Source: Burkholderia sp. BCC0506 (GTDB lineage: Bacteria; Pseudomonadota; Gammaproteobacteria; Burkholderiales; Burkholderiaceae). From it: 64,000 nucleotides of DNA. Position 1 is the first letter of the stretch, and every line of letters begins with the position of its first letter. Location: contig NZ_CADFEN010000004.1 of assembly GCF_902833145.1 (NCBI RefSeq), forward strand, positions 434,001 through 498,000, in the 5' to 3' direction. The position numbers and the translations under genes were made by a program. Positions 1 through 64,000 of the stretch are shown here, one piece after another. Below the pieces are notes generated by a model. That model was not told the origin of the DNA. It ran no database searches and saw only the letters and a program-made list of their open reading frames with translations.

Positions 1-6
1 GAATCA

Positions 7-15
7 AGGTAACCA
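7..15. promoter_or_regulatory. Candidate MocR operator half-site upstream of the regulator
   Basis: AGGTAACCA lies just before the start codon of the MocR gene. Its inverse, TGGTTACCT, sits at 1492-1500 just before the neighbouring target genes. The TAACCA core resembles the ATACCA direct repeats known for the MocR member GabR. It could mediate autoregulation, but only 20 bases of upstream sequence are visible. Confidence 0.3.
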
Positions 16-20
16 CTGCG

Positions 21-1502
21 ATGGACATCGCGATCCGCATCGAAGGCCGTCACGATCTGACCGGGCAAATCTTCCGGCAATTGCGCACGGCGATCGTCGA
101 CGGGCGTCTCGAAGGCGGCGCGCGGCTGCCGTCGACGCGCGACCTCGCGAAGCAGCTCGGCGTGTCGCGCAAGACGACGCTCGACGCGTTCGAGCGCCTG
201 GTGGCCGAGGGCTACCTGACTACACGCGCCGGCGACGGCACGTTCGTCGCCGATGGCCTCGCGCGTGTGCCTGCCGCGGCGACGTCGGCACCGTCGATCG
301 CCGACGAGCGGCCGCGCATCGACGCGGTCGATGCGCGCGCGCTGTGGAACGACCTGCCCGACGCGCTCGCGATGCCCGCGCCGCAGGATTCGCCCGGCTT
401 CGACTTTCGCGGCGGCGTGACCGACAAGACGCTGTTCCCGTTCGACGCATGGCGGCGCTGCCTGCATCATGCCCTGCGCCAGCAGGCGCGCGGCCGCGGG
501 CAGTACCACGATCCGGCCGGCGATCCGCAGTTGCGCGGCGCGATCGCGCGATACGTCGCATTCAGCCGCGCGGTCGCCTGCAGCTGGGACGACGTGCTCG
601 TCACGCAAGGCGCGCAACAGGCGCTCGACCTGCTGGCACGCGTCGTCGTGCGGCCGGGCGACGTCGTCGCGGTCGAGGATCCCGGCTACCCGCCCGCGCG
701 CGCCGCGTTCGCGTCGCTCGGCGCGACGGTGATCGGCGTGCCGGTCGACGCGCACGGCCTCGTCACGGAACGGCTGCCGGACGACGCGCGGCTCGTGTAC
801 GTGACGCCGTCGCACCAGTTCCCGCTCGGCATGCCGATGACGCTCGAGCGCCGCGTCGCGCTGCTCGAATGGGCGCAGCGCCGCCGCGCGGTGATCATCG
901 AGGACGATTACGACGGCGAATTCCGCTTCGAAGGCCGGCCGGTCGAATCGCTGAAGAGCCTCGACCGCACGGGCCTCGTCGCGTACGTCGGCACGTTCTC
1001 GAAGACGATCTTTCCCGAGCTGCGGATCGGCTACGCGATTCCGCCGCGCGCGCTGCGCGGCGCGCTGGCCAAGGCGAAGCAGATCGTCGACTGGCACACG
1101 TGCACGCTGACGCAGGCGGCGCTCGCACGCTTCATGCACGACGGCGACTTCGCACGGCACCTGAAACGCGTGCAGAAGCACTACGACGCGCGCCGCAAGA
1201 TGCTGATCGCGCACCTGCGCGGCGAACTCGCGCCGTGGTTCGACGCGATCGTGCCGACCGCCGGCATCCATCTCGCCGCCCGCCTGAAGCCGGGGCTCGA
1301 CGAAGCCGCCCTGGTCCGCGCGGCGCGCGCGCAGGACATCGGCCTGTACGGGATCTCAGCGTTCCACGTGGGCGTGCCGGTGCGCGCGGGGCTGCTGTTC
1401 GGCTATGGCGGGATCGACGCGCTGCGCATCGACACGGCGCTCGCGAAGCTGGCGCGGTTACTGGATGCCGACCTCGCGGGCGAGTCGTCACTGGTTACCT
1501 GA
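21..1502 (+). CDS. MocR-type transcriptional regulator (GntR wHTH fused to class I aminotransferase fold)
   Basis: A 493-residue cytoplasmic regulator. Residues about 10-75 form a GntR winged helix-turn-helix (LPSTRDLAKQLGVSRKT). Residues about 125-480 are a fold-type I PLP-dependent aminotransferase domain with the IIEDDYDGEFR segment and a PLP-lysine motif GTFSKT at about K328. In this family the aminotransferase domain senses a ligand through PLP rather than catalysing turnover. The length is normal for MocR proteins (450-500). The following carboxymuconolactone-decarboxylase and cupin genes are likely targets, because a TGGTTA direct repeat separates them from this gene. The inducer cannot be read from sequence. 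The start is the first ATG, only 20 bases into the window. Confidence 0.9.
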   Translation: MDIAIRIEGRHDLTGQIFRQLRTAIVDGRLEGGARLPSTRDLAKQLGVSRKTTLDAFERLVAEGYLTTRAGDGTFVADGLARVPAAATSAPSIADERPRIDAVDARALWNDLPDALAMPAPQDSPGFDFRGGVTDKTLFPFDAWRRCLHHALRQQARGRGQYHDPAGDPQLRGAIARYVAFSRAVACSWDDVLVTQGAQQALDLLARVVVRPGDVVAVEDPGYPPARAAFASLGATVIGVPVDAHGLVTERLPDDARLVYVTPSHQFPLGMPMTLERRVALLEWAQRRRAVIIEDDYDGEFRFEGRPVESLKSLDRTGLVAYVGTFSKTIFPELRIGYAIPPRALRGALAKAKQIVDWHTCTLTQAALARFMHDGDFARHLKRVQKHYDARRKMLIAHLRGELAPWFDAIVPTAGIHLAARLKPGLDEAALVRAARAQDIGLYGISAFHVGVPVRAGLLFGYGGIDALRIDTALAKLARLLDADLAGESSLVT

Positions 1503-1521
1503 ATTTCCATGAAATTGGTTA
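1492..1521. promoter_or_regulatory. Candidate MocR operator: TGGTTA direct repeat, 24-nt period
   Basis: TGGTTA occurs at 1492-1497 and 1516-1521. The repeat overlaps the end of the MocR gene and precedes the carboxymuconolactone-decarboxylase gene. MocR regulators bind direct repeats; the reverse-strand core is TAACCA. The second MocR gene of this window has a GGACCA repeat with the same 24-nt period. Confidence 0.4.
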
Positions 1522-1597
1522 TTCAAGCAGGCCAGTACGCGTCCTAAAGTGGGTCCTGTCGCGCCGCCCTGGCGCTACCTACCGAAAAGGACCTGCC

Positions 1598-2035
1598 ATG
1601 CAACCGCGTCTGAACTTCTATGCCGCCAGCCCGAATGCGATCAAGGTGATGCGCAACGCCGAGGAATTCCTCGCGAAGAGCTCGATCGAGAAGCCGCTCG
1701 CCGAGCTCGTCCGCCTGCGCGCATCGCAGATCAACGGCTGTGCGTTCTGCGTCGACATGCACACCGCCGACGCGCGCAAGGGCGGCGAAACCGATCGCCG
1801 TCTCGCGACCGTCGTCACGTGGCGCGAAACGCCGTTCTTCACGGAGCGCGAACGCGCGGCGCTGGAATGGACCGAGGCGTTGACGCTCGTGGCCAGCAGC
1901 CATGTGCCCGACGCCGTCTGGGAAGCCGTGAAACCGCACTTCACCGACGAGGAACTGTTCGACCTGTCGATGCTGATCGCGACGATCAACTCGTGGAACC
2001 GCTTCGCGATCGCGTTCCGCAAGATGCCCGAGTAA
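1598..2035 (+). CDS. Carboxymuconolactone decarboxylase / AhpD-like family protein
   Basis: A 145-residue protein of the AhpD/CMD superfamily. It carries the redox motif CAFCVDMH, with C48, C51 and H55 in the CxxCxxxH pattern. These proteins typically act as small cytoplasmic peroxidases or thiol-disulfide proteins and form all-alpha oligomers. The ATG at 1598 follows an AAAGGA ribosome site. It is followed 10 nt later by a secreted cupin, so the two are probably co-transcribed. The preceding MocR gene with its direct-repeat site is the probable regulator. The pair resembles oxidative or aldehyde stress modules often found beside MocR genes, but the substrate is unknown. Confidence 0.85.
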   Translation: MQPRLNFYAASPNAIKVMRNAEEFLAKSSIEKPLAELVRLRASQINGCAFCVDMHTADARKGGETDRRLATVVTWRETPFFTERERAALEWTEALTLVASSHVPDAVWEAVKPHFTDEELFDLSMLIATINSWNRFAIAFRKMPE

Positions 2036-2045
2036 GGCGGCGACG

Positions 2046-2465
2046 ATGATCCGCTCCCCGCTCCAGCGCGCCGCGCTATCCGCCGGGCTCGCCCTCGCCG
2101 CGGCGCTGCCGGCCGCCGCCCGCGCGCACGACGCCGGCGACAACGTGCACGCGATCATGCGGCAGGCCGTGCCGGAAGCGCCCGGCAAGCATGTCGTCGT
2201 CGCGACGGTCGACTATGCGCCCGGCCAGGCATCCGAAGCGCACCGGCATCTCGGCTCGGTGTTCGCGGTCGTGTCGAAAGGCGAAGTGCTGTCGCAGGTG
2301 AACGACGGCCCGCTGCGCCGCTATCGCGCCGGCGAAGGCTGGTACGAGCCGCCCGGCTCGCGCCATCGGGTGTCGCGCAACGCGAGCGCGACCGAGCCCG
2401 CGCAACTCGTCGTGTTCGGGCTGACGGGCGAGCATCAGCCGCTGAAGTCGCCGATCGATCAGTGA
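2046..2465 (+). CDS. Secreted cupin-domain protein
   Basis: A 139-residue protein. An N-terminal hydrophobic stretch ending near AAARAHD (residues about 1-27) looks like a Sec signal peptide. The remainder is a single cupin barrel with the metal-ligand pattern SEAHRHLGSVFAV (motif 1) and a downstream PPGSRHRVSRN segment (motif 2). Such proteins bind a metal and often act on small organic molecules or sense them in the periplasm. It sits 10 nt after the CMD-family gene, forming a two-gene unit that ends at the bidirectional terminator at 2504-2531. The substrate is unknown. Confidence 0.8.
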   Translation: MIRSPLQRAALSAGLALAAALPAAARAHDAGDNVHAIMRQAVPEAPGKHVVVATVDYAPGQASEAHRHLGSVFAVVSKGEVLSQVNDGPLRRYRAGEGWYEPPGSRHRVSRNASATEPAQLVVFGLTGEHQPLKSPIDQ

Positions 2466-2503
2466 TCCGATGCATCGCGATGCACGCAGCAACGACGTAA
2501 ACG

Positions 2504-2531
2504 AAAAAACCGGCCCGAAGGCCGGTTTTTT
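2504..2531. terminator. Bidirectional intrinsic terminator
   Basis: A perfect stem CCGGCC (2510-2515), loop CGAA and GGCCGG (2520-2525) is flanked by six A on the left and six T on the right. It sits between the convergent cupin and porin genes and can therefore end transcription from both sides. Confidence 0.92.
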
Positions 2532-2573
2532 CATACCGCATGCAGTGAGCGGCGCTCGCGCGCCGCGCGACAT

Positions 2574-3791
2574 TTAGAAGCGGTGGATCAGGCCGACACC
2601 AACGCCGATCTGGTTCTGCTTCGAACCTGCGCCCACGCCGTCGCCGATCGAGGTCGTTGCAGCGATGATACCGCCGGTCGGGGTAATCGTGTTGCCGCTC
2701 GCGTGCTGGTAAGCCTCAACTGCGTACAGACCCGTGCGCTTCGAGAGGCTGTAGTACTGCGACACCGTAACCTGGTGGTACTTGGCCGAGCTCGACACGC
2801 CGTTCGACTGCGTTGCAGCCGTGTACGAGTAGCCTGCCGCGAAGTCCCACTGCGCCGATGCCTTCCAGTGCAGCACGGCGCCAGCCGTGTTGAAGATCGC
2901 CGTGTTCTTGAAGCCCGAACCCGTACCCGGGACGTACTGGACATTCGAGTACGAAGCCGAGATGTCCCACGACGGGGTGAACTGGTAACCCGCCGTCACG
3001 GCGATACGCTGCTGCGACTGCGCGAACTTGTAGCCGTTGTTGATCGACGACACGGCCTGTTCCGCACCGTTCCCGTTCGCATCCAGACCGTTCTGCGCGG
3101 TCGAGTTCGCGCCCCACACACCGCCGCCGAGCGTCGAGTTGTTGACCTTCTGGTAGCCGACCGCGATGCCTGCCGGGCCGTTCAGGTACTGGATCGCCGC
3201 GCTCCACGTCGAGCCGCGGTTCGTCGCGCCTGCGACGCCGCCGAACGAGTACGAACCGCCGACCGTGAAGCCGTAGAATTTCGGCGACATGTAGACGAGC
3301 GAGTTGTTCGCGCGGTAGCTGGTATCCAGCGAATCGATATCGCCCGGGTGCGCGCCGTAGTAACCCGTCAGCCAGGTCGTCGGGCTGTACGGCGACAGCA
3401 GCGTGTAGTACGCGGTGTACTGGCGGCCGGCCGTCAGCGTACCGTACGTGGCGTTGGTCAGGCCAACCCATGCCTGACGCGTGAAGATGCCGTTGGTCCA
3501 CTGCGACGAGCCGTTAGCCGTGTTGACGCCGGCTTCCAACTGGAAAATCGCCTTCGTGCCGCCGCCCAGATCTTCGCTGCCCTTCAGGCCGAAGCGGCTG
3601 CCTGCCCACACGCCGGTGGACATCTGCACCTTCGAGTGACCACCCGAGGTCGCGCCGACTGCCGACGAATTGTTCTGCCAAGCGATACCGTTGTCGACGA
3701 TACCGTACAGGGTCACGCTGCTCTGGGCGTGGGCGGCGGTAGCGGCTGCGAGACCCACTGCCGTCATGGCGAAAGCGACGCGCTTTTTCAT
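2574..3791 (-). CDS. Gram-negative porin (OmpC family, Burkholderia type)
   Basis: A 405-residue outer-membrane general porin. The Sec signal peptide (residues 1-22, cleavage after AHA) is followed by the family start QSSVTLYGIVDNG. The body is rich in alternating aromatic and small residues of a 16-stranded beta barrel. The last strand ends in IHRF, the C-terminal phenylalanine recognised by the BAM machinery. GGAG lies 6 nt before the ATG. It is transcribed alone, with a 480-bp upstream region and a shared terminator downstream. Solute specificity is not readable. A second porin lies at 29480. Confidence 0.95.
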   Translation of the reverse strand: MKKRVAFAMTAVGLAAATAAHAQSSVTLYGIVDNGIAWQNNSSAVGATSGGHSKVQMSTGVWAGSRFGLKGSEDLGGGTKAIFQLEAGVNTANGSSQWTNGIFTRQAWVGLTNATYGTLTAGRQYTAYYTLLSPYSPTTWLTGYYGAHPGDIDSLDTSYRANNSLVYMSPKFYGFTVGGSYSFGGVAGATNRGSTWSAAIQYLNGPAGIAVGYQKVNNSTLGGGVWGANSTAQNGLDANGNGAEQAVSSINNGYKFAQSQQRIAVTAGYQFTPSWDISASYSNVQYVPGTGSGFKNTAIFNTAGAVLHWKASAQWDFAAGYSYTAATQSNGVSSSAKYHQVTVSQYYSLSKRTGLYAVEAYQHASGNTITPTGGIIAATTSIGDGVGAGSKQNQIGVGVGLIHRF

Positions 3792-4272
3792 TGATTCTCC
3801 GTCCTCAAAGAATGATTTCTTTTCTGGTGTGGTTTTATGACTGACACATGTGCGAGTACATGCCGACGCGATTCTGACGGATTACCGATTGTTTCCCAAC
3901 ATGTGCAGTCGGTCATCGTATGATCGACGCAACGCGCGGGTTCACCAAACGGTTACATGGCACCTCGAAACGCATGTGTGGCGGGCGTCTCCGGCATTTG
4001 CCGGTGAAAACCCTAGCTTTACATTTTTACGGGTGCCACGCGGCCGTCCGATGTCGTCAGACGCCTTCGGCAAAAATTCATCTTACAAATGCGCGATCGG
4101 AGCTGACGCCGCGATTCACGCCGCCGCGCAGGATCGCCGACGTTCATGACACCCACATTTCGAGACACGAAATCATGAAAACGTTTTTAGCCGGCGTGCC
4201 GGAGACCCGCCGCGAACGGCCCGGCGAACGCGGGCCGGAAGGCGAAGCCGGCGCCTGTCGCGCCGGCGATCT
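3792..4272. other. Non-coding gap, porin promoter region
   Basis: No convincing gene is present. This 480-bp stretch is the upstream region of the porin. ACATGTGC is repeated directly at 3846-3853 and 3899-3906 and could be a regulator site. No clear intrinsic terminator was seen for the squalene synthase gene that reads towards the gap. Confidence 0.5.
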
Positions 4273-5340
4273 TCAGGGCTGCGACACGGGGCGCGCGAGC
4301 CGCGCGGACACCGCATCGGCGAGCGCGGTCAAGCGCGCGCGGATCGCCGTGTTCGAGCCGACCAGCGCGAGCGACACGGCCATGATCCGGTAGATGCGCT
4401 TTCTCGGCACCTTGGCCGGCGTCACCGGGTCGAGCCACGCAGCGTGGCCGGCCAGCAGCTCGAGCGTTTCGAGGCCGATCATGATCGGCCACAGGCAGGC
4501 GAGCCGCAGCCGCACGAACCGGCGCGGGATCGCGAGCGTATACAGGCAGGCGTCGCGATACTGGTCGAGCGCGACGCGCAGCAGGTCGACCAGCACGCCG
4601 CGCGCGCGCGCCGAGGCTTCCGGCCGCATCAGGTCGGCCACGACGAGCCCGTGCGCGCGCAGCACGTCGTCGGGCAGGTAGCAGCGGCCGATGCGCAGGT
4701 CCTTCGCGCAATCGCGCAGGATGTTGGTCATCTGCAGTGCCTTGCCGAAACGGATACCCTTCTCCCGCATGGCCGCCAGATCCCAGCCGCGCGCGGCGCG
4801 CGTGTGCGCCGCCGTCATGTCGGTCCAGAACTCGCCGACGCAGCCGGCGACGAGGTACGTATAGCGGTCGAGCATGTCGCGCGTGGGCAGCGACGCGACC
4901 TGCCCCGACTGCTCGTCCGGAAACGTGCGCAGGTCGAATTCCATCCCCGCGGTGAGCGTCGCGACGACCTTGCGGATCGACGCGCGATCGGCCTCCGGCT
5001 GCGCGCGCAGCAGCGCGAGCATCGGCTCCATCGAGCCGAGCAGCACGTGCTCGTGCGAATCGGTCTGCATCCGCGTCACGTCCTCGAGCGAACGCGACAG
5101 CGCCGCGCCGTCGCCGAGCCGCTCGATGTCGTCGCGCAGGTCGGTCAGCAGCGCCGCGCGGCGGTCGGGCGCGACGAGCGCCGTATCGGCGATCGTGTCG
5201 GCCGCACGCGCGAGCAAGTACGCGAGGCCGACCGGGTCGCGCATGCCGTCGGGCAGCACGCGCAGCGTCAGGTAGAAGGAGCGGGAAACGTTCTTCAGCA
5301 GTTCGCCGAGCAGATAGGCGGGATCGGTATGGGTCGTCAT
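4273..5340 (-). CDS. Squalene/phytoene synthase family protein
   Basis: A 355-residue trans-isoprenyl diphosphate synthase, head-to-head type. It contains both Asp-rich Mg-diphosphate motifs: DTIAD (residues 48-52) and DCAKD (210-214) inside the family signature NILRDCAKDLRIGRCYLP. Two farnesyl diphosphates (or geranylgeranyl diphosphates) would be condensed to squalene or phytoene via the presqualene-type intermediate. In Burkholderia, squalene feeds hopanoid synthesis, so squalene synthase is the favoured reading. No other hopanoid or carotenoid gene is nearby. The ATG at 5340 is chosen because the family N-terminus (VSRSFYLTLRVLP) begins about 20 residues later; upstream extension is low-complexity Arg/Pro. 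Confidence 0.85.
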   Translation of the reverse strand: MTTHTDPAYLLGELLKNVSRSFYLTLRVLPDGMRDPVGLAYLLARAADTIADTALVAPDRRAALLTDLRDDIERLGDGAALSRSLEDVTRMQTDSHEHVLLGSMEPMLALLRAQPEADRASIRKVVATLTAGMEFDLRTFPDEQSGQVASLPTRDMLDRYTYLVAGCVGEFWTDMTAAHTRAARGWDLAAMREKGIRFGKALQMTNILRDCAKDLRIGRCYLPDDVLRAHGLVVADLMRPEASARARGVLVDLLRVALDQYRDACLYTLAIPRRFVRLRLACLWPIMIGLETLELLAGHAAWLDPVTPAKVPRKRIYRIMAVSLALVGSNTAIRARLTALADAVSARLARPVSQP

Positions 5341-5713
5341 GAGTCGGGAAAAAACCGGCCGGCGCGGGGCCCGGGCACACACGGGCGCCGGGCGCCCGCG
5401 CCGGCCCGCGAGTCGCCGCATCGTCGCGCCGGGCGGGCGTCGGCCCCGCCGCGACGATGCAAAATTCCCGCAAGTTTAGTGCATCCGGCGCGCGGGTTCG
5501 CCGAGACGGCCGGGACGCGGCGTGCGCCCGCCTGCCGTCGCTCGCGCCGCCGTGCCCGTCGCCTCGTCAAAACGGAACGGAAAGGTCTAAGTAATACATA
5601 TGTAATTATTCGATGCGACGATCGCGCACCGCTCGTTTCCGCGTAGCCCGGCGCCCATGCCGGGCCACCGGCGCGAACGCCCCTTTCCGACTCCGTTTCG
5701 AAGGTTCATCGAC
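5341..5713. other. Divergent promoter gap with a 10-bp palindrome
   Basis: No gene is seen between the divergent squalene synthase and glycerophosphodiesterase genes. A locally AT-rich island carries the perfect palindrome TACATATGTA at 5595-5604. It is a possible operator or promoter core for the phosphodiesterase. Confidence 0.4.
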
Positions 5714-6859
5714 ATGCTCCTCAAGCGCCCGACCTCCCTGCGCTCCGTCCCGTTCGCCTGTGCCGCCGCGTGCCTGCTCGCCGCGTGCGGCGGCGACGAC
5801 GATCTGATACGCGACCCCACCCAGCCGATTTCCGCGAAGGTCCAGGTGGTCGGCCATCGCGGCGCGAGCGCGCTGCGTCCCGAACATACGCTCGCGTCGT
5901 ACCGCAAGGCGATCGAGGACGGCGCGGACGTGATCGAGCCCGACCTCGTGTCGACGCGCGACGGCGTGCTCGTCGCCCGCCACGAGAACGAGATCTCGGG
6001 CACGACCAACGTGTCGACGCTGCCGCAGTTCGCGAGCCGCAAGGCGACCAAGACGATCGACGGCACGCAGTTGACCGGCTGGTTCACCGAGGATTTCACG
6101 CTCGCCGAACTGAAGACGCTGCGGGCCCGCGAGCGCATTCCGCAGGTGCGCCCCGCCAACACCGCGTACAACGACCAGTTCGAGATTCCGACGTTCGACG
6201 AGATCGTCGCGCTCGCGAAGCAGATGTCCGCGCAGACCGGCCGCACGATTCACCTGTATCCGGAAACCAAACATCCGACCTACTTCCAGTCGATCGGCCT
6301 GCCGCTCGAGGATCGCCTCGTCGACGCGCTGCTGAAGGATGCGTACACGTCGCGCACGGCGACCGTCTACATCCAGTCGTTCGAAGTCGCGAACCTGAAG
6401 ACGATCCGCAACCGGATCAAGTCGAGCCAGCCGAACTGGAAGCTCGTGCAGTTGATGGACGAAGCCGGCCAGCGCCCGTACGACTTCGTGAAGGCGAACG
6501 ACACGCGCACCTACGGCGACCTGTCGACGCGCGACGGCATGCGCGAGATCGCGACGTACGCGAACGGCGTCGGGCCGTACAAGACGTCGATCATCGCGGT
6601 CGCCGCGGACGGCACGCTGCAGCAGCCGACGCCGTACGTGCGCTACGCGCACGAGGCCGGGCTCGTCGTGCATCCGTACACGTTCCGGCCGGAGAACAAC
6701 TTCCTGCCCGCGTCGCTGAAGGACGGCGGCACGCCGGCCACGCGCAACACGGCCGGCTCGGTGCGCGAGATCCAGGCGTACCTGCGTGCGGGCATCGACG
6801 GCTTCTTCACCGACGATCCGGCCGTCGGCCGCACGGCCGTCGATACGTTCCAGCGCTGA
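5714..6859 (+). CDS. glpQ: Glycerophosphodiester phosphodiesterase, lipoprotein
   Basis: A 381-residue GDPD-family enzyme that hydrolyses glycerophosphodiesters to glycerol-3-phosphate and an alcohol. The signal peptide ends in the lipobox LLAAC (Cys about residue 21), so it is probably a membrane-anchored periplasmic lipoprotein. The catalytic region starts with VVGHRGAS and PEHTLASYRKAIEDGAD, followed by the metal ligands in IEPDLV and the second catalytic His in VARHENE. The arrangement matches periplasmic GlpQ. The ATG at 5714 is chosen because it gives a proper lipoprotein signal; the more upstream ATG adds an Arg-rich tail. It is monocistronic and convergent with the rhodanese gene. Confidence 0.9.
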   Translation: MLLKRPTSLRSVPFACAAACLLAACGGDDDLIRDPTQPISAKVQVVGHRGASALRPEHTLASYRKAIEDGADVIEPDLVSTRDGVLVARHENEISGTTNVSTLPQFASRKATKTIDGTQLTGWFTEDFTLAELKTLRARERIPQVRPANTAYNDQFEIPTFDEIVALAKQMSAQTGRTIHLYPETKHPTYFQSIGLPLEDRLVDALLKDAYTSRTATVYIQSFEVANLKTIRNRIKSSQPNWKLVQLMDEAGQRPYDFVKANDTRTYGDLSTRDGMREIATYANGVGPYKTSIIAVAADGTLQQPTPYVRYAHEAGLVVHPYTFRPENNFLPASLKDGGTPATRNTAGSVREIQAYLRAGIDGFFTDDPAVGRTAVDTFQR

Positions 6860-6932
6860 CACGAAGCGCCGGCACGCATCGCGACCGGGCGCCGCGCACG
6901 ATGCACGCGCCGCGCCCGATTGCACGTACCGG

Positions 6933-8558
6933 TCAGATCACGTTGAAGTGGTGCGTGCCGTCCCGCTTCAACTGGTCGACGAGCCCGTATTCCCAGTCGA
7001 GATACGCCTGCATCGCGGCGGCCGCGTTGTCGGTGCCTTCGTACGGGCGCCGGTAGCGGTCGACGCGCGGCGACACGAGACGGGTCTCGCCGCTCTCCAG
7101 CGGCAGCCCGGCGTCGATCCACGCGGCCGTGCCGCCGGTCAGCACCCGGATGTCGGCCGACTCCGGCAGCAGCGCGCGCGCATCGTCCGCCGCGAACCGC
7201 GCCAGCAGGCTCGATCCGCATGTGAACACGTAGCGCTTCGCGGGCGGAATCGCGGCCAGCGCGTCGCGCAACTGCGCGCGCACGGCAAACCATGCGCCCG
7301 GGATGTGACGCTTCACGTAGTTCGCGCTGGCCGTCACGTCGACGATCGCGAGCTCGCCCGGCGCGGCTTCCCTCAACCAGCCCGCGAGCGTCGCGGGCGA
7401 CACGTCGGTCGCGGGCGGCGCCGCCGGCACGTCGCGCGACGGCTGGCCGCGCTCGACGAATGCCGCCGTACCGGCCGGTTCGACGACGCGCACGTCCCAA
7501 CCCATCTGCGCGAGCCACGATGCGGTCATGTCGGCGCGCACGCCGTCGTCGTCCGCCAGCACGATCCGCGCGCCGCGCACGGCCGCGTGATGGTCGGTCT
7601 CCTGCACGAGCTGGCCGCCCGGCGTGCTCAGGAAGCCCGGCAGGTGGCCGGCTTCGTATTCGTCGGGCGTGCGCACGTCGAAGCGGTACAGCGTGCGGCC
7701 CGGTTCGTCGAGCGCGGCGACATCGGCCAGCGCGATGCGCGGCACGCCCGCGCGCTCGGCCACCGCGCGGGCGGCCCGACGCGCTTCGTCACGCTGCGTC
7801 GCGTCGATCGCGTCCGGAAAGCGGCGCGCCGCGCCGCGCTCGAGCGTCTGGCCGGCCAGCGTCCAGCCGATCGTGCCGTTGCGCAGCGCGGCGACCGGAT
7901 TCGGCAGCCCCGCGTTGACGAGCGATTGCGTGCCGATGATGCTGCGCGTGCGACCCGCGCAATTGACGATCACCTGCGTGCGCGGATCGGGCGCGAGCGC
8001 GCGCACGCGCAGCACGAGTTCCGCGCCGGGCACGCTCGTCGACGTCGGGATGTTCATCGTCTGGTATTCGTCGAAGCGGCGCGCGTCGACGATCACGACA
8101 TCGGCCTTCGCATCGATCAGCGCCTGCACCTCCTGCGCGGACAGCGACGGCGTATGGCGCTCGGCCTCGACCCATTCGCCGAACGACTTGCTCGGCACGT
8201 TCACGTCGATGAACAGTTCGCCGCCCGCCGCGACCCAGCCGGCGAGGCCGCCGTCGAGCAGCCGCACGTCGGTGTAGCCGAGCCGCGCGAGCGTCGCGGC
8301 CGCGCGCGGCGCGAGATCCTCGCCGCCCGCTTCGCCGAACACGACGATCGGCGTGTCGCGGCGCGGAATCCGCGTCCACGCGTCGAGTTCGAGCTTCGAC
8401 AACGGAAAGTTGGCGGCCCACAGCGGGTGGCCCTGTGCGTACGGATCTTCTTCGCGTACGTCGATCAGCGCGATCTCGTCGCGGGCCAGCAGGCGCGCGC
8501 GTACGTCCTGGTACGACGCGACGGGAAAGCGGGAAGTGGAATCGGCGGATTGCGTCAC
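6933..8558 (-). CDS. Multi-domain rhodanese (sulfurtransferase) protein
   Basis: A 541-residue cytoplasmic protein built of four rhodanese-like domains at roughly residues 10-120, 140-240, 275-370 and 385-490. Domain 2 has an active-site Cys200 (VNCAGRTRSIIG) and domain 4 Cys447 (FTCGSS). Domains 1 and 3 have no Cys at the corresponding loop (VVFGEAGG, VLADDDG). Rhodaneses move sulfane sulfur from donors such as thiosulfate to thiophilic acceptors through a Cys persulfide. The gene follows the thiol dioxygenase gene in the same direction, about 105 nt apart, suggesting joint sulfur-compound metabolism. Tandem rhodaneses are common, but four domains with alternating catalytic and non-catalytic units is notable. 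Confidence 0.9.
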   Translation of the reverse strand: MTQSADSTSRFPVASYQDVRARLLARDEIALIDVREEDPYAQGHPLWAANFPLSKLELDAWTRIPRRDTPIVVFGEAGGEDLAPRAAATLARLGYTDVRLLDGGLAGWVAAGGELFIDVNVPSKSFGEWVEAERHTPSLSAQEVQALIDAKADVVIVDARRFDEYQTMNIPTSTSVPGAELVLRVRALAPDPRTQVIVNCAGRTRSIIGTQSLVNAGLPNPVAALRNGTIGWTLAGQTLERGAARRFPDAIDATQRDEARRAARAVAERAGVPRIALADVAALDEPGRTLYRFDVRTPDEYEAGHLPGFLSTPGGQLVQETDHHAAVRGARIVLADDDGVRADMTASWLAQMGWDVRVVEPAGTAAFVERGQPSRDVPAAPPATDVSPATLAGWLREAAPGELAIVDVTASANYVKRHIPGAWFAVRAQLRDALAAIPPAKRYVFTCGSSLLARFAADDARALLPESADIRVLTGGTAAWIDAGLPLESGETRLVSPRVDRYRRPYEGTDNAAAAMQAYLDWEYGLVDQLKRDGTHHFNVI

Positions 8559-8664
8559 GATGTCTCTGGGTTGAATACGTTGAAAGTCGGTGAAGAAAAC
8601 GGAACGGATCGAGTCTCACCCTGCCGGCGCGCACCTGCAACGGGCCGCGCGAGCAGGCGTGGCG

Positions 8665-9231
8665 TCAGGCATTCGAATAGCCCGACACGAACGGCTTCAC
8701 GGTACCGTCGTCCAGGTACACCGCACGCTCGACCTTGCCGATGTTCGCACCGTACACGTGGATGCTGATCGATACGCGGTCGGCGAATGCGTTGGTCACG
8801 CGGTGCACGTCGCCGATGCGCGGCGACACGGCCTCGACCTGCCCCGGCCGCAGCCGCACGGCGTCGCCTGCGGGCACCGGCCTGCCGGCCGCGTCGAACC
8901 GGTACGGCTGCGAGAACTCGCCGCCGCGCAGCATTCCGATCAGCCCCCATACCGTGTGATCGTGGATCGGCGTCGTCTGGCCGGGCCCCCACACGAAGCT
9001 GACGACCGAGAAGCGCTCGTCCGGGTCGAGATGCAGCAGGTACTGCCGGTAGCGCTCGGGATCGGGCTGCGCGAACGCGTCGGGCAGCCAGTCGTCGTGT
9101 TCGACGAGCGCGGCGAGCAGCGCGCCGCCCTCGTCGAGAATGCGCGCCTCGTTCGCGCCGGACGCGAGCAACGCGCCCAGACCGTCGACGAACGGACGCA
9201 GCGGCGTCTGTTGCAACGAAAGCGTACTCAT
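8665..9231 (-). CDS. Cysteine dioxygenase / 3-mercaptopropionate dioxygenase family
   Basis: A 188-residue cupin thiol dioxygenase that adds O2 to a thiol to give a sulfinate. The non-haem iron triad is visible as H90 and H92 (TPIHDHTVWG) and H143 (GDVHRV). The Cys that in mammalian cysteine dioxygenase cross-links to a Tyr is absent from this loop, as in the bacterial Arg-type enzymes, several of which prefer 3-mercaptopropionate. The candidate carboxylate-binding Arg is R62 (PERYRQY). The ATG at 9231 is chosen from family length (about 190). It probably forms an operon with the downstream rhodanese and is divergent from a LysR gene. Confidence 0.87.
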   Translation of the reverse strand: MSTLSLQQTPLRPFVDGLGALLASGANEARILDEGGALLAALVEHDDWLPDAFAQPDPERYRQYLLHLDPDERFSVVSFVWGPGQTTPIHDHTVWGLIGMLRGGEFSQPYRFDAAGRPVPAGDAVRLRPGQVEAVSPRIGDVHRVTNAFADRVSISIHVYGANIGKVERAVYLDDGTVKPFVSGYSNA

Positions 9232-9243
9232 CGGCCGTCTCCT

Positions 9244-9266
9244 CGAATATGATGCCGAATATGATG
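9244..9266. repeat. Tandem 11-nt direct repeat in the LysR/dioxygenase promoter
   Basis: CGAATATGATG occurs at 9244-9254 and 9256-9266, a 12-nt period. It lies between the divergent thiol dioxygenase and LysR genes, within about 35 nt of the dioxygenase start. This is the expected place for a LysR binding site. Confidence 0.55.
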
Positions 9267-9305
9267 GATCGTCATGATGCACCTGAAAGACCATGCAGAA
9301 CAAAC

Positions 9306-10223
9306 ATGAAAATTAGCGATATCGACGCTTTTGCAGCGGTCGTCCGCTGCCAGACGCTGAGCCAGGCCGCGGCCGAGCTCGGGATGACGCAGCCCGCGAT
9401 CACGCGGCGCGTCCAGAATCTCGAGGAAGCGCTCGGCGTAACGCTGCTCGACCGCAACACGAAGCCGCCGCGCCCGACCGACATCGGCCGGCAGGTGTTC
9501 GAGCAGTGTCGCGCGATCCTGCGCGAGGTCGATGCCTTGCGCGAGCTGACGGCCGGCCAGCAGCCGCCCGCCGGCGAATTCCGGATCGGGCTCACGCAGG
9601 GGCTCGGCGAGCTGATGCTGCCGGCGCTCATCGCGGATCTCGCCGCGCAGTGGCCCGCGCTCGCGACGCAGGTCACGACCGCATGGGGCGGCCTGCTCGT
9701 CGAACGCATCGCCCGCCGCGAACTCGATGCGGCGCTCGTCTTCCTCGCCCGCGAAATGGTGCTGCCGGCGCAGGTCGAGGGTGAACGGCTGCTGGCCACG
9801 CGGCTCGTCGCGGTCGGCCGCAAGGGCGACTGGCCGCGCCGCAGCTACCGGCTCGCCGATTGCCATGCGCGCGGCTGGGTGCTCAATCCGGACGGGTGCG
9901 GCTTCCGGGCGGGCCTCCGGCGCGCACTGGACGCGCAGGGCCTGCCGATGCCGGTCACGCTCGATGCGTACGGCCGCGACCTGCAACTGCAGAGCGTCGC
10001 GAACGGCTTCGGCCTCGGGCTGATGCCGCTGCCGCTCGTCGAAGGCAGCCCGCTGCGCGATGCGCTCGACATCGTGCCGCTCGCCGATTTCAAGCCGCAG
10101 ATCGACCTGTGGCTGCTGCGCCGGCACGATGCGGCGCGCTTCGATGCGCCGCTCGCGGCCGTCGCCGCGCATGCGCGCACGGCGTTCGCGCTGCCCGAGC
10201 GATCGCAGGACAAGGCCGCTTAA
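9306..10223 (+). CDS. LysR-family transcriptional regulator
   Basis: A 305-residue LysR protein. The N-terminal winged helix (residues 1-60) reads MKISDIDAFAAVV then SQAAAELGMTQPAITRRVQNLE. The substrate-binding domain (about 90-300) follows after a linker helix. It is divergent from the thiol dioxygenase/rhodanese pair and is presumably their regulator through the 74-nt shared promoter with its tandem repeat. The ATG at 9306 is preferred because the HTH begins immediately; the earlier in-frame ATG adds 19 atypical residues. The surrounding organosulfur genes suggest it responds to sulfur supply or a sulfur compound, but it is not clearly CysB or Cbl. Confidence 0.88.
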   Translation: MKISDIDAFAAVVRCQTLSQAAAELGMTQPAITRRVQNLEEALGVTLLDRNTKPPRPTDIGRQVFEQCRAILREVDALRELTAGQQPPAGEFRIGLTQGLGELMLPALIADLAAQWPALATQVTTAWGGLLVERIARRELDAALVFLAREMVLPAQVEGERLLATRLVAVGRKGDWPRRSYRLADCHARGWVLNPDGCGFRAGLRRALDAQGLPMPVTLDAYGRDLQLQSVANGFGLGLMPLPLVEGSPLRDALDIVPLADFKPQIDLWLLRRHDAARFDAPLAAVAAHARTAFALPERSQDKAA

Positions 10224-10302
10224 CGACGCAGAGGAAGCCGAGGCAGCCGCGCGGCGCCCGGCTCGATCCGCGCCGTTTTCGCGCACGGCAACCCGGCCCG
10301 GC

Positions 10303-11658
10303 TCACGCATCGCGTCGAACGCGTTCGATCCCGTTGCGTGACGTTGCGTCCGCCTGCGCGTGCGTCGCCCCGCGCGTCGCGTCGAGCGCCGCCCGCCCCG
10401 CCGCTATCGCGATCGCATCGTCCTGCGGCGTATGCACGCGGCTGCACAGCACGTCGCGATAGTGGCGTTCGAGCGGATTGCCGCGGCTCAGCCCGTGATT
10501 GCCCGACAGCTTCAGCGCTTGCTCGACCGTGCGGATCGCGTGTTCGGTCACGGTGCGCTTGACGAGGCCGCTGGTCGTCACCGACGGCGCGTTGCCCGCA
10601 TCGGTGCGCGCGATGTGATCGTCGAGCAGCACGCGGTTCGCGTGCAGCCAGCCCTCGATTTCACCGACCGCCTCCTGCACGCGCGGCAGTGACGCGAGCG
10701 GTGCGCCCAGCCCGCTCGGCGCGCGCGTCGTCGCGAATTCGACCAGCCAGTCGCGCGACGCGCGCGCCACCGCGTCGTACAGGCTGCCGAGCAACGCGAC
10801 CATCCACGCCTGCTGATCGGCCTGCGCGTCGGCATCCGCGTGCGTGGCAGCCGACACGGCCCACGCGTCCGGCGCACGCACGTCGACCGCATGATCGGCC
10901 GGCAGCGGCACGTCGTCGAACACGACTTCATGGCTGCCCGATGCGCGCAGCCCGAGGTGATTCCAGCTTTCGATCACGCGGATGCGGGCATCGCCGGCCT
11001 CGGGGTCGCGCGGCACGAGAAACACGCCGACGCGCGGCGCCGGTTCGTCGGTGCGCGCCCACACGGCCAGCCAGCGCAGCGCCGGAATCCCGGTGCTGTA
11101 GAGCTTGTGGCCCGACAGCCGCCAGCCGTCGCCGGCGCGGCGCGCAATGGTGTCCGGCAGCCCGCCGCGCGACGGCGAACCGAGCGCCGGCTCGACGCGC
11201 AGCGCATTGATCAGCGCGCCGTGCGCGACCGCGCTGTCGAACACCGCGCGCCGCATCGGCGCCGGCCAGCGGTTGTCGGCGCGGCCGAGCGCGCGATGCT
11301 GCAGATACGTCATCGTGAGCACCAGCGCGGTGGCCGGATCGGCCCGCGCGATGGCCGCGACGATCCGGCTCGCCTGCGCGAGCGTCGCCCCGGCGCCGCC
11401 ATGCTCGCGCGGCACGACCTGCGCGATCAGCCCGGCACGATGCAGCCGCGCGAAGTTCTCGTGCGGAAACCGGCCGTCGACGTCGTTGCGGGCCGCATCG
11501 GCGGCGAGTTCGGGGGCGAGCCGATCGAGCAACGCGGCGAGGCGCGCGTCGTTCGCCTCGTCGCCGGCGTCGTCGGCGGCGGGTCGAGCGACGTCGGCAG
11601 GCAGGAGACGCAGCGCAGGCTGCTGTGGCGGCGAGGAAGCGGCAAGGCTGGCGGACAT
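10303..11658 (-). CDS. Acyl-CoA dehydrogenase-fold flavin oxidoreductase, SfnB-like sulfur acquisition family
   Basis: A 451-residue protein with the acyl-CoA dehydrogenase fold: N-terminal helical domain (about 45-160), beta domain with ESWNHLGLRASGSHEVVF, and C-terminal helical domain containing ALKLSGNHGLSRGNPLERHYRD. The LGLRASGSH and GNPLER(H)YRD signatures occur in the SfnB/DszC branch, which uses reduced flavin and acts in desulfurization or sulfur acquisition rather than beta-oxidation. It is divergent from the flavin monooxygenase/ABC operon, which strengthens an organosulfur role. The ATG at 11658 has AGGGA upstream; an earlier ATG would add an unlikely 44-residue tail. The exact substrate is unknown. 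Confidence 0.82.
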   Translation of the reverse strand: MSASLAASSPPQQPALRLLPADVARPAADDAGDEANDARLAALLDRLAPELAADAARNDVDGRFPHENFARLHRAGLIAQVVPREHGGAGATLAQASRIVAAIARADPATALVLTMTYLQHRALGRADNRWPAPMRRAVFDSAVAHGALINALRVEPALGSPSRGGLPDTIARRAGDGWRLSGHKLYSTGIPALRWLAVWARTDEPAPRVGVFLVPRDPEAGDARIRVIESWNHLGLRASGSHEVVFDDVPLPADHAVDVRAPDAWAVSAATHADADAQADQQAWMVALLGSLYDAVARASRDWLVEFATTRAPSGLGAPLASLPRVQEAVGEIEGWLHANRVLLDDHIARTDAGNAPSVTTSGLVKRTVTEHAIRTVEQALKLSGNHGLSRGNPLERHYRDVLCSRVHTPQDDAIAIAAGRAALDATRGATHAQADATSRNGIERVRRDA

Positions 11659-11787
11659 CGAAACGGATTCCCTGGGTAGGTCGAACACGGCGGCGAACAC
11701 GACAGCGACGGCCCATACCGTGCCGACGCGCGCCCGATCATTCACGAGCCCACAGCGTATGCGCAACGCATGCGGCCCCAAACCATG

Positions 11788-11806
11788 CAAATCTGATATT
11801 CAAATC
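11788..11806. promoter_or_regulatory. CAAATC direct repeat in divergent sulfur-gene promoter
   Basis: CAAATC occurs at 11788-11793 and 11801-11806 in the only AT-rich part of the gap between the SfnB-like gene and the flavin monooxygenase operon. It is a possible activator site. Nothing else supports it. Confidence 0.25.
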
Positions 11807-11902
11807 GGGATTGATTATTTCCATTCCGCATGATCGCGGCGTTAACCTGCGCTCCATTCCTGCCCGGCCGCGCGCCGGGACGTCCCTGCACCGGAGACCC
11901 AG

Positions 11903-12988
11903 ATGAGCGTCGAATTCATCGGCATGATCCAGAGCCAGAAGCAGTCGGAAATCCACCCGGCATCCGGCCCCGTGGTCGATCCCGACTATGTGCGCGACTT
12001 CGCCCGCGCCCACGAAACGGCCGGCTTCGACCGGATCCTCGTGCCGCATCACTCGACCGGCCCGTCGGCGACGCTGACGATCGCGTTCGCCGCGGCCGCG
12101 ACCGAGCGCATCCACTTCATGCTCGCGCATCGCCCGGGCTTCACCGCGCCGACGCTCGCCGCACGGCAGATCGCGACGCTCGACCAGTTCAGCCGCGGCC
12201 GGCTCGCGGTGCACTTCATCTCCGGCGGCTCGGACAGCGAGCAGCAGCGCGACGGCGATTTTCTCGATCACGACGCGCGCTATGCACGCACCGACGAATA
12301 CCTGGGCATCCTGCGGCGGATCTGGACGGAAACGCAGCCGTTCGATCACGACGGCGCGCACTACCGGTTCAAGCAGGGTTTCTCGGAAGTGAAGCCGTTC
12401 CAGCAGCCGCATGTGCCGATCTACTTCGGCGGTGCGTCGGAAGCCGCGCTCGCGGTGGCCGGCAAGCACGCGGACGTCTACGCGCTGTGGGGCGAATCGC
12501 TCGACCAGGTGCGCGACCTGACCACGCGCGTGCGCGCCGAAGCCGCGAAGCACGGCCGCCAGGTGCGTTTCTCCGTGTCGTTCCGGCCGATCCTCGCGGC
12601 GACCGAGGACGAAGCGTGGGCACGCGCGCACCGGATCCTCGACGAAACGCGCCGGCTGCGCGAAGCGGCGGGACTCGGCGCCGGCGGCCCGCAGCAGAGC
12701 GAAGGCGCGCGGCGCCTGCTCGCCGCGGCCGAGCGCGGCGCGCGCGTCGACAAGCGGCTGTGGACCGAGATCGCGAAGCTCACCGGCGCGCGCTCGAATT
12801 CGACCGCGCTGGTCGGCACGCCCGAACAAGTCGCCGACGCGTTGCTCGACTACTACGACCTCGGCGTGACGACGTTCCTGATCCGCGGTTTCGATCCGCT
12901 GGAAGACGCGATCGACTACGGCCGCGAACTGATTCCGCGCGTGCGCAGCGCCGTCGCCGCCCGCGACGCGGCCCGCCGCGCCGCCTGA
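11903..12988 (+). CDS. LLM-class flavin-dependent monooxygenase (SsuD-like)
   Basis: A 361-residue TIM-barrel bacterial-luciferase-like enzyme using FMNH2 and O2. It begins MSVEFIGMIQSQKQSEIHP and carries the family segments FMLAHRPGFTAPTLAARQ and RLAVHFISGGSDSEQQRDGDF. A later KPFQQPHVPIYFGGAS precedes the C-terminal barrel strands. Both the sequence and the length are close to alkanesulfonate monooxygenase SsuD, which releases sulfite from sulfonates. It is the first gene of an operon with a class II aldolase-like protein and a sulfonate/nitrate-type ABC importer. No flavin reductase (SsuE) is present in the window, so reduced flavin must come from elsewhere. Confidence 0.87.
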   Translation: MSVEFIGMIQSQKQSEIHPASGPVVDPDYVRDFARAHETAGFDRILVPHHSTGPSATLTIAFAAAATERIHFMLAHRPGFTAPTLAARQIATLDQFSRGRLAVHFISGGSDSEQQRDGDFLDHDARYARTDEYLGILRRIWTETQPFDHDGAHYRFKQGFSEVKPFQQPHVPIYFGGASEAALAVAGKHADVYALWGESLDQVRDLTTRVRAEAAKHGRQVRFSVSFRPILAATEDEAWARAHRILDETRRLREAAGLGAGGPQQSEGARRLLAAAERGARVDKRLWTEIAKLTGARSNSTALVGTPEQVADALLDYYDLGVTTFLIRGFDPLEDAIDYGRELIPRVRSAVAARDAARRAA

Positions 12989-13011
12989 GTCCAACGGAGC
13001 CATACGCGATC

Positions 13012-13851
13012 ATGTCCGCCGTCCTTTCGCCGTCCAACCGTACCGCATCGGGCCTCGTGCTCGCCGACACCCCGCGCCAGCATTTCTGGTTCGATCCGCC
13101 CGCGCCGCGCATCGACGTGGCTGCCGAGCGCCGCCACCGGCAGGAGCGGCTCGCGGCCGCGTTCCGCCTGTTCGCGCGCTTCGGCTTCGCGTCGGGCCTG
13201 GCCGGCCACATCACCGCGCGCGATCCGGAGCTGCCCGACCATTTCTGGGTGAACCCGCTCGGCGTGCATTTCTCGCAGATCAAGGTGTCCGACCTGCTGC
13301 TCGTCAACGCGCGCGGCGAAACCGCGATCGGCCAGCGGCCGCTGAACAAGGCCGCGTTCGCGATCCATGCGGCGATCCACGAAGCGCATCCGCACGTCGT
13401 CGCCGCCGCGCACACGCATTCGACCTACGGCAAGGCATGGTCGACGCTCGGCCGCCCGCTCGATCCGCTCACGCAGGACGCGTGCGTGTTCTATGAAGAC
13501 CACGCGCTGTTCGACGACTTCACGGGGATGGTCGTCGACACCAGCGAAGGCGCGCGGATCGCCGATGCGCTCGCGAAGCCGGACGGCACCACGCACAAGG
13601 GCGTGATCCTGAAGAACCACGGGATCCTGACGGCCGGCCCGACGGTCGAGGCCGCCGCGTGGTGGTACATCGCGCTCGACAATGCCGCGCACACGCAGTT
13701 GCTGGCCGAAGCGGCCGGCACGCCGCAGCCGATCGATCATGCGACCGCGCGCCATACGCACGGCCAGATCGGCGGCCCGGACGGCGCGCTGCATGCGTTC
13801 GACAGCCTGTTCGCGCGCGTCGTCGCCGACGAACCCGATCTGCTCGACTGA
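13012..13851 (+). CDS. Class II aldolase/adducin family protein
   Basis: A 279-residue member of the fuculose-aldolase/adducin fold. It has the metal-binding pattern AAHTHSTYGKA (His pair) and a later conserved ILKNHGILTAGPTVEAA segment containing the third His. SGLAGHITARDPE is the N-terminal family signature. Such proteins cleave or isomerise phosphorylated or free hydroxyl compounds using Zn2+. It lies 23 nt after the flavin monooxygenase and 31 nt before the ABC binding protein, so it belongs to the operon. It could process the carbon skeleton left after desulfonation, which is inference only. Confidence 0.85.
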   Translation: MSAVLSPSNRTASGLVLADTPRQHFWFDPPAPRIDVAAERRHRQERLAAAFRLFARFGFASGLAGHITARDPELPDHFWVNPLGVHFSQIKVSDLLLVNARGETAIGQRPLNKAAFAIHAAIHEAHPHVVAAAHTHSTYGKAWSTLGRPLDPLTQDACVFYEDHALFDDFTGMVVDTSEGARIADALAKPDGTTHKGVILKNHGILTAGPTVEAAAWWYIALDNAAHTQLLAEAAGTPQPIDHATARHTHGQIGGPDGALHAFDSLFARVVADEPDLLD

Positions 13852-13882
13852 GCCGTTCCGCCGCCACACCGGAGACCAGACC

Positions 13883-14917
13883 ATGACCGAAACCACCGCA
13901 CCCGCGCCCCACGACGCACACGACGACCAACGCCGCCGGCTGCTGCGCGCGGCCGGCGCCGCCGCGCTCGCCGTGCCGGCGATCACGCTCGGCCGCAAGG
14001 CGTGGTCCGCCCCGCCGCTGAAAAAGCTCACGTTCGCGTGGAACCAGAACGCGTTCTGCCTGACGCCGATCGTCGTCGCGCAGGAGCGCGGCTTCTTCGA
14101 GAAAAACGGGCTGCAGGTCGAACTGATCAACTACAGCGGCTCGACCGACCAGTTGCTCGAATCGATCGCGACCGGCAAGGCCGATGCGGCGGTCGGGATG
14201 ATCCACCGCTGGCTCAAGCCGCTCGAGGCCGGCTTCGACGTGAAGATCATCGGCAGCTCGCACGGCGGCTGCGTGCGGCTGCTCGGCGCGAAGGCGGCCG
14301 GCGTCACGACGCTGCAGGCGCTGAAGGGCAAGACGGTCGGCGTCAGCGATCTCGCCGCGCCCGGCAAGCACTTCTTCTCGATCCTGCTCGCGAAGAACGG
14401 CGTCGATCCCGAGCGCGACATCACGTGGCGGCAGTATCCGGCCGACCTGCTCGGCGTTGCGGTCGACAAGGGCGAGATCCACGCGATCGCCGACGGCGAC
14501 CCGAATCTCTACCTGCTCGAAAAGCGCAGCAACGGCGCGTATACCGAACTCGCGACCAACCTGTCCGGCGAGTACGCACGCAAGGTGTGCTGCGTGATCG
14601 GCGCGCGCGGCGACCTCGTGCGCAACGACCGGCCGGCGGCCGCCGCGCTCGCGCGCTCGATCGTGCAGGCCACCGAGTACACGCACGACAACCCGAACGA
14701 AGCCGCGAAGGTGTTCGCGAAGTATTCGCCGAAGATCAGCCCCGACGATCTGCGCAAGCTGTACGCGACGCTCACCTACACGCATCACCCGACCAACGTC
14801 GACCTGCAGCAGGAAATCGCGTTCTATGCGGACGATTTCCGCCGCATCAGCGTGCTGAAGAAGAGCACGGACCCGCAGCGCTTCGCGCAGCAGGTCTATG
14901 CCAACGTACTGGGATAA
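13883..14917 (+). CDS. ABC transporter substrate-binding protein (sulfonate/nitrate/taurine family)
   Basis: A 344-residue periplasmic binding protein. The N-terminus has twin arginines ahead of a hydrophobic stretch (QRRRLLRAAGAAALAVPAI), so Tat or Sec export is possible. The mature part is the NMT1/SsuA-like two-lobe fold starting LKKLTFAWNQNAF with VAQERGFFEKNGLQVELI and ATGKADAAVGM. The operon continues with permease and ATPase, the standard three-part importer. Ligand identity is inferred to be an organosulfur compound only from the adjoining SsuD-like monooxygenase. Confidence 0.87.
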   Translation: MTETTAPAPHDAHDDQRRRLLRAAGAAALAVPAITLGRKAWSAPPLKKLTFAWNQNAFCLTPIVVAQERGFFEKNGLQVELINYSGSTDQLLESIATGKADAAVGMIHRWLKPLEAGFDVKIIGSSHGGCVRLLGAKAAGVTTLQALKGKTVGVSDLAAPGKHFFSILLAKNGVDPERDITWRQYPADLLGVAVDKGEIHAIADGDPNLYLLEKRSNGAYTELATNLSGEYARKVCCVIGARGDLVRNDRPAAAALARSIVQATEYTHDNPNEAAKVFAKYSPKISPDDLRKLYATLTYTHHPTNVDLQQEIAFYADDFRRISVLKKSTDPQRFAQQVYANVLG

Positions 14918-14921
14918 CGCG

Positions 14922-16019
14922 ATGTCGACGATCGAACACGCCTCCGCCGCCCGCGCCGTATCGGCTTCGACCGGCGCCGCTGCCAACGCGACGGCTTCCG
15001 CGCGCGCAGGCTGCACGACTTGCGAAGCCACGCTGGCCGCAGAAGCCCGGCGCGCGCGTACCTGGCCGGCCGGGATCGCCGCCGCATGCGCGTGGGCCGC
15101 GCTCGGCGCACTGACGCACCTGTGGCCGAACCGGATCGTCGGCTTCAGCGACTGGGCGTACACCGACACGTTCGGCACGGCCGCGTGGACGATCGCCGCG
15201 CTGCTGCTCGTCGCCGCGACGCTCGGCCATCTCGTTGCGGCGACCCGCAAGCGGCTCGCACGCATACGACCGGCCGGTCCGTGGCTCGTCGCGCTGCCGC
15301 TCGTGCTCGCCGCGTGGGAAATCGTCACCGCGAAAACCGGCTGGCTGCCGACGCCGTTCTTCGCGCCGCCGCAGGCGCTGATCGAGGTCTACGTCGACGA
15401 CTGGCCGCGCCTCGCCGGCAGCGCCGGCAATACGCTGAAGCTGCTCGCGCTCGGCTTCGCGTACGGCGTCACGGTGGGCTTCGCGGTGGGCGTGTCGATC
15501 GGCTGGTCGCGCCGGATCGGCTACTGGGTGCATCCGGTGCTGCGCGTGCTCGGGCCCGTGCCGGCCACCGCGCTGCTGCCGCTCACGTTCTATTTCTTCC
15601 CGTCGAGCTATTCGGCCGCCGCGTTCCTGATCGCGCTCGCGACCGGGTTCCCGGTCGCGGTGCTCACGTGGTCGGGCGTCGCGAGCGTGAACAAGCAGTA
15701 CTACGACGTCGCGCGCACGCTCGGCGCGAACGCACGCTTCCTCGTGCTGCGCGTCGCGATTCCGGCCGCGCTGCCGCACGTGTTCGTCGGCATCTTCATG
15801 GGGCTGAGCGCGTCGTTCACCGTGCTGGTCGTCGCCGAGATGATGGGCGTCAAGTCGGGGCTCGGCTGGTACCTGAGCTGGGCGCAGGGCTGGGCATCGT
15901 ACGTGAACATGTATGCGGCGCTGCTCGTGATGGCGCTGCTGTTTTCCGGGCTGATCGCGCTGCTGTTCGCGCTGCGCGACCGTGTGCTCGCCTGGCAGAA
16001 AGGAACCGTCAAATGGTAA
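14922..16019 (+). CDS. ABC transporter permease (SsuC/TauC-like)
   Basis: A 365-residue inner-membrane protein. The C-terminal two thirds is the BPD transporter permease domain with about six membrane segments and the coupling-loop signature YYDVARTLGANARFLVLRVAIPAALPHVF. An extra N-terminal region of about 120 residues contains two further hydrophobic segments (near residues 45-65 and 80-105). The family is usually 250-280 residues, so this extension is unusual. The ATG at 14922 is 4 nt after the binding-protein stop. The stop overlaps the start of the ATPase gene by 7 nt. Confidence 0.88.
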   Translation: MSTIEHASAARAVSASTGAAANATASARAGCTTCEATLAAEARRARTWPAGIAAACAWAALGALTHLWPNRIVGFSDWAYTDTFGTAAWTIAALLLVAATLGHLVAATRKRLARIRPAGPWLVALPLVLAAWEIVTAKTGWLPTPFFAPPQALIEVYVDDWPRLAGSAGNTLKLLALGFAYGVTVGFAVGVSIGWSRRIGYWVHPVLRVLGPVPATALLPLTFYFFPSSYSAAAFLIALATGFPVAVLTWSGVASVNKQYYDVARTLGANARFLVLRVAIPAALPHVFVGIFMGLSASFTVLVVAEMMGVKSGLGWYLSWAQGWASYVNMYAALLVMALLFSGLIALLFALRDRVLAWQKGTVKW

Positions 16020-16834
16020 GCGCCGCCGTACTCGAACCGTCCGCTACCACTGTCGCCGCGCCCGCCGTCACGCCGCCGCGCGGCGCGCGCATCGACATCC
16101 GCCGCGTGAGCCATGCGTTCGACGGCCCCGGCGGCGCGCTGCCGGTGCTCGACGACGTGTCGCTGTCGGTCGCGGCCGGCGAATTCGTCGCGCTGCTCGG
16201 CCCGAGCGGTTGCGGGAAATCGACGCTGCTGCGCCTCGTCGCCGGGCTCGACGCGGCCCGGCAAGGGACGATCGCGCAGGACGGCGTGCCGATCGAGCGC
16301 CCCGATCCGTCGCGCATCGTCGTGTTCCAGGACCCGACGCTGTACCCGTGGCGGCGCGTGCGCGCGAACGTCGCGCTCGGCCTCGAAGCGCGCGGCGTGG
16401 CGCGCACCGCGCAGCATCGCGTCGACGATGCGCTCGCGCGCGTCGGGCTGCAGGACTTCGCGAACGTGTTTCCTCATCAGTTGTCCGGCGGGATGGCGCA
16501 GCGCGTCGCGCTCGCCCGCGCGCTCGTCAACGATCCGCGCCTGCTGATCCTCGACGAACCGCTCGGCAAGCTCGATTCGCTGACGCGGCTCACGATGCAG
16601 GCCGAGCTCACCGCGTTGTGGCAGCGCGACGGGTTCTCCGCGCTGCTCGTCACGCACGACGTGGAGGAAGCGCTGTTCCTCGCGCAGCGCGTGATCGTGT
16701 TCGGGCCACGCCCGGCACGGATCGTCGCCGAGCTGCGCGTCGACCTGCCCTACCCGCGCCATCGCGGCGACCCGCGCCTCGCCGCATTGCGTCACGACGC
16801 GCTGCGGCATCTCGGGCTCGACGCGAGCTGGTAG
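16013..16834 (+). CDS. ABC transporter ATP-binding protein (SsuB/TauB-like)
   Basis: A 273-residue ATPase. Walker A is GPSGCGKST, the Q-loop is VVFQDPTLYPWRRV, the signature LSGGMAQRVALARAL, Walker B LLILDEPLGKLD and the switch His VTHDVEEAL. The GM in the signature and YPW after the Q-loop are typical of the nitrate/sulfonate/taurine class. It overlaps the permease by 7 nt, indicating translational coupling. It powers import of the ligand bound by the protein encoded at 13883, or possibly by the second binding protein at 18100. Confidence 0.92.
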   Translation: MVSAAVLEPSATTVAAPAVTPPRGARIDIRRVSHAFDGPGGALPVLDDVSLSVAAGEFVALLGPSGCGKSTLLRLVAGLDAARQGTIAQDGVPIERPDPSRIVVFQDPTLYPWRRVRANVALGLEARGVARTAQHRVDDALARVGLQDFANVFPHQLSGGMAQRVALARALVNDPRLLILDEPLGKLDSLTRLTMQAELTALWQRDGFSALLVTHDVEEALFLAQRVIVFGPRPARIVAELRVDLPYPRHRGDPRLAALRHDALRHLGLDASW

Positions 16835-16884
16835 ATGCCGGGGGCCGTTCGACGTTCGACCGCGGTACGCCGGAGACGCGCGCG

Positions 16885-18066
16885 ATGAACGCGCCGCCGT
16901 TCGCCGACTGGGCCATCGCGTTCCTGCAACTGCTGTATCGCATGCAAATCGCGTTGGTGCGTGGACTGCACGCGCTCGGCCTGACCGGCGACGCCGACGG
17001 GCAGGCGGCGTGGCCGTGGGCGCACCGCATCGCGCTCGAAACGCTGCGCATCGACGCGGGACTCACGCGACAGCTCGCGCTCGCCTGCGGCGCGACGGCG
17101 CTGGCCGTCGTGCTCGCCTGCATCGCGCTGGCTTCGCGCAAGCGGCGTGTCGCGTCGGCCGTCGCCGCGCTGGCCGTCGCATGGTGCGCGCCGTGGCCGC
17201 CTGCGTCGCTGTGGCTCGCGCCTGCCGTGCCGACGAGCTTCCAGCGCGATCCCACACCGTTTTCCGTCGCGAACGTGATGCGCGGCGCTCATCTGTACAC
17301 GCAACATTGCGCGGCCTGCCATGGCGCGGACGGACGCGGCGAAGGCCCGCTCGCGGCCAAGCTCGCGCACTGGCCGCCGACCTTCGCCGGCGCGCTGCTC
17401 GCGCGTCGGCTCGACGGCGAACTGTTCTGGCGCGTGCGCCACGGCACGCAGGACGAGCACGGCGCGTCGACGATGCCCGGCTTCGCCACGACGCTCGGCC
17501 CGCAGGACACGTGGGCCGTGCTCGATTACCTGAAGGCGCTGGCCGCCGGCAGCGGCGCGCAGGCGGAAGGCGCGTGGCCGGTGCCCGTCCCGCTGCCGGC
17601 GCTCGACGTACAGTGCGGCAACGCCGCGCCTCAAGCACTCGAGCGCTGGCGCGAAGGCCAGCGCGTGCGCGTCGTCGCGCTCGCGCCCGGCGCGACGCCA
17701 CCGCAGGAAGACCCGCGCTGGCAAACCCTGCTCGTCACCGAACGCGGCGCGCCGGTGGCGCCATCGACCGGCTCGCGTGCGAACTGCGTCGCGACGACGG
17801 CCGACGCGTGGCGCGCGTTCGCGACGATTGCCGGTGTCGCGCCCGATGCACTCGGCGGCACGCAACTGCTTGCGGATCGACGCGGCTGGCTGCGGGCGCG
17901 CGCGTTGCCGGGCAGTGTCGGCTGGTCGGATGCCGACCTGCTGTGCCGCTCGGATGCGTCCGTGCAGCCGACCGCGCGCGCCACGAGCGGCGACGCACTG
18001 ACCGCGCTGCTGCTGCGCGTCGACCGGGAACCCGTGCGCGACGTACAGGCCGGGCTTGCGCATTGA
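16885..18066 (+). CDS. Membrane-anchored c-type cytochrome in the sulfur operon
   Basis: A 393-residue protein. N-terminal hydrophobic segments (near residues 10-30, 65-80 and 90-115) precede a cytochrome c domain with one haem-binding motif CAACHGADGRGEGPL at about residues 145-150 and a candidate Met ligand in STMPGFA. The C-terminal half has no family I recognise; it contains several Cys residues. The protein is probably anchored in the inner membrane with its haem domain in the periplasm, serving as electron carrier. It starts 50 nt after the ABC ATPase and precedes a second binding protein. A cytochrome inside a sulfonate-type transport operon is odd. Confidence 0.8.
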   Translation: MNAPPFADWAIAFLQLLYRMQIALVRGLHALGLTGDADGQAAWPWAHRIALETLRIDAGLTRQLALACGATALAVVLACIALASRKRRVASAVAALAVAWCAPWPPASLWLAPAVPTSFQRDPTPFSVANVMRGAHLYTQHCAACHGADGRGEGPLAAKLAHWPPTFAGALLARRLDGELFWRVRHGTQDEHGASTMPGFATTLGPQDTWAVLDYLKALAAGSGAQAEGAWPVPVPLPALDVQCGNAAPQALERWREGQRVRVVALAPGATPPQEDPRWQTLLVTERGAPVAPSTGSRANCVATTADAWRAFATIAGVAPDALGGTQLLADRRGWLRARALPGSVGWSDADLLCRSDASVQPTARATSGDALTALLLRVDREPVRDVQAGLAH

Positions 18067-18099
18067 ATCCCTGAACCCTTCCTCCAACCGCACTTCACG

Positions 18100-19053
18100 A
18101 TGAATCCGACCCGACGCCACTTCCTCGCCCAGGCGGGCGCCCTTGCCACGATCGCCGCCGCGCCGGCCGCCGTGCGCGCGCAATCGGGCGCCCGGCCGCT
18201 GCTGCGCGCCGGCGACCAGAAAGGCGGGCTGCGTGCGCTGCTCGAAGCGGCCGGCGAACTGAACGGCCTCGCATACGACATCGCGTGGACCGAATTCCCG
18301 GCCGCCGCGCCGCTCGCCGAAGCGCTGAACGCGGCCGCCGTCGACTGCGGGCCGATCGGCGACGCGCCGGTGATCTTCGCGCTGGCATCGGGCGCCCGCA
18401 TCAAGGTGATCGGCGCGAACCGTTCCGATCCATACGGCACCGCCGTGCTCGTGCAACCCGACGCCGCGCTGAAAGGCGCGGCCGACCTGAAAGGCAAGCG
18501 CATCGGCACCACGCGCGGCTCGATCGGCCATTTCGTCACGCTGAAGGCGCTCGATGCGGCCGGCTTGCCGCCCGACGCCGTGTCGTTCCGCTTCCTGCCG
18601 CCGGCCGACACGATGCTGGCGCTCGCCACCGGTTCGATCGATGCGTGGGCGACCTGGGAGCCCTATACCGCGCTCGCCGAAACGAGCGGCCGCGCGCGCG
18701 TGCTGGTCAACGGCCGCGGGCTGTGGTCAGGCCTCAGCTATCTCGCGGCGACCGACGCGGCGATCGCCGCGAAGCGCGACGTGCTGCACGATTTCCTGCG
18801 GCGTGTCGTGCGCGCGCAGGCCTGGTCGTACCGGCACGCCGACGCATATTCGGCGGCGCTCGCGCGCATCATCGGCATTCCGCCGGCCGCCGCGAAGCTG
18901 CAATTCGAGCGCCGCGGCACGCGCTGGCTGCCGATCGACGCGACGGTGATCGCCGAGCAGCAGCGCACGGCCGACTTCTACCTGAAGGCCGGGCTGCTGC
19001 GCCAGCCGCTCGACGTGCGCACGACCTTCGACACGAGCTTCCCGCTTGCCTGA
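18100..19053 (+). CDS. Second ABC substrate-binding protein (aliphatic sulfonate type)
   Basis: A 317-residue periplasmic binding protein of the SsuA group. The N-terminus TRRHFLAQAGALATIAAAP is a good Tat-type signal. The mature domain shows LRAGDQKGGLRALLEAAGEL, later ALNAAAVDCGPIGDAPVIFAL and a DTMLALATGSIDAWATWEPY segment typical of sulfonate binding proteins. It lies 33 nt after the cytochrome gene, closing the operon. No second permease accompanies it, so it may share the upstream permease/ATPase and widen substrate range. It differs clearly from the protein at 13883. Confidence 0.88.
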   Translation: MNPTRRHFLAQAGALATIAAAPAAVRAQSGARPLLRAGDQKGGLRALLEAAGELNGLAYDIAWTEFPAAAPLAEALNAAAVDCGPIGDAPVIFALASGARIKVIGANRSDPYGTAVLVQPDAALKGAADLKGKRIGTTRGSIGHFVTLKALDAAGLPPDAVSFRFLPPADTMLALATGSIDAWATWEPYTALAETSGRARVLVNGRGLWSGLSYLAATDAAIAAKRDVLHDFLRRVVRAQAWSYRHADAYSAALARIIGIPPAAAKLQFERRGTRWLPIDATVIAEQQRTADFYLKAGLLRQPLDVRTTFDTSFPLA

Positions 19054-19131
19054 GAGGCGCGCGGCCGCCCGAACGGCTTCGGCACGATCTGGCACAATCG
19101 CGATTCGATCATCCCGCCTTCAGCCAGCGTC

Positions 19132-19998
19132 ATGCCAGCCATCACCGCACTCTTCGTCTACCCGATCAAATCCTGCGCGGGCATCGCGCTGACGCGCGCG
19201 CAACTGCTCGAAACGGGCCTCGCGTACGACCGTCACTGGCTGATCACCGATCCGCACGGGCAGATGCTCACGCAGCGCACGCACCCGCGGCTCGCGCTGA
19301 TCCGCCCGACGCTCGACGGCGATGCGCTCGTGCTGAACGCGCCGGGCATGCCGGCGATCCGCACGCCGCTCGATGGCGACGCAACGCCCGCCACGCCGAA
19401 GATGGCCGCGACCGTGTGGCGCGACACCGTCGACGCGATCGACACGGGCGTCGAAACGGCCGCGTGGCTCAGCGAATTCCTCGGCGTGCCGACGAAGCTC
19501 GCGCGCTTCGGCCCCGACACGCGCCGCGGCTGCAACCGCAAATGGACCGGCGAGATCGATACGCATACGCAGTTCGCGGACGGCTATCCGCTGCTCGTGA
19601 TCGGCCAGTCGTCGCTCGACGACCTGAACGCGCGGCTTGCCGCGAAAGGCGCGCCTGCGATCCCGATGAACCGCTTCCGGCCGAACATCGTCGTGTCGGA
19701 TCTCGACGCGTACGAAGAGGATTTCGTCGAACACCTCGACGCCGACGGCGACACGCCGGTGCGGCTGCGGCTCGTGAAGCTGTGCACGCGCTGCCCGATG
19801 CCGACGATCGACCAGGTTACCGGCGCACCCGATCCCGCATGGCCGCACGAGCCGACCGACACGATGCAGACCTATCGCGCGAACCCGAACTACGACGGCG
19901 CGCTGACGTTCGGCATCAATGCGATCGTCGTCGCAGGCGCGGGCGCGTGGCTCGAAGTCGGGCAACCGGTCGAAGCGGAGATCGGGTTCGGCGATTGA
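19132..19998 (+). CDS. MOSC domain protein (YcbX-like, without ferredoxin domain)
   Basis: A 288-residue protein. The N-terminal MOSC_N beta-barrel begins ALFVYPIKSCAGIAL, and the MOSC domain follows from about residue 120. The conserved Cys of this family is in LCTRCPMPTIDQVTG. These proteins bind molybdenum cofactor; YcbX and mARC relatives reduce N-hydroxylated compounds. E. coli YcbX has an additional C-terminal 2Fe-2S domain that is missing here, so electrons must come from a separate partner. It stands alone after the sulfur operon, 78 nt away. The physiological substrate is unknown. Confidence 0.88.
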   Translation: MPAITALFVYPIKSCAGIALTRAQLLETGLAYDRHWLITDPHGQMLTQRTHPRLALIRPTLDGDALVLNAPGMPAIRTPLDGDATPATPKMAATVWRDTVDAIDTGVETAAWLSEFLGVPTKLARFGPDTRRGCNRKWTGEIDTHTQFADGYPLLVIGQSSLDDLNARLAAKGAPAIPMNRFRPNIVVSDLDAYEEDFVEHLDADGDTPVRLRLVKLCTRCPMPTIDQVTGAPDPAWPHEPTDTMQTYRANPNYDGALTFGINAIVVAGAGAWLEVGQPVEAEIGFGD

Positions 19999-20057
19999 GC
20001 CGGACGGCGCCGCCCGTTCCCTTCGCGCCCCTTCACGCCCCTTCGCGTCGCGCGCCG

Positions 20058-21479
20058 TCACGCGGCGCGCGGCATCGCGTCGCTCGCCGCCGCCGGCAAC
20101 CGGATCGTCACGACCAACCCGCCGCCGGCCGCATCGGCCAGCGTCACGCTGCCCTGATGCACGCGCGCGATTTCCCGCACGATCGACAGCCCGAGGCCCG
20201 TGCCTTCGACCGTCTGCGTCTTGCTGCCGCGATGGAAGCGCTCGAACACCGCATCGCGTTCGTCGGCCGGAATGCCCGGCCCGTTGTCGATCACGTCGAG
20301 CCGCGCGTCCGCGCCGTCGCGCGAGACGCGCACCGTGATCACCGCGTGGTCGCCCGCATAACGGATCGCGTTGTCGATCAGGTTGCCGATCATCTCGCCG
20401 AGCAGGTCGGATTGCCCCGACACGTCGACGTCGGCCTCGTGCTCGAAGCCGAGATCGATGCCGCGCGCGCGGGCGACGGGCGACCAGTCGAGCGTCACGC
20501 TGCGGGCGAGCCGGTGCAGCGCGACCGGCTTGTGCGCGACCGCATGGCCGCTGTCCGAATCGAGCCGCGACAGCGACAGCAGTTGCTGGACGATCTTCGC
20601 CGCCTGCCGCACTGCGCCGTTCGCGCGCCGCAGATGCACGTTCGCGCGCGGCTGCTCGTCGGGCCGCAATGCGAGTTCGACGCCCGCCTGCACGGCCGCG
20701 AGCGGCGTCTTCAGCTGATGGGCCGCATCGGCGAAAAAACGCCGCCGCGCCACCTGCATCCGCTGCGTGCGGCCGATGTACTGGTTGATCGAATCGACGA
20801 GCGGCGCGAGTTCGCTCGGCATCGCGCCGGTATCGAGCGGCGTCGTGTCGTCCTCGCTGCGCGCGGCGACGGTGGCCGACAGCCGGTTCAGCGGCCGCAG
20901 CCCGCGCCCGACGCCGAGCCACACGATCCCGAGCGCCAGCACGACGAGCAGCCCTTCCTGCAGCAGCGACCCGATCAGGATCTCTCGCGCGAGCGCCTGG
21001 CGCGCCTCGATCGTTTCGCCGACCATCACCCACACGACGCGCGACTGCGCGGTCGGCACGTCGTGCACCGGGATGCGCAGCGCGGCCATCCGCAATTGCT
21101 CGCCGCGATACACGACGTCGTAGTAGCGCGTGACGAACAGCGCGCCGTCGCCCGCGTCGCGCCCCTGCGGCAGCGGCAGGTCCGGATAGCCGGTGATCGT
21201 GTGGCCGTTGTCCTCGCGGATCAGGTAGTAGATCTTGCCGCCGTCGCTCGATTCGAGCATTTCGAGCGCGAGATACGGCAGGTCGACCTCGATCTCGCCG
21301 TCGTTGAGCCGCACGCCTTCGCGGATCGACTTCAACGACGACGACAGCGTGCGGTCGAACGCGACGTGCGCGGCGCTCATCGCGCGCTGGTACGTGAGCC
21401 ACGAGTCGAGCGCGAGCAGGCCGAGCAGCGGCAGCAGCAGCCACAGCGCGACCTGCGCGCGCAGGTTCGGGCGGGTCAT
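20058..21479 (-). CDS. Two-component sensor histidine kinase (TctE-like)
   Basis: A 473-residue inner-membrane kinase. The N-terminal membrane segment (about 8-28), a periplasmic region of the 2CSK_N/TctE type and a second membrane segment near residues 170-190 precede a HAMP-like linker. The phosphoacceptor His is in FFADAAHQLKTPLAAV, followed by N (GNLIDNAIRYA), G1 (VIDNGPGIP), F and G2 (GTGLGLSI) boxes. The ATG overlaps the response-regulator stop by 4 nt (ATGA), so the pair is translationally coupled. TctE normally senses tricarboxylates, but no tctCBA transporter is present here. Confidence 0.92.
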   Translation of the reverse strand: MTRPNLRAQVALWLLLPLLGLLALDSWLTYQRAMSAAHVAFDRTLSSSLKSIREGVRLNDGEIEVDLPYLALEMLESSDGGKIYYLIREDNGHTITGYPDLPLPQGRDAGDGALFVTRYYDVVYRGEQLRMAALRIPVHDVPTAQSRVVWVMVGETIEARQALAREILIGSLLQEGLLVVLALGIVWLGVGRGLRPLNRLSATVAARSEDDTTPLDTGAMPSELAPLVDSINQYIGRTQRMQVARRRFFADAAHQLKTPLAAVQAGVELALRPDEQPRANVHLRRANGAVRQAAKIVQQLLSLSRLDSDSGHAVAHKPVALHRLARSVTLDWSPVARARGIDLGFEHEADVDVSGQSDLLGEMIGNLIDNAIRYAGDHAVITVRVSRDGADARLDVIDNGPGIPADERDAVFERFHRGSKTQTVEGTGLGLSIVREIARVHQGSVTLADAAGGGLVVTIRLPAAASDAMPRAA

Positions 21480-22156
21480 TCCGCGCGCTCCGCCTTCGCC
21501 TCGAGCAGATAGCCGAGCCCGCGCAGCGTGACGATCGCGACGCCCGTGTTCTCCAGCTTCCTGCGCAGCCGGTACACGTAGATCTCGATCGCATCCGCGT
21601 TGACCGACTCGTCGAGCCCGAAGATCTTCTCCGACAGCGTGTCCTTGTTGATCGCGCGGCCGTTGCGCAGGATCAGCACTTCCAGCACCGAGCGCTCGCG
21701 CGGCGTGAGCGACAGCGGCTCGCCCGCGAGATGAAAGCTGCGGTCGATACTGTCGTACGAAAGCGGCCCGCATTCGACGCGCGAATGCTCGTGCCCGAGG
21801 CTGCGCCGGATCAGCGCGCGGGCGCGCGCCTCCAGTTCGGTCAGCTCGAACGGCTTCGCGAGATAGTCGTCGGCGCCGAGATCGAGCCCCTTCACGCGGT
21901 CCTCCACCGACCCGTGCGCGGTGAGGATCAGCACCGGCACCGGATTGCGGCGCGCGCGCAGGCGCCGCAGCACCTCCAGCCCGTCGAGCTTCGGCAAGCC
22001 GAGATCGAGGATCACCAGCGCGTAATCCTGCGTGCGCAGCACGTGGTCCGCCGCCTCGCCGTCGGCCATGTGATCGACCGCGAAGCGCGCGGCACTCAGC
22101 GCGTCGTTCAGCGACTGAGCCAGGTTCGGGTTGTCTTCGACGAGCAGCACACGCAT
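21476..22156 (-). CDS. Two-component response regulator (OmpR/TctD family)
   Basis: A 226-residue regulator. The receiver domain (1-115) has the acidic pocket VEDN, phosphoacceptor D51 in LVILDLGLPK, the Thr of LILTAHG and Lys of DDYLAKPFE. A winged-helix OmpR DNA-binding domain (about 128-222) ends with YVYRLRRKLE and TLRGLGYLLE. It is the first gene of the pair with the TctE-like kinase and overlaps it by 4 nt. Targets are not apparent; neither neighbouring operon is an obvious tricarboxylate system. Confidence 0.93.
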   Translation of the reverse strand: MRVLLVEDNPNLAQSLNDALSAARFAVDHMADGEAADHVLRTQDYALVILDLGLPKLDGLEVLRRLRARRNPVPVLILTAHGSVEDRVKGLDLGADDYLAKPFELTELEARARALIRRSLGHEHSRVECGPLSYDSIDRSFHLAGEPLSLTPRERSVLEVLILRNGRAINKDTLSEKIFGLDESVNADAIEIYVYRLRRKLENTGVAIVTLRGLGYLLEAKAERAE

Positions 22157-22282
22157 GGGAATTCCGGTAAGGTCAGCGACAGCCCGCTACATTACATGAT
22201 CCTTTCCATCGCGACGCCTCGCGAAAACACGGGTTGCGCCGGTGCCGTCCAGCCGCCGCGCGCCGGGGCGCGACGCTGCCGC

Positions 22283-23518
22283 TCAGCGCGCTGCCGCGGA
22301 ACGGTTGCCCGTCGCGACGTGCGCGTGGCCGGACACGCTCCGCTCGCGAAAACCGGCCACCACCGCGACGAACGCGATGCTCGCGCCGGCCGTGACGACG
22401 ATCATCGGGTGCGCGGTGCCGTCCGACAGCGACGCCAGCACGCCGCCGCACGCGGCCGTGATCGCCATCTGGATAAAGAAGAACAGCCCCGACGCCGTGC
22501 CGGCGATCTCCGTGTACGGCTGCATCACCGCGAACTGGCAGGCCGGGATCGCGATCCCGACCGCGATCATCACGACGAACATCGGCACGACGAGCGCCGT
22601 CACCGAAGTCGGCGCGAGCGCGCCGCCGACCCACAGCACGGCGGCACCGGCCAGATTGACGGCCGACGCCGCCGCGATGACCGAATCGGGTTTCCAGCGC
22701 GCGCTGGTCCGTGCGAACGCATTCGAACCGATCAGGTAGCCGAGCACGGTCACGCCGAAGATCGCCGCATAGACCGGGCCGGACACGCCGATTTGCCGCT
22801 GGAACAGCGTCGACGATTCCGCGATGAACGGATAGTAGGTGCAGTAAGCGAAGCTGATCGCGAGCGAGTAGCGCAGGAAACGCCGCTCGCGCAGCAGGCC
22901 GGCGTAGGTCCGCAGCAGCCCGGCGCCGGCCGGCGGCCGCGCATCGCGTGCACGGGTCTCGGGCAGGTCGCGCAGCACCATCGCGATCGCGACCAGCCCG
23001 CCCGCCGCGAGCCAGCCGAACACGCCGCGCCAGCCGAGCCACGCGGCAATCGCGCTGCCGGCCAGCGGCGCGACCACCGGCGACAGCGCCATGCCGGCGG
23101 AAATATGGCCGAGCATCGTGGCCTGCGTCGCGGCCGCAAAACGCTCGCGCACGATCACGCGGCCGATCACGGTGCCGCTGCAGCCGCCCAGCGCCTGGAA
23201 CACACGCGCGGCGATCAGCGCCGGAACGCTGGTCGCCCATGCGCAGGCGACGCTCGCGACGACGTACAGGCACAGCCCGCCGAGCAGCACCGGCCGTCGG
23301 CCGTAACGGTCGGACAGCGGCCCCGACACCAGCATCGACAGCGCATAGCCGACCATGTAGAGGGTCAGCGTGAGCTGCAGTTGCGCGTCGGTGCCGTGCA
23401 GCGTATCGGCCATCGCGGGCAGCGACGGCAGGTATGCATCGATCGTGACGCGCGGCAGGCAAACGACGAGCATCAACAGGAACAGCCAGCCCCGGCGGGG
23501 TAACGAATGCGTCTTCAT
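22283..23518 (-). CDS. MFS drug-resistance transporter, Bcr/CflA family
   Basis: A 411-residue inner-membrane protein with about 12 hydrophobic segments. The family motifs are visible: the segment PRVTIDAYLPSLPAMAD in the first helix and loop, MFS motif A as SGPLSDRYGRRPVLLGG, and motif C-like GGCSGTVIGRVIVRE. Members export small drugs and metabolites by proton antiport. The start at 23518 (MKTHSLPRR) is preferred over an ATG 14 codons upstream, which would extend into the shared promoter. It is divergent from a MocR regulator that probably controls it. Confidence 0.9.
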   Translation of the reverse strand: MKTHSLPRRGWLFLLMLVVCLPRVTIDAYLPSLPAMADTLHGTDAQLQLTLTLYMVGYALSMLVSGPLSDRYGRRPVLLGGLCLYVVASVACAWATSVPALIAARVFQALGGCSGTVIGRVIVRERFAAATQATMLGHISAGMALSPVVAPLAGSAIAAWLGWRGVFGWLAAGGLVAIAMVLRDLPETRARDARPPAGAGLLRTYAGLLRERRFLRYSLAISFAYCTYYPFIAESSTLFQRQIGVSGPVYAAIFGVTVLGYLIGSNAFARTSARWKPDSVIAAASAVNLAGAAVLWVGGALAPTSVTALVVPMFVVMIAVGIAIPACQFAVMQPYTEIAGTASGLFFFIQMAITAACGGVLASLSDGTAHPMIVVTAGASIAFVAVVAGFRERSVSGHAHVATGNRSAAAR

Positions 23519-23587
23519 GCGGTCAGTCCGTTTCGGTCGGATGAGTGGGGTCGACAGCAATCTAGGGCGAAAGTGATATAAGCTGAA

Positions 23588-23617
23588 GGACCATTAAATC
23601 GACCGTTGACTGGACCA
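23588..23617. promoter_or_regulatory. Candidate MocR operator: GGACCA direct repeat, 24-nt period
   Basis: GGACCA occurs at 23588-23593 and 23612-23617, in the 101-nt gap between the divergent exporter and MocR genes. The second copy ends 2 nt before the MocR start codon, so occupancy would block its own expression. Period and ACCA ending match the site beside the first MocR gene. Confidence 0.45.
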
Positions 23618-23619
23618 CT

Positions 23620-25101
23620 ATGCCGCGAGGCAAAGCCGCGATTCCGCTGGATCTGCCGCGCCCTGCCGGGTTGTCGGGCGCCGGCTCGCAGACGAAGCAG
23701 GAATGCATCGCCGACACGATTCGCGACGCGATCCTGAAGCGCCTGCTGCCCGGCGACAGGCCGCTGCCATCCAGCCGGACGCTGGCCGCGCGCTGGGACG
23801 TCGCGCGCGGCACCGTCGAAGCGGCGTACGACATCCTGTGCGCCGAGGGCTACGTCGCCCGCACGCAAGGATCCGGGACGCGTGTATGTGCGGCGGTGCC
23901 GGACAGCTATCTGCGCGCGGCCGAGCAGGCGCGCGACGGCGGCTCGCTCCACGCCCCCGCCGCCTCGCCGGCGCCGGCCTCCCCGGCCGAGCCCGAGCAC
24001 GGCGTGCGCCCGGGCGTCCCGTTCGTCGCGCGACTCGCCGACCCCGGCCTGCTGCCGATGCAGCAATGGAAGAAGGCGCTCGGCGCCAGCCTGCTTGCCG
24101 CGACGGCGGACGACCTCGCCGCGACGCCGGCACAGGGCGTCGACAGCCTGCGCGCCGAGATCGCCGCGTACCTGCGCGAATACCGCGGCATCCCGTGCGA
24201 AGCGGGCGACATCGTCATCACGACCGGCATCCGCCACGCGATCGACCTCGTTGCCCGCACGCTGCTCGCGCCCGGCTCGACGGTGCTGATGGAAGATCCC
24301 GGCTACGCGTCGGCGTGGCAGATTTTCACGTTCGCGGGCGCGGCCGTCATCGATGTGCCGGTCGACCGGGAAGGCATCGACACCGCGCTGCTGGACCGCC
24401 ATCCCGATGCGCGCGTCGCCTATGTGACGCCGGCCCACCAGGCGCCGCTCGGCGTCACGATGTCGGTGTCGCGCCGGCTCGAACTGCTCGACTGGGCGCA
24501 GCGCAACCGCACGTGGATCATCGAGGACGACTACGACGGCGAATTCAGCTACCAGACCGCCCCGCTGCCCGCGCTGAAATCGCTCGACGCATGCGATCGC
24601 GTGATCTACTGCGGGTCGTTCAACAAGACGCTGTTTTCGGGGCTGCGCATCGGCTTCATGGTCGTGCCGGCGGAACTGCGGCCGGCGCTGTCCGCCGTGT
24701 GGCACGCGACCGCGCGCTCGGTCGGCGTCGCGCCGCAGCTCGCGCTGGCCCGCTTCATCGGCCACGGCGATTTCGCGAAGCACCTGCGCGCCGCCCGCCA
24801 CGCATACCGCCAGCGGCGCGACCTCGTGCTCGACGAGCTGGCCAAGCATGCCGGCGGCCGATACACGGTGACCGGCGAGCACGCGGGCTTTCATTTCGTG
24901 CTGTGGCTGCCGCCCGGCATCGATGACGCAGCGTATGTCGCGCAAGCCCGCGCGGCCGGCGTCGAGCTGCAGTCGATCCGCGGCTTCTGTCGAAGCGCCC
25001 GGCGCGAAGCGGGCGTCGTCGTCGGGTATGCCGCGCTGACGGCCGCGCACGCGCGACATGGCGGCCGCATCCTCGGGCAACTGCTGGCCACGCCAGCGTA
25101 G
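23620..25101 (+). CDS. MocR-type transcriptional regulator (second copy)
   Basis: A 493-residue fusion of a GntR winged helix (about residues 25-95, PLPSSRTLAARWDVARGTVEAAYDIL) and a fold-type I aminotransferase domain. The PLP-binding segment is YCGSFNKTLFSG with K336; IIEDDYDGEFSYQ is also conserved. It has the same length as the MocR at 21 but a different N-terminus and ligand region. It is divergent from a Bcr/CflA exporter, which suggests that it controls export of a metabolite or drug-like amine. No ribosome site is obvious before ATG 23620, where the operator repeat sits. Confidence 0.9.
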   Translation: MPRGKAAIPLDLPRPAGLSGAGSQTKQECIADTIRDAILKRLLPGDRPLPSSRTLAARWDVARGTVEAAYDILCAEGYVARTQGSGTRVCAAVPDSYLRAAEQARDGGSLHAPAASPAPASPAEPEHGVRPGVPFVARLADPGLLPMQQWKKALGASLLAATADDLAATPAQGVDSLRAEIAAYLREYRGIPCEAGDIVITTGIRHAIDLVARTLLAPGSTVLMEDPGYASAWQIFTFAGAAVIDVPVDREGIDTALLDRHPDARVAYVTPAHQAPLGVTMSVSRRLELLDWAQRNRTWIIEDDYDGEFSYQTAPLPALKSLDACDRVIYCGSFNKTLFSGLRIGFMVVPAELRPALSAVWHATARSVGVAPQLALARFIGHGDFAKHLRAARHAYRQRRDLVLDELAKHAGGRYTVTGEHAGFHFVLWLPPGIDDAAYVAQARAAGVELQSIRGFCRSARREAGVVVGYAALTAAHARHGGRILGQLLATPA

Positions 25102-25296
25102 GCGGCTCGCGCCCCATCCCCGTTCCCTTTCGAGCGCTGCGTCGCGCCGCGAAACGCGCGGCCGGCGCCGCTTCGACCTCGGGAAATCCATGACACGATC
25201 GGCGCGATTGTGAACCGGAATGAAAGCAGGCTGAAAGTGCCCCGCAATTAACATCCGCGTCACTCGAACAACACACACGCATCACTGGAGGAAGAC

Positions 25297-26397
25297 ATGC
25301 CGTTTGCACCGAAGCACCTTGCCGCCGCGCTGGCGGTCGTTCTGGGCACTGCCGCCGGCAGCGCCGCCGCGCAGGTTCCGGCCGGCTACCCGGGGAGCTA
25401 CCAGGGCGTGATCGACGCCGCGAAGAAGGAAGGCAAGCTGATCGTCTACTCGACGACCGACACGGGCCTCGTGCGTCCGCTGATCAAGGACTTCGAAAGC
25501 CTGTACGGCGTGAAGGTCGAATACAACGACATGAACAGCACCGAGCTGTACAACCGCTACATCAGCGAGAACGCGGCGAGCAGCACCAGCGCCGACGTGC
25601 TGTGGAGCTCGGCGATGGACCTGCAGGTCAAGCTCGTCAACGACGGCCTGATGGCGTCCTACGATTCGCCCGAAAGCCCGAACGTGCCGCAATGGGCGCA
25701 GTACCAGAAACAGGCGTACGGCACGACGTTCGAGCCGCTCGCGATCGTCTACAACAAGCGGCTGATCCCCGAGAACGAGGTGCCGACGACGCGCGCCGAC
25801 CTGATCAAGCTGCTCACCACGCAGGCCGACAAGTTCAAGGGCAAGGTCACGACCTACGACATCGAGAAATCGGGCGTCGGCTTCAACTACCTGACCCAGG
25901 ACGCGCACGTGAACGAGAAGGTCACGTGGGAGCTCGTGAAGGCGATCGGCGCGACCGGCCCGAAGCTGCAGTCGAGCACGGGCGCGATGATGGAGCGCAT
26001 CTCGTCGGGCGAGAACCTGATCGGCTACAACATCATCGGCTCGTATGCGTACGCGAAGGCGAAGAAGGACAAGTCGATCGGCTACGTATTCCCGAAGGAC
26101 TACACGCAGGTCGTGAGCCGCCTCGCCACCGTGTCGAAGAAGGCGAAGAACCCGAACGCCGCGAAGCTGTGGGTCGACTACCTGCTGTCGAAGCGCGGCC
26201 AGACGCTGATCGCGAACCAGGCGAACCTGTACGCGATCCGCGCGGACGTGAGCGGCGAAACGTCGGCCGCGAGCCTCACGAAGGAGCTCGGCGACTCGCT
26301 GAAGCCGATCCAGATCGGCACCGGCCTGCTGGTCTATCTCGACCAGTCGAAGCGCCTCGCGTTCCTGAAGCAATGGCAGCAGGCGATCAAGCGCTGA
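25297..26397 (+). CDS. ABC transporter substrate-binding protein (iron/AfuA-FbpA type)
   Basis: A 366-residue periplasmic binding protein. The Sec signal (about 1-25, ending SAAAQ) is followed by a class-2 binding-protein fold: GKLIVYSTTDTGLVRPLIKD, VEYNDMNSTELYNRY, and ADVLWSSAMDLQ. It starts an operon with a double permease and an ATPase, the arrangement of Fe3+ importers. Related proteins also bind phosphonates, polyols or thiamine, and the canonical paired Tyr iron ligands cannot be assigned confidently here. A GC-rich hairpin follows the gene, which could raise its expression relative to the permease. Confidence 0.85.
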   Translation: MPFAPKHLAAALAVVLGTAAGSAAAQVPAGYPGSYQGVIDAAKKEGKLIVYSTTDTGLVRPLIKDFESLYGVKVEYNDMNSTELYNRYISENAASSTSADVLWSSAMDLQVKLVNDGLMASYDSPESPNVPQWAQYQKQAYGTTFEPLAIVYNKRLIPENEVPTTRADLIKLLTTQADKFKGKVTTYDIEKSGVGFNYLTQDAHVNEKVTWELVKAIGATGPKLQSSTGAMMERISSGENLIGYNIIGSYAYAKAKKDKSIGYVFPKDYTQVVSRLATVSKKAKNPNAAKLWVDYLLSKRGQTLIANQANLYAIRADVSGETSAASLTKELGDSLKPIQIGTGLLVYLDQSKRLAFLKQWQQAIKR

Positions 26398-26418
26398 CGC
26401 GCTGAGCCGCTGACCTCA

Positions 26419-26448
26419 GGCCGCCCGCCCCACGGCGCGCGGGCGGCC
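26419..26448 (+). terminator. Intercistronic hairpin without T-run
   Basis: GGCCGCCCGC (26419-26428) pairs with GCGGGCGGCC (26439-26448), followed by a C/T-rich tract. It lies between the binding-protein and permease genes. It is more likely an mRNA-stabilising or partial-attenuation hairpin than a full terminator. Confidence 0.6.
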
Positions 26449-26505
26449 CCTTCCCCTTACCGACTTCCTTGAGGCGGCCATCCGGATGGCCGCAGGGGCG
26501 AACTC

Positions 26506-28278
26506 ATGCTTTCAACCAGCACACGCGGCACGGCACCGGCCGTTCCGCCCGCCACCGGCCCGCGCGACGCGATTCCCGCGCTGCCGGTCAGCAGCCTGCA
26601 GCCGCTCGCCGGCATGCTGCGCTGGATCGTCGTCGCGGTACTGACCGTCGCGGTCGCGCTGCCGCTCGGCTTCATCCTGTTCCAGAGCCTGCTGTCCGCG
26701 CCGTTCTTCGACGCGAACAAGACGCTCGGCATCGAAGGTTTCCGCTTCATCTTCAGCGATCCCGACTTCTGGTCGGCCGTGAAGAACTCGTTCATCATCG
26801 CCGGCGGGATGCTGTTCATCTCGATCCCGCTCGGCGGCATCCTCGCGTTCCTGATGGTGCGCACCGACCTGCCCGGCCGCCGCTGGCTCGAACCGCTGCT
26901 GCTCACGCCGGTGTTCGTGTCGCCGATGGTGCTCGCGTTCGGCTACGTGGTCGCGGCCGGCCCGGTCGGCTTCTACTCGGTGTGGTTCAAGGAGTTGTTC
27001 GGGGTGCAGAGCGTGCCTTGGAACGTGTATTCGATCTTCGCGATCACGGTGATCGTCGGCCTCACGCACGTGCCGCACGTGTACCTGTATTCGTCGGCCG
27101 CGCTGCGCAACCTCGGCTCGGACGTCGAGGAAGCGGCGCGCGTGACGGGCGCGCGGCCGTTTCGCGTCGCGCTCGACGTGAGCCTGCCGATGACGATGCC
27201 CGCGCTGCTGTTCGCCGGCGTGCTGGTGTTCTTCCTCGGCTTCGAGGTGTTCGGGCTGCCGCTCGTGCTCGGCGATCCGGAAGGCCACCTCGTGCTCGCG
27301 ACGTACCTGTACAAGCTGACCAACAAGCTCGGCGTGCCGTCGTATCACCTGATGGCCGCGGTCGCCGTGTGCATCGTCGCGATCACGTTTCCGCTCGTGC
27401 TGCTGCAGCGCCGCCTGCTGAAGACCGCGAACCGCTTCGTCACCGTGAAGGGCAAGGCCGGCCGCGCGACGGTGCTGCCGCTCGGTGCGTGGCGCTGGGT
27501 CGCGCTCGCGATCGTCGCGCTGTGGCTGACGCTGACCGTGATCGTGCCGATCTCGGGCATCGTGCTGCGCGCGTTCGTGACCAACTGGGGCGAAGGCGTG
27601 CCGCTCGCTGAAGTACTGACGCTGTCGAACTTCATCGAATTGTTCGAACAGGACAACCTGGTGCGCGCGATCGTCAACACGCTCGGCATCGGCGTGATCG
27701 GCGGCGCGCTCGCGATCGGCTTCTACTCGCTCGTCGCGTTCGCGGGCCACCGCCGCCCCGACTGGGCGACCAAGCTGCTCGACTACCTCGTGCTGCTGCC
27801 GCGCGCGGTGCCCGGCCTGCTCGCCGGCCTCGCATTCCTGTGGATCTTCCTGTTCGTGCCCGGCCTGCGCGAGCTGAAGAACTCGATGTGGAGCATCTGG
27901 ATCGCGTACACGGTCGTGTGGCTCGCGTACGGGATGCGGCTGATCCAGAGCGCGCTGCTGCAGGTCGGCCCCGAGCTCGAGGAAGCCGGCCGCAGCGTCG
28001 GCGCGACGCGCAGCCGCGTGTCGCTCGACGTGACGCTGCCGCTCGTGCGCTTCGGGCTGCTCGCCGCGTGGCTGCTGATCTTCATGATCTTCGAGCGCGA
28101 ATACTCGACGGCCGTGTATCTGCTGTCGCCCGGCACCGAGGTGATCGGCGCGCTGCTCGTGTCGCTGTGGGCGACCGGCGCGGTCGACCAGGTCGCCGCG
28201 CTCTCTGTCATCAACATCGCGATGGTCGGCGCCGGTCTCGGCGTGGCCCTGCGCTTCGGAGTGAAACTTCATGGATAA
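26506..28278 (+). CDS. ABC transporter permease, fused double-domain (iron/FbpB-AfuB type)
   Basis: A 590-residue inner-membrane protein with two consecutive BPD permease domains (about residues 80-300 and 360-585) and roughly 12 membrane segments. Each half contains a coupling loop, EEAARVTGARPFRVALDVSLP in the first and EEAGRSVGATRSRVSLDVTLP in the second. This duplicated form is characteristic of the ferric-iron class of importers. The stop overlaps the ATPase start by 8 nt. The gene acts with its neighbours to import the ligand bound by the protein at 25297. Confidence 0.92.
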   Translation: MLSTSTRGTAPAVPPATGPRDAIPALPVSSLQPLAGMLRWIVVAVLTVAVALPLGFILFQSLLSAPFFDANKTLGIEGFRFIFSDPDFWSAVKNSFIIAGGMLFISIPLGGILAFLMVRTDLPGRRWLEPLLLTPVFVSPMVLAFGYVVAAGPVGFYSVWFKELFGVQSVPWNVYSIFAITVIVGLTHVPHVYLYSSAALRNLGSDVEEAARVTGARPFRVALDVSLPMTMPALLFAGVLVFFLGFEVFGLPLVLGDPEGHLVLATYLYKLTNKLGVPSYHLMAAVAVCIVAITFPLVLLQRRLLKTANRFVTVKGKAGRATVLPLGAWRWVALAIVALWLTLTVIVPISGIVLRAFVTNWGEGVPLAEVLTLSNFIELFEQDNLVRAIVNTLGIGVIGGALAIGFYSLVAFAGHRRPDWATKLLDYLVLLPRAVPGLLAGLAFLWIFLFVPGLRELKNSMWSIWIAYTVVWLAYGMRLIQSALLQVGPELEEAGRSVGATRSRVSLDVTLPLVRFGLLAAWLLIFMIFEREYSTAVYLLSPGTEVIGALLVSLWATGAVDQVAALSVINIAMVGAGLGVALRFGVKLHG

Positions 28279-29338
28279 GCTCATCGTCGACGACCTGCAC
28301 CTCAGCTATGGCGCGAACCCGATCCTCAAGGGCGTGTCGTTCGAACTGAAAGCCGGCGAAGTCGTATGCCTGCTCGGCGCGTCGGGCAGCGGCAAGACCA
28401 CGCTGCTGCGCGCGGTGGCCGGCCTCGAACAGCCGTCCGACGGGCGCATCCAGCTCGACGACCGCGTGTTCTTCGACGGCGCGCGGCGCGTCGACCTGCC
28501 GGTCGAGCAGCGCTCGCTCGGCCTCGTGTTCCAGTCGTACGCGCTGTGGCCGCACCGCACCGTCGCCGACAACGTCGGCTACGGCCTCAAGCTGCGCCGC
28601 GTCGCACCGGCCGAACAGAAGCGCCGCGTGCAGACCGCACTCGACCAGCTCGGCCTCGGCCATCTCGCGGAACGCTTTCCGCATCAACTGTCGGGCGGCC
28701 AGCAGCAGCGTGTCGCGATCGCCCGCGCGCTGGTCTACAACCCGCCGGTGATCCTGCTCGACGAGCCGCTGTCGAACCTCGACGCGAAGCTGCGCGAGGA
28801 AGCGCGTGCGTGGCTGCGCGAGCTGATCGTGTCGCTCGGGCTGTCGGCCCTGTGCGTGACGCACGACCAGACCGAAGCGATGGCGATGTCCGACCGCATC
28901 CTGCTGCTGCGCAACGGCCGCATCGAGCAGGAAGGCACGCCGGCCGAGCTGTACGGCGCGCCGCGCTCGCTGTACACGGCCGAGTTCATGGGCAGCAACA
29001 ACCGGATCGACGCGCGCGTCGCCGCGATCGACGGCGAGTGCGTGACGCTCGCCGGCGACGGCTGGGAGCTGCGCGCCGTCGCCCGCGACACGCTCGCGCC
29101 GGGCCAGGACGCGCAGGCCGTGATCCGCCTCGAGCGCGTGCAGGTCGCCGACGGCCCGGGCGCGAACCGGCTGCAGGCCGACCTCGTCACGTCGATGTAT
29201 CTCGGCGATCGCTGGGAATACCTGTTCCATTGCGGCGACATGCGCCTGCGCGCGTTCGGCCATGTGCCGCGCGCGGCCGGCAAGCACTGGATCGAATTCC
29301 CGACCAACGACTGCTGGGCGTTCGCGAAAGCGGGCTGA
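28271..29338 (+). CDS. ABC transporter ATP-binding protein (FbpC/PotA type)
   Basis: A 355-residue ATPase. Walker A is GASGSGKTT, the Q-loop VFQSYALWPHRTV, the signature LSGGQQQRVAIARAL, Walker B VILLDEPLSNLDAKLRE and the switch VTHDQTEAMAMS. A C-terminal TOBE regulatory domain occupies about residues 240-350, which is normal for the iron and polyamine classes. It overlaps the permease by 8 nt, so translation is coupled. A porin follows after 141 nt. Confidence 0.94.
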   Translation: MDKLIVDDLHLSYGANPILKGVSFELKAGEVVCLLGASGSGKTTLLRAVAGLEQPSDGRIQLDDRVFFDGARRVDLPVEQRSLGLVFQSYALWPHRTVADNVGYGLKLRRVAPAEQKRRVQTALDQLGLGHLAERFPHQLSGGQQQRVAIARALVYNPPVILLDEPLSNLDAKLREEARAWLRELIVSLGLSALCVTHDQTEAMAMSDRILLLRNGRIEQEGTPAELYGAPRSLYTAEFMGSNNRIDARVAAIDGECVTLAGDGWELRAVARDTLAPGQDAQAVIRLERVQVADGPGANRLQADLVTSMYLGDRWEYLFHCGDMRLRAFGHVPRAAGKHWIEFPTNDCWAFAKAG

Positions 29339-29479
29339 TCCGCATCGCGGCGGCTCGTGTGCCGCCGCCGGTACACCACGCAGCAGCCAGCCTGTCCGGC
29401 GGACGCCTTCGGGCGTGCGCCGCGGGCGGTCGCGCCCTATCCGTTTCACCCCACCACAAGAACCAAGGAGACACCGTCA

Positions 29480-30571
29480 ATGAAGTCACGCGCACAACGT
29501 TCGCTTCGCGCCGCCGTCCTGACCGGGTCGGCCGCCGTCGCCGGCCTCGCGACAGGCGCCGCGCACGCGCAGTCGTCGGTCACGATGTACGGGATCATGG
29601 ACGCCGGTATCGAATTCACGAACCATGCGGCGCCGGAAGGCGGCAATTCGGTCAAGCTCAAGTCGGGCAACAAGAACACGTCGCGCTGGGGCCTGCGCGG
29701 CGTCGAGGATCTCGGCGGCGGGCTGAAGGCCGTGTTCCGGCTCGAAAGCGGGATCGACCTCGCGAACGGCGCGTCCGACGACGGCCCCGACTCGATCTTC
29801 GCGCGCCGCGCGACGGTCGGCCTGAAAGGCAAATGGGGCGAACTGTCGCTCGGCCGCAACTTCACCGTCACCTACGACTACATGCTGCCGTTCGACCCGA
29901 TGGGCTACGCGCAGAACTACTCGTGGGCAACCTCGTCGATGGCGACCGGCGGCCGCAAGGACGGCCTGTTCACGCGCTCGTCGAACGCGGTGCGCTACGA
30001 CGGCGAATTCAGCGGCTTCAAGTTCGGCGCGCTGTACGGTTTCGGCAACGTGCCGGGCAGCATGAAGACCAGCTCGAAATACGATTTCGCGGTCGGCTAC
30101 GAGACAGGGCCGTTCGCGGCCGTCGTCACGTTCGACCGGCAGAACGGCGCGGCCGACAGCGTGACGCCGGCCGATACCGTCAACTACATTCAAGGCATCC
30201 ACGCCGGCCTGAGCTACGACTTCGGCAACCTGAAGACGATGGCCGGCTATCGCAATTACAAGCGCACGTTCCGCACCACGGCCGCGAACCAGTTGAGCGA
30301 CATGGTTTGGCTCGGCGGGTCGTACCAGTTCACGCCGACGTTCTCGCTGATCGCGGCTGTCTATCACCAGAACATCAAGGGCGGTACGGATGCCGACCCG
30401 ACACTGGTGTCGGTGCGTGCGCAATATGCGTTGTCGAAGCGCACGGTGCTGTACGCGGCCGGGGCGTTCGCGATCGCGAAGCACGACCAGAAAGTCGGCG
30501 TGTCGCGTGATTTCGCGGGATACGGCACGACGCAGGTGGGCGTCACGGCGGGGATTCAGCAGCGGTTCTGA
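29480..30571 (+). CDS. Gram-negative porin (OmpC family), associated with the ABC importer
   Basis: A 363-residue outer-membrane porin. The signal peptide (about 1-32, ending AAHA) precedes QSSVTMYGIMDAG and a beta-barrel body with ESGIDLANGASDDGPDSIF and FARRATVGLKGKWGELSLGR; it ends with Gln-Gln-Arg-Phe. The ATG at 29480 is preceded by AAGGAG at good spacing. It lies downstream of the iron-type ABC genes on the same strand and is followed by a hairpin at 30583-30610. The porin may be the outer-membrane entry route for the importer's ligand. It is shorter than, and distinct from, the porin at 2574. Confidence 0.92.
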   Translation: MKSRAQRSLRAAVLTGSAAVAGLATGAAHAQSSVTMYGIMDAGIEFTNHAAPEGGNSVKLKSGNKNTSRWGLRGVEDLGGGLKAVFRLESGIDLANGASDDGPDSIFARRATVGLKGKWGELSLGRNFTVTYDYMLPFDPMGYAQNYSWATSSMATGGRKDGLFTRSSNAVRYDGEFSGFKFGALYGFGNVPGSMKTSSKYDFAVGYETGPFAAVVTFDRQNGAADSVTPADTVNYIQGIHAGLSYDFGNLKTMAGYRNYKRTFRTTAANQLSDMVWLGGSYQFTPTFSLIAAVYHQNIKGGTDADPTLVSVRAQYALSKRTVLYAAGAFAIAKHDQKVGVSRDFAGYGTTQVGVTAGIQQRF

Positions 30572-30582
30572 GTCTGACGTCA

Positions 30583-30610
30583 CGGGCGGCAGCGGTCGAT
30601 CGGCCGCCCG
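30583..30610 (+). terminator. Probable terminator hairpin after the porin
   Basis: CGGGCGGC (30583-30590) pairs with GCCGCCCG (30603-30610), followed by CCTGCTTTC. It lies between the convergent porin and oxidoreductase genes. The T-run is weak. Confidence 0.55.
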
Positions 30611-30666
30611 CCTGCTTTCACATGACCTGCACGCCGCATCCGGGCCGCCGCATGGCGATGCGCCAC

Positions 30667-31629
30667 TTACCCGTCACGCATCGTGAACACTGGACGTACG
30701 ACGCTGCTCGCATCGCCCCAGTGTTCGCCGACCGCCGATAGCGGCACCGTGCGCGTGTCGATCGTGAGGCCTGCCTCCCCGGCCGCTTCGAATACGCCGC
30801 GCACCGACGCCAGCAGGCGCGGCAGCGACACACTGCCCAGGCCGCTGCCCATCAGTTCGATCGCGGTCGCCCGCAGCACGGCCCCCGGCAGCAGCACGTC
30901 CGCGCCGCCGATCGAGCCGATCTGCACGAAGCGCAGCCGCCGCCCGCCGGGTGTCGCCTTCGCGGCGGCCGCCAGCAGCGCCTGCGCACTGGCGCCCCAT
31001 ACGTAATCGAGCACGACGTCCATGCCCGCGCGGAAATGCGGTTCGAGCGCCCGCGCCAGGTGCGCATCGTCCTGCTGCAGCGACACGACGGCGTCCGCGC
31101 CGGCCTGCAGCAACGCCTGCAACGCGGCCGCGTTGCGGCCCGTCGCGACGACCTTCGCCGCGCCGAGATGCTTCGCGATCCGCACCGCGAGCCGCCCCGA
31201 CGTCCCCGTTGCGCCGTTGACGAGCACCGTCTCGCCCGCGACGAGCCGCGCGCGTTCGGTCAACGCCGCCCACGACGACATCCCGGGAATCGCGATCGCC
31301 GCGGCCGTGACGTCGTCGAGCGCGTCCGGCAGCGGCACGCACTGCGCGTCGGGCGCGATCGTGCGTTCGGCCATCGCGCCGAACGGCGTCGGCGCACCGA
31401 AGAAGTAGACGCGCCGACCGTCGTCGAGACGCCCCACGCCGTCGACACCGACGACGAACGGATAGCGTCGGTCCGACGAGTAATGCGTGCCGGCCGCGCG
31501 CCCCTGCGCGAGCCGGCTCAGCGCGGACGCCGTCACGTCGATCAGGCGGTGGCCCGGCATCGCGTGCGGCGCATCGAATTCCATATGGGCGGGACGCTCG
31601 CCGGCGCCCGTCACGACTGCTGCTTTCAT
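30667..31629 (-). CDS. Zinc-binding-type alcohol dehydrogenase / quinone oxidoreductase family
   Basis: A 320-residue member of the medium-chain dehydrogenase superfamily, quinone-reductase branch. A GroES-like N-terminal domain (VVGVDGVGRLDDGRRVYFF) is followed by a Rossmann domain with LVNGATGTSGRLAVRIAKHLGA for NADPH. The catalytic-zinc Cys/His set of true alcohol dehydrogenases is not evident, so NADPH-dependent reduction of enones or quinones is likely. It lies 31 nt downstream of a small 83-residue gene and probably forms an operon with it, divergent from an AraC regulator. Confidence 0.85.
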   Translation of the reverse strand: MKAAVVTGAGERPAHMEFDAPHAMPGHRLIDVTASALSRLAQGRAAGTHYSSDRRYPFVVGVDGVGRLDDGRRVYFFGAPTPFGAMAERTIAPDAQCVPLPDALDDVTAAAIAIPGMSSWAALTERARLVAGETVLVNGATGTSGRLAVRIAKHLGAAKVVATGRNAAALQALLQAGADAVVSLQQDDAHLARALEPHFRAGMDVVLDYVWGASAQALLAAAAKATPGGRRLRFVQIGSIGGADVLLPGAVLRATAIELMGSGLGSVSLPRLLASVRGVFEAAGEAGLTIDTRTVPLSAVGEHWGDASSVVRPVFTMRDG

Positions 31630-31660
31630 GGTGGTTCCTTCGCTTCTGGCGGGTGGATCG

Positions 31661-31912
31661 TTACCGGGCATCGAGCCATGCGCGCAGCGCGGGATCGCGT
31701 ACTTCCAGCACGTCGAACAGGCCGAGCGCGCGCAAGGCAGGCAACGCCTCGATCGCATCGGCCTCCGCGCGCGCCCGCTCGGCCGGCGCGGCGTTCGGAT
31801 CGGTCAACACCCGTGCGTTGACCAGAAACGCGCCGACGGTCCCCTTGCGAATCGTCGTTCCGCCGACGTCGACCCGGTCGGCTTGGTCGGGAAGCATCTG
31901 TTCGGCTCGCAT
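31661..31912 (-). CDS. Small conserved-looking hypothetical protein (83 aa)
   Basis: I do not recognise the family. The 83-residue product starts MRAEQMLPDQADRVDVGG and contains the segment TVGAFLVNARVLTDP, then an Ala/Glu-rich helix and a closing LFDVLEVRDPALRAWLDAR. There is no signal peptide or Cys. GGAG lies 9 nt ahead of the ATG, and the gene fills the space between the AraC promoter and the oxidoreductase. The composition and codon usage look like real coding sequence. Co-transcription with the oxidoreductase is likely. The short helical design could suit a binding partner or regulator, but function is unknown. Confidence 0.65.
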   Translation of the reverse strand: MRAEQMLPDQADRVDVGGTTIRKGTVGAFLVNARVLTDPNAAPAERARAEADAIEALPALRALGLFDVLEVRDPALRAWLDAR

Positions 31913-31963
31913 CGCGTCTTGCTCCGGTTGTCATCGATGGAACGCAGTGTAGGCGTGCGAAAC

Positions 31964-32009
31964 CGGCCAATCTCCGGTATAACGGCCATTCGATACCGAT
32001 ATCCGGCCA
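31964..32009. promoter_or_regulatory. Triple CGGCCA direct repeats at the AraC promoter
   Basis: CGGCCA occurs at 31964-31969, 31983-31988 and 32004-32009, spaced 19 and 21 nt (about two helical turns each). The sites lie in the divergent promoter between the small protein and the AraC gene, and the last overlaps the AraC start codon. AraC proteins bind such direct repeats, so this is a good candidate for autoregulation and control of the divergent pair. Confidence 0.5.
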
Positions 32010-32800
32010 TGTCCGATCCACTCCTGCCCGCCCGCTTCGTGACGTCCGACGACGGCCCGTTCGTGGTCGCCGCGGTCATGTCGCAGCGCGACCCGCGCAT
32101 CACCGCGCCGCATTCGCATGCGCGCGGCCAGCTCGTCGGCGCGCTGAGCGGGCTCGTGACGATCGGTCTCGACGATCAGGAATGGGTCGTGCCGGCGATC
32201 CATGCGATCTGGATTCCGCCGCATTGCCGGCATTCGCTGCGCTCGTTCGGGCCGATTTCAGGCTGGTCGGCGTTCATCGCCGAAGCCCGCTGCGCGGCGC
32301 TGCCGGCCACGCCGCGCGCGATCCGCACGACGCCGCTGCTGCGCGAGGCCGTGCAGCGCGCGGCGAGCTGGGACGACGCCGAGCTGGACGCGGCGCAGAC
32401 CCGGATCGCCGACGTGATCCTCGACGAGATCGCGGCATCGGAAGCCGAGGCGCTGGGGCTGGTCCGGCCGCGGGACCCGCGGCTCGTGAAGATCACCGAT
32501 GCGCTGGCCGCGGATCTCGCGAACGACCGTCGGCTGGAGGAATGGGCCGAATGGGCCGGCATCGGCGCGCGGACGATGAGCCGCCGCTTCGTCGCCGAGA
32601 CGGGGCTGACGTTCGCGCAATGGCGTCAGCAGGCCCGGCTGCTGCGGGCGCTGGAGCGCATTGCCGACGGCGTGCCGGTGACGACGATCGCGCTCGATCT
32701 CGGGTACGACAACGTGAGCGCGTTCATCGACATGTTCCGGCGCGCGCTGGGGACGACGCCGGGAAGGTACTTGGAGACGGGAAGGCAAGCACGGGAATAA
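32009..32800 (+). CDS. AraC-family transcriptional regulator with N-terminal cupin
   Basis: A 263-residue regulator. Residues about 20-95 form an AraC-type cupin (ITAPHSHARGQLVGALSG, then WIPPHCRHSLRSF) with His residues suited to metal or small-ligand binding. Residues about 160-260 form two helix-turn-helix units including WAGIGARTMSRRFVAETGL and IALDLGYDNVSAFIDMFRRALG, the AraC signature. It is divergent from the 83-aa/oxidoreductase pair and likely controls it. It is convergent with the hpa operon, so it is unlikely to be HpaA. Confidence 0.9.
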   Translation: MSDPLLPARFVTSDDGPFVVAAVMSQRDPRITAPHSHARGQLVGALSGLVTIGLDDQEWVVPAIHAIWIPPHCRHSLRSFGPISGWSAFIAEARCAALPATPRAIRTTPLLREAVQRAASWDDAELDAAQTRIADVILDEIAASEAEALGLVRPRDPRLVKITDALAADLANDRRLEEWAEWAGIGARTMSRRFVAETGLTFAQWRQQARLLRALERIADGVPVTTIALDLGYDNVSAFIDMFRRALGTTPGRYLETGRQARE

Positions 32801-32878
32801 GCACGACCGCCATGCGCATGCACGAAGCCGCACGGCAACGATCCGGCGTACGGCACACGAAAACCGCCCGCCGCTGCG

Positions 32879-33685
32879 TCAATACGTGCCGTCGCCCTTC
32901 TTCGCTGCGTCGCCACCGCGCCCTTTGAACTGCGCGGCGAGCCGCTCCGCGCTCCGTGCCAGCAGCGTCGTATCGACACCGACCGCGACGAACGACGCCC
33001 CCGCTTCCAGATAGCGCCGCGCGGCCGCCTCATCCGCGCTCAGGATGCCCGGCGCCTTGCCGGCCGCCTTGATCGCGCGGATCGCCCCGTCGATCGCGGC
33101 CTGCACGTCCGGGTGCCCGGGATGGCCGAGATGCCCGAGATCGGCGGCCAGGTCGGCCGGCCCGATGAACACGCCGTCCACGCCGTCGACCCGCGCGATC
33201 GCATCGATCGCATCGAGCCCCGCGCGCGTCTCGACCTGCACGAGCACGGCCATCTCGTCGTTCGCGCGATGCAGGTACTCGCCGACGCGATTCCACCGCG
33301 ATGCGCGCGCGAGCGCACTGCCGACGCCGCGCATCCCGTGCGGCGGGTAACGCGTCGCGGCCACGGCCGCGCGCGCTTCGTCCGCGCTCTGCACCATCGG
33401 CACGAGCAGCGTCTGCGCACCGAGATCGAGCACCTGCTTGACGATCACCGGATCGTTCCACGGCACGCGCACGACCGGATGCGACGGATACGGCGCGATC
33501 GCCTGCAGTTGCGCGAGGATCGTCGGCACCGTGTTCGGCGCATGCTCGCCGTCGATCAGCAGCCAGTCGAAACCCGCGCCCGCGACGACTTCGGCGCTGT
33601 ACGGATTCGCGAGGCCGAGCCACAGGCCGATCTGCGCGTCGCCGCGTGCGAGCGCGGCCTTGAAGACATTCGACGGAATCTGCAT
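32879..33685 (-). CDS. hpaI: 4-hydroxy-2-oxoheptanedioate aldolase (HpaI)
   Basis: A 268-residue class II pyruvate aldolase of the HpcH/HpaI family. It cleaves 4-hydroxy-2-oxoheptanedioate to pyruvate and succinic semialdehyde, the last step of the homoprotocatechuate meta pathway. Family signatures include [29 protein letters not shown] and [16 protein letters not shown], with the metal-binding Glu and an [12 protein letters not shown] loop. It is the terminal gene of the hpa operon, 12 nt after hpaH. The C-terminal tail is Gly/Lys rich. Confidence 0.95.
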
Positions 33686-33697
33686 CGTTCGCTCGCC

Positions 33698-34501
33698 TCA
33701 CTCGAAATGGCACTGGATCGTCCCGAGCGGGCCGTAGTCGACGCTGAACGTATCGCCCGGACGCGCCGCGCACGGCCGCGTAAACGACCCGCCGAGGACG
33801 ATCTGCCCCGGCTCCAGCGCGACGTCGAAACGCGACAGCCGGTTCGCGAGCCACGCGACGCCGTTCGCAGGATGGTTCAGCACGCCGGCCGCCACACCGG
33901 TTTCCTCGACCACGCCGTTGCGCGACATGATCGCCGCGACCCAGCGCAAATCCACGTCCTGCGGGCGCACCGGCCGGCCGCCGATCACGACGCCCGCGTT
34001 CGCCGCGTTGTCGGCGATCGTGTCGAACACCTTGCGCGGCCGCTTCGTATCGGGATCGATCGACTGGCTGCGCGCGTCGATGATCTCGAGCGCCGGCACG
34101 ACGTAATCGACCGCGTCGTACACGTCGAAGATCGTGCAGTTCGGGCCCGCGAGCCGCTTGCCGAGCACGAACGCGAGCTCGACCTCCACGCGCGGCACGA
34201 TGAAGCGGCCGGTCGGAATCGTGCCGCCGTCCGCGAAAAACATGTCGTCGAGCAGCGCGCCGTAGTCGGGCTCGTCGATCTGCGACGTGTTCTGCATCGC
34301 CTTCGACGTGAGGCCGATCTTGTGCCCCTTCAGCGTGCGGCCTTCCGCGAGCTTGAGGGCCACCCACGCGCGCTGGATCGCATACGCGTCGTCGATCGTG
34401 ATGTCGGGATGGTCGAGCGAGATCTGGCGGATCTGCGTGCGCGCGCGCTCGGCGTCGTGCAGACGGTGCGCGAGCTGGTCGATGAGGGCGGAGTCGAGCA
34501 T
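33698..34501 (-). CDS. hpaH: 2-oxo-hepta-3-ene-1,7-dioate hydratase (HpaH)
   Basis: A 267-residue hydratase of the fumarylacetoacetase-like fold. It adds water to 2-oxo-hept-3-ene-1,7-dioate to give the HpaI substrate. Recognisable elements are GHKIGLTSKAMQ, DDMFFADGG, RVEVELAFVLGKRL (metal-ligand Glu pair) and NHPANGVAWLANRLS. The length matches HpaH/MhpD. It lies between hpaF and hpaI with short gaps, consistent with one transcript. Confidence 0.95.
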   Translation of the reverse strand: MLDSALIDQLAHRLHDAERARTQIRQISLDHPDITIDDAYAIQRAWVALKLAEGRTLKGHKIGLTSKAMQNTSQIDEPDYGALLDDMFFADGGTIPTGRFIVPRVEVELAFVLGKRLAGPNCTIFDVYDAVDYVVPALEIIDARSQSIDPDTKRPRKVFDTIADNAANAGVVIGGRPVRPQDVDLRWVAAIMSRNGVVEETGVAAGVLNHPANGVAWLANRLSRFDVALEPGQIVLGGSFTRPCAARPGDTFSVDYGPLGTIQCHFE

Positions 34502-34520
34502 GGTCGGATCGGGATGGGGT

Positions 34521-34913
34521 TCAGCCGGCCCGCTTGTAGCGGGCGTGGATGTTGTTGTGCTTGTACGAGCCGCTTTCGCTGAACTCGGTCAGCTCCATCG
34601 ACAGCGCGAGGTAGCGTTTCGCATACAGCTCGGCGAAATGCCCCTTGATCGCGTCGAACAGCGCGTCGCACGCGGCTTGCTTCGTTTCGTCGCTGCGGCC
34701 CGCGCCGATCTTCAGCGTCACGTGGACGAACGCGTCGTCCTCCGTGCCGTCGGCGACGCAGTAATCCTGCAGCTCGATCGCGCGCGAGCGGATACCGCCG
34801 GTCGGAAACACGCCGCCCTGCGCGATCAGCGTCGCGTTGATCGTGCGCAGCAGCGCGGGAATGCGGGCGTCGTCGCGGATGTTCGCGGTGTATTCGACGA
34901 CGATATGTGGCAT
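34521..34913 (-). CDS. hpaF: 5-carboxymethyl-2-hydroxymuconate isomerase (HpaF)
   Basis: A 130-residue enzyme of the tautomerase/CHMI superfamily. After the initiator Met it has the catalytic N-terminal Pro (MPHIVVEYTANI). It converts 5-carboxymethyl-2-hydroxymuconate to its 2-oxo tautomer. The position in the operon (between hpaD and hpaH) and the length (about 126 in other species) agree. Confidence 0.95.
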   Translation of the reverse strand: MPHIVVEYTANIRDDARIPALLRTINATLIAQGGVFPTGGIRSRAIELQDYCVADGTEDDAFVHVTLKIGAGRSDETKQAACDALFDAIKGHFAELYAKRYLALSMELTEFSESGSYKHNNIHARYKRAG

Positions 34914-34943
34914 GGCAACGCTCCGGATAAGTGAATGCGGCGC

Positions 34944-35792
34944 TCAGGGCAGCGGGAAGATCGCGTTGATCTGCCCGGTGCCCGAGCTCGCGAAATAGTC
35001 GGTGACGATCTCGACAGGCTTGTCGTAACGATCCCAGCCGAGCAGCCCGAGCAGCATCGCCGTGTCGTGCATGCCGCCTTCGCCGTGGCAATGCACGTTG
35101 TACTCGGGCAGCATCGCGCAGAAGGTCTTGAAATCGCCCTGCTTCCACAACTCGACCACGCGCAGGTCGACCTGCCGGAAGAATTCGCGGCTGATCTGGT
35201 GGATCGATTCCTCGGGGCTGCCGTTGTCGTTGAAGCGGTGCGACAGCGAGCCGCTCGCGAGGAACGCGACGTTCGAATCGCTCTTTTCGATCGCTTCGAG
35301 CAGCGCCTCGCCGAAGCGGCGGCTCTCGTCGAGTTGATGCCACATGCACCACCCGGCGATCGACACGACCTTGAAGTGCTGGTCGCCGTTCATGTAGCGC
35401 ATCGGCACGAGCGTGCCGTATTCGAGCTCGAGACTGTCGATCTCGTGCGCACGCGTCGCGACGCCGCGCTCGGTGGCCGTTTCCGCGATCAGCCGGCCGA
35501 GCGCCGGGTTGCCCGGATACGCGTACTGCATGTCGCGGATGAAATGCGGCAGCTCGTTGCTCGTATAGGTGCCCGCGAACCGTGCATTGCAGTTCACGTG
35601 ATAGCCCGCATTGACGAGCCAGTGCACGTCCGACACGACGATCGTGTCGACACCGAGCGCGCGGCAGCGCTCGCCGATCAGCCGGTGGCCGCGGATCGCC
35701 GCTTCACGGCAGCCGTGATGCTTGCCGGGCAACTCCGACAGGTACATCGACGGCACGTGCGTGATTTTCGCGGCGAGGGACAGCTTGCCCAT
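34944..35792 (-). CDS. hpaD: 3,4-dihydroxyphenylacetate 2,3-dioxygenase (HpaD), class III extradiol
   Basis: A 282-residue LigB-type extradiol dioxygenase. It cleaves homoprotocatechuate between C2 and C3 to 5-carboxymethyl-2-hydroxymuconate semialdehyde using non-haem Fe2+. Early residues THVPSMYLSELPGKHHGCREA contain iron-ligand His candidates; VVSDVHWLVNAGYHVNC and ASGSLSHRFND contain further conserved His. The protein is unrelated in fold to the type I HpaD of Gram-positives. It follows hpaE after 46 nt. Confidence 0.95.
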   Translation of the reverse strand: MGKLSLAAKITHVPSMYLSELPGKHHGCREAAIRGHRLIGERCRALGVDTIVVSDVHWLVNAGYHVNCNARFAGTYTSNELPHFIRDMQYAYPGNPALGRLIAETATERGVATRAHEIDSLELEYGTLVPMRYMNGDQHFKVVSIAGWCMWHQLDESRRFGEALLEAIEKSDSNVAFLASGSLSHRFNDNGSPEESIHQISREFFRQVDLRVVELWKQGDFKTFCAMLPEYNVHCHGEGGMHDTAMLLGLLGWDRYDKPVEIVTDYFASSGTGQINAIFPLP

Positions 35793-35838
35793 CGTTCAGT
35801 CTCCGTATGGTTCTTTGCGGCGAATCGCTCGGCGCCCG

Positions 35839-37302
35839 TCACACGCCCCAGCGCGGAACGTGATGCGAACCCATCGAGATGCATACGTTCTTGATCTCGG
35901 CGAACACCTCGAAACTGTACTCGCCGCCCTCGCGCCCGGTGCCCGATTCCTTCACGCCGCCGAACGGCTGGCGCAGGTCGCGCACGTTCTGGCTGTTGAC
36001 GAACACCATCCCGGCCTCGATGCCGCGCGCGAGCCGATGCACCTTGCCGACGTCCTGCGTCCAGATGTACGACGCGAGGCCGTACGTCGTGTCGTTCGCG
36101 AGCCGCAGCCCCTCGTCTTCGTCCTCGAACGGGATGATGCACGCGACCGGCCCGAATATCTCTTCCTGCGCGATGCGCATCCGGTTGTCGACGTCGGCGA
36201 ACACGGTCGGCCGCACGAAGTTGCCGTTGCGCAGATGCGCGGGCAGCCCGGCCGGCTTGTCCGCGCCGCCCGCGACCACGCGCGCGCCTTCCTGCTCGCC
36301 GATGCGGATGTAGCCCGTCACCTTCTCCCAGTGCTGGCGCGTGATCATCGCGCCGAGGTGCGTGCCCGGATCGGTCGGATCGCCGACCACCAGGTTGTTC
36401 GCGCGGCGCGCGAATGCCTGCACGAAGCGGTCGTAGATCGTGCGCTGCACGAAGATCCGCGAGCCGGCGGTGCAGCGCTCGCCGTTGATCGAAAAGATCG
36501 TGAACAGCGACGCGTCGAGCGCGCGGTCGAAATCGGCGTCGTCGAAGATCAGCACCGGCGACTTGCCGCCGAGTTCCATCGAATACTTCTTGAGGCCGGC
36601 GCGCTCCATGATCCGCTTGCCGGTGACGGTGCCGCCGGTAAACGACACCGCGCGCACGTCCGGATGCCGCACGAGCGCGTCGCCGGCCGTCGCGCCGTAA
36701 CCCTGCACGACGTTCAGCACACCGGGCGGGATGCCGGCTTCGAGCGCGAGCCGGCCGAGCTGGTCGGCCGTCAGCGGCGACAGCTCCGACATCTTCAGCA
36801 CGGCCGTGTTGCCGAGCGCGAGGCACGGCGCCGTCTTCCACGTGGCCGTCATGAACGGCACGTTCCACGGCGACACCAGCGCGCACACGCCGACCGGCTG
36901 GTACAGCGTGTAGTTCAGCATCTGGTCGTCGACCGGATAGGTGCGGCCGTTCATCTGCACGCACACTTCCGCGAAGAAGTTGAAGTTCTCGGACGCGCGC
37001 GGAATCAACTGCTTGCTCGTCTGCGCGATCGGCAGGCCGGTATCCTGCGTCTCCAGCGCGGCGAGCATCGGCACGTTCTTCTCGATCAGCTCGCCGAGCC
37101 TGCGCATCAGCTTCGCGCGCGCCTTCGCCGGCGTGTTCGCCCATGCCGGGAACGCTTCCTTCGCCGCGCGCACGGCCGCGTCGACCTCGGCCTCGCCGCC
37201 CGACGCGACGTCGGCGATGACCTCGCCCGTCGCGGGGTTCAGCGTCGTGAAGGTGTCGCGGCTCGCCACTTCGCGGCCGCCGATCCAGTGCTTGATGGTC
37301 AT
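35839..37302 (-). CDS. hpaE: 5-carboxymethyl-2-hydroxymuconate semialdehyde dehydrogenase (HpaE)
   Basis: A 487-residue NAD-dependent aldehyde dehydrogenase oxidising the HpaD ring-cleavage product. The Rossmann motif FTGGTVTGKRIME, catalytic Glu in SMELGGKSP and catalytic Cys in FSINGERCTAGSR are all present. It starts MTIKHWIGGREVASRDTF. It lies between hpaG2 and hpaD, in the usual pathway order. The length is standard for the superfamily. Confidence 0.96.
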   Translation of the reverse strand: MTIKHWIGGREVASRDTFTTLNPATGEVIADVASGGEAEVDAAVRAAKEAFPAWANTPAKARAKLMRRLGELIEKNVPMLAALETQDTGLPIAQTSKQLIPRASENFNFFAEVCVQMNGRTYPVDDQMLNYTLYQPVGVCALVSPWNVPFMTATWKTAPCLALGNTAVLKMSELSPLTADQLGRLALEAGIPPGVLNVVQGYGATAGDALVRHPDVRAVSFTGGTVTGKRIMERAGLKKYSMELGGKSPVLIFDDADFDRALDASLFTIFSINGERCTAGSRIFVQRTIYDRFVQAFARRANNLVVGDPTDPGTHLGAMITRQHWEKVTGYIRIGEQEGARVVAGGADKPAGLPAHLRNGNFVRPTVFADVDNRMRIAQEEIFGPVACIIPFEDEDEGLRLANDTTYGLASYIWTQDVGKVHRLARGIEAGMVFVNSQNVRDLRQPFGGVKESGTGREGGEYSFEVFAEIKNVCISMGSHHVPRWGV

Positions 37303-37327
37303 GTGCTCTCCTTCTTGGGCGACGGGC

Positions 37328-38092
37328 TCAGCCGGCGCGATAGTAGTCTGCTTCGCCGACGATCGTGTTCACCAGCCGGCCGATCCTTTCGATTTCGGTC
37401 ACGACTTCGTCGCCCGGCTGCGTGTCCGCCAGCCCCTCCGGCGTGCCGGTCAGGATCAGGTCGCCCGGCGAAAGCGTCATGAAGCTGCTGATGTGCTCGA
37501 TCAGCGCCGGCACGTCGAACACCATGTCGCGCGTGCTGCCGCGCTGCGTCTCCCGGCCGTTTACCGTCGTGCGCAGCGTCAGGTCGCCCGCGTCGCCGAT
37601 CTCGTCGCGGCTGACGAACCACGGCCCGAGCGGCGTGCAGGTGTCGCGGTTCTTCACGCGCAGGTTCGGGCGGTAGTAGTTCTCGAGATAGTCGCGGATC
37701 GCGTAGTCGTTCGCGACCGTATAGCCGGCCACGTAGTCGATGGCCTGCGCGCGGCTCACGCACCGCGCGGGCCGGCCGATCACGACGGCCAGCTCGCACT
37801 CGTAGTGCATGTGCGTGGCGTCCGCCGGGCGCACGGTCAGCGACCGGTGGCCGACGAACGTGTTCGGCCCCTTCAGGAAAATCAGCGGCTCGCTCGGCGC
37901 GTTGAACGCGAGTTCCTTCGCGTGGTCGGCGTAGTTCAGGCCGAGCGCGAACGTCGTGCGCGGCGCGACGGGCGGCAGCCACGCCACCGCGTCCTCGGTC
38001 ACCACGCGCCCCGTATCGAGGCGGATCGCGCCGTCGCCGGCCGGTTCGGCCGCATGCAATGCGCCGTTGTAGATCACGCGCGCGGTCTTCAT
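37328..38092 (-). CDS. hpaG2: Homoprotocatechuate pathway isomerase/decarboxylase subunit HpaG2 (C-terminal half)
   Basis: A 254-residue FAH-fold enzyme. With HpaG1 it performs the isomerisation and decarboxylation (5-oxopent-3-ene-1,2,5-tricarboxylate decarboxylase / HHDD isomerase) that yields 2-oxohept-3-ene-dioate. Signatures are FALGLNYADHAKELAFN, then EPLIFLKGPNTFVGH, HYECELAVVIGRPARCV and GDLILTGTPEGLADTQPGD. In E. coli the two halves are one fused HpaG protein; here they are separate overlapping genes. The ATG overlaps the hpaG1 stop by 4 nt. Confidence 0.93.
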   Translation of the reverse strand: MKTARVIYNGALHAAEPAGDGAIRLDTGRVVTEDAVAWLPPVAPRTTFALGLNYADHAKELAFNAPSEPLIFLKGPNTFVGHRSLTVRPADATHMHYECELAVVIGRPARCVSRAQAIDYVAGYTVANDYAIRDYLENYYRPNLRVKNRDTCTPLGPWFVSRDEIGDAGDLTLRTTVNGRETQRGSTRDMVFDVPALIEHISSFMTLSPGDLILTGTPEGLADTQPGDEVVTEIERIGRLVNTIVGEADYYRAG

Positions 38093-38778
38093 CGTGCCTC
38101 CTCCGCCATCAGCGTATGCCGCAGCGTGCCGATGCCGGCCGCGGCGATCTCGATCGTGCTGCCCGCGCGGGCACGCGGTGCGCCGCCCGCGACGCCGAGC
38201 AGCAGCACGTCGCCCGCGTCGAACGACATGAACGCCGTCACGTCGGCGATCAGCGCGCGCACCGGGCGAATCAGCGTCGCGGTCGACGCGGATGCGGCCA
38301 CCTCGCCGTCGATCCGCACCGTCAGGCCGAGCGCGTCGACATCGGCGAGCGCGGCGGCCGGGACGATCGCCGGGCCGAGCGGGCAAAAGCCGTCGCGGCA
38401 CTTGAAGCGCACGGCCGGACGGTAGTAATCGGGATGCGGCACCGACACGTCGCTCGCGAGCGTGAAGCCGTGCACGTAGTCGAGCGCCTGCGCGGCCGCC
38501 ACGCGCGTCGCGCGCCGGGCGAACACGACGGCCACCGACGCGCCGATCTCCAGCGCGTCGACGCCGGCCGGCACGACGACGGCGGCGCCGTCGGCCGCAT
38601 GCGTATTGGCGGATTTGATATACAGGATCGGCGCCTGCGGCGGGCGGCCGTAAGGCGGCGCGTTCACCGCATCGCCGAGTGCGTCGAGCGCCGCGCGCTC
38701 GTTGAGCAGCGCGCCGTAGACGGTTCCGATGGGGACCGGCAACGGCGGCGCCGCGGCGGTCGTGCAACACAGCTCCAT
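38089..38778 (-). CDS. hpaG1: Homoprotocatechuate pathway isomerase/decarboxylase subunit HpaG1 (N-terminal half)
   Basis: A 229-residue FAH-fold protein equivalent to the N-terminal half of E. coli HpaG. It has SIAVVFARRATRVAA-like metal-binding strands, the segment DYVHGFTLASDVSVPHPDYYRP and CRDGFCPLGPAIVP. It is the first gene of the hpa operon and overlaps hpaG2 by 4 nt (ATGA). It is divergent from hpaR across a 125-nt AT-rich promoter. Confidence 0.92.
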   Translation of the reverse strand: MELCCTTAAAPPLPVPIGTVYGALLNERAALDALGDAVNAPPYGRPPQAPILYIKSANTHAADGAAVVVPAGVDALEIGASVAVVFARRATRVAAAQALDYVHGFTLASDVSVPHPDYYRPAVRFKCRDGFCPLGPAIVPAAALADVDALGLTVRIDGEVAASASTATLIRPVRALIADVTAFMSFDAGDVLLLGVAGGAPRARAGSTIEIAAAGIGTLRHTLMAEEAR

Positions 38779-38824
38779 GCGTCATTCCCCTGCCGCGCGT
38801 CGCGGCGCATCGTCAATAGTTAAT

Positions 38825-38901
38825 ATCTTAAGTAAACAATCGGGCGCTGGCAACCTCGATTACCCTGATACGCGAAATCCATCAGCTTCGGCTGTTAAGA
38901 T
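38825..38901. promoter_or_regulatory. Candidate HpaR operator region in hpaG1/hpaR gap
   Basis: ATCTTAA (38825-38831) and TTAAGAT (38895-38901) form a 7-bp inverted pair, one near each divergent gene start. HpaR represses the meta operon by binding this gap in other bacteria. The arm spacing (about 70 nt) is larger than a single MarR site, so the arms may be separate half-sites. Confidence 0.35.
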
Positions 38902-38903
38902 TG

Positions 38904-39371
38904 ATGCGTCCCCGTCCTCTGCTCACCCTGATGAACCGTACGCTCGACCATCGCAACCTGGCCATGCTGCTCCTCGAGGCCCGCGAAACGCTGATGGGTC
39001 TGTTTCGCCCCATTCTCAAGGAATTCTCGCTGACCGAACAGCAATGGCGGATCATCCGCGTGCTCGACGGCGAACCGGCGCAGGCGCTCGAAGCCGGGCA
39101 GATCGCGAAACGCTGCTGCATCCTGAGCCCAAGCCTCACGGGCGTGCTGGAACGGATGGAACGCGACGGCCTGATCACCCGTACGCGCGCACAGGAGGAT
39201 CAGCGCCGGCTGCTCGTGAGCCTGACGCCGCAAAGCAGGAAACTGGTGACGGAAATCGGTCCGCGCATCGACGAGCAATACCGAAAGCTCGAAGCGCGCT
39301 TCGGCCAGGACGGCCTCGAGGACATCTACCGCGCGCTCGACCGGCTCATCGAGCTCGGCAGCCAAACGTGA
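38904..39371 (+). CDS. hpaR: Homoprotocatechuate degradation operon regulator HpaR (MarR family)
   Basis: A 155-residue MarR-type repressor. The winged helix includes LTEQQWRIIRVLD, AKRCCILSPSLTGVLERMERDGLITR and the wing RTRAQEDQRRLLVSLT. HpaR represses the meta-cleavage genes until homoprotocatechuate binds. Its divergent position beside hpaG1 is canonical. The ATG at 38904 is used, but the ATG at 38931 (MNRTLDHRNL) is also possible; neither has a strong ribosome site. Confidence 0.92.
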   Translation: MRPRPLLTLMNRTLDHRNLAMLLLEARETLMGLFRPILKEFSLTEQQWRIIRVLDGEPAQALEAGQIAKRCCILSPSLTGVLERMERDGLITRTRAQEDQRRLLVSLTPQSRKLVTEIGPRIDEQYRKLEARFGQDGLEDIYRALDRLIELGSQT

Positions 39372-39420
39372 AGACGGCGCCCGTCCCGTGCGGGTGCGGG
39401 CGCCGGTGCGACGCGGGCGA

Positions 39421-40632
39421 TCAGTGGATCGCGCCGCGCATCAGTTCGGTCACGGCCACGCCGCGCGACGTGCGCATGCATTCCTCGACGTAATCGATGA
39501 ACGGCAGCGGCTCGAAATCGATTTCGTCGCGCACGCGGCGATTGTCGAACACGCGATCGACCGTCGCGAATTCCCCGCAGCGCTGCAGCGCCCGGCCGAT
39601 CACGCGCTCGAGCGCCGGATCGGGGCGCCCCAGCACATCGCGCACGACGAGCGGCAGTTCCGCCGGCGCGCACGCCGCGTAGCGCGGCGCGCCGGTCATC
39701 CCGGCCGCCTCGTCCATCGCGCGCACGATCTGCGCGACCTGCGGCGCCTCGTCGCCGGCCGACACGTGATAGACGTCGTGCGCGAGCGTCGGCTTGACGG
39801 CCAGCAGCATCGTCGCGCGCGCCACGTCGTCCACCGACACGATGTCGATGCGCGTCATCGGCCGCGCGGTGAAGCGGCGCGCCGCATGCGCGAGCCGGAA
39901 CATCCAGAACGAATTCGGCGCGGGCCGCGTACCGAGCACCGTGTGGCCGACCACGTGCGACGGCCGCACCACGACGAGCGGCAGGCCCAGCGCGCGCAGA
40001 CGCTGCTCCGTTTCCGCCTTCGCGTGCAGGTAATCGGCCGCGAGCACCGCGCCCGGCAGGCCTTCGTCGCCCGGCGCGGCATCGCTTCCCGCGCCGCGTT
40101 CGCCCTCTTCCTGCACGATCCCGCCGCGGCCCGCATGCGCGTAGGCCGTGCCGACGTACACGAAACGCTGCAGATGCGGCGCGTGCGCAAAGCGTTCGGC
40201 GAAGTGCACCGCGTCGGCGACGTCGGCCCGCAAGTGCGCGCCGTCGGCCGGCGATGCGTGGCCCGCGCAGTGGATCACGTGCGTCGCGCCGGCCAGGCGC
40301 GGCGCATCGGCACCGTGCCACACGTCGCCGAGCGCACCGACGATCACGTTCGCATCGGTCAGACGCGACGCCCAGTACGGCGCGAGCCCCGCGCGCAGCG
40401 CCGCTTCGCGCAGCCGTGCGACCGCATGGCCGCGGTCCTGTGCGCGCACGACGCAGACGATACGTTCGAGCAGCCCTGCATTGACGAGCGCCGTCAGCAC
40501 GGTACTGCCGATGAAGCCGGTGGCGCCGGTCAGCACCAGCCGCCCGACGTTCGCCGCCGCGACCGGTGCGCTGGCCGGCGACACGAGGCTCGTCCGCCAG
40601 TTGAGCGACAACGCGGTTTTCCAGATCAGCAC
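39421..40632 (-). CDS. Extended short-chain dehydrogenase/reductase (NAD-dependent epimerase/thioester-reductase-like)
   Basis: A 403-residue Rossmann protein. The nucleotide-binding motif is LVLTGATGFIGSTVL (about residue 25). The catalytic Tyr/Lys pair appears as YLHAK, preceded by FVYVGTAYAH. The VVRPSHVVGHTVLG segment fits the extended SDR class that includes sugar epimerases and male-sterility/thioester reductases. A GTG start at 40632 is chosen because AAGGAG lies 7 nt before it and the sequence upstream is non-protein-like. The gene is alone, convergent with hpaR. Its substrate is unknown, and 589 nt without a gene lies upstream. Confidence 0.78.
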   Translation of the reverse strand: MLIWKTALSLNWRTSLVSPASAPVAAANVGRLVLTGATGFIGSTVLTALVNAGLLERIVCVVRAQDRGHAVARLREAALRAGLAPYWASRLTDANVIVGALGDVWHGADAPRLAGATHVIHCAGHASPADGAHLRADVADAVHFAERFAHAPHLQRFVYVGTAYAHAGRGGIVQEEGERGAGSDAAPGDEGLPGAVLAADYLHAKAETEQRLRALGLPLVVVRPSHVVGHTVLGTRPAPNSFWMFRLAHAARRFTARPMTRIDIVSVDDVARATMLLAVKPTLAHDVYHVSAGDEAPQVAQIVRAMDEAAGMTGAPRYAACAPAELPLVVRDVLGRPDPALERVIGRALQRCGEFATVDRVFDNRRVRDEIDFEPLPFIDYVEECMRTSRGVAVTELMRGAIH

Positions 40633-41221
40633 GATAGTCTCCTTCGAAGAATCGGCCGGGCGGCGCGGGGGCCCGCGGTTGCGGGCGGCGCACGGCTCGC
40701 CGGCCGGGCCGGGACTGACGCGCGCCCCGGCAGCTCCCGATCGGGCGTGCGGCCTGCGATCGCGTCGATCGCGCTCTGGCACGAGGGGCGGCAGCCGGCG
40801 CGGACGGGCGTCCGCGGCGCAGGATCGGGAAGCTCCCAGTGTGGGGCCCGAACGCATGCAAGTCTGTTCCGAAAGTTTCGTGAAAGTGTGCCGATTTGTA
40901 CGCGATTGTCGGAGTGTGTCTCGCCGGCCGCCGCTCCGCTGTCGGCCGCGGCCGGCGCGCGACAGATCGACGCGGACCGCGGCGCTGTCATCCCATGTCC
41001 GGACCGCCGCGCGTACCGGCGGCGCAGCGCGATCGCCGGTATCGCCCGCCTGTGCTGACGCCTCGGGAATGACCATGAATCGTCAGACGTCGTTTCATAC
41101 GAAACCGAAATGGGCGCGATCCGGATTTATTGCGGATTATCACTTGCGTTTCACACCAGTCTATCTAGACTGTTCAAGTCAAATCGGTCGAATGTGTCAT
41201 TTTTTTTCAGGAGACGATCCA
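40633..41221. other. Non-coding divergent gap with a 16-bp imperfectly spaced palindrome
   Basis: No convincing gene is seen in the 589 nt between the SDR and the 115-aa gene. The right-hand part is AT-rich and carries the inverted repeat at 41157-41172, listed separately. The left part is GC-rich and may hold the SDR leader. Confidence 0.5.
41157..41172. promoter_or_regulatory. Inverted repeat CAGTCTA-TC-TAGACTG before the 115-aa gene
   Basis: Two 7-bp arms with a 2-nt spacer form a near-perfect 16-bp palindrome, 50 nt upstream of the gene at 41222. CTAG-containing palindromes are rare in GC-rich DNA, which favours a regulator site. Confidence 0.5.
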
Positions 41222-41569
41222 ATGCGCCTCACCATTCGGATTAATGGCAGCGAATCGGCAACCCGGCATTCCTTCGCGGTCTTGTGGGTCGATACCGACG
41301 AGGGGTTGTGGTCGCGCGAGGCACATCAGGGCATCGACCTTCCGACCTGGGGCAAGGTCCGCGACGTGGAGGGCGCGATGGCGCTCTGCGCGGCCGACAG
41401 CGGCAATGCCGTCTGCCAGTTGAAGGGGCTGTCGTTCGATGCGATGCGGCGCGAGCAGGGTCCCGCCGTGCTCGCCGGCGAGCATCCCGACGGCGCGTGG
41501 CGGCTGCAGGCGGTCGATACCTGCACGACGCAGCCGGAATACCGGGAATTTATTTCCGTTGCCCGATAG
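41222..41569 (+). CDS. Hypothetical 115-aa protein
   Basis: I do not recognise the family. The product begins MRLTIRINGSESATRHS and continues with FAVLWVDTDEGLWSREA, an LCAADSGNAVCQLKGLS segment with two Cys, and AGEHPDGAWRLQAVDTC. It has no signal peptide and no membrane segment. The ATG is preceded by AGGAGA at good spacing, and an intrinsic terminator follows at 41650. The AT-rich upstream region with a palindrome indicates its own regulated promoter. It is monocistronic. Confidence 0.7.
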   Translation: MRLTIRINGSESATRHSFAVLWVDTDEGLWSREAHQGIDLPTWGKVRDVEGAMALCAADSGNAVCQLKGLSFDAMRREQGPAVLAGEHPDGAWRLQAVDTCTTQPEYREFISVAR

Positions 41570-41985
41570 GTATTATTGACATCAATCGTCTGCGGTTTTC
41601 GGGTTTATTCCGGTATCCGTGAAATTCATTTCGATATTCAGCATGAATGGCGCCTCGGTTCGAGGCGCTTTTCATTTTCGGGATTCAAGAAATAACCGGG
41701 CCGCGGGCAATTGATCGCGTCGGCGCGATCGCGATCGCGTGATGGCGCACCTCGCGTCGCCCGTTCCATACGCGACGGATCATGCGGGTTTTCGTCATCC
41801 GCGCCCGCTGCGGAAATCGTGACTCTGCCGCCCGCCCCTCCCATTTCCCTCGTGTTTCGGACCGCCGCCCAGTCGCCTTTTTCAGGGGCCGGAACATACT
41901 TTCCTCACACGGCGTTTACTCATTTATTACAATCGCATTATTCAGACTGACCAGCCGCCGTCAGGCGGCCCGACCCGGCCATTGC
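41570..41985. other. Gap holding a terminator and the promoter of the FtsI-type gene
   Basis: No gene is seen. The terminator at 41650-41672 ends the preceding gene. The rest is the AT-rich upstream region of the penicillin-binding-protein gene. Confidence 0.55.
41650..41672 (+). terminator. Intrinsic terminator
   Basis: GCGCCTCG (41650-41657), loop GTT, CGAGGCGC (41661-41668), then TTTT. It ends the 115-aa gene. Confidence 0.88.
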
Positions 41986-43878
41986 ATGAGCGTGAAAAAG
42001 AAGACCCACCCCGCCGATCCGTACGCAACGGCAACCAAGAATCCGATGCTCGCGTCGCGCCTGCCGATGTGGCGCTCGAAGCTGATCGTGATCGTCGTGT
42101 TCCTCGCGTTCGCCGCGCTGATCGCGCGCGCTTTCTGGGTGCAGGTCGCGAACCAGGATTTCTACGTCGGCCAGGGCCAGAAGCGCTATCAGCGCACGAT
42201 CGAGCTCGACGCGATGCGCGGGCGCATCGTCGACCGCAACGGCGCGATGCTCGCGGTCAGCCTGTCGACCTATGAAATCTGGGCGAACCCGAAACAGGTC
42301 GCCGACACCGATTACCCGCAGATCGCGAAGCTGCTCGACATGCCGCTCGTCGAGGTAAAGCGGCGTCTCGGCAACGACAAGACGTTCGTGCTGCTCAAGC
42401 GGCAGGTCGACGCGGACACCGCGAGCCGGCTCGACAAGCTCGCGATCGACGGCATCACGCAGATCGCCGATTCGAAGCGCTTCTACCCGGAAGGCGAATC
42501 GGCCGCGCACGTGGTGGGCTTCACGAACGTCGAGGACAAGGGCCAGGAAGGCGTCGAGCTCGCGGCGAACGCGCGCCTGCAAGGCACGTCCGGCCAGCGC
42601 GAGGTGATCCGCGACCGGCTCGGCCGCATCGTGTCGGACACGCGCCCGCTCGTCCCCGCGCAGCACGGCGCGACGATCGAACTGACGATCGACCGCCGCA
42701 TCCAGCAGCTCGCGTTCAGCCAGCTCAAGGCGGCCGTGATCGAGAACAACGCGGTGGCCGGCAGCGTCGTCGTGCTCGACGCGCAGAACGGCGAGATCCT
42801 CGCGCTCGCGAACTACCCGACCTTCGACCCGAACGACCGCGCCCGGCTCACCGGCCAGCAACTGCGCAACCGCGCGGTGATCGACACGTTCGAACCGGGC
42901 TCGACGATCAAGCCGCTCGTCGTCGCGCTGTCGATCGACGAGCGCAAGGTCACGCCGAACACGATCATCAACACGTCGCCGGGCACCTACAAGATCGGCC
43001 CGGCGGTGATCCACGACACGTCGAACCACGGGTCGCTGACGGTATCTCAAGCGCTGCAGAAGTCGAGCAACGTCGCGCTCGCGAAACTGGCGCTGAACCT
43101 GCCCGCCGAAACGATCTGGAACAAGTACCAGGAGTACGGGATCGGCCGCGCGCCGGAGCTGACGTTCCCGGGCGTCGCCGCGGGCCGGCTGCGCGGTTAC
43201 AAGCGCTGGCGGCCGATCGAGCAGGCGACGATGGCGTACGGCTACGGGCTGTCGATGTCGCTGCTGCAGATCGCGCAGACCTACACCGCCTACGCGGGCG
43301 ACGGCACGCTGCACCCGGTGTCGCTGCTGAAGAACGGCACCGACCAGCAGACGATCGACGCGCACCGCGGCCACCGCGTGACGTCGCCGCAAACGGCCGC
43401 CGCGATCCGCTCGATGCTCGAGATGGCGGTCGGCGAAGGCGGCACGGGGCGCCGCGCGCGCGTCGACGGCTACCGGATCGGCGGCAAGACGGGTACCGCG
43501 CGCAAGCAGGTCGGCGCGACCTATGCAAAGGGCAAGTACCGCGCGCTGTTCGCGGGGATGGCGCCGATGAGCAACCCGCGCCTGATCGTCGCGGTGATGA
43601 TCGACGAGCCGCGCGGCAAGGGCTATTACGGCGGCACGGTGGCCGGCCCGGTGTTCGCGTCGGTCACGAGCGGCTCGCTGCAGTTGCTCGGCGTGCCGCC
43701 CGATGCGCCGGTCGAACCGGAAAAGCATGCGCCGGCGAAGGCTGCCGCGCCGCAAAAGACGGTCGCGGCGCCGAAAGCCGCAGCGTCGGCAACGATCGCC
43801 GTCACGCCGAAACCGTCGGCATCGGTCAGAGCCGCCGCGCAATCCGGCGCGCCCGCGAAGGCGGCTGCCGCAGGCTGA
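41986..43878 (+). CDS. Class B penicillin-binding protein / peptidoglycan D,D-transpeptidase FtsI-type (PBP2/PBP3)
   Basis: A 630-residue membrane-anchored transpeptidase. A single N-terminal membrane helix (about 28-50, SKLIVIVVFLAFAALIARAF) is followed by the PBP dimerisation domain (about 60-230). The penicillin-binding domain has active-site S306 in GSTIKP, S360-SN and K501 in GGKTGTAR. It catalyses peptide cross-linking in septal peptidoglycan. The C-terminal 70 residues are an Ala/Pro/Lys low-complexity tail. It is isolated from a division gene cluster, so it is an accessory paralogue rather than the main ftsI. A hairpin at 43891 follows. Confidence 0.93.
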   Translation: MSVKKKTHPADPYATATKNPMLASRLPMWRSKLIVIVVFLAFAALIARAFWVQVANQDFYVGQGQKRYQRTIELDAMRGRIVDRNGAMLAVSLSTYEIWANPKQVADTDYPQIAKLLDMPLVEVKRRLGNDKTFVLLKRQVDADTASRLDKLAIDGITQIADSKRFYPEGESAAHVVGFTNVEDKGQEGVELAANARLQGTSGQREVIRDRLGRIVSDTRPLVPAQHGATIELTIDRRIQQLAFSQLKAAVIENNAVAGSVVVLDAQNGEILALANYPTFDPNDRARLTGQQLRNRAVIDTFEPGSTIKPLVVALSIDERKVTPNTIINTSPGTYKIGPAVIHDTSNHGSLTVSQALQKSSNVALAKLALNLPAETIWNKYQEYGIGRAPELTFPGVAAGRLRGYKRWRPIEQATMAYGYGLSMSLLQIAQTYTAYAGDGTLHPVSLLKNGTDQQTIDAHRGHRVTSPQTAAAIRSMLEMAVGEGGTGRRARVDGYRIGGKTGTARKQVGATYAKGKYRALFAGMAPMSNPRLIVAVMIDEPRGKGYYGGTVAGPVFASVTSGSLQLLGVPPDAPVEPEKHAPAKAAAPQKTVAAPKAAASATIAVTPKPSASVRAAAQSGAPAKAAAAG

Positions 43879-43890
43879 CGAAAGGCAGGA

Positions 43891-43913
43891 GGCGATGCCG
43901 TCTCTGCATCGCC
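43891..43913 (+). terminator. Probable terminator hairpin
   Basis: GGCGATGC (43891-43898) pairs with GCATCGCC (43906-43913), followed by a C/T-rich tract, downstream of the FtsI-type gene and before the convergent antiporter gene. Confidence 0.6.
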
Positions 43914-44003
43914 CCTCTCACTCTCCAGGAGTGCGCCGCGTTATTCGAGCATTCCCGCCGCGCCCTCCTGCCATTTTTTCGCGCCGCGGGCCGCCACGCG
44001 CCG

Positions 44004-45719
44004 TCAATGCGCGGCCGCGACCGGCTTCGCCATCCGGCCGAGCACGTGCTCGGTCATCCCGCGCGCGAGTTCGGTCTCGCCCATGAACACTGTGCCGATG
44101 CCCTCGCTCGCGAGCAGCGCGGCCTCGTCGCCGCTGTTCGTGCACAGCACGACCTCGAGCGTCGGATTGAGCGTGCGCGAGATCTCGACGATCTGCCGCA
44201 CGTCGAACACGTCGGGCAGCGTGACGACCAGCATCCCGGCACGCGCGATATGCGCCTGCACGAGCACGATCGGCTCGATCGCGTCGCCCGACACGGCCGC
44301 GATGCCGTCCGCGCGCAGCTTCTCGACGAGCTCGCGATTCTGCTCGACGACGACATACGCGATCCCGCGCTCGTCCAGCGCATGCGCGATCCGCGTGCCG
44401 ACCTTGCCGTAGCCGACGATCACGACCTGCCCGGTCAGGTGCGTCTGCGGCGTCGACATCGGCAGCGCGGCGAGCGGATCGTCGCGCGCCTCGAGCTTGC
44501 GCGCGAACGCCGAATGCTTGCGGATCCACGCGAGCGCCGGATCGATCATCGCGAACAGCAGCGTGTTCATCGCGATCGAGATCAGCGCGACCGCGAGAAT
44601 CAGGCTCTGCCCTTCGGCGGACAGCAGCCCGAGCGCACGGCCGAGCCCCGCGAGGATGAACGAGAATTCGCCGATCTGCGCGAGGCCGGCGCCGACCGTC
44701 AGCGCGGTGTTCAGCGGATAGCGGAACGCGATCACGAGCGCGACGGCCGCGGCCGTCTTGCCGATCAGCACGATCGCCGCGACCTCGATCACGTGCAGCG
44801 GCTCGTCGAGCAATACCTTCGGGTCGAACAGCATGCCGACCGAGATGAAGAACAGCACCGAGAACGCGTCGCGCAGCGGCAGCGTCTCGTCGGCCGCGCG
44901 CCGGCTGAATTCCGACTCGCGCATCATCATCCCGGCGAAGAACGCGCCGAGCGCGAACGACACGTCGAACAGCTTCGCCGCGCCGAAAGCGATACCGACC
45001 GCGGCCGCGATCATGCACAGCGTGAACAGCTCGCGCGAGCCGGTGCGCGCGACGAGCCACAGAATGCGCGGAAACACGCGCTTGCCGACCACCAGCATCA
45101 GCGCGATGAACGCGGCGACCTTCAGCATCGTGACGCCGAGCGTGCCCCACACGCTGCCGCCGGCCGCATGCGCGTCGCCGGGCGGCGTGCCGCCGAGCAG
45201 CCCTGCCACCGGCGGCAGCAGCACCAGCACGAGCACCATCACGAGATCCTCGACGACCAGCCAGCCGACCGCGATGCGCCCGTTGACCGTCTCGACGAGC
45301 CCGCGCCCTTCGAGCGCGCGCAACAGCACGACCGTACTCGCGACCGACAGCGCGAGCCCGAACACGAGCGCCGCACCGAGGCTCCAGCCCCACGTGAGCG
45401 CGAGCCCGCCGCCGAGCAGCGTCGCGACGGTGATCTGCACGATGGCGCCCGGCAGCGCGATCTTGCGCACCGCGAGGAGATCGCCGAGCGAGAAATGCAG
45501 GCCGACGCCGAACATCAGCAGCATCACGCCGACTTCCGCGAGCTGCTGCGCGAGCGACAGGTCGCCGACGAAACCGGGCGTACCGGGGCCGATCACGATC
45601 CCGGCGAGCAGATAGCCGACGAGCGGCGGCATTTTCAGCAGCGACGCGAGGTAACCGAAGATCATCGCGAGACCGAAACCGGCCGCGAGCAATGCAATCA
45701 GGCTGACGTCATGAGGCAT
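44004..45719 (-). CDS. Kef-type monovalent cation:proton antiporter (CPA2) with RCK domain
   Basis: A 571-residue inner-membrane protein. About 12 membrane segments in the first 400 residues form a Na+/H+ exchanger-fold domain containing PPLVGYLLAGIVIGPGTPG and FDVSFALGAFFAGMMMRES. A cytoplasmic RCK/TrkA-N domain with VVIVGYGKVGTRIAHALDE (NAD-binding) occupies about residues 410-560. It resembles E. coli YbaL/KefB, which exchange K+ for H+ under stress. The ATG at 45719 has GGGAGG just upstream. It is transcribed alone, convergent with the FtsI-type gene. Confidence 0.9.
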   Translation of the reverse strand: MPHDVSLIALLAAGFGLAMIFGYLASLLKMPPLVGYLLAGIVIGPGTPGFVGDLSLAQQLAEVGVMLLMFGVGLHFSLGDLLAVRKIALPGAIVQITVATLLGGGLALTWGWSLGAALVFGLALSVASTVVLLRALEGRGLVETVNGRIAVGWLVVEDLVMVLVLVLLPPVAGLLGGTPPGDAHAAGGSVWGTLGVTMLKVAAFIALMLVVGKRVFPRILWLVARTGSRELFTLCMIAAAVGIAFGAAKLFDVSFALGAFFAGMMMRESEFSRRAADETLPLRDAFSVLFFISVGMLFDPKVLLDEPLHVIEVAAIVLIGKTAAAVALVIAFRYPLNTALTVGAGLAQIGEFSFILAGLGRALGLLSAEGQSLILAVALISIAMNTLLFAMIDPALAWIRKHSAFARKLEARDDPLAALPMSTPQTHLTGQVVIVGYGKVGTRIAHALDERGIAYVVVEQNRELVEKLRADGIAAVSGDAIEPIVLVQAHIARAGMLVVTLPDVFDVRQIVEISRTLNPTLEVVLCTNSGDEAALLASEGIGTVFMGETELARGMTEHVLGRMAKPVAAAH

Positions 45720-45928
45720 CCTCCCTCCCAAGTTCTTGTAACTATTTAGTAAGGTTCAAGAATGAAAGGATAAGGGATGAGGCGGAAGAATGGCGCGCGA
45801 CCGCGAAAATTTCACGCGGAAGCGCGCTTGGCGGGGTGCAACCCCGGCGAGGGGAAAAGGCATCGCGAGCCCGGCCACATGTCGACATGGGCCGGGCGGC
45901 AGGCGGGCAGGCGCCCCGCCGCTCACCG

Positions 45929-47353
45929 TCAGCGCGACGCCTGCGGGAACCGCGCGCCCGGCGGCGGCTCGGGGCGCGTCGACGGCACGCTCTTGCGCAC
46001 CTTCGCGACCTGCGCGGCCGTCACCGGCGCACCCGTGTTGCCCCAGCTCGTGCGCACGAAGTTCGACACGTCCGCGACTTCCTGGTCCGACAGGCGCCAG
46101 CCGAACGGCGGCATCGTGAAGGTCGACGGCGCGGTGCGCGTGCCCTGCAGCGCGCTGCCTTCCAGCACGACGTGGATCAGCGACGTCGGATCGTCGCCCT
46201 GCACGACCGGGTTGCCGGCGAGCGCCGGGAACACGCGCGTGTAGCCGTGGCCGTCGCTGCGGTGGCAGGCCATGCAGTTGTCGCGATAGACGGCCGCGCC
46301 CGGCTTGCTCGCGTCACCGGCCTGCAGCGCCTTCGCGACCGCCGCGTCGTACACGTGCGGCTGCTCGCCCTGCACACGCGGCGGCAACGTCTTCAGGTAG
46401 CGCGCGATCGCGTTCAGGTCGTCGTCGGTCATGTGCTGCATGCTGTGGCCGACCACGTCCGTCATCCCGCCGAACGCGGCCGTGCGCAGCGTGCGGCCCG
46501 TCTTCAGGAACTGCACGATCTCGGCTTCGCTCCACGTGCCGAGGCCCGTGCGCGGCTCGCCGCGCAGGCTCGTCGGCACCCAGCCGTCGATCGCGGCGCC
46601 GCCGGCCAGGAAGTCGAGGCCGTCGGCATCGGTCAGCCCGCGCTCCTGCATCGTCGGCGCGCGCGGCGTGTGGCACGCGCCGCAGTGGCCGAGCCCCTGC
46701 ACCAGATACGCGCCGCGTGCGACCGCCGGGTCGGTGTACGACGCCGCGTCGAACGGCTTCGGCGCCGGCGCGAACAGCTTGCGCCAGATGCCGAGCGGCC
46801 AGCGCATCGACAGCGGCCACACGATGTCGACCGCGCGGTTCTCGTGCTCGACCGGCGCGACGCCGTGCATGAAGTACGCGTACAGCGCCTTCATGTCGTC
46901 GTCGGTCAGCCGCGAATAGGACGGGAACGGCATCGCCGGATACATCGTGTCGCCATTCTTGCGCACGCCTTCGCGCACCGCACGGGTGAAGTCCTCGACC
47001 GTCCAGCCGCCGATACCCGTCTTCGGGTCCGGCGTGATGTTCGTCGAGTAGATGCCGCCGATCGGCGTGTCGAACTTCAGCCCGCCCGCGAACGGCTTGC
47101 CGCCGCTCGCGGTGTGGCAGGCAATGCAGTCGCCCGCGCGGGCGAGGTATTCGCCGCGCTTGACGAGCGCCGCGTCGGCCGACTGGGCGGCAGGCGCCGC
47201 CGCGCCCGAAGCCGCGCCCGGCGCGGATGCCGGCTGCGCGAACGCGGCGCCGCCCGCCATCCCGAATGCCGCCCATGCCGTGCCGATCGCCAGCGCGCGC
47301 CGCAGCGGGGAAATGAAGCGCGCGGCGCTATGGTGGTTCATCGTCCTCTTCAT
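45929..47353 (-). CDS. Tri-haem cytochrome c subunit of GMC sugar-acid/alcohol dehydrogenase
   Basis: A 474-residue protein with a signal peptide (about 1-45, ending FAQP) and three CxxCH haem sites: CIACHTASGG, CGACHTPRA and CMACHRSDG. It passes electrons from the flavoprotein subunit to ubiquinone or an oxidase. Three-haem subunits of about 450-480 residues are typical of membrane gluconate, sorbitol, fructose and alcohol dehydrogenases. The start (ATG 47353) overlaps the flavoprotein stop by 4 nt; an alternative in-frame ATG is 12 nt downstream. It is the third gene of the operon. Confidence 0.93.
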   Translation of the reverse strand: MKRTMNHHSAARFISPLRRALAIGTAWAAFGMAGGAAFAQPASAPGAASGAAAPAAQSADAALVKRGEYLARAGDCIACHTASGGKPFAGGLKFDTPIGGIYSTNITPDPKTGIGGWTVEDFTRAVREGVRKNGDTMYPAMPFPSYSRLTDDDMKALYAYFMHGVAPVEHENRAVDIVWPLSMRWPLGIWRKLFAPAPKPFDAASYTDPAVARGAYLVQGLGHCGACHTPRAPTMQERGLTDADGLDFLAGGAAIDGWVPTSLRGEPRTGLGTWSEAEIVQFLKTGRTLRTAAFGGMTDVVGHSMQHMTDDDLNAIARYLKTLPPRVQGEQPHVYDAAVAKALQAGDASKPGAAVYRDNCMACHRSDGHGYTRVFPALAGNPVVQGDDPTSLIHVVLEGSALQGTRTAPSTFTMPPFGWRLSDQEVADVSNFVRTSWGNTGAPVTAAQVAKVRKSVPSTRPEPPPGARFPQASR

Positions 47354-49128
47354 ACGGTCACCAGCGGGGCGGGATTTTTCAGGTATTGCTCGCGGATCGC
47401 GCGTGCCGACCAGTAGGCGAGCGCCGCGATGATCCCGGTCGGGTTGTAGCCGATACCCTGCGGCAGCGCGGACGCGCCCATCACGAACACGTTGTGCACG
47501 TCCCAGCACTGCAGATAGCGGTTCAGCACGCTCGTCTTCGGGTCGGTGCCCATGATCGCGCCGCCGACGAGGTGGGTCGTCTGGTACTGGCGCGAGTCGA
47601 AGTGCTTGCCGAATTCGCGCGTCGACACGCCGATCGCCTTCGGCCCCATCGCCTCCGCGATCTTCTTCATCTGGCCGGTCACGTACTGCGCCATCCTGAT
47701 GTCGTTGTCCTTCCAGTCGAACGTCATCCGCAACAGCGGCTGGCCGTACGAATCGCGATAGGTCGGATCGAGGTCGAGATACACGTCGCGGTACGACATG
47801 TTGGTGCCGTGCGCATCCATCGAGATCGTGTGCGCGTAGTTGTCCTTGACCGCCTTCTTCCACGCGGAGCCCCACTGCGGCGTGCCGGGCGGCGTGGCGA
47901 TGCCGCTGATCGGCTTCACGCCGGCCTGGTTCACCCACAGCGGCGAGCCGCCGACGAAGCCGAGCGGGCCGTGGTCGAAGTTGTCCGCGTTGAAGTCGTC
48001 CACCGCGACGCCGTTGCCGCCCGCGCCGATGAACGGGTTCGTGTAGGTGTCCTTGTCGAAGAACGCCTTGATCGTCGACAGGTTCTGGTACGCGAAATTG
48101 CGGCCGACCACGCCTTCGCCCGAGATCGGGTCGTACGGCTTGCCGATGCCCGACAGCAGCAGCAGGTGCACGTTGTGATACTGGAACGCGGCGACGATCA
48201 CGAGATCGGCCGGCTGGTGCACTTCGCGCCCGGCCGGATCGACGTAGGTCACGCCGGTCGCGCGCTTCTTCGTGTCGTCGAGGTCGACGCGCAGCACATG
48301 GCACTTCGAGCGCAGCTCGAAGTTCGGCGCCTGCTTCAGCGCCGGCAGGATGTTCAGGTTCGGCGACGCCTTCGAATACATGTAGCACGCGTAGCCGCTG
48401 CAGTAACCGCAGAAGTTGCACGGGCCCATCTGCACGCCGTACGGGTTCGTGTACGGGCCCGACGTGTTCGCCGACGGCAGCCGGTACGGATGCAGGCCGA
48501 GCGACTTCGCGGCATCGAAGAAGCGTTGCGCGGAGTACGTGTTGAGCTGCGCGGGCAGCGGGAAGTTGTCGCTGCGGTTCGCTTCGAACACGTTGCCGTC
48601 GCCGACCACCTTGCCGCCCACTTTGTACGCCTGCCCCGACGTGCCGAACACCTTCTCGGCGAAATCGAAATGCGGCTCGAGCTCGTCGTACGTGACGCCG
48701 GTATCCTGGATCGTCATCCCTTCCGGGATGAACTTCTTGCCGTAGCGCTCTTCATAGTGGCTGCGCAGGCGCAGCTCTTCCGGCGTGATCCGGAAGTGCA
48801 CGCCCGACCAGTGCAGCCCCGCGCCGCCGACGCCCTCGCCCGGCAGGAACGCGGCGAGCTGCCGGTACGGCAGCGCGGTGTCCTGCAGGCCGTGGCGGAT
48901 CGACACGGTCGTCTTCGACAGGTCGAGGAACAGCTTCTTGCGGATGTTGTAGGTCAGCTCGTCGATCGTGTTCGGGTACGCGCCGTCCGGATAGGTGTCG
49001 CGATATTCGCCGCGCTCGAGCGCGACGACGTTCAGACCCGCTTCGGTCAGTTCCTTCGCGAGAATCGCGCCGGTCCACCCGAAGCCGACGATCACCGCAT
49101 CCACATGCGGCTTCTTGTCTGCGGCCAT
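47350..49128 (-). CDS. GMC-family flavoprotein subunit, gluconate/2-ketogluconate-type dehydrogenase
   Basis: A 592-residue FAD enzyme. The N-terminal dinucleotide motif is VDAVIVGFGWTGAILAKELTEAGLNVVALERG, and the Pro/His C-terminal signature appears in QTTHLVGGAIMGTDPKTSVLN and GASALPQGIGYNPTGI. Six Cys in GPCNFCGYCSGYACYMYSK resemble the iron-sulfur type segment of related flavoproteins. It has no signal peptide, so it is exported with the Tat-exported small subunit. It overlaps the small subunit by 1 nt and the cytochrome by 4 nt. Gluconate, 2-ketogluconate or a related polyol is the probable substrate. Confidence 0.9.
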   Translation of the reverse strand: MAADKKPHVDAVIVGFGWTGAILAKELTEAGLNVVALERGEYRDTYPDGAYPNTIDELTYNIRKKLFLDLSKTTVSIRHGLQDTALPYRQLAAFLPGEGVGGAGLHWSGVHFRITPEELRLRSHYEERYGKKFIPEGMTIQDTGVTYDELEPHFDFAEKVFGTSGQAYKVGGKVVGDGNVFEANRSDNFPLPAQLNTYSAQRFFDAAKSLGLHPYRLPSANTSGPYTNPYGVQMGPCNFCGYCSGYACYMYSKASPNLNILPALKQAPNFELRSKCHVLRVDLDDTKKRATGVTYVDPAGREVHQPADLVIVAAFQYHNVHLLLLSGIGKPYDPISGEGVVGRNFAYQNLSTIKAFFDKDTYTNPFIGAGGNGVAVDDFNADNFDHGPLGFVGGSPLWVNQAGVKPISGIATPPGTPQWGSAWKKAVKDNYAHTISMDAHGTNMSYRDVYLDLDPTYRDSYGQPLLRMTFDWKDNDIRMAQYVTGQMKKIAEAMGPKAIGVSTREFGKHFDSRQYQTTHLVGGAIMGTDPKTSVLNRYLQCWDVHNVFVMGASALPQGIGYNPTGIIAALAYWSARAIREQYLKNPAPLVTV

Positions 49129-49868
49129 CAGCTGCGCTCCCCGTTGATCGAGACGGGGCCGTACGGATAGGGCTTGCCGCTCTGGTTGACGAAATCCATG
49201 AAGTCCGCGCGTGCGCCCGGGAAACCGATCATCTTCCACGCGGCCATGTCGCGATTGCCGCCATGCACCGGATCGCAGAAGTACCCTTCGCGCGTGTTCT
49301 GCAGCAACTGGCCGAGGAAGATGCCGGGCGGCACGTCGTCGATCTGCGCGCTGCCCTTCTCCAGCGCGCCGAGCACCGTGTCGCGCGTCGGCGCGTCGAG
49401 CTCCGCGAACGCCTTGCCGTGCGCCTTTTCGCAATAGCGGTTGACGGCCGCGATGCCGAGCCGGTAGATGTCGCGCGGCACCAGCTTCAACTGGTAGCCG
49501 AGCTCGGGCACGCCCTGCTGGAACGGCCCCTGCATGTACCACGTCGCGCCGTGCGCATACGGCGTCTCCATCTGGCGATCGATGAATTCGGGCACGCCCG
49601 CCTCGAGCGCGCCGGGGCCTTCGGCATCGGCCGGAATCAATCGGTCGACGGCGGCCTGGACGAACGCCCATTCCTTCGCATCGAAAAAGGTCGGCTTGTA
49701 GGGCGCGCGCTCGGCGCCGGCCGATGCAGCGGACGCGTTGCCGGCAGTCGTCGCGGGCGTCGACGACGAGCGCAGGTCGCAGCCGGCGACCGACGCGATC
49801 GGCACCAGCGCGACCGATGTGCGCAGGAAACGGCGACGCGAATTGGGTTTGTCAGGTGGCGTGGACAT
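49128..49868 (-). CDS. Gluconate 2-dehydrogenase subunit 3 family (Tat-exported small subunit)
   Basis: A 246-residue protein with a Tat signal (NSRRRFLRTSVALVPIASVAGC) that also has a lipobox-like VAGC, so a lipoprotein anchor is possible. The mature region (about 60-240) is the subunit 3 domain, with FFDAKEWAFVQAAVDRLIPAD and GYFCDPVHGGNRDMAAWKMIGFPG. It chaperones or piggy-backs the flavoprotein through the Tat system. It is the first gene of the operon, with overlapping stop/start (TGATG). The PtxS-like operator lies 374 nt upstream. Confidence 0.9.
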   Translation of the reverse strand: MSTPPDKPNSRRRFLRTSVALVPIASVAGCDLRSSSTPATTAGNASAASAGAERAPYKPTFFDAKEWAFVQAAVDRLIPADAEGPGALEAGVPEFIDRQMETPYAHGATWYMQGPFQQGVPELGYQLKLVPRDIYRLGIAAVNRYCEKAHGKAFAELDAPTRDTVLGALEKGSAQIDDVPPGIFLGQLLQNTREGYFCDPVHGGNRDMAAWKMIGFPGARADFMDFVNQSGKPYPYGPVSINGERS

Positions 49869-50792
49869 GGTCGGATGTTGATCGTTGGGGATCGGGGTTC
49901 GGACGCGCGCATTCCGCATGCCGCGTGCCCGGCACGGCAGCCGTGCCGCTCGCGGCCGGTCGCCCTGTTCTTTCGTGTGTTGCGCACAACCTCGATGCAG
50001 GCGCCGCGCCGCGCGATCCGCGGGGGCGCCCTCATTGCAGCCGCGCGCCGCCCCGTTGCCGGCGACGCTGCGCGGATCGGCCTCTTCGCGGGCCCTATCG
50101 TCGGACAAATACCGGCATCGACCTGCATCTGCCCGTCATCGTCCATGACCCTAGTTCAACTTAGACGTCGCGTCTGCCCACGGCAAGCGCAACGTGCACG
50201 ACCCTCTTTCGGGGTCCGGCGACGAGTGCGGCGAATTATATATGGAACCGGTTCCATTACCAGAGGGTTCGATGCAATTCTGTGCATCGAAATTAGCAAC
50301 AATGGGGAATCCGGAAGCCGGAATGTGCAAGGATGGCGAGATCGCGGATAGCCTCGGCGGTCGGGCAGACGATCGGGATGCCGCGGGCGCGTGTCGCTTT
50401 CCGGTGCCGCCGCCCGATCACAGAGGGTGCCGGATACCTGACGCCGATCGATACCCGCGCGGACCGAGTCGCACGCCGCTCACCACGGCCAGAGCATCGA
50501 CGCGATCGACAGCGGCAGCGCCGCACACAGCGGCGAGCAATACAGCGTGTCCATCCGCGCGAAACGCAACCCGCACGACGATACCGAAACCAGCGCACGT
50601 GCGCATTGCGACGTCCCGTCGCAACCGGTAGCGGCGCGTGTTGCGTTGCAGTGCGCGTGCGTCGACGCACGGGCAGGCCGCTTGACTTCCCTCCGTGCAC
50701 CACTACCCTGTTATTCCAGTACTGCGGTCGGCACGCCGCTGTGCCGCCGGCTGTCCGCACGACGACGATAACGAAGGCCATGGAGGCGACTC
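49869..50792. other. 924-nt regulatory gap between dehydrogenase operon and alanine dehydrogenase
   Basis: No recognised gene is present. The AT-rich centre at about 50235-50320 holds the PtxS-like palindrome. A 24-codon open frame with coding-like codon use lies at 50480-50554 on the minus strand (MDTLYCSPLC start); it is not called as a gene. The rest gives no signal. Confidence 0.5.
50242..50257. promoter_or_regulatory. LacI-family operator-like palindrome (PtxS type)
   Basis: ATGGAACCGGTTCCAT is a perfect 16-bp palindrome. Its centre TGGAACCGGTTCCA differs at one symmetric position from TGAAACCGGTTTCA, the PtxS operator I recall from Pseudomonas, which controls 2-ketogluconate and gluconate dehydrogenase genes. 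It lies 374 nt upstream of the dehydrogenase operon start. No LacI-family gene is in this window. Confidence 0.6.
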
Positions 50793-51908
50793 ATGCTGAT
50801 CGGTGTGCCGAAAGAGATCAAGAACCACGAATACCGCGTCGGCCTCACGCCGGCCGGCGCGCGCGAACTCACGCGGCACGGCCATCGCGTGCTCGTGCAG
50901 CGCGGTGCGGGTACGGCGATCGGCCTGCTCGACGACGACTACACGGCCGCGGGCGCGTCGCTCAGCGACGGCGCCGACGAAATCTTCGCGCGCGCCGACA
51001 TGATCATCAAGGTCAAGGAGCCGCAGCCGGCCGAATGCGCGATGCTGCGGCGCGGCCAAATCCTCTACACGTACCTGCATCTCGCGCCCGATCCCGATCA
51101 GGCCGCCGCGCTCGTGAAATCCGGCGCGGTCTGCATCGCATACGAAACCGTGACGGGCCCCGGCGGCGGCCTGCCGTTGCTCGCACCGATGAGCGAAGTC
51201 GCCGGCCGCATGTCGATCCAGGTCGCGGCGACCCACCTCGAAAGCCCGCGCGGCGGCCGCGGCGTGCTGATGGCCGGCGTGCCGGGCGTGCCGGCCGCGC
51301 ATGTCGTCGTGCTCGGCGCCGGCGTGGTGGGTACCGGTGCGCTGCAGATGGCGGTGGGCCTCGGCGCGCGCGTCACCGTGCTCGACAACAACGTGAACCG
51401 GTTGCGCCAGCTCGACCTCGTGTTCGCCAACCGGATCGCGACCGTCTGTTCGAATGCGCAGACGATCGACGAAGCCGTGCGCGATGCCGACGTCGTGATC
51501 GGCGCCGTCCTCGTGCCGGGCGCATCCGCGCCGCGGCTCGTCACGCGCGAGATGATCGCGACGATGCGCAAGGGAGCGGTCGTCGTCGACGTCGCGATCG
51601 ACCAGGGCGGATGCTTCGAGACCTCGCACGCGACCACGCACGCGGCGCCGACCTTCGTGGTCGACGGGGTGGTCCATTACTGCGTCGCGAACATGCCCGG
51701 CGCCGTCGCGCGCACGTCCACGTTTGCGCTGAACAATGCGACGCTCGGCCATGCGCTCGCGCTCGCCGACAAGGGCTGGAAACAGGCGATGCTCGACGAT
51801 CCGCATCTGCGCGCGGGCCTGAACGTGTGCGACGGCCATATCACGTACGAAGCGGTCGCGCTGTCGCTCGGCCTGCCCTATGTCCCGGCCACGGGCGTGC
51901 TCGCGTGA
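50793..51908 (+). CDS. ald: Alanine dehydrogenase
   Basis: A 371-residue NAD-dependent enzyme interconverting L-alanine with pyruvate and ammonia. The N-terminal domain begins MLIGVPKEIKNHEYRVGLTPAGA, with KVKEPQPAE and a YTYLHLAPD segment. The Rossmann motif is VVLGAGVVGTGALQMAVGLGA. The C-terminal part has VDVAIDQGGCFET and NMPGAVARTSTFALNNATL, diagnostic of Ald. It is monocistronic. Its length is normal for the family (about 370). Confidence 0.96.
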   Translation: MLIGVPKEIKNHEYRVGLTPAGARELTRHGHRVLVQRGAGTAIGLLDDDYTAAGASLSDGADEIFARADMIIKVKEPQPAECAMLRRGQILYTYLHLAPDPDQAAALVKSGAVCIAYETVTGPGGGLPLLAPMSEVAGRMSIQVAATHLESPRGGRGVLMAGVPGVPAAHVVVLGAGVVGTGALQMAVGLGARVTVLDNNVNRLRQLDLVFANRIATVCSNAQTIDEAVRDADVVIGAVLVPGASAPRLVTREMIATMRKGAVVVDVAIDQGGCFETSHATTHAAPTFVVDGVVHYCVANMPGAVARTSTFALNNATLGHALALADKGWKQAMLDDPHLRAGLNVCDGHITYEAVALSLGLPYVPATGVLA

Positions 51909-51953
51909 CCCTGCCTGCTCGAGTGGAACGCCACGCGGCCGGCCGCATGGCGT

Positions 51954-53723
51954 TCACGTCCCCTTCGACCGGCTCCGCTTCACGCCGCCGCCCGCACCGC
52001 CCATCGTGCGCGCCAGCAGCGGCCGCAGTTGCGCGAGCGTGCGCGTGTTCAGCACGTCCTGCCGCGTCAGCCAGCCGCGCCGCGCCTGGTCGACGCCGAA
52101 CGCGAGGGTATCGAGCTCGTCCGCGCTGCACGCATCCGAGCCGATCGCGACCGGCACGCCGGCCTTCGCGGCCTCGCGGCACCAGACGTCCGGCAGGTCG
52201 AAGCGTCGCGGCTGCGCGTCGAGTTCGACGAAACAGCCGCGCGCGGCGGCGTGCGCGAGCACGCGCGGCAAATCGAGTTCGCAGGCGTCGCGCTCGCCGA
52301 GCACGCGGCCGGTCGGATGCGCGAGAATCGTGAAATGCGGATGGTCCATCGCGCGCAGCATGCGATCGGTCTGTGCGCCGCGCGGCAGATCGAAGCCATC
52401 GCGTACCGCGCCGACCACGAGATCGAGGCGGCCGAGCATCGCGTCGGGCACGTCCAGGCTGCCATCCTCGCGAATGCCGGCTTCCACGCCCTTGAGCAAC
52501 ACGAAATCGTCGAACGTCGCGTTGATGCGATCGATGTCGTCGATCTGCCGTGCGAGCCAGTCGAAGCCGCCACGATCGCCGTCGCCCGGCGGAGCGCGGT
52601 CGGTGACGGCCAGGTAGGCGAGCCCGCGCGCCCGCGCGGCGGCGGCCATCGCGCGCAGGCCGTCGCGGCCGGCCGACGCATCGGTATGCGCGTGCAGGTC
52701 GCCATGCAGATGCCTGCGCTCGACCAGCGCCGGCAGCGTGCCCGCACGCGACGCATCGATCTCGCCGCGATCCTCGCGCAGCTCGGGCGGCACCTCGTGC
52801 AGCCCGATGGCCGCGTAGACCGATGCCTCCGTCGCGCCGGCGATCCGCTCGTCGCCGCGAAACACGCCGTATTCGTTGATCTTCAGGCCGCCGGCCTGGG
52901 CGAGCCGGCGCAGCGCGATGTTGTGCGCCTTCGATCCCGTGAAATAGACGAGCGCCGCCCCGAACGCATCGGCATCGACCACGCGCAGGTCGACCTGCAA
53001 TCCGTTGGCGAGCATCACGCTCGACCGGGTCTTGCCGTGCGCGAGCACGCGCGCCACGTCGCCGTAGCCGACGAACGCGTCGGTCACCGCGACCGGGTCG
53101 CGTGCCGTGACGAGGATGTCGAGATCGCCGACCGTCTCGCGGCGCCGGCGAAAGCTGCCGGCCGGCACGGCCTTGCCGACGCCGGGCACCGCGCGCAATC
53201 GTTCGAGCAACGGCGTCAGCGCATGCGCGGCCTCGGGCAGCAGGAAGCGTTGCGGCTCGCGCTGCAGGCGATCGTCGATCGCTTCGAGCAGATGCGCTTC
53301 GGTTTTCGCGCCGAAGCCCGGCAGCTCGCGCACATGCCCGCTCTTCGCTTCGGCGCGCAGTTGTTCGAGCGAATCGACGTGCAGCGCGTCATGCAGCGCC
53401 TTCACCCGTTTCGCGCCGAGCCCGGGCACCTCGAGCAGGTCGACGATCGCACCCGGCAGCGCATGACGCAAGGTTTGCTGCAGTTCGCAGGTGCCGGTCG
53501 CGGCGATCTCGCGCAGCTTCGCCGCAAGATCGGCCCCGATCGACGGAATCTTCCCGAGATCGTCACCGTTCGCGATCATCGTCGGGATATCGCGGCCGTA
53601 ATCGGCGATCGTCCGTGCGGCGTTGCGGTACGCACGCACGCGAAACGGGTTGGCGCCCTGGATCTCGAGCATGTCCGCGATCTCGGCGAACACGGCCGCG
53701 CACTCGGCATTGTGGATCGGCAT
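51954..53723 (-). CDS. polX: DNA polymerase/3'-5' exonuclease PolX
   Basis: A 589-residue family X polymerase with a C-terminal PHP domain. The N-terminal helix-hairpin-helix region (about 1-130) has NPFRVRAYRNAARTIADY and SIGADLAAKLREIA. The polymerase palm contains the GSFRRRRETVGDLDILVT segment with catalytic Asp residues. The PHP domain begins near residue 345 with GDLHAHTDASAGRDGLRAMA and gives 3'-5' exonuclease activity. It acts in gap-filling base-excision repair. The ATG at 53723 starts MPIHNAECAAVFAEIAD, the family N-terminus. It is transcribed alone. Confidence 0.94.
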   Translation of the reverse strand: MPIHNAECAAVFAEIADMLEIQGANPFRVRAYRNAARTIADYGRDIPTMIANGDDLGKIPSIGADLAAKLREIAATGTCELQQTLRHALPGAIVDLLEVPGLGAKRVKALHDALHVDSLEQLRAEAKSGHVRELPGFGAKTEAHLLEAIDDRLQREPQRFLLPEAAHALTPLLERLRAVPGVGKAVPAGSFRRRRETVGDLDILVTARDPVAVTDAFVGYGDVARVLAHGKTRSSVMLANGLQVDLRVVDADAFGAALVYFTGSKAHNIALRRLAQAGGLKINEYGVFRGDERIAGATEASVYAAIGLHEVPPELREDRGEIDASRAGTLPALVERRHLHGDLHAHTDASAGRDGLRAMAAAARARGLAYLAVTDRAPPGDGDRGGFDWLARQIDDIDRINATFDDFVLLKGVEAGIREDGSLDVPDAMLGRLDLVVGAVRDGFDLPRGAQTDRMLRAMDHPHFTILAHPTGRVLGERDACELDLPRVLAHAAARGCFVELDAQPRRFDLPDVWCREAAKAGVPVAIGSDACSADELDTLAFGVDQARRGWLTRQDVLNTRTLAQLRPLLARTMGGAGGGVKRSRSKGT

Positions 53724-53871
53724 GATCGGCGTGGCTCCCTTCCACGTGGATGGCGCCGCGCACCGCGCGACGGCGTCTGCCCGCCCGGCGCCGCATGTCG
53801 ACGCCGCCGGGCACCCGTTGGTCATCCTGCGCCGGCCGCGCCGTGCGTGCAGCGAGTTTGGAGCCGCGACG

Positions 53872-54264
53872 TCAGAGCGACGCGCGCGGCGTCGTCGCGT
53901 AGCGTCGCTCGTAAAGCGACTGGCAATGCGTACAGCGTTCGGCGGTCGGGCGCGCCAGCAGGCGCTCGTAACCCACCGAGCCGTCACAGTCGATGCAGTC
54001 GCCGTAACTGCCGTCGCGCATCCGCTGCTGGGCGCGGCCGATCGCGCGCAGTTCGGTCAGCTTCATGCCGATCAACGCATGATCGACGTCGACGAACAGG
54101 TCGGCGTTCGCCTCGTCGCCCTCGTCCGGCGCCGCGCCCGCCAGGTCCGCATAGGATTCCGACGCGCGCTGGTCTTCGCTCGTGCGGATCTCCGCACGCA
54201 GCGCCTGCTCGCTCTCGTTCAGCCGCTGTTTCAGCGTCCGCCGTTGTTGTTCGTCGAGCGACAT
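53872..54264 (-). CDS. DksA/TraR-type zinc-finger protein
   Basis: A 130-residue cytoplasmic protein. The coiled-coil N-terminus (MSLDEQQRRTLKQRLNESEQALRAEI) leads to a C4 zinc finger, CIDC followed about 19 residues later by CTHC. DksA family members bind RNA polymerase through the secondary channel and modulate initiation with ppGpp. Here the tip Asp-rich region (DEGDEANADLF) is present. It is shorter than E. coli DksA (151), so it is probably a paralogue. It lies 148 nt before polX on the same strand. Confidence 0.9.
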   Translation of the reverse strand: MSLDEQQRRTLKQRLNESEQALRAEIRTSEDQRASESYADLAGAAPDEGDEANADLFVDVDHALIGMKLTELRAIGRAQQRMRDGSYGDCIDCDGSVGYERLLARPTAERCTHCQSLYERRYATTPRASL

Positions 54265-54647
54265 GGCCGTCTCTCCTGTTCCGGGTTCCGCGCGAAAACA
54301 GAGCGGCGCGCGGTATCGCACCGGTGCGCGGCACGCAGGCATGACCCGCATTGCCGCATCCGGATCGGCGGCCGGACGCGCAAAACGCCGGACACCTTCG
54401 ACGCAGGATAAACCCATTGAACACGCGTGTGTTGACCGGAATCAGCGTGCCGGTCATGCAGTGGCGCAGGGGCGGAAACTGGGGACCGACGCTCGATCCC
54501 GCCCTGCCGCGCGTGCCGGCGAGCGTGCCGGCACGATCGCAGCGCAGCAATTTTCCGTGAGGGCACGTCGCTGTTTACGTGCGCACGAACCGGCATTACG
54601 CCGGCGGTACGATCGCTCGCGCGCCACCGTCCAATAGTTCGTGTTCC
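54265..54647. other. Promoter/leader gap of the DksA-like gene
   Basis: No gene is seen in 383 nt. It presumably holds the promoter of the DksA-like gene and the end of the glycosyltransferase transcript, without a clear terminator. Confidence 0.5.
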
Positions 54648-56069
54648 TCAGAATGCATTGCGCCCGATGAAGCCGCGCACCACGGTCATCAGGATGATCT
54701 TCATGTCGAACCAGAAACTCCAGTTCTGCATGTAGAACAGGTCGAACTTCACGCGCGCCTCCATCGCCTCGACCTTGCGCGTTTCGCCGCGATAGCCGTT
54801 CACCTGGGCCCATCCGGTGATGCCGGGCCGCACGCGGTAGCGATACATGTAGCAGTCGATCAGTTGCCGATAGAGGTCGTCGTGTTCGATCGCGTGCGGC
54901 CGCGGGCCGACCACCGACATCTGCCCGAACAGCACGTTGAAGAACTGCGGCAGCTCGTCGAGCGACGTGCGGCGCAGGAACGCGCCGACGCGCGTGATGC
55001 GCGCATCGTTGCGCGACGCCTGCTGCAGAACGCCGGGCTGCACGCGATGCACGCGCATGGTCCGGAACTTCAGGATGTCGAACTCGCGGCCGTCGACGCC
55101 CTTGCGGCGCTGCCTGAACAGCACGGGCCCCGGCGACGACAGCTTGACCGCGATCGCCAGCATCGTCAGCAGCGGCAGCAACGGAATCAGCACGCCGAAC
55201 GCGAACAGCCGGTCGAACGCGAACTTGGCCCACAGCTCAGGCGCGGAGCGAGGCGTGGTCGCGAGATTGATCGCCGGCATGCCCAGCACGTCGGTTGCGG
55301 AACGCTCGACGACCGACATCTGCCGCACGTCGGGCAACAGCCGCAACTCGACGAACTCGTCGCGCAGCTCGCGCACGATGCGCTGGATCCGCCACTCGTG
55401 CGACATCGGCAGCGTGAGCCAGACCTCGTCGATGTCGCCACCGCGAATCAGGTCACGCAATGCGTTCCAGTCGTCGATCACCGGCACGCCGCCGATGCCG
55501 CCCGTGGCGGCCGGTGCATCCGCATCGTCATCGAATACGCACGCGGCCGCGAACGGGCCGTTCGGCGCGAGCTGCATCCGCTCGATCGCCACGCGCCCGT
55601 ACGACGTTGCGCCGACGACGGCGACGCGGCGCTGCCGCGCACGCGGGTCGCCGCGCGTCAGCGCGAGCGCCAGCAACGCCGCGCGGCCGAGCAGCAGCGA
55701 CGCGTCGCCGGCCAGCACCGTGCGCACGATCCACCGGGTCGTGACCGTGCCGCCGCGGTTCATGATCCACATCGTGCCGGCCACCGTCAGCACGCTCGCG
55801 CAAACCACCGCCACCAGCGTGTGCGTCAGCACGTGCGCGCCGCCCTGCACCACCACGCCGCCGCGCACGGTGCGCAGGTAGCGCGGCAGCAGCGCCGCCA
55901 TCAGCACGCACAGCAGCGCGATCGCACCGCGCTGCGCGTCGGACAGGTCGTGCCAGCCGAAACCCGACACCGCCTGCGCGACGAGCGCGCCCGCCAGCAC
56001 GAGCACGACGTCGGCCGCCGCGATCGCGGCACGCCGCATCGCATTCGTTCCACCGGACATCGACCGCAT
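54648..56069 (-). CDS. Exopolysaccharide initiating sugar transferase (WcaJ/undecaprenyl-phosphate glucose-1-P transferase type)
   Basis: A 473-residue polyisoprenylphosphate hexose-1-phosphate transferase. N-terminal hydrophobic segments (four or five, residues about 8-130) and a CoA-binding-like Rossmann region (QRRVAVVGATSYGRVAIERM) precede the C-terminal catalytic sugar transferase domain. That domain carries KFRTMRVHR, RRTSLDELPQFFNVLFGQMSVVGPRP and RPGITGWAQVNGYRGET. It loads the first sugar onto undecaprenyl phosphate for exopolysaccharide assembly. It directly follows a Crp/Fnr gene (3 nt away; a GTG start would overlap it). No other polysaccharide gene is near. Confidence 0.92.
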   Translation of the reverse strand: MRSMSGGTNAMRRAAIAAADVVLVLAGALVAQAVSGFGWHDLSDAQRGAIALLCVLMAALLPRYLRTVRGGVVVQGGAHVLTHTLVAVVCASVLTVAGTMWIMNRGGTVTTRWIVRTVLAGDASLLLGRAALLALALTRGDPRARQRRVAVVGATSYGRVAIERMQLAPNGPFAAACVFDDDADAPAATGGIGGVPVIDDWNALRDLIRGGDIDEVWLTLPMSHEWRIQRIVRELRDEFVELRLLPDVRQMSVVERSATDVLGMPAINLATTPRSAPELWAKFAFDRLFAFGVLIPLLPLLTMLAIAVKLSSPGPVLFRQRRKGVDGREFDILKFRTMRVHRVQPGVLQQASRNDARITRVGAFLRRTSLDELPQFFNVLFGQMSVVGPRPHAIEHDDLYRQLIDCYMYRYRVRPGITGWAQVNGYRGETRKVEAMEARVKFDLFYMQNWSFWFDMKIILMTVVRGFIGRNAF

Positions 56070-56071
56070 CG

Positions 56072-56854
56072 TCACGCACCATGCGCGGGAAATCCGCGGT
56101 GCCCCTCCGGCATGCGCGGACGGATCGTCGCCGGCATCGCATTCGCGCGCGTGCCGAGCAGCCGGCGATAGTCCGCGCGAATCAGGTCGTAGCATTCGCA
56201 CGCGTGATGTTCTAGGCCGTCGCGGTCGAGCACCGTGATGCGGCCGCGGCGCTGCCGGATCAGCCCGGCCTCCTGCAGATTCCCGGCCGCTTCCGTCACG
56301 CCCTCGCGCCGCACGCCGAGCATGTTCGCAATCGTCTGCTGCGTGACCGTCAGTTCGTCGCCGTCGATCCGGTCGTGCGCGAGCAGCAGCCAGCGGCTGA
56401 GTTGCTCGCTGACCGAGTGATGCCGGTTGCACAGCGCGCTGCGCGAGATCTGCGCCATCGTCGCCTGGCAGGTGTTGAGCAGCAGCCGGTAGGTCTGCGC
56501 CGACCGCTCGAACTCGGCGCGCATCACGCAACTCGGCACGCGATAGGCCATCCCGCCGATACGCACCTCGACCCGGCTCGACGCCGCGACGCCGCCGACC
56601 AGCGTCCCCAGCCCGACCACGCCCTCGCGGCCGACCACCGCCACCTCGACCATCGCGCCATCCTCCATCAGGTGCTGGACCGACATCATCGCCGTCGTCG
56701 GAAAATGCAGATGACGCATCGGCTCGCCGACCCGGTCGAGCATCCCGGCCTTGATCCTGACCAGTTCCAGATGCGGTGCGATGGTTCGGATGCTGTCCTC
56801 CGGGAGGGCAGCAAGGATGGCGTTCGCCGAGTAGCTGGAGTGAAGATGAAGCAT
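56072..56854 (-). CDS. Crp/Fnr-family transcriptional regulator A
   Basis: A 260-residue regulator. The cyclic-nucleotide-binding-type domain (about 10-130) lacks the classical Arg/Ser cAMP-contact pattern; the DNA-binding winged helix (about 165-225) has TVTQQTIANMLGVRREGVTEAAGNLQ. The C-terminal tail reaches about 35 residues past the wing. It lies immediately upstream of, and nearly overlaps, the WcaJ-type gene, so it probably controls the exopolysaccharide gene and itself. It is paralogous to the divergent regulator at 57776, with the same length and an alignable HTH. Confidence 0.9.
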   Translation of the reverse strand: MLHLHSSYSANAILAALPEDSIRTIAPHLELVRIKAGMLDRVGEPMRHLHFPTTAMMSVQHLMEDGAMVEVAVVGREGVVGLGTLVGGVAASSRVEVRIGGMAYRVPSCVMRAEFERSAQTYRLLLNTCQATMAQISRSALCNRHHSVSEQLSRWLLLAHDRIDGDELTVTQQTIANMLGVRREGVTEAAGNLQEAGLIRQRRGRITVLDRDGLEHHACECYDLIRADYRRLLGTRANAMPATIRPRMPEGHRGFPAHGA

Positions 56855-57775
56855 GTCTGTATCCCTTTTATCGTCCGCGCCGCCTGCAGCCGCATGCACG
56901 GAACTCGTTATCGCGATGCGCGTCCGGACATTGACAGCGGTTGCGGCCCACAACCCTGAGTCCGACTGATCATCGGTTTGTCATTGCCCGATTGAGTCGA
57001 CTGTCCCGTTTCTACACGCCAGCCCGAATAAGCGATTTACGTGCCAATAGCCGCCTGTCCTTAATATATGAATCACGGCCGATTTAGCGCCCCCGAATAA
57101 CCGGCCCCAAAAGCAAAAAAACGTCTCATTTCCGGACACTCCGCCACGCGACGGACACAGCGGACATTCGACTGATCAATTCCCCCGCATCGGGCCAGGA
57201 CGACCGCGCAGCGGCCACGACGCTTATCGTTCAAATACTTACGGCCGCTTTTCAATTGTTTCCGTGATGTGCAGCGCAGCATTTCCCGTCGTCATCGCGC
57301 CGCGCGCGCTCGCTTCAAACTGTCTCAAATTTGAATCGGCACACTGATTTCGGACTCTGTCCGCTACCGCACATATCAATCGTAAACCATTGATACAAAT
57401 GGAAAATAAAGCTGCCCCCGATTATTTGTCAAATAATGTTCAATGCTTTTCCAACGCTTTCGCTGTACGATGCGCAACGTCGTTCGATTGACTCCCTATC
57501 GACATCGAATGACAAGCAAGCACACGATTCCATTTCCGGATGATTAATTCCGGGGAAACGAATCATTAAATCGGCATAACGTTTGCTCTCAATCGCAACC
57601 GTCAAACTTTGTGAAATAGCAAAATGTGGAATTGCCCCGATTCAATTGCGTGCTAGCCTTTTTCGCGAGTATCGTCATTCCGTTTTTTGATCAACAACAG
57701 TCCGCACGATCGTGCGAAATCCCGTTGCGGGGTTCGCCGAAACGACGCGCGACCGCCAACTTGCGAGGATGCGCC
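56855..57775. other. 921-nt AT-rich divergent regulatory gap
   Basis: No gene is seen between the two Crp/Fnr genes. The stretch 56960-57720 is markedly AT-rich for this genome. Related C-run motifs followed by GA(A/T)T recur: GCCCGATTG at 56986, GCCCCCGAATAA at 57089, GCCCCCGATTAT at 57414 and GCCCCGATT at 57634. These may be regulator contacts. Confidence 0.5.
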
Positions 57776-58558
57776 GTGACTCACCAGGCCGCCGACGCCG
57801 TCGCGCACGCGAACGGCATGATCGAGCTTTCCCATAGCCTCGACGCCAACCGGTTTCTCGCGGCCATCGACCGCGACGAACTCGCCACGCTGACGCCCCA
57901 CCTGCAACTCGTCCATCTGAAATCCGGGCAAGTGCTGTGCGAACCCGGCGAAATGCTCGCCGCGGTCTACCTGCCGGTCACGACCGCGATTTCGCTGCAG
58001 TACGTGTCGTCCGGCGGCATGACGCTGGAAGTCGCGGAGATCGGCAGCGAAAGCGTGGTCTGCGACGACGTGATCGGCGGCAGCGGCCGGATGCCCTGCC
58101 GTGCGCTCGCGTGCCGGGACGGCTTCGCCTACCGGCTCGATCGGCGCGTCTTCGCCGCCGCGTTCGATGCGTCGCCGGTGATCCGCCATCTCGTGTTCGT
58201 CTGCGTGCGGCTGCTGATGGCGCAGGTATCGCAGATCACGTTCTGCAGCCGTCATCACGTGCTCAAACATCAGTTGTGCAGATGGTTCCTGCTCGCATTC
58301 GATCGCACGCGCAGCATCGAGATCCAGGTGACGCACAGCATGCTCGCGCAAATGCTCGGCGTACGGCGCGAAACGGTGACGGACGCTGCCGGCGAAATCC
58401 AGAAGCTCGGCCTGATTCGGCAATACCGCAGCTCGATCGAGCTCGCGGACCTCGACGGCCTCGAAAAGATGTCGTGCGGCTGCCGCGCGATCGTGCGCGA
58501 CGAGATGAAGCGCATCCTGTCGGCCGACTCGGGCGTGCCGGCCGCGTCGCGGGCGTGA
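57776..58558 (+). CDS. Crp/Fnr-family transcriptional regulator B
   Basis: A 260-residue regulator with a sensory domain (about 15-130, including CEPGEMLAAVYLPVTTAISLQ) and a winged helix with HSMLAQMLGVRRETVTDAAGEIQKLG. It aligns along its length with regulator A at 56072. A Cys-rich tail (MSCGCRAIVRDEM) may matter, but no iron-sulfur cluster pattern is clear. The GTG at 57776 is chosen because GAGGA lies 8 nt upstream and the length equals regulator A; an ATG 50 codons earlier is in an AT-rich promoter. The next operon starts 180 nt downstream. Confidence 0.87.
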   Translation: MTHQAADAVAHANGMIELSHSLDANRFLAAIDRDELATLTPHLQLVHLKSGQVLCEPGEMLAAVYLPVTTAISLQYVSSGGMTLEVAEIGSESVVCDDVIGGSGRMPCRALACRDGFAYRLDRRVFAAAFDASPVIRHLVFVCVRLLMAQVSQITFCSRHHVLKHQLCRWFLLAFDRTRSIEIQVTHSMLAQMLGVRRETVTDAAGEIQKLGLIRQYRSSIELADLDGLEKMSCGCRAIVRDEMKRILSADSGVPAASRA

Positions 58559-58738
58559 TCGGCGCACCGGACCGGGACGGCGCCGCGGCGTCGCCCGCGT
58601 TCGAGGTCAGCCGTTTGTAGGGTGGCGAACAGAACGCCGTGTCTGCCGATGGTCTACTGATGCCGGACTGCCGGGGGGATGTCAGCGCATCGCGCGCGTC
58701 TGCCCGAGCGGACGACACCACGCACGCCGGAGCAGCAC

Positions 58739-58990
58739 GTGAAAAACGAAATCAGAACCATCCTGAAGCACGTCGCCCATCTCGAAGCCGCGATCGATTC
58801 GATCGGCGACGGGGATGACCTCTATGAAGCGGGGCTCTCCTCGCTCGATACGATCCAGCTGATGCTCGCGATCGAGAAGCAGTTCAACATCGAGATTCCC
58901 GACGAGATGCTGAACCGCAACCTGTTCCGCAGCATCGACGCACTCGCGGACACGATCGCCACGCTGCAACGCACCGAGCACTCCGCATGA
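58739..58990 (+). CDS. Acyl/aminoacyl carrier protein
   Basis: An 83-residue carrier protein with the phosphopantetheine attachment Ser35 in AGLSSLDTIQLML, replacing the usual DSL. The length fits stand-alone carrier proteins. Its GTG start has GGAG 8 nt upstream, and the stop overlaps the next ATG (ATGA). Carrier proteins of this type, next to a synthetase-like ligase, accept an amino acid as thioester. A start 20 codons earlier is possible but gives an unusual N-terminus. Confidence 0.87.
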   Translation: MKNEIRTILKHVAHLEAAIDSIGDGDDLYEAGLSSLDTIQLMLAIEKQFNIEIPDEMLNRNLFRSIDALADTIATLQRTEHSA

Positions 58991-60183
58991 GCGCGCTGCT
59001 TCCCGAACTCGCGTCCGACGGCGATTCGCATCGCCTCGACGAGGCCGCGCATGCCGTCGCGCAGATCGCCGCCCAGCATGCCGACGCGGTCGATCGCGAC
59101 GCACGCTGCCCCGTCGAGGCGATCGAGGCGATGCGCGCGCGCCGCCTGCTCGGTGCCATGGTGCCGACCCATCTCGGCGGCGCCGGTGCGTCGCTGGAAG
59201 ACATTGCGTCGGCGTGCTCGATCCTCGGCCAGGCCTGTGCATCGTCGGCGATGGTGTTCGCGATGCACCAGATCCAGGTCGCCTGCATCGTCGACCACGC
59301 CGCCGACCAGGGCTGGCACAAGCTGTTCCTGCAGCAGCTCGTGCGCCACCAGTGGCTGCTCGCGTCGGCCACGTCGGAAGACGGCGTCGGCGGCAACCTG
59401 CGCACGAGCCAGTGCGCGCTCGAAATCGACGGCGGCGGGTTCCGGCTGCGCAAATCGGCGCCGACGATCTCGTACGGCGACTACGCCGACGGCATTCTCG
59501 CCACCGCGCGGCGCGACGCGGATGCGCCCGCTTCCGAGCAGGTGCTCGTCACGTTGCTGCGCGACGGCTATACGCTCACGCGCCGCGGCGAATGGGACAC
59601 GCTCGGCATGCGCGGCACGTGCAGCAACGGCTTCGTGCTCGACGCGCAAGGCGCCGCCGTGCAGTGCCTGCCGGTGCCGTTCGCGAAGATCGCCGAGGAA
59701 ACGATGGTGCCGGTCTCGCACATCCTGTGGGCCGCGGTATGGATCGGCGTGGCCGGCGATGCATTCCACCGCGCGCACCAGTTCTTCCGCGCGCAGGCGC
59801 GCCAGACCGACGGCGCACCGTCGCCCGCCGCGCGGCGCATCGCCGAATCGCTGGCATTGATGCAGGCGATGCAGGCCCGCGTCGACAACGTGCTGCGCCT
59901 CCACGCGAACGCGTCGGCCCGCTCGTGGTCGGCCGGCATGGCCTGGGCCGCCGAGATCAATACGCTGAAGACGTACGTGTCGGCGACCGCGCTCGAAGTC
60001 GCGCACCAGGCGATGATGATCTGCGGAATGGCCGGCTACAAGCAAGGCACGCCGTTCAGCATCGGCCGCCACATCCGCGACCTTCACGCGGCGCCGCTGA
60101 TGATCAGCAACGACCGCATTGCCGCCAACACTGCGAGCCTGTTGCTCGCGCTGCGTCCCGCGACGCTGGAGAAACATACGTGA
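58987..60183 (+). CDS. Acyl-CoA dehydrogenase-fold flavoprotein of the carrier-protein operon
   Basis: A 398-residue FAD protein. It has the N-terminal helical domain (residues about 10-120, with GAMVPTHLGGAGASLEDIA), a beta domain with WDTLGMRGTCSNGFVLDAQG and a C-terminal helical domain ending in MAGYKQGTPFSIGRHIRD. Its neighbours suggest it oxidises an aminoacyl or acyl group carried on the pantetheine arm of the upstream carrier protein, as related enzymes do for prolyl-carrier proteins. The start overlaps the carrier gene and the stop overlaps the ligase gene by 4 nt each. The substrate is unknown. Confidence 0.88.
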   Translation: MSALLPELASDGDSHRLDEAAHAVAQIAAQHADAVDRDARCPVEAIEAMRARRLLGAMVPTHLGGAGASLEDIASACSILGQACASSAMVFAMHQIQVACIVDHAADQGWHKLFLQQLVRHQWLLASATSEDGVGGNLRTSQCALEIDGGGFRLRKSAPTISYGDYADGILATARRDADAPASEQVLVTLLRDGYTLTRRGEWDTLGMRGTCSNGFVLDAQGAAVQCLPVPFAKIAEETMVPVSHILWAAVWIGVAGDAFHRAHQFFRAQARQTDGAPSPAARRIAESLALMQAMQARVDNVLRLHANASARSWSAGMAWAAEINTLKTYVSATALEVAHQAMMICGMAGYKQGTPFSIGRHIRDLHAAPLMISNDRIAANTASLLLALRPATLEKHT

Positions 60184-61154
60184 ACGATCGCCTCGCCGTG
60201 CCCTCCTCCGCCTCCGTTCCCGCCGACGCACCGCTCGACCGTGCGGGCGTCAATCCGCTGCGCGACGCGCTGATCGACGCGGGCCTGCTGGTTTCGACCG
60301 GCATCCAGGGCCTGTTCGGCCGCAGCGAGCGCTTCGAGCGCGTGGTCGAAGCGCTCGATGCGTTCGTCACGCGTATCGGCGCCGACCAGCAGGCCGAAGT
60401 ACTGCGCTTCCCGCCGGCGATGAGCCGCACCGAGTTCGAACGCAGCGAATACATGAAGAGCTTCCCGCAACTGGCGGGCAGCGTGCACGCGTTCTGCGGC
60501 GACGAACGCCAGCACCAGCGCGTGCTGCAATGCCTCGATCGCGGCGACGACTGGACTGAAAGCCAGAAGCCGACCTACGTCGTGATGACGCCGGCCGCAT
60601 GCTACCCCGTGTATCCCGTCGTCGCGCGCGCGGGTGCGCTGCCCGCGGACGGCCGCATCGTCGACGTGTTCTCGTACTGCTTCCGTCACGAACCGTCGCT
60701 CGACCCGACCCGCATGCAGCTGTTCCGGATGCGCGAGTACGTGCGGATCGGCACGCCCGAGCAGATCGTCTCGTTCCGCGAGACGTGGATCGAGCGCGGC
60801 ACGCGGATGATCGAGGCACTGGGCCTGCCGAATGCGATCGATCTCGCGAACGACCCGTTCTTCGGGCGCGGCGGCAAGATCGTCGCGAACAGCCAGCGCG
60901 AACAGAACCTGAAGTTCGAGCTGCTGATTCCGATCGAGCACGACGACCGCCAGACCGCGTGCCTGAGCTTCAACTACCACATGGACCATTTCGGGCTGCT
61001 GTGGGACATCCGCACCGCGACGGGCGACGTCGCGCACACGGGCTGCGTCGGCTTCGGCCTCGAGCGGCTCACGCTCGCGCTGTTCCGCCACCACGGCTTC
61101 GACCTCGACGCGTGGCCGCAAGCAGTCCGCGACGTACTGTGGGGCACGCGATGA
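60180..61154 (+). CDS. Amino acid:[carrier protein] ligase (class II aminoacyl-tRNA synthetase-like)
   Basis: A 324-residue homologue of the catalytic core of archaeal-type seryl-tRNA synthetases without a tRNA-binding domain. Motif 2 (SYCFRHEPSLDPTRMQLFRM) and motif 3 (GFGLERLTLALF) are visible. C141, E186 and C289 match, in spacing, the zinc ligands I recall for the Bradyrhizobium enzyme Bll0957. Such enzymes activate glycine or alanine with ATP and charge a carrier protein. A GTG start overlaps the flavoprotein stop by 4 nt, and its own stop overlaps DUF1839. The amino acid used here is not known. Confidence 0.92.
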   Translation: MNDRLAVPSSASVPADAPLDRAGVNPLRDALIDAGLLVSTGIQGLFGRSERFERVVEALDAFVTRIGADQQAEVLRFPPAMSRTEFERSEYMKSFPQLAGSVHAFCGDERQHQRVLQCLDRGDDWTESQKPTYVVMTPAACYPVYPVVARAGALPADGRIVDVFSYCFRHEPSLDPTRMQLFRMREYVRIGTPEQIVSFRETWIERGTRMIEALGLPNAIDLANDPFFGRGGKIVANSQREQNLKFELLIPIEHDDRQTACLSFNYHMDHFGLLWDIRTATGDVAHTGCVGFGLERLTLALFRHHGFDLDAWPQAVRDVLWGTR

Positions 61155-62206
61155 GATTCGTTTCCCGCGACGGCGAAGACGCATCGTTCGAGAGCGTTCG
61201 CCACCGCGCGCGTCACTACCGGCCGCATCCGCTGCATAGCCAGGAGATGGTCTGGAAGCAGACCAACTGCTATGTCGACATGTGGCTCGAGGTGCTCCGG
61301 TGGTGGGGCCTCAATCCGTACGCGGCGCTGCCGTTTACGATCGCGCTCGATTTCGAGGGCGACCAGTTCACGTTCTTCAAGTTTCCGCACGACGAGCTGG
61401 AGCGGCTTTACGGGATCGTCGTGCAGGAACATTCGATCTACGAGCCGCTCGACCAGCACATCGAGACGCAGGTCGCGCGCGGCCACCTGATGATCGTCGA
61501 GGTCGACGCGTGGTTCCTGCCCGACACGCGCGGCAGCAGCTACCGCACGCAGCACACGAAAACGACGATCGGCATCGACGCGATCGACCGCGCGAAGCAC
61601 CAGATCGGCTATTTCCACAACAGCGGCTATTACGTCGCCGAGGATTTCGACTACAACGGGCTCGTCGGCAGCAGTTCGCCGATGACGCTGCCGCCGTACG
61701 TCGAATGCGCGAAGCGACGCTTCGCACCGCTCGACGAGCGCGCGCTCTGCGAGGCCTCGCTAGCCGCGCTGCAACGCCACCTGCGGCGTCTGCCGGTCGT
61801 CGATCCGATCGCGGCATTCCGCCGGCAGTTGCAGACCGACGCGCACCTCCTCGCGGCAGCGCCGCTCGAGCGCTTCCATGCGTACTCGTTCAATTCGGTG
61901 CGGCAGCTCGGCGCGAATTTCGAACTGTTCGGCCACTATGCGCGCTGGCTGCAAGCGAGCGGCTGCATCGGGCCGTTCGCCGAGATCCGCGCCGCGTGCG
62001 ATCGCATCGCGTCCGAAGCGATGGTGCTGGAATTCCGGCTCGCGCGCGCGTGCGCTCGCGGCAAGGAAGAACGCGGCGATTCGACGCTCGAGGCGATCCA
62101 GGCTGCGTATGCCGACGTCGTCGCGTGCGCGCGGCAGATCGCCGCGCCGTTGCGGCACGTGACGCCCGTGCGCGGCGACACGGCGCCCGTGTCGGTCATG
62201 CGGTGA
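61151..62206 (+). CDS. DUF1839 family protein
   Basis: A 351-residue protein that I recognise as DUF1839, function unknown. It starts MRFVSRDGEDASFESVRHRA, with HSQEMVWKQTNCYVDMWLE and a QHTKTTIGIDAIDRAKHQIGY segment. No signal peptide or membrane segment is seen, so it is cytoplasmic. The family commonly accompanies carrier-protein ligases, so it may act downstream on the aminoacyl carrier protein, for example as a transferase; this is inference. It overlaps the preceding and following genes by 4 nt each. Confidence 0.85.
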   Translation: MRFVSRDGEDASFESVRHRARHYRPHPLHSQEMVWKQTNCYVDMWLEVLRWWGLNPYAALPFTIALDFEGDQFTFFKFPHDELERLYGIVVQEHSIYEPLDQHIETQVARGHLMIVEVDAWFLPDTRGSSYRTQHTKTTIGIDAIDRAKHQIGYFHNSGYYVAEDFDYNGLVGSSSPMTLPPYVECAKRRFAPLDERALCEASLAALQRHLRRLPVVDPIAAFRRQLQTDAHLLAAAPLERFHAYSFNSVRQLGANFELFGHYARWLQASGCIGPFAEIRAACDRIASEAMVLEFRLARACARGKEERGDSTLEAIQAAYADVVACARQIAAPLRHVTPVRGDTAPVSVMR

Positions 62207-64000
62207 CGCGCGCGCGCACCCTGCCCGCGTGGTCGATGCTGGCGACGGCCGCGGGCGCCGTGCGGGAACCGCGCGAGCTCCCGGCCGACCACGCCGGCTG
62301 GATCGCGGCGCCGGTGCCCGGCACGGTCGCGCAAGCGCTCGCGCTGGCCGGCCGGCTCGACGAAGCCGCGTCGCTCGACGAGCGCGACCACTGGTACCGC
62401 CTGGAGCTGCGCGGGCGCGGGCCGCGCATCCTGCGCTTTCACGGCCTCGCGACGCTCGCGCAGGCCTGGCTCGACGACACGCCGATCCACCGCTCGGACA
62501 GCATGTTCGTCGCGCACGACGTGCCCGTGTCGCTCGACGGCACGCATCGGCTGACCGTCTGCTTCCGCGCGCTCGCACCGCACCTGCGCGACGCGCGCGC
62601 ACCGCGCCGTGCGCGCTGGCGCACGCGGCTCGCCGAGCCCGCGGGGCTGCGCACGATCCGCACGTCGCTGTTCGGGCACATGCCCGGCTGGTTTCCGCCC
62701 TATGTGCCCACCGGCCCGTGGCGGCCCGTCGACGTGCTCGATCCGGCCGACGGACCCGTTCTGACCAATTGCAACCTGCTGGCACGCGTCGAAGGCGACA
62801 CGGGCTGGCTCGATGCGGAACTGACGTTCGCCGCGCCGCTGCCCGACGCGTTCGCGGCGCGGCTGTCGTGCGGCGAACATCACGCGACGCTCGAACGTGC
62901 CGGCGCCGAGCGGCTGTGCACGAGCGTCGCGATACCGAACGTGCGCCGCTGGTGGCCCCATACGCACGGCGATCCGGCGCTCTACGAGATCGCGCTGCAT
63001 ATCGGCGATGCGCGCCGGCCGCTCGGCACGACGGGTTTCCGCACGATCGACGTCGATAGCGGCGCCGACGGCAAGGGATTCGGCCTGCGCATCAACGGCG
63101 TGCCGGTGTTCGCGCGCGGCGCATGCTGGAGCAGCGCCGCGCCGCTCGCGCTGCACGCGGACGACGCGACCTACGGCCGCCTGCTCGGGCTCGCGCGCGA
63201 CGCCGGCTTCAACATGATCCGCGTCGGCGGCACGATGACCTACGAGGCCGACGCGTTCCACGCGTGGTGCGACCGGCTCGGCCTGCTGGTCTGGCAGGAC
63301 TTCGGTTTCGCGAACTTCGACTACGCGCTCGACGATCCCGCGTTCGCGGCCAACGTCGATCGCGAAGCGAACCAGTTCCTCTCGCGTCGCGGCGCGTCGC
63401 CGTCGCTCGCGGTGCTGTGCGGCGGCAGCGAGATCGCGCAGCAGGCCGCGATGTCGGGACTCGGGCCGAAGCAGCGCTTCCTCGAGCTGACGGCCGACCG
63501 GCTGGCCGGCCACGCGGCCGCGCGCCGCCCCGATGTTCCGTACGTGCCCGATTCGCCCGACGGCGGCGTCCTGCCGTTCACGCCGCGCGAACGCGTGTCG
63601 CACTACTACGGCGTCGGTGCGTACCTGCGCCCGCTCGACGATGCGCGCCGCGCGGACGTGCGCTTCGCGAGCGAATGCCTCGCGTTCGCGAACGTGCCGT
63701 GCGACGCGACGCTCGCCGAACTCGGCTGGCCCGGCGTGCACGAGCCGCGCTGGAAGGCGGCCGTGCCACGCGACCCCGGCACGTCGTGGGATTTCGACGA
63801 TATCCGCGACCACTATCTGCAGACGCTGTACGACGTCGCGCCCGACCGGCTGCGGCGCGAGGATCCGGCACGCTATGTCGAGCTGTCGCGCGCGGCGATC
63901 GCGGACGCGATGCGCGAGACGTTTTCAGAATGGCGACGCGCCGGCTCGCGTTGCGCCGGCGCACTCGTGTGGCAGTTCCAGGACGTGATGCCGGGCGCCG
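62203..64000 (+). CDS. Glycoside hydrolase family 2 (beta-mannosidase-like), truncated by the window end
   Basis: At least 599 codons are open to the end of the window. The N-terminal sugar-binding domain is followed by a barrel with INGVPVFARGACWSS, NMIRVGGTMTYEADAFHAW and LLVWQDFGFANFDYA, typical of GH2. E410 (CGGSEIAQQ) is the candidate acid/base. E491 (ASECLAFANV) fits the nucleophile position. No signal peptide is apparent, so it should be cytoplasmic. The GTG start overlaps DUF1839 by 4 nt. The C-terminus and following genes lie outside the window. A mannose- or glucose-linked substrate is only a guess. Confidence 0.85.
   Translation, partial: MTRARTLPAWSMLATAAGAVREPRELPADHAGWIAAPVPGTVAQALALAGRLDEAASLDERDHWYRLELRGRGPRILRFHGLATLAQAWLDDTPIHRSDSMFVAHDVPVSLDGTHRLTVCFRALAPHLRDARAPRRARWRTRLAEPAGLRTIRTSLFGHMPGWFPPYVPTGPWRPVDVLDPADGPVLTNCNLLARVEGDTGWLDAELTFAAPLPDAFAARLSCGEHHATLERAGAERLCTSVAIPNVRRWWPHTHGDPALYEIALHIGDARRPLGTTGFRTIDVDSGADGKGFGLRINGVPVFARGACWSSAAPLALHADDATYGRLLGLARDAGFNMIRVGGTMTYEADAFHAWCDRLGLLVWQDFGFANFDYALDDPAFAANVDREANQFLSRRGASPSLAVLCGGSEIAQQAAMSGLGPKQRFLELTADRLAGHAAARRPDVPYVPDSPDGGVLPFTPRERVSHYYGVGAYLRPLDDARRADVRFASECLAFANVPCDATLAELGWPGVHEPRWKAAVPRDPGTSWDFDDIRDHYLQTLYDVAPDRLRREDPARYVELSRAAIADAMRETFSEWRRAGSRCAGALVWQFQDVMPGA

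Follow-up and report, generated by a model that had tools for sequence, protein, structure and literature searches.

A conserved carrier-protein operon in Burkholderia that may supply aminoacyl groups for decoration of surface glycans

A five-gene operon that runs off the end of a 64,000-nucleotide stretch of DNA from Burkholderia sp. BCC0506 (the window) may encode a pathway that makes an aminoacyl donor and transfers it to a surface glycan, which in Burkholderia would be the polysaccharide of neighboring genes. We assign this reading a probability of roughly 0.5. The polysaccharide served would be Bep in B. cenocepacia and the product of a different gene set in the window's strain. Amino acid:[carrier protein] ligases, one of which the operon encodes, look like biochemical orphans, because an aminoacyl-tRNA synthetase core is used to load a carrier protein (CP) for an obscure purpose.

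All five genes lie on the forward strand, and the families assigned in the initial annotation were each borne out by Pfam matches. The genes encode a stand-alone CP of 83 aa (58739-58990, GTG start; PF00550, PP-binding, 2.8e-11), a 398-aa flavoprotein of the acyl-CoA dehydrogenase (ACAD) fold (58987-60183; PF02771/PF00441, Acyl-CoA_dh_N 1.5e-10), a 324-aa amino acid:[CP] ligase (60180-61154, GTG start; tRNA-synt_2b, 1.2e-7), a 351-aa DUF1839 protein (61151-62206; DUF1839, 4.2e-127), and a beta-mannosidase-like GH2 protein of 828 aa (from 62203, GTG start; Glyco_hydro_2_N2, 3.4e-10). As the annotation had also claimed, the sequence reads as a 4-nt overlap (ATGA/GTGA) at each of the four junctions. 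Extension past position 64000, a check that it proposed, places the end of the GH2 gene at 64689, outside the window, and reveals a second regulator, polysaccharide genes, and a tandem hydrolase gene beyond. Directly 5' of the CP gene, in the position of berA (Bcam1349), is a gene for a Crp/Fnr-type regulator (57626-58558, forward strand, start codon approximate; PF13545, 7.8e-14), of which the annotation made no use. No terminator-like site was found between these two genes. Promoter searches gave counts near expectation: two sigma-54 matches with at most one mismatch in the window (1.04 expected), eight with at most two mismatches in locus L002 (6.5 expected), and one match in a sigma-70 scan (0.7 expected). 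On the reverse strand, positions 54648-56060 (5' end approximate) encode an undecaprenyl-phosphate glucose phosphotransferase of the WcaJ type (TIGR03023, 469.7 bits; cut-off 410.75), which may initiate synthesis of the polysaccharide.

In 95 of 106 loci, the window included, the five genes keep the order CP-ACAD-ligase-DUF1839-GH2 on a single strand, which argues that the cassette is not a chance assembly. These loci are mostly from Burkholderiaceae and were mostly drawn by DUF1839, with five plasmid loci drawn by the ligase; at least three pairs (L142/L150, L147/L071, and L144/L103) look like the same record. Four of the 11 exceptions are truncated where the locus or contig stops (L059, L060, L079, and L148), five are reduced or remnant cassettes (L076, L077, L084, L122, and L127), GH2 was not seen in L113, and DUF1839 is inverted in L145. 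The order is maintained in Burkholderiaceae, Azospirillum, and rhizobia. Overlaps of 4 nt at all four junctions occur in 19 of 91 scored loci and are therefore less general than the gene order. Across 39 representatives, the distance matrices computed for the five proteins are correlated with one another (r values of 0.83-0.91), with no correction for the species tree.

The CP matches NCBIfam model NF005480 (147.9 bits; cut-off 72) and, weakly, DltC, and its phosphopantetheine serine, S35, is present in 99 of 99 aligned homologs. Across residues 29-320, the ligase matches the Bll0957 structures 4h2w and 3mey (E values of 4.1e-96 and 1.8e-93), and it scores 560.9 bits against NF005479 (cut-off 357). 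Its earlier designation as an amino acid:[CP] ligase derived from seryl-tRNA synthetase is thus well supported by comparison of sequences, and PF00587, the class II synthetase core, is the only domain in its 324 aa, in agreement with the proposed absence of a tRNA-binding domain. The likely zinc-ligand positions C141, E186, and C289 are conserved in 97 of 97 aligned homologs, and their equivalents presumably bind zinc in Bll0957. We take glycine or alanine to be the amino acid loaded by orthologs of this ligase.

The flavoprotein is less easily assigned. At position 373, which we take from the RD motif to be the canonical base site, Ile is found in 96, Val in two, and Arg in one of 99 proteins; the Glu before the last helix that marks classical acyl-CoA dehydrogenases is found in none. 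In a single-sequence search, the best solved sequence is DnmZ, followed by 3m9v and 4kcf, both titled "FAD-dependent oxidoreductase" and presumably KijD3, and then by an ACAD. A profile search ranks the short-chain ACAD 7p98 first and a nitrososynthase-type protein second. Judged by these searches, the flavoprotein resembles nitrososynthases about as much as it does dehydrogenases; this likeness and the missing Glu leave plain dehydrogenation unproven. A role as a prolyl-CP dehydrogenase was not supported: PigA and RedW models score 29.9 and 18.1 bits, compared with 102 for the best model. The charge-oxidize-transfer scheme of the initial annotation holds as an outline; both CP charging by such ligases (PMC2922099, PMC9437257) and the gene neighborhood had already been published.

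The DUF1839 protein shares the fold of CcbD, CtaG, and AziU in a whole-domain match, and the transfer step thereby gains a likely enzyme. Profile searches with DUF1839 retrieved none of these three proteins, and a sequence search for a DUF1839 structure gave no relevant match. A shared fold is not a function, as AziU enzymes, which also have this fold, make an aziridine. Among aligned homologs, C40 is conserved in 105 of 109 and H156 in 109 of 109. The available portion of one source names a C(T/S)H triad (PMC10318531); we assign its T/S to position 138, and D167 (109 of 109) is an alternative third residue. DUF1839 would then use Cys-His-Thr/Ser instead of Cys-His-Glu, and from its fold and conserved residues it is predicted to be a CP-dependent Cys condensing or acyl-transfer enzyme. 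The GH2 protein matches 5n6u (E value of 1.7e-39 with a single sequence and 6e-84 with a profile), and its acid/base E410 and nucleophile E491, each aligned to a Glu of 2vjx, are present in 94 of 94 homologs. It therefore has the fold family and both catalytic Glu residues of beta-mannosidases.

A sixth partner is encoded farther along the chromosome, past the window end. In this tandem alpha/beta hydrolase, the nucleophile of the C-terminal half is a Cys, and the N-terminal half lacks a nucleophile. The family sample holds 141 genomes with DUF1839, and with a cut-off that we set at E 1e-35, the hydrolase is absent from 15 of them, which weighs against its being a fixed partner; nine of these also lack the ligase, one (G297) has a partial ligase with a stop, and five have the ligase. 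Fisher values for the co-occurrence, with phylogeny ignored, are 1.2e-27 and 5.4e-56. The Rhizobium form is a fusion with a polysaccharide flippase domain, and in Burkholderia the hydrolase belongs to an exchanged polysaccharide segment in which different hydrolases accompany different polysaccharide gene sets. A minimal operon in two genomes shares the hydrolase, but not DUF1839, with the cassette. The predicted structure (pLDDT 80.7, pTM 0.84) has generic alpha/beta hydrolases as its best 50 Foldseek matches. Scores of 67.6 and 64.6 bits against the exosortase-A models TIGR03100 and TIGR03101 (cut-offs 168.45 and 202.75) indicate a relative of those families, not a member.

The window resembles the bep locus (Bcam1330-1349) of B. 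cenocepacia NCTC13227, which is presumably strain J2315. BerA (92% identical), CP (100%), ACAD (98%), ligase (98%), DUF1839 (95%), GH2 (94%), BerB (99%), GNAT (92%), and ManC (97%) occur in the same order, and WcaJ is 93% identical, such that the cassette and its flanks are 92-100% identical. However, Wzc and the hydrolase of the window's strain share only 28% and 46% identity with their NCTC13227 counterparts, the gene order of this part differs, and the OafA, 441-aa gene, and GT2 of the window's strain have no match in the NCTC13227 bep stretch. The idea that the window's polymer genes make Bep was thus wrong; NCTC13227 and CMCC(B)23006 have the same flanks and other polymer genes. The cut-offs for BerB (784 bits; next best, 550) and Wzc (73%; next best, 46%) were set by us after the gaps had been seen. 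The NCTC13227 gene order fits Table 2 of PMC3584217, as far as that source was available. Against the proposed link to Bep, a transposon screen of ~6,000 mutants yielded ten mutants in six bep genes, the available part of that paper names none of Bcam1343-1348, and our literature search found no paper naming them.

Surroundings outside Burkholderia also count against a glycan role. The plasmids of Azospirillum lipoferum and Phyllobacterium have no annotated glycosyltransferase, flippase, or polymerase within 13.5 kb before or ~10-12 kb after the cassette, and the same is true in Rhizobium rhizoryzae, where 3 kb downstream was covered and one acyltransferase is annotated; the gene table is incomplete. 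Among 64 neighboring alphaproteobacterial proteins that we picked from 143 unlabeled candidates, plus the flippase of locus L130, the best 25 of 83 families include class II synthetase (four), Radical SAM (four), GNVR (three), ABC (three), Wzz (two), and others (one or two each), and nothing dominates these 25 apart from the hydrolase.

In the pathway that we propose, the ligase would use ATP to activate a small amino acid, which it would load onto the CP, as others have shown for such ligases, and the flavoprotein would oxidize or oxygenate the aminoacyl group there. The acyl group would then move to Cys40 of DUF1839, as the fold and conserved residues suggest, and on to an acceptor, most likely an amino group on an amino sugar or a comparable molecule. 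An amide-type transfer is suggested by analogy with CcbD, which, in the part of its description available, joins CP-bound proline to an amino sugar and forms an amide. GH2 may act on a sugar in beta linkage, perhaps of the mannose type, that belongs to the acceptor or an intermediate. Before export, the tandem hydrolase may hand the group to the lipid-linked glycan or edit it there, a role suggested by its co-occurrence, its Rhizobium flippase fusion, and its exchange with polysaccharide genes.

The same relay could instead produce an ester on exopolysaccharide hydroxyls, as in Dlt D-alanylation or Alm glycinylation, with the Cys-type hydrolase as the transferase. Dlt and Alm transfer takes place outside the inner membrane, whereas donor loading and transfer here appear to be cytosolic, as no signal peptide is seen by eye. 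CtaG forms an amide. The CcbD product, so far as its source was available, is likewise an amide, and no report of an ester product was found in the literature surveyed. The chemistry of Bep is more favorable to an ester. The available description gives a repeat unit of Gal, Glc, Gal, and Man, with neither an amino sugar nor a substituent, and therefore no obvious acceptor for an amide; it also records extraction in 0.3 M NaOH and spectra in NaOD, conditions in which esters, but not amides, would be lost. The hydrolase, and not DUF1839, is also what the minimal operon and exosortase-A polysaccharide loci each have in common with the cassette, and distinct hydrolases track distinct polysaccharide gene sets. 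We nevertheless regard ester formation as rather unlikely.

It is distinctly unlikely, in our estimation, that the product is a soluble metabolite of aminoacyl-sugar type, such as a signal, siderophore, or antibiotic-like compound comparable to lincosamides, and that the cassette shares only its control with polysaccharide neighbors. CcbD, CtaG, and AziU do belong to antibiotic-type pathways, and the Azospirillum and rhizobial plasmid cassettes have no annotated polysaccharide assembly genes nearby. However, the hydrolase is joined to a flippase domain or exchanged with polysaccharide genes, and ABC transporter domains occur in only three of 64 neighbors, with no other transporter family in the best 25 of 83. 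A chance grouping of unrelated or catabolic genes (an ACAD, a glycosidase, and a housekeeping-like CP) is extremely improbable: both ACAD and GH2 do count as common catabolic families, but the conserved gene order, the correlated distance matrices, and the hydrolase co-occurrence led us to reject it.

Aminoacyl decoration of a surface glycan agrees in part with earlier work. Dlt and Alm systems use the same logic of ligase, carrier protein, and transferase to decorate surface polymers, with other ligase and transferase folds. Bradyrhizobium Bll0957 (amino acid:[CP] ligase 1) is orthologous to our ligase, has the same three conserved positions, and partners a stand-alone CP, but the available sources describe only its charging step; we found no published biochemistry for the other four genes. 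A 2010 note in proof by Iyer and Aravind (PMC2922099) reports a neighborhood of ligase, ACP, redox enzyme, Atu2574, and glycosidase and makes broadly the same prediction of transfer of an amino acid to the amino group of a surface sugar, with the Atu2574-type protein as ligase. It terms the redox enzyme Rossmann-fold and is without the CcbD link, the tandem hydrolase, or the bep context. CcbD/LmbD (celesticetin/lincomycin), CtaG, and AziU2-U3 share the whole-domain fold and the predicted Cys nucleophile of DUF1839, and the CP that partners CcbD carries an amino acid; they differ in lacking detectable sequence similarity and in having Glu where DUF1839 would have Thr/Ser. Part of our proposal was therefore already predicted in 2010; what appears to be new is the probable family of the transfer enzyme, the involvement of a sixth partner, and the biofilm-polysaccharide context.

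Exosortase-A loci (TIGR03098 ligase; TIGR03100 and TIGR03101 hydrolases) have a weak CP match (16-32 bits) beside a Cys/Arg hydrolase pair in eight of 14 cases, and in two loci the pair is fused as in the cassette; the ligase there is of the acyl-CoA-ligase type, in contrast to the class II synthetase-derived enzyme of the cassette. Bacteria may, although we think it less likely than not, have a general CP relay for exopolysaccharide decoration, in which a charging ligase and a CP work with an alpha/beta hydrolase pair, one member Cys-active and the other dead. The relay would run in exosortase-A loci through their own ligase type, and the cassette, through a tRNA-synthetase-derived ligase and a CcbD-like enzyme, would place an amino acid, perhaps oxidized, on the matrix polysaccharide of its locus, with c-di-GMP in control. 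That polysaccharide would be Bep in B. cenocepacia, and the modification would have been overlooked because of alkaline extraction.

The purpose of amino acid:[CP] ligases becomes testable with a candidate condensing enzyme, one further partner, and a defined locus for the product. In B. cenocepacia, this locus specifies a structurally analyzed biofilm polysaccharide that is regulated by c-di-GMP. If the proposal is true, the tuning of biofilm matrices would gain a decoration with amino acids in which the acceptor-side enzyme is exchangeable.

Neither the operon nor its general purpose is new. A 2010 note in proof (PMC2922099) lists an ACP, a redox enzyme, the conserved but uncharacterised protein Atu2574, a glycosidase and genes for liposaccharide together, and proposes that an amino acid is ligated onto the amino group of a surface sugar. 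A 2023 survey (PMC10318531) groups DUF1839 with papain-like folds, reads its triad as C(T/S)H and suggests, as a guess, that it processes cell-wall glycans. The ligase is an ortholog of Bll0957, solved under the title "amino acid--[acyl-carrier-protein] ligase 1", which upholds its initial annotation as an amino acid:[carrier protein] ligase.

The operon, which begins at position 58739, has the predicted five genes with 4-nt overlaps between them, and searching past position 64000 placed the end of the GH2 gene at 64689, beyond the window. The 7.29-Mb source genome holds one DUF1839 copy and one ligase of the operon type. Because these two proteins, the only pair compared, match the B. cenocepacia plasmid-collection record NZ_CP091013.1 at 95.7% and 97.5%, respectively, the strain is probably a member of the Burkholderia cepacia complex.

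Of 106 loci drawn from Burkholderia, Paraburkholderia, Caballeronia, Cupriavidus, Mycetohabitans, Azospirillum and rhizobia, 95 keep the gene order carrier protein (CP)-ACAD-ligase-DUF1839-GH2, as expected if the five genes belong together. All four junctions have the 4-nt overlap in 19 of 91 scored loci. Conservation is complete for CP S35 (99/99), for ligase C141, E186 and C289 (97/97), as anticipated for likely zinc ligands, and for GH2 E410 and E491 (94/94). DUF1839 retains H156 in 109/109 and C40 in 105/109, and each of the four copies without Cys has a Cys-bearing second copy in its locus (4/4). Two more copies have Arg and Gln there. In four Cupriavidus loci (L079, L093, L104, L115), the operon DUF1839 has Arg for Cys and the other copy, elsewhere in the locus, keeps the Cys; the observation also takes in L047 and L048. 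Cys-less DUF1839 is possibly a pseudoenzyme partner. Five further loci (L077, L084, L122, L076, L127) have reduced or broken cassettes, a retained DUF1839 frame and a berA-like regulator.

The proposed sixth partner of the pathway is a two-domain (tandem) α/β hydrolase of ~590-620 aa, which adjoins cassettes in Azospirillum, Rhizobium, Phyllobacterium and Mycetohabitans. The window's genome has it ~17 kb beyond the operon, among polysaccharide genes (G000:C4:515882-517735). In a set of 398 Pseudomonadota genomes, 16 carry DUF1839 and 17 carry the hydrolase, namely those 16 and one other (G020). In a family sample of 299 genomes, 126 have both, 15 DUF1839 alone and 8 the hydrolase alone. The ligase is absent (E 1e-40) from nine of the 15 DUF1839-only genomes, partial with a stop in one and present in five. 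It is present in five of the eight hydrolase-only genomes, adjoining the hydrolase in four. Two of them, L191 and L192, have the run CP-ACAD-ligase-hydrolase, with DUF1839 absent from the genome and a cassette-type GH2 absent from the 20 kb examined. Ligase and hydrolase thus form a core that can occur where DUF1839 is absent. At L189 (G072) and L190 (G048), the hydrolase lies between two ligase copies, with no cassette-type CP or ACAD detected within 20 kb; in L189, glycosyltransferases and a flippase are close by.

In Rhizobium sp. NLR16a, the hydrolase bears an N-terminal flippase domain (PF13440), and L129 and L131 match the full length of this 1103-residue fusion protein. The same strain has efp, epmA and a lysine-2,3-aminomutase-like gene immediately preceding the cassette (L153, 12.6 kb and before). 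Class II synthetase and Radical SAM domains were each found in 4 of 64 neighbouring proteins scanned; we infer that these hits are probably the same efp-neighbour pair at L129, L131, L133 and L134, taken as rhizobial loci.

The C-terminal half of the hydrolase has GxCxG in 36/36 sequences and Asp and His in 35/35 long enough (37 aligned rows, one flippase row excluded; L142 and L150 represent the same record). At the nucleophile position, the N-terminal half carries Arg (27) or Gly (9), and four further hydrolases share the active-site pattern. By NCBIfam, the halves are related, at scores below cut-off, to the exosortase-A associated hydrolases TIGR03101 and TIGR03100. We compared 14 Burkholderiales loci (15 kb each, from 14 of 80 genomes) with a TIGR03098 ligase over cut-off. 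Eight have the hydrolase pair and an adjoining, weakly matching carrier-protein ORF, with the pair fused in two (L176, L177) and separate neighbours in L178, L181, L183 and L185-L187. One has only the C half, at the locus edge, and five, including that of the window's own genome, have no pair in their 15 kb. The elbows read GLCD[AG] (9/9) and LRxG (8/8), the same Cys/Arg signature as in the cassette-associated hydrolase. Because the hydrolase-2 type has Arg at the expected nucleophile position, "hydrolase" may be a misnomer for it.

For the ACAD-fold protein, a single-sequence search of solved relatives ranked DnmZ and 3m9v/4kcf best and ACAD fourth; a profile search put short-chain acyl-CoA dehydrogenase on top (90.6 bits), with nitrososynthase-type entries at 80-82. 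The classical base position, as assigned from the RD motif, is Ile in 96/99 and Glu in none. If the substrate is glycine, which has no β carbon, ordinary α,β-dehydrogenation is therefore impossible, and imine formation, N-oxygenation or C-oxygenation remain.

Glycan decoration with DUF1839 as the condensing enzyme has, in our estimate, an even chance of being correct (about 0.5). One weak point is the published structure of Bep, the B. cenocepacia exopolysaccharide, which in the accessible account shows neither amino sugar nor substituent; yet alkali was used both to extract and to measure that material, and Bep is a different polymer from the window's. This difference leaves the estimate unchanged, because it makes the swapping of polymer genes around an unchanging cassette clearer. 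A transposon screen, in its available text, reports bep genes and names no gene of the five-gene operon. For several cassettes on plasmids, the surrounding annotation includes no genes for polysaccharide assembly.

A Crp/Fnr regulator lies immediately upstream of the operon; immediately downstream is a VpsR-domain sigma-54 regulator in convergent orientation. In B. cenocepacia NCTC13227, which we take to be strain J2315, the stretch runs WcaJ, Crp, BerA, five-gene cassette, BerB, GNAT, ManC, beta-helix, two glycosyltransferases, flippase, glycosyltransferase, tandem hydrolase, OafA, DUF6418 membrane protein, Wzc and Wza. Because this order agrees with the bep list in the accessible part of PMC3584217 read in reverse (bepA-L, Bcam1330-1341; berB, Bcam1342; berA, Bcam1349), the cassette sits between Bcam1342 and Bcam1349. 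No mention of Bcam1343-1348 by name was found in the literature searched.

The window matches NCTC13227 closely in WcaJ (93%), BerA (92%), cassette (94-100%), BerB (99%), GNAT (92%) and ManC (97%). Judged from its genes, the window's polymer is not Bep, because Wzc matches at just 28% and the hydrolase at 46%, and the window's OafA, GT2 and 441-aa genes have no match in the NCTC13227 stretch. B. cenocepacia CMCC(B)23006 has another polymer set again (Wzc 31%, hydrolase 44%, cassette 95-100%). BerB orthologs (at least 784 bits) occur in 37/37 Burkholderia genomes with the cassette and 0/4 without, and window-type Wzc (at least 73% identity) in 22/37 and 0/4. The other 15 cassette-bearing genomes have hydrolases just 38-57% identical to that of the window. 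Four such loci (L164-L167) have BerB 95-99% and ManC 90-98% identical, GH2 92-97% in the two loci long enough to include it, Wzc 29-31% and hydrolase 37-48%; flippase, Wza and beta-helix are among genes retaining 45-72% in L166 and L167. A window-type control, L168, has Wzc at 95% and hydrolase at 94% across the 266 residues present. Across Burkholderia genomes, the bep position is filled by at least four different sets of polymer genes (L194, L196-L197, L164-L168 and the window locus), with near-identical flanks.

The polymer segment is swapped along with its own hydrolase while cassette and regulators stay constant, which resembles serotype exchange at capsule loci. This pattern fits a constant donor pathway with a variable acceptor-side enzyme.
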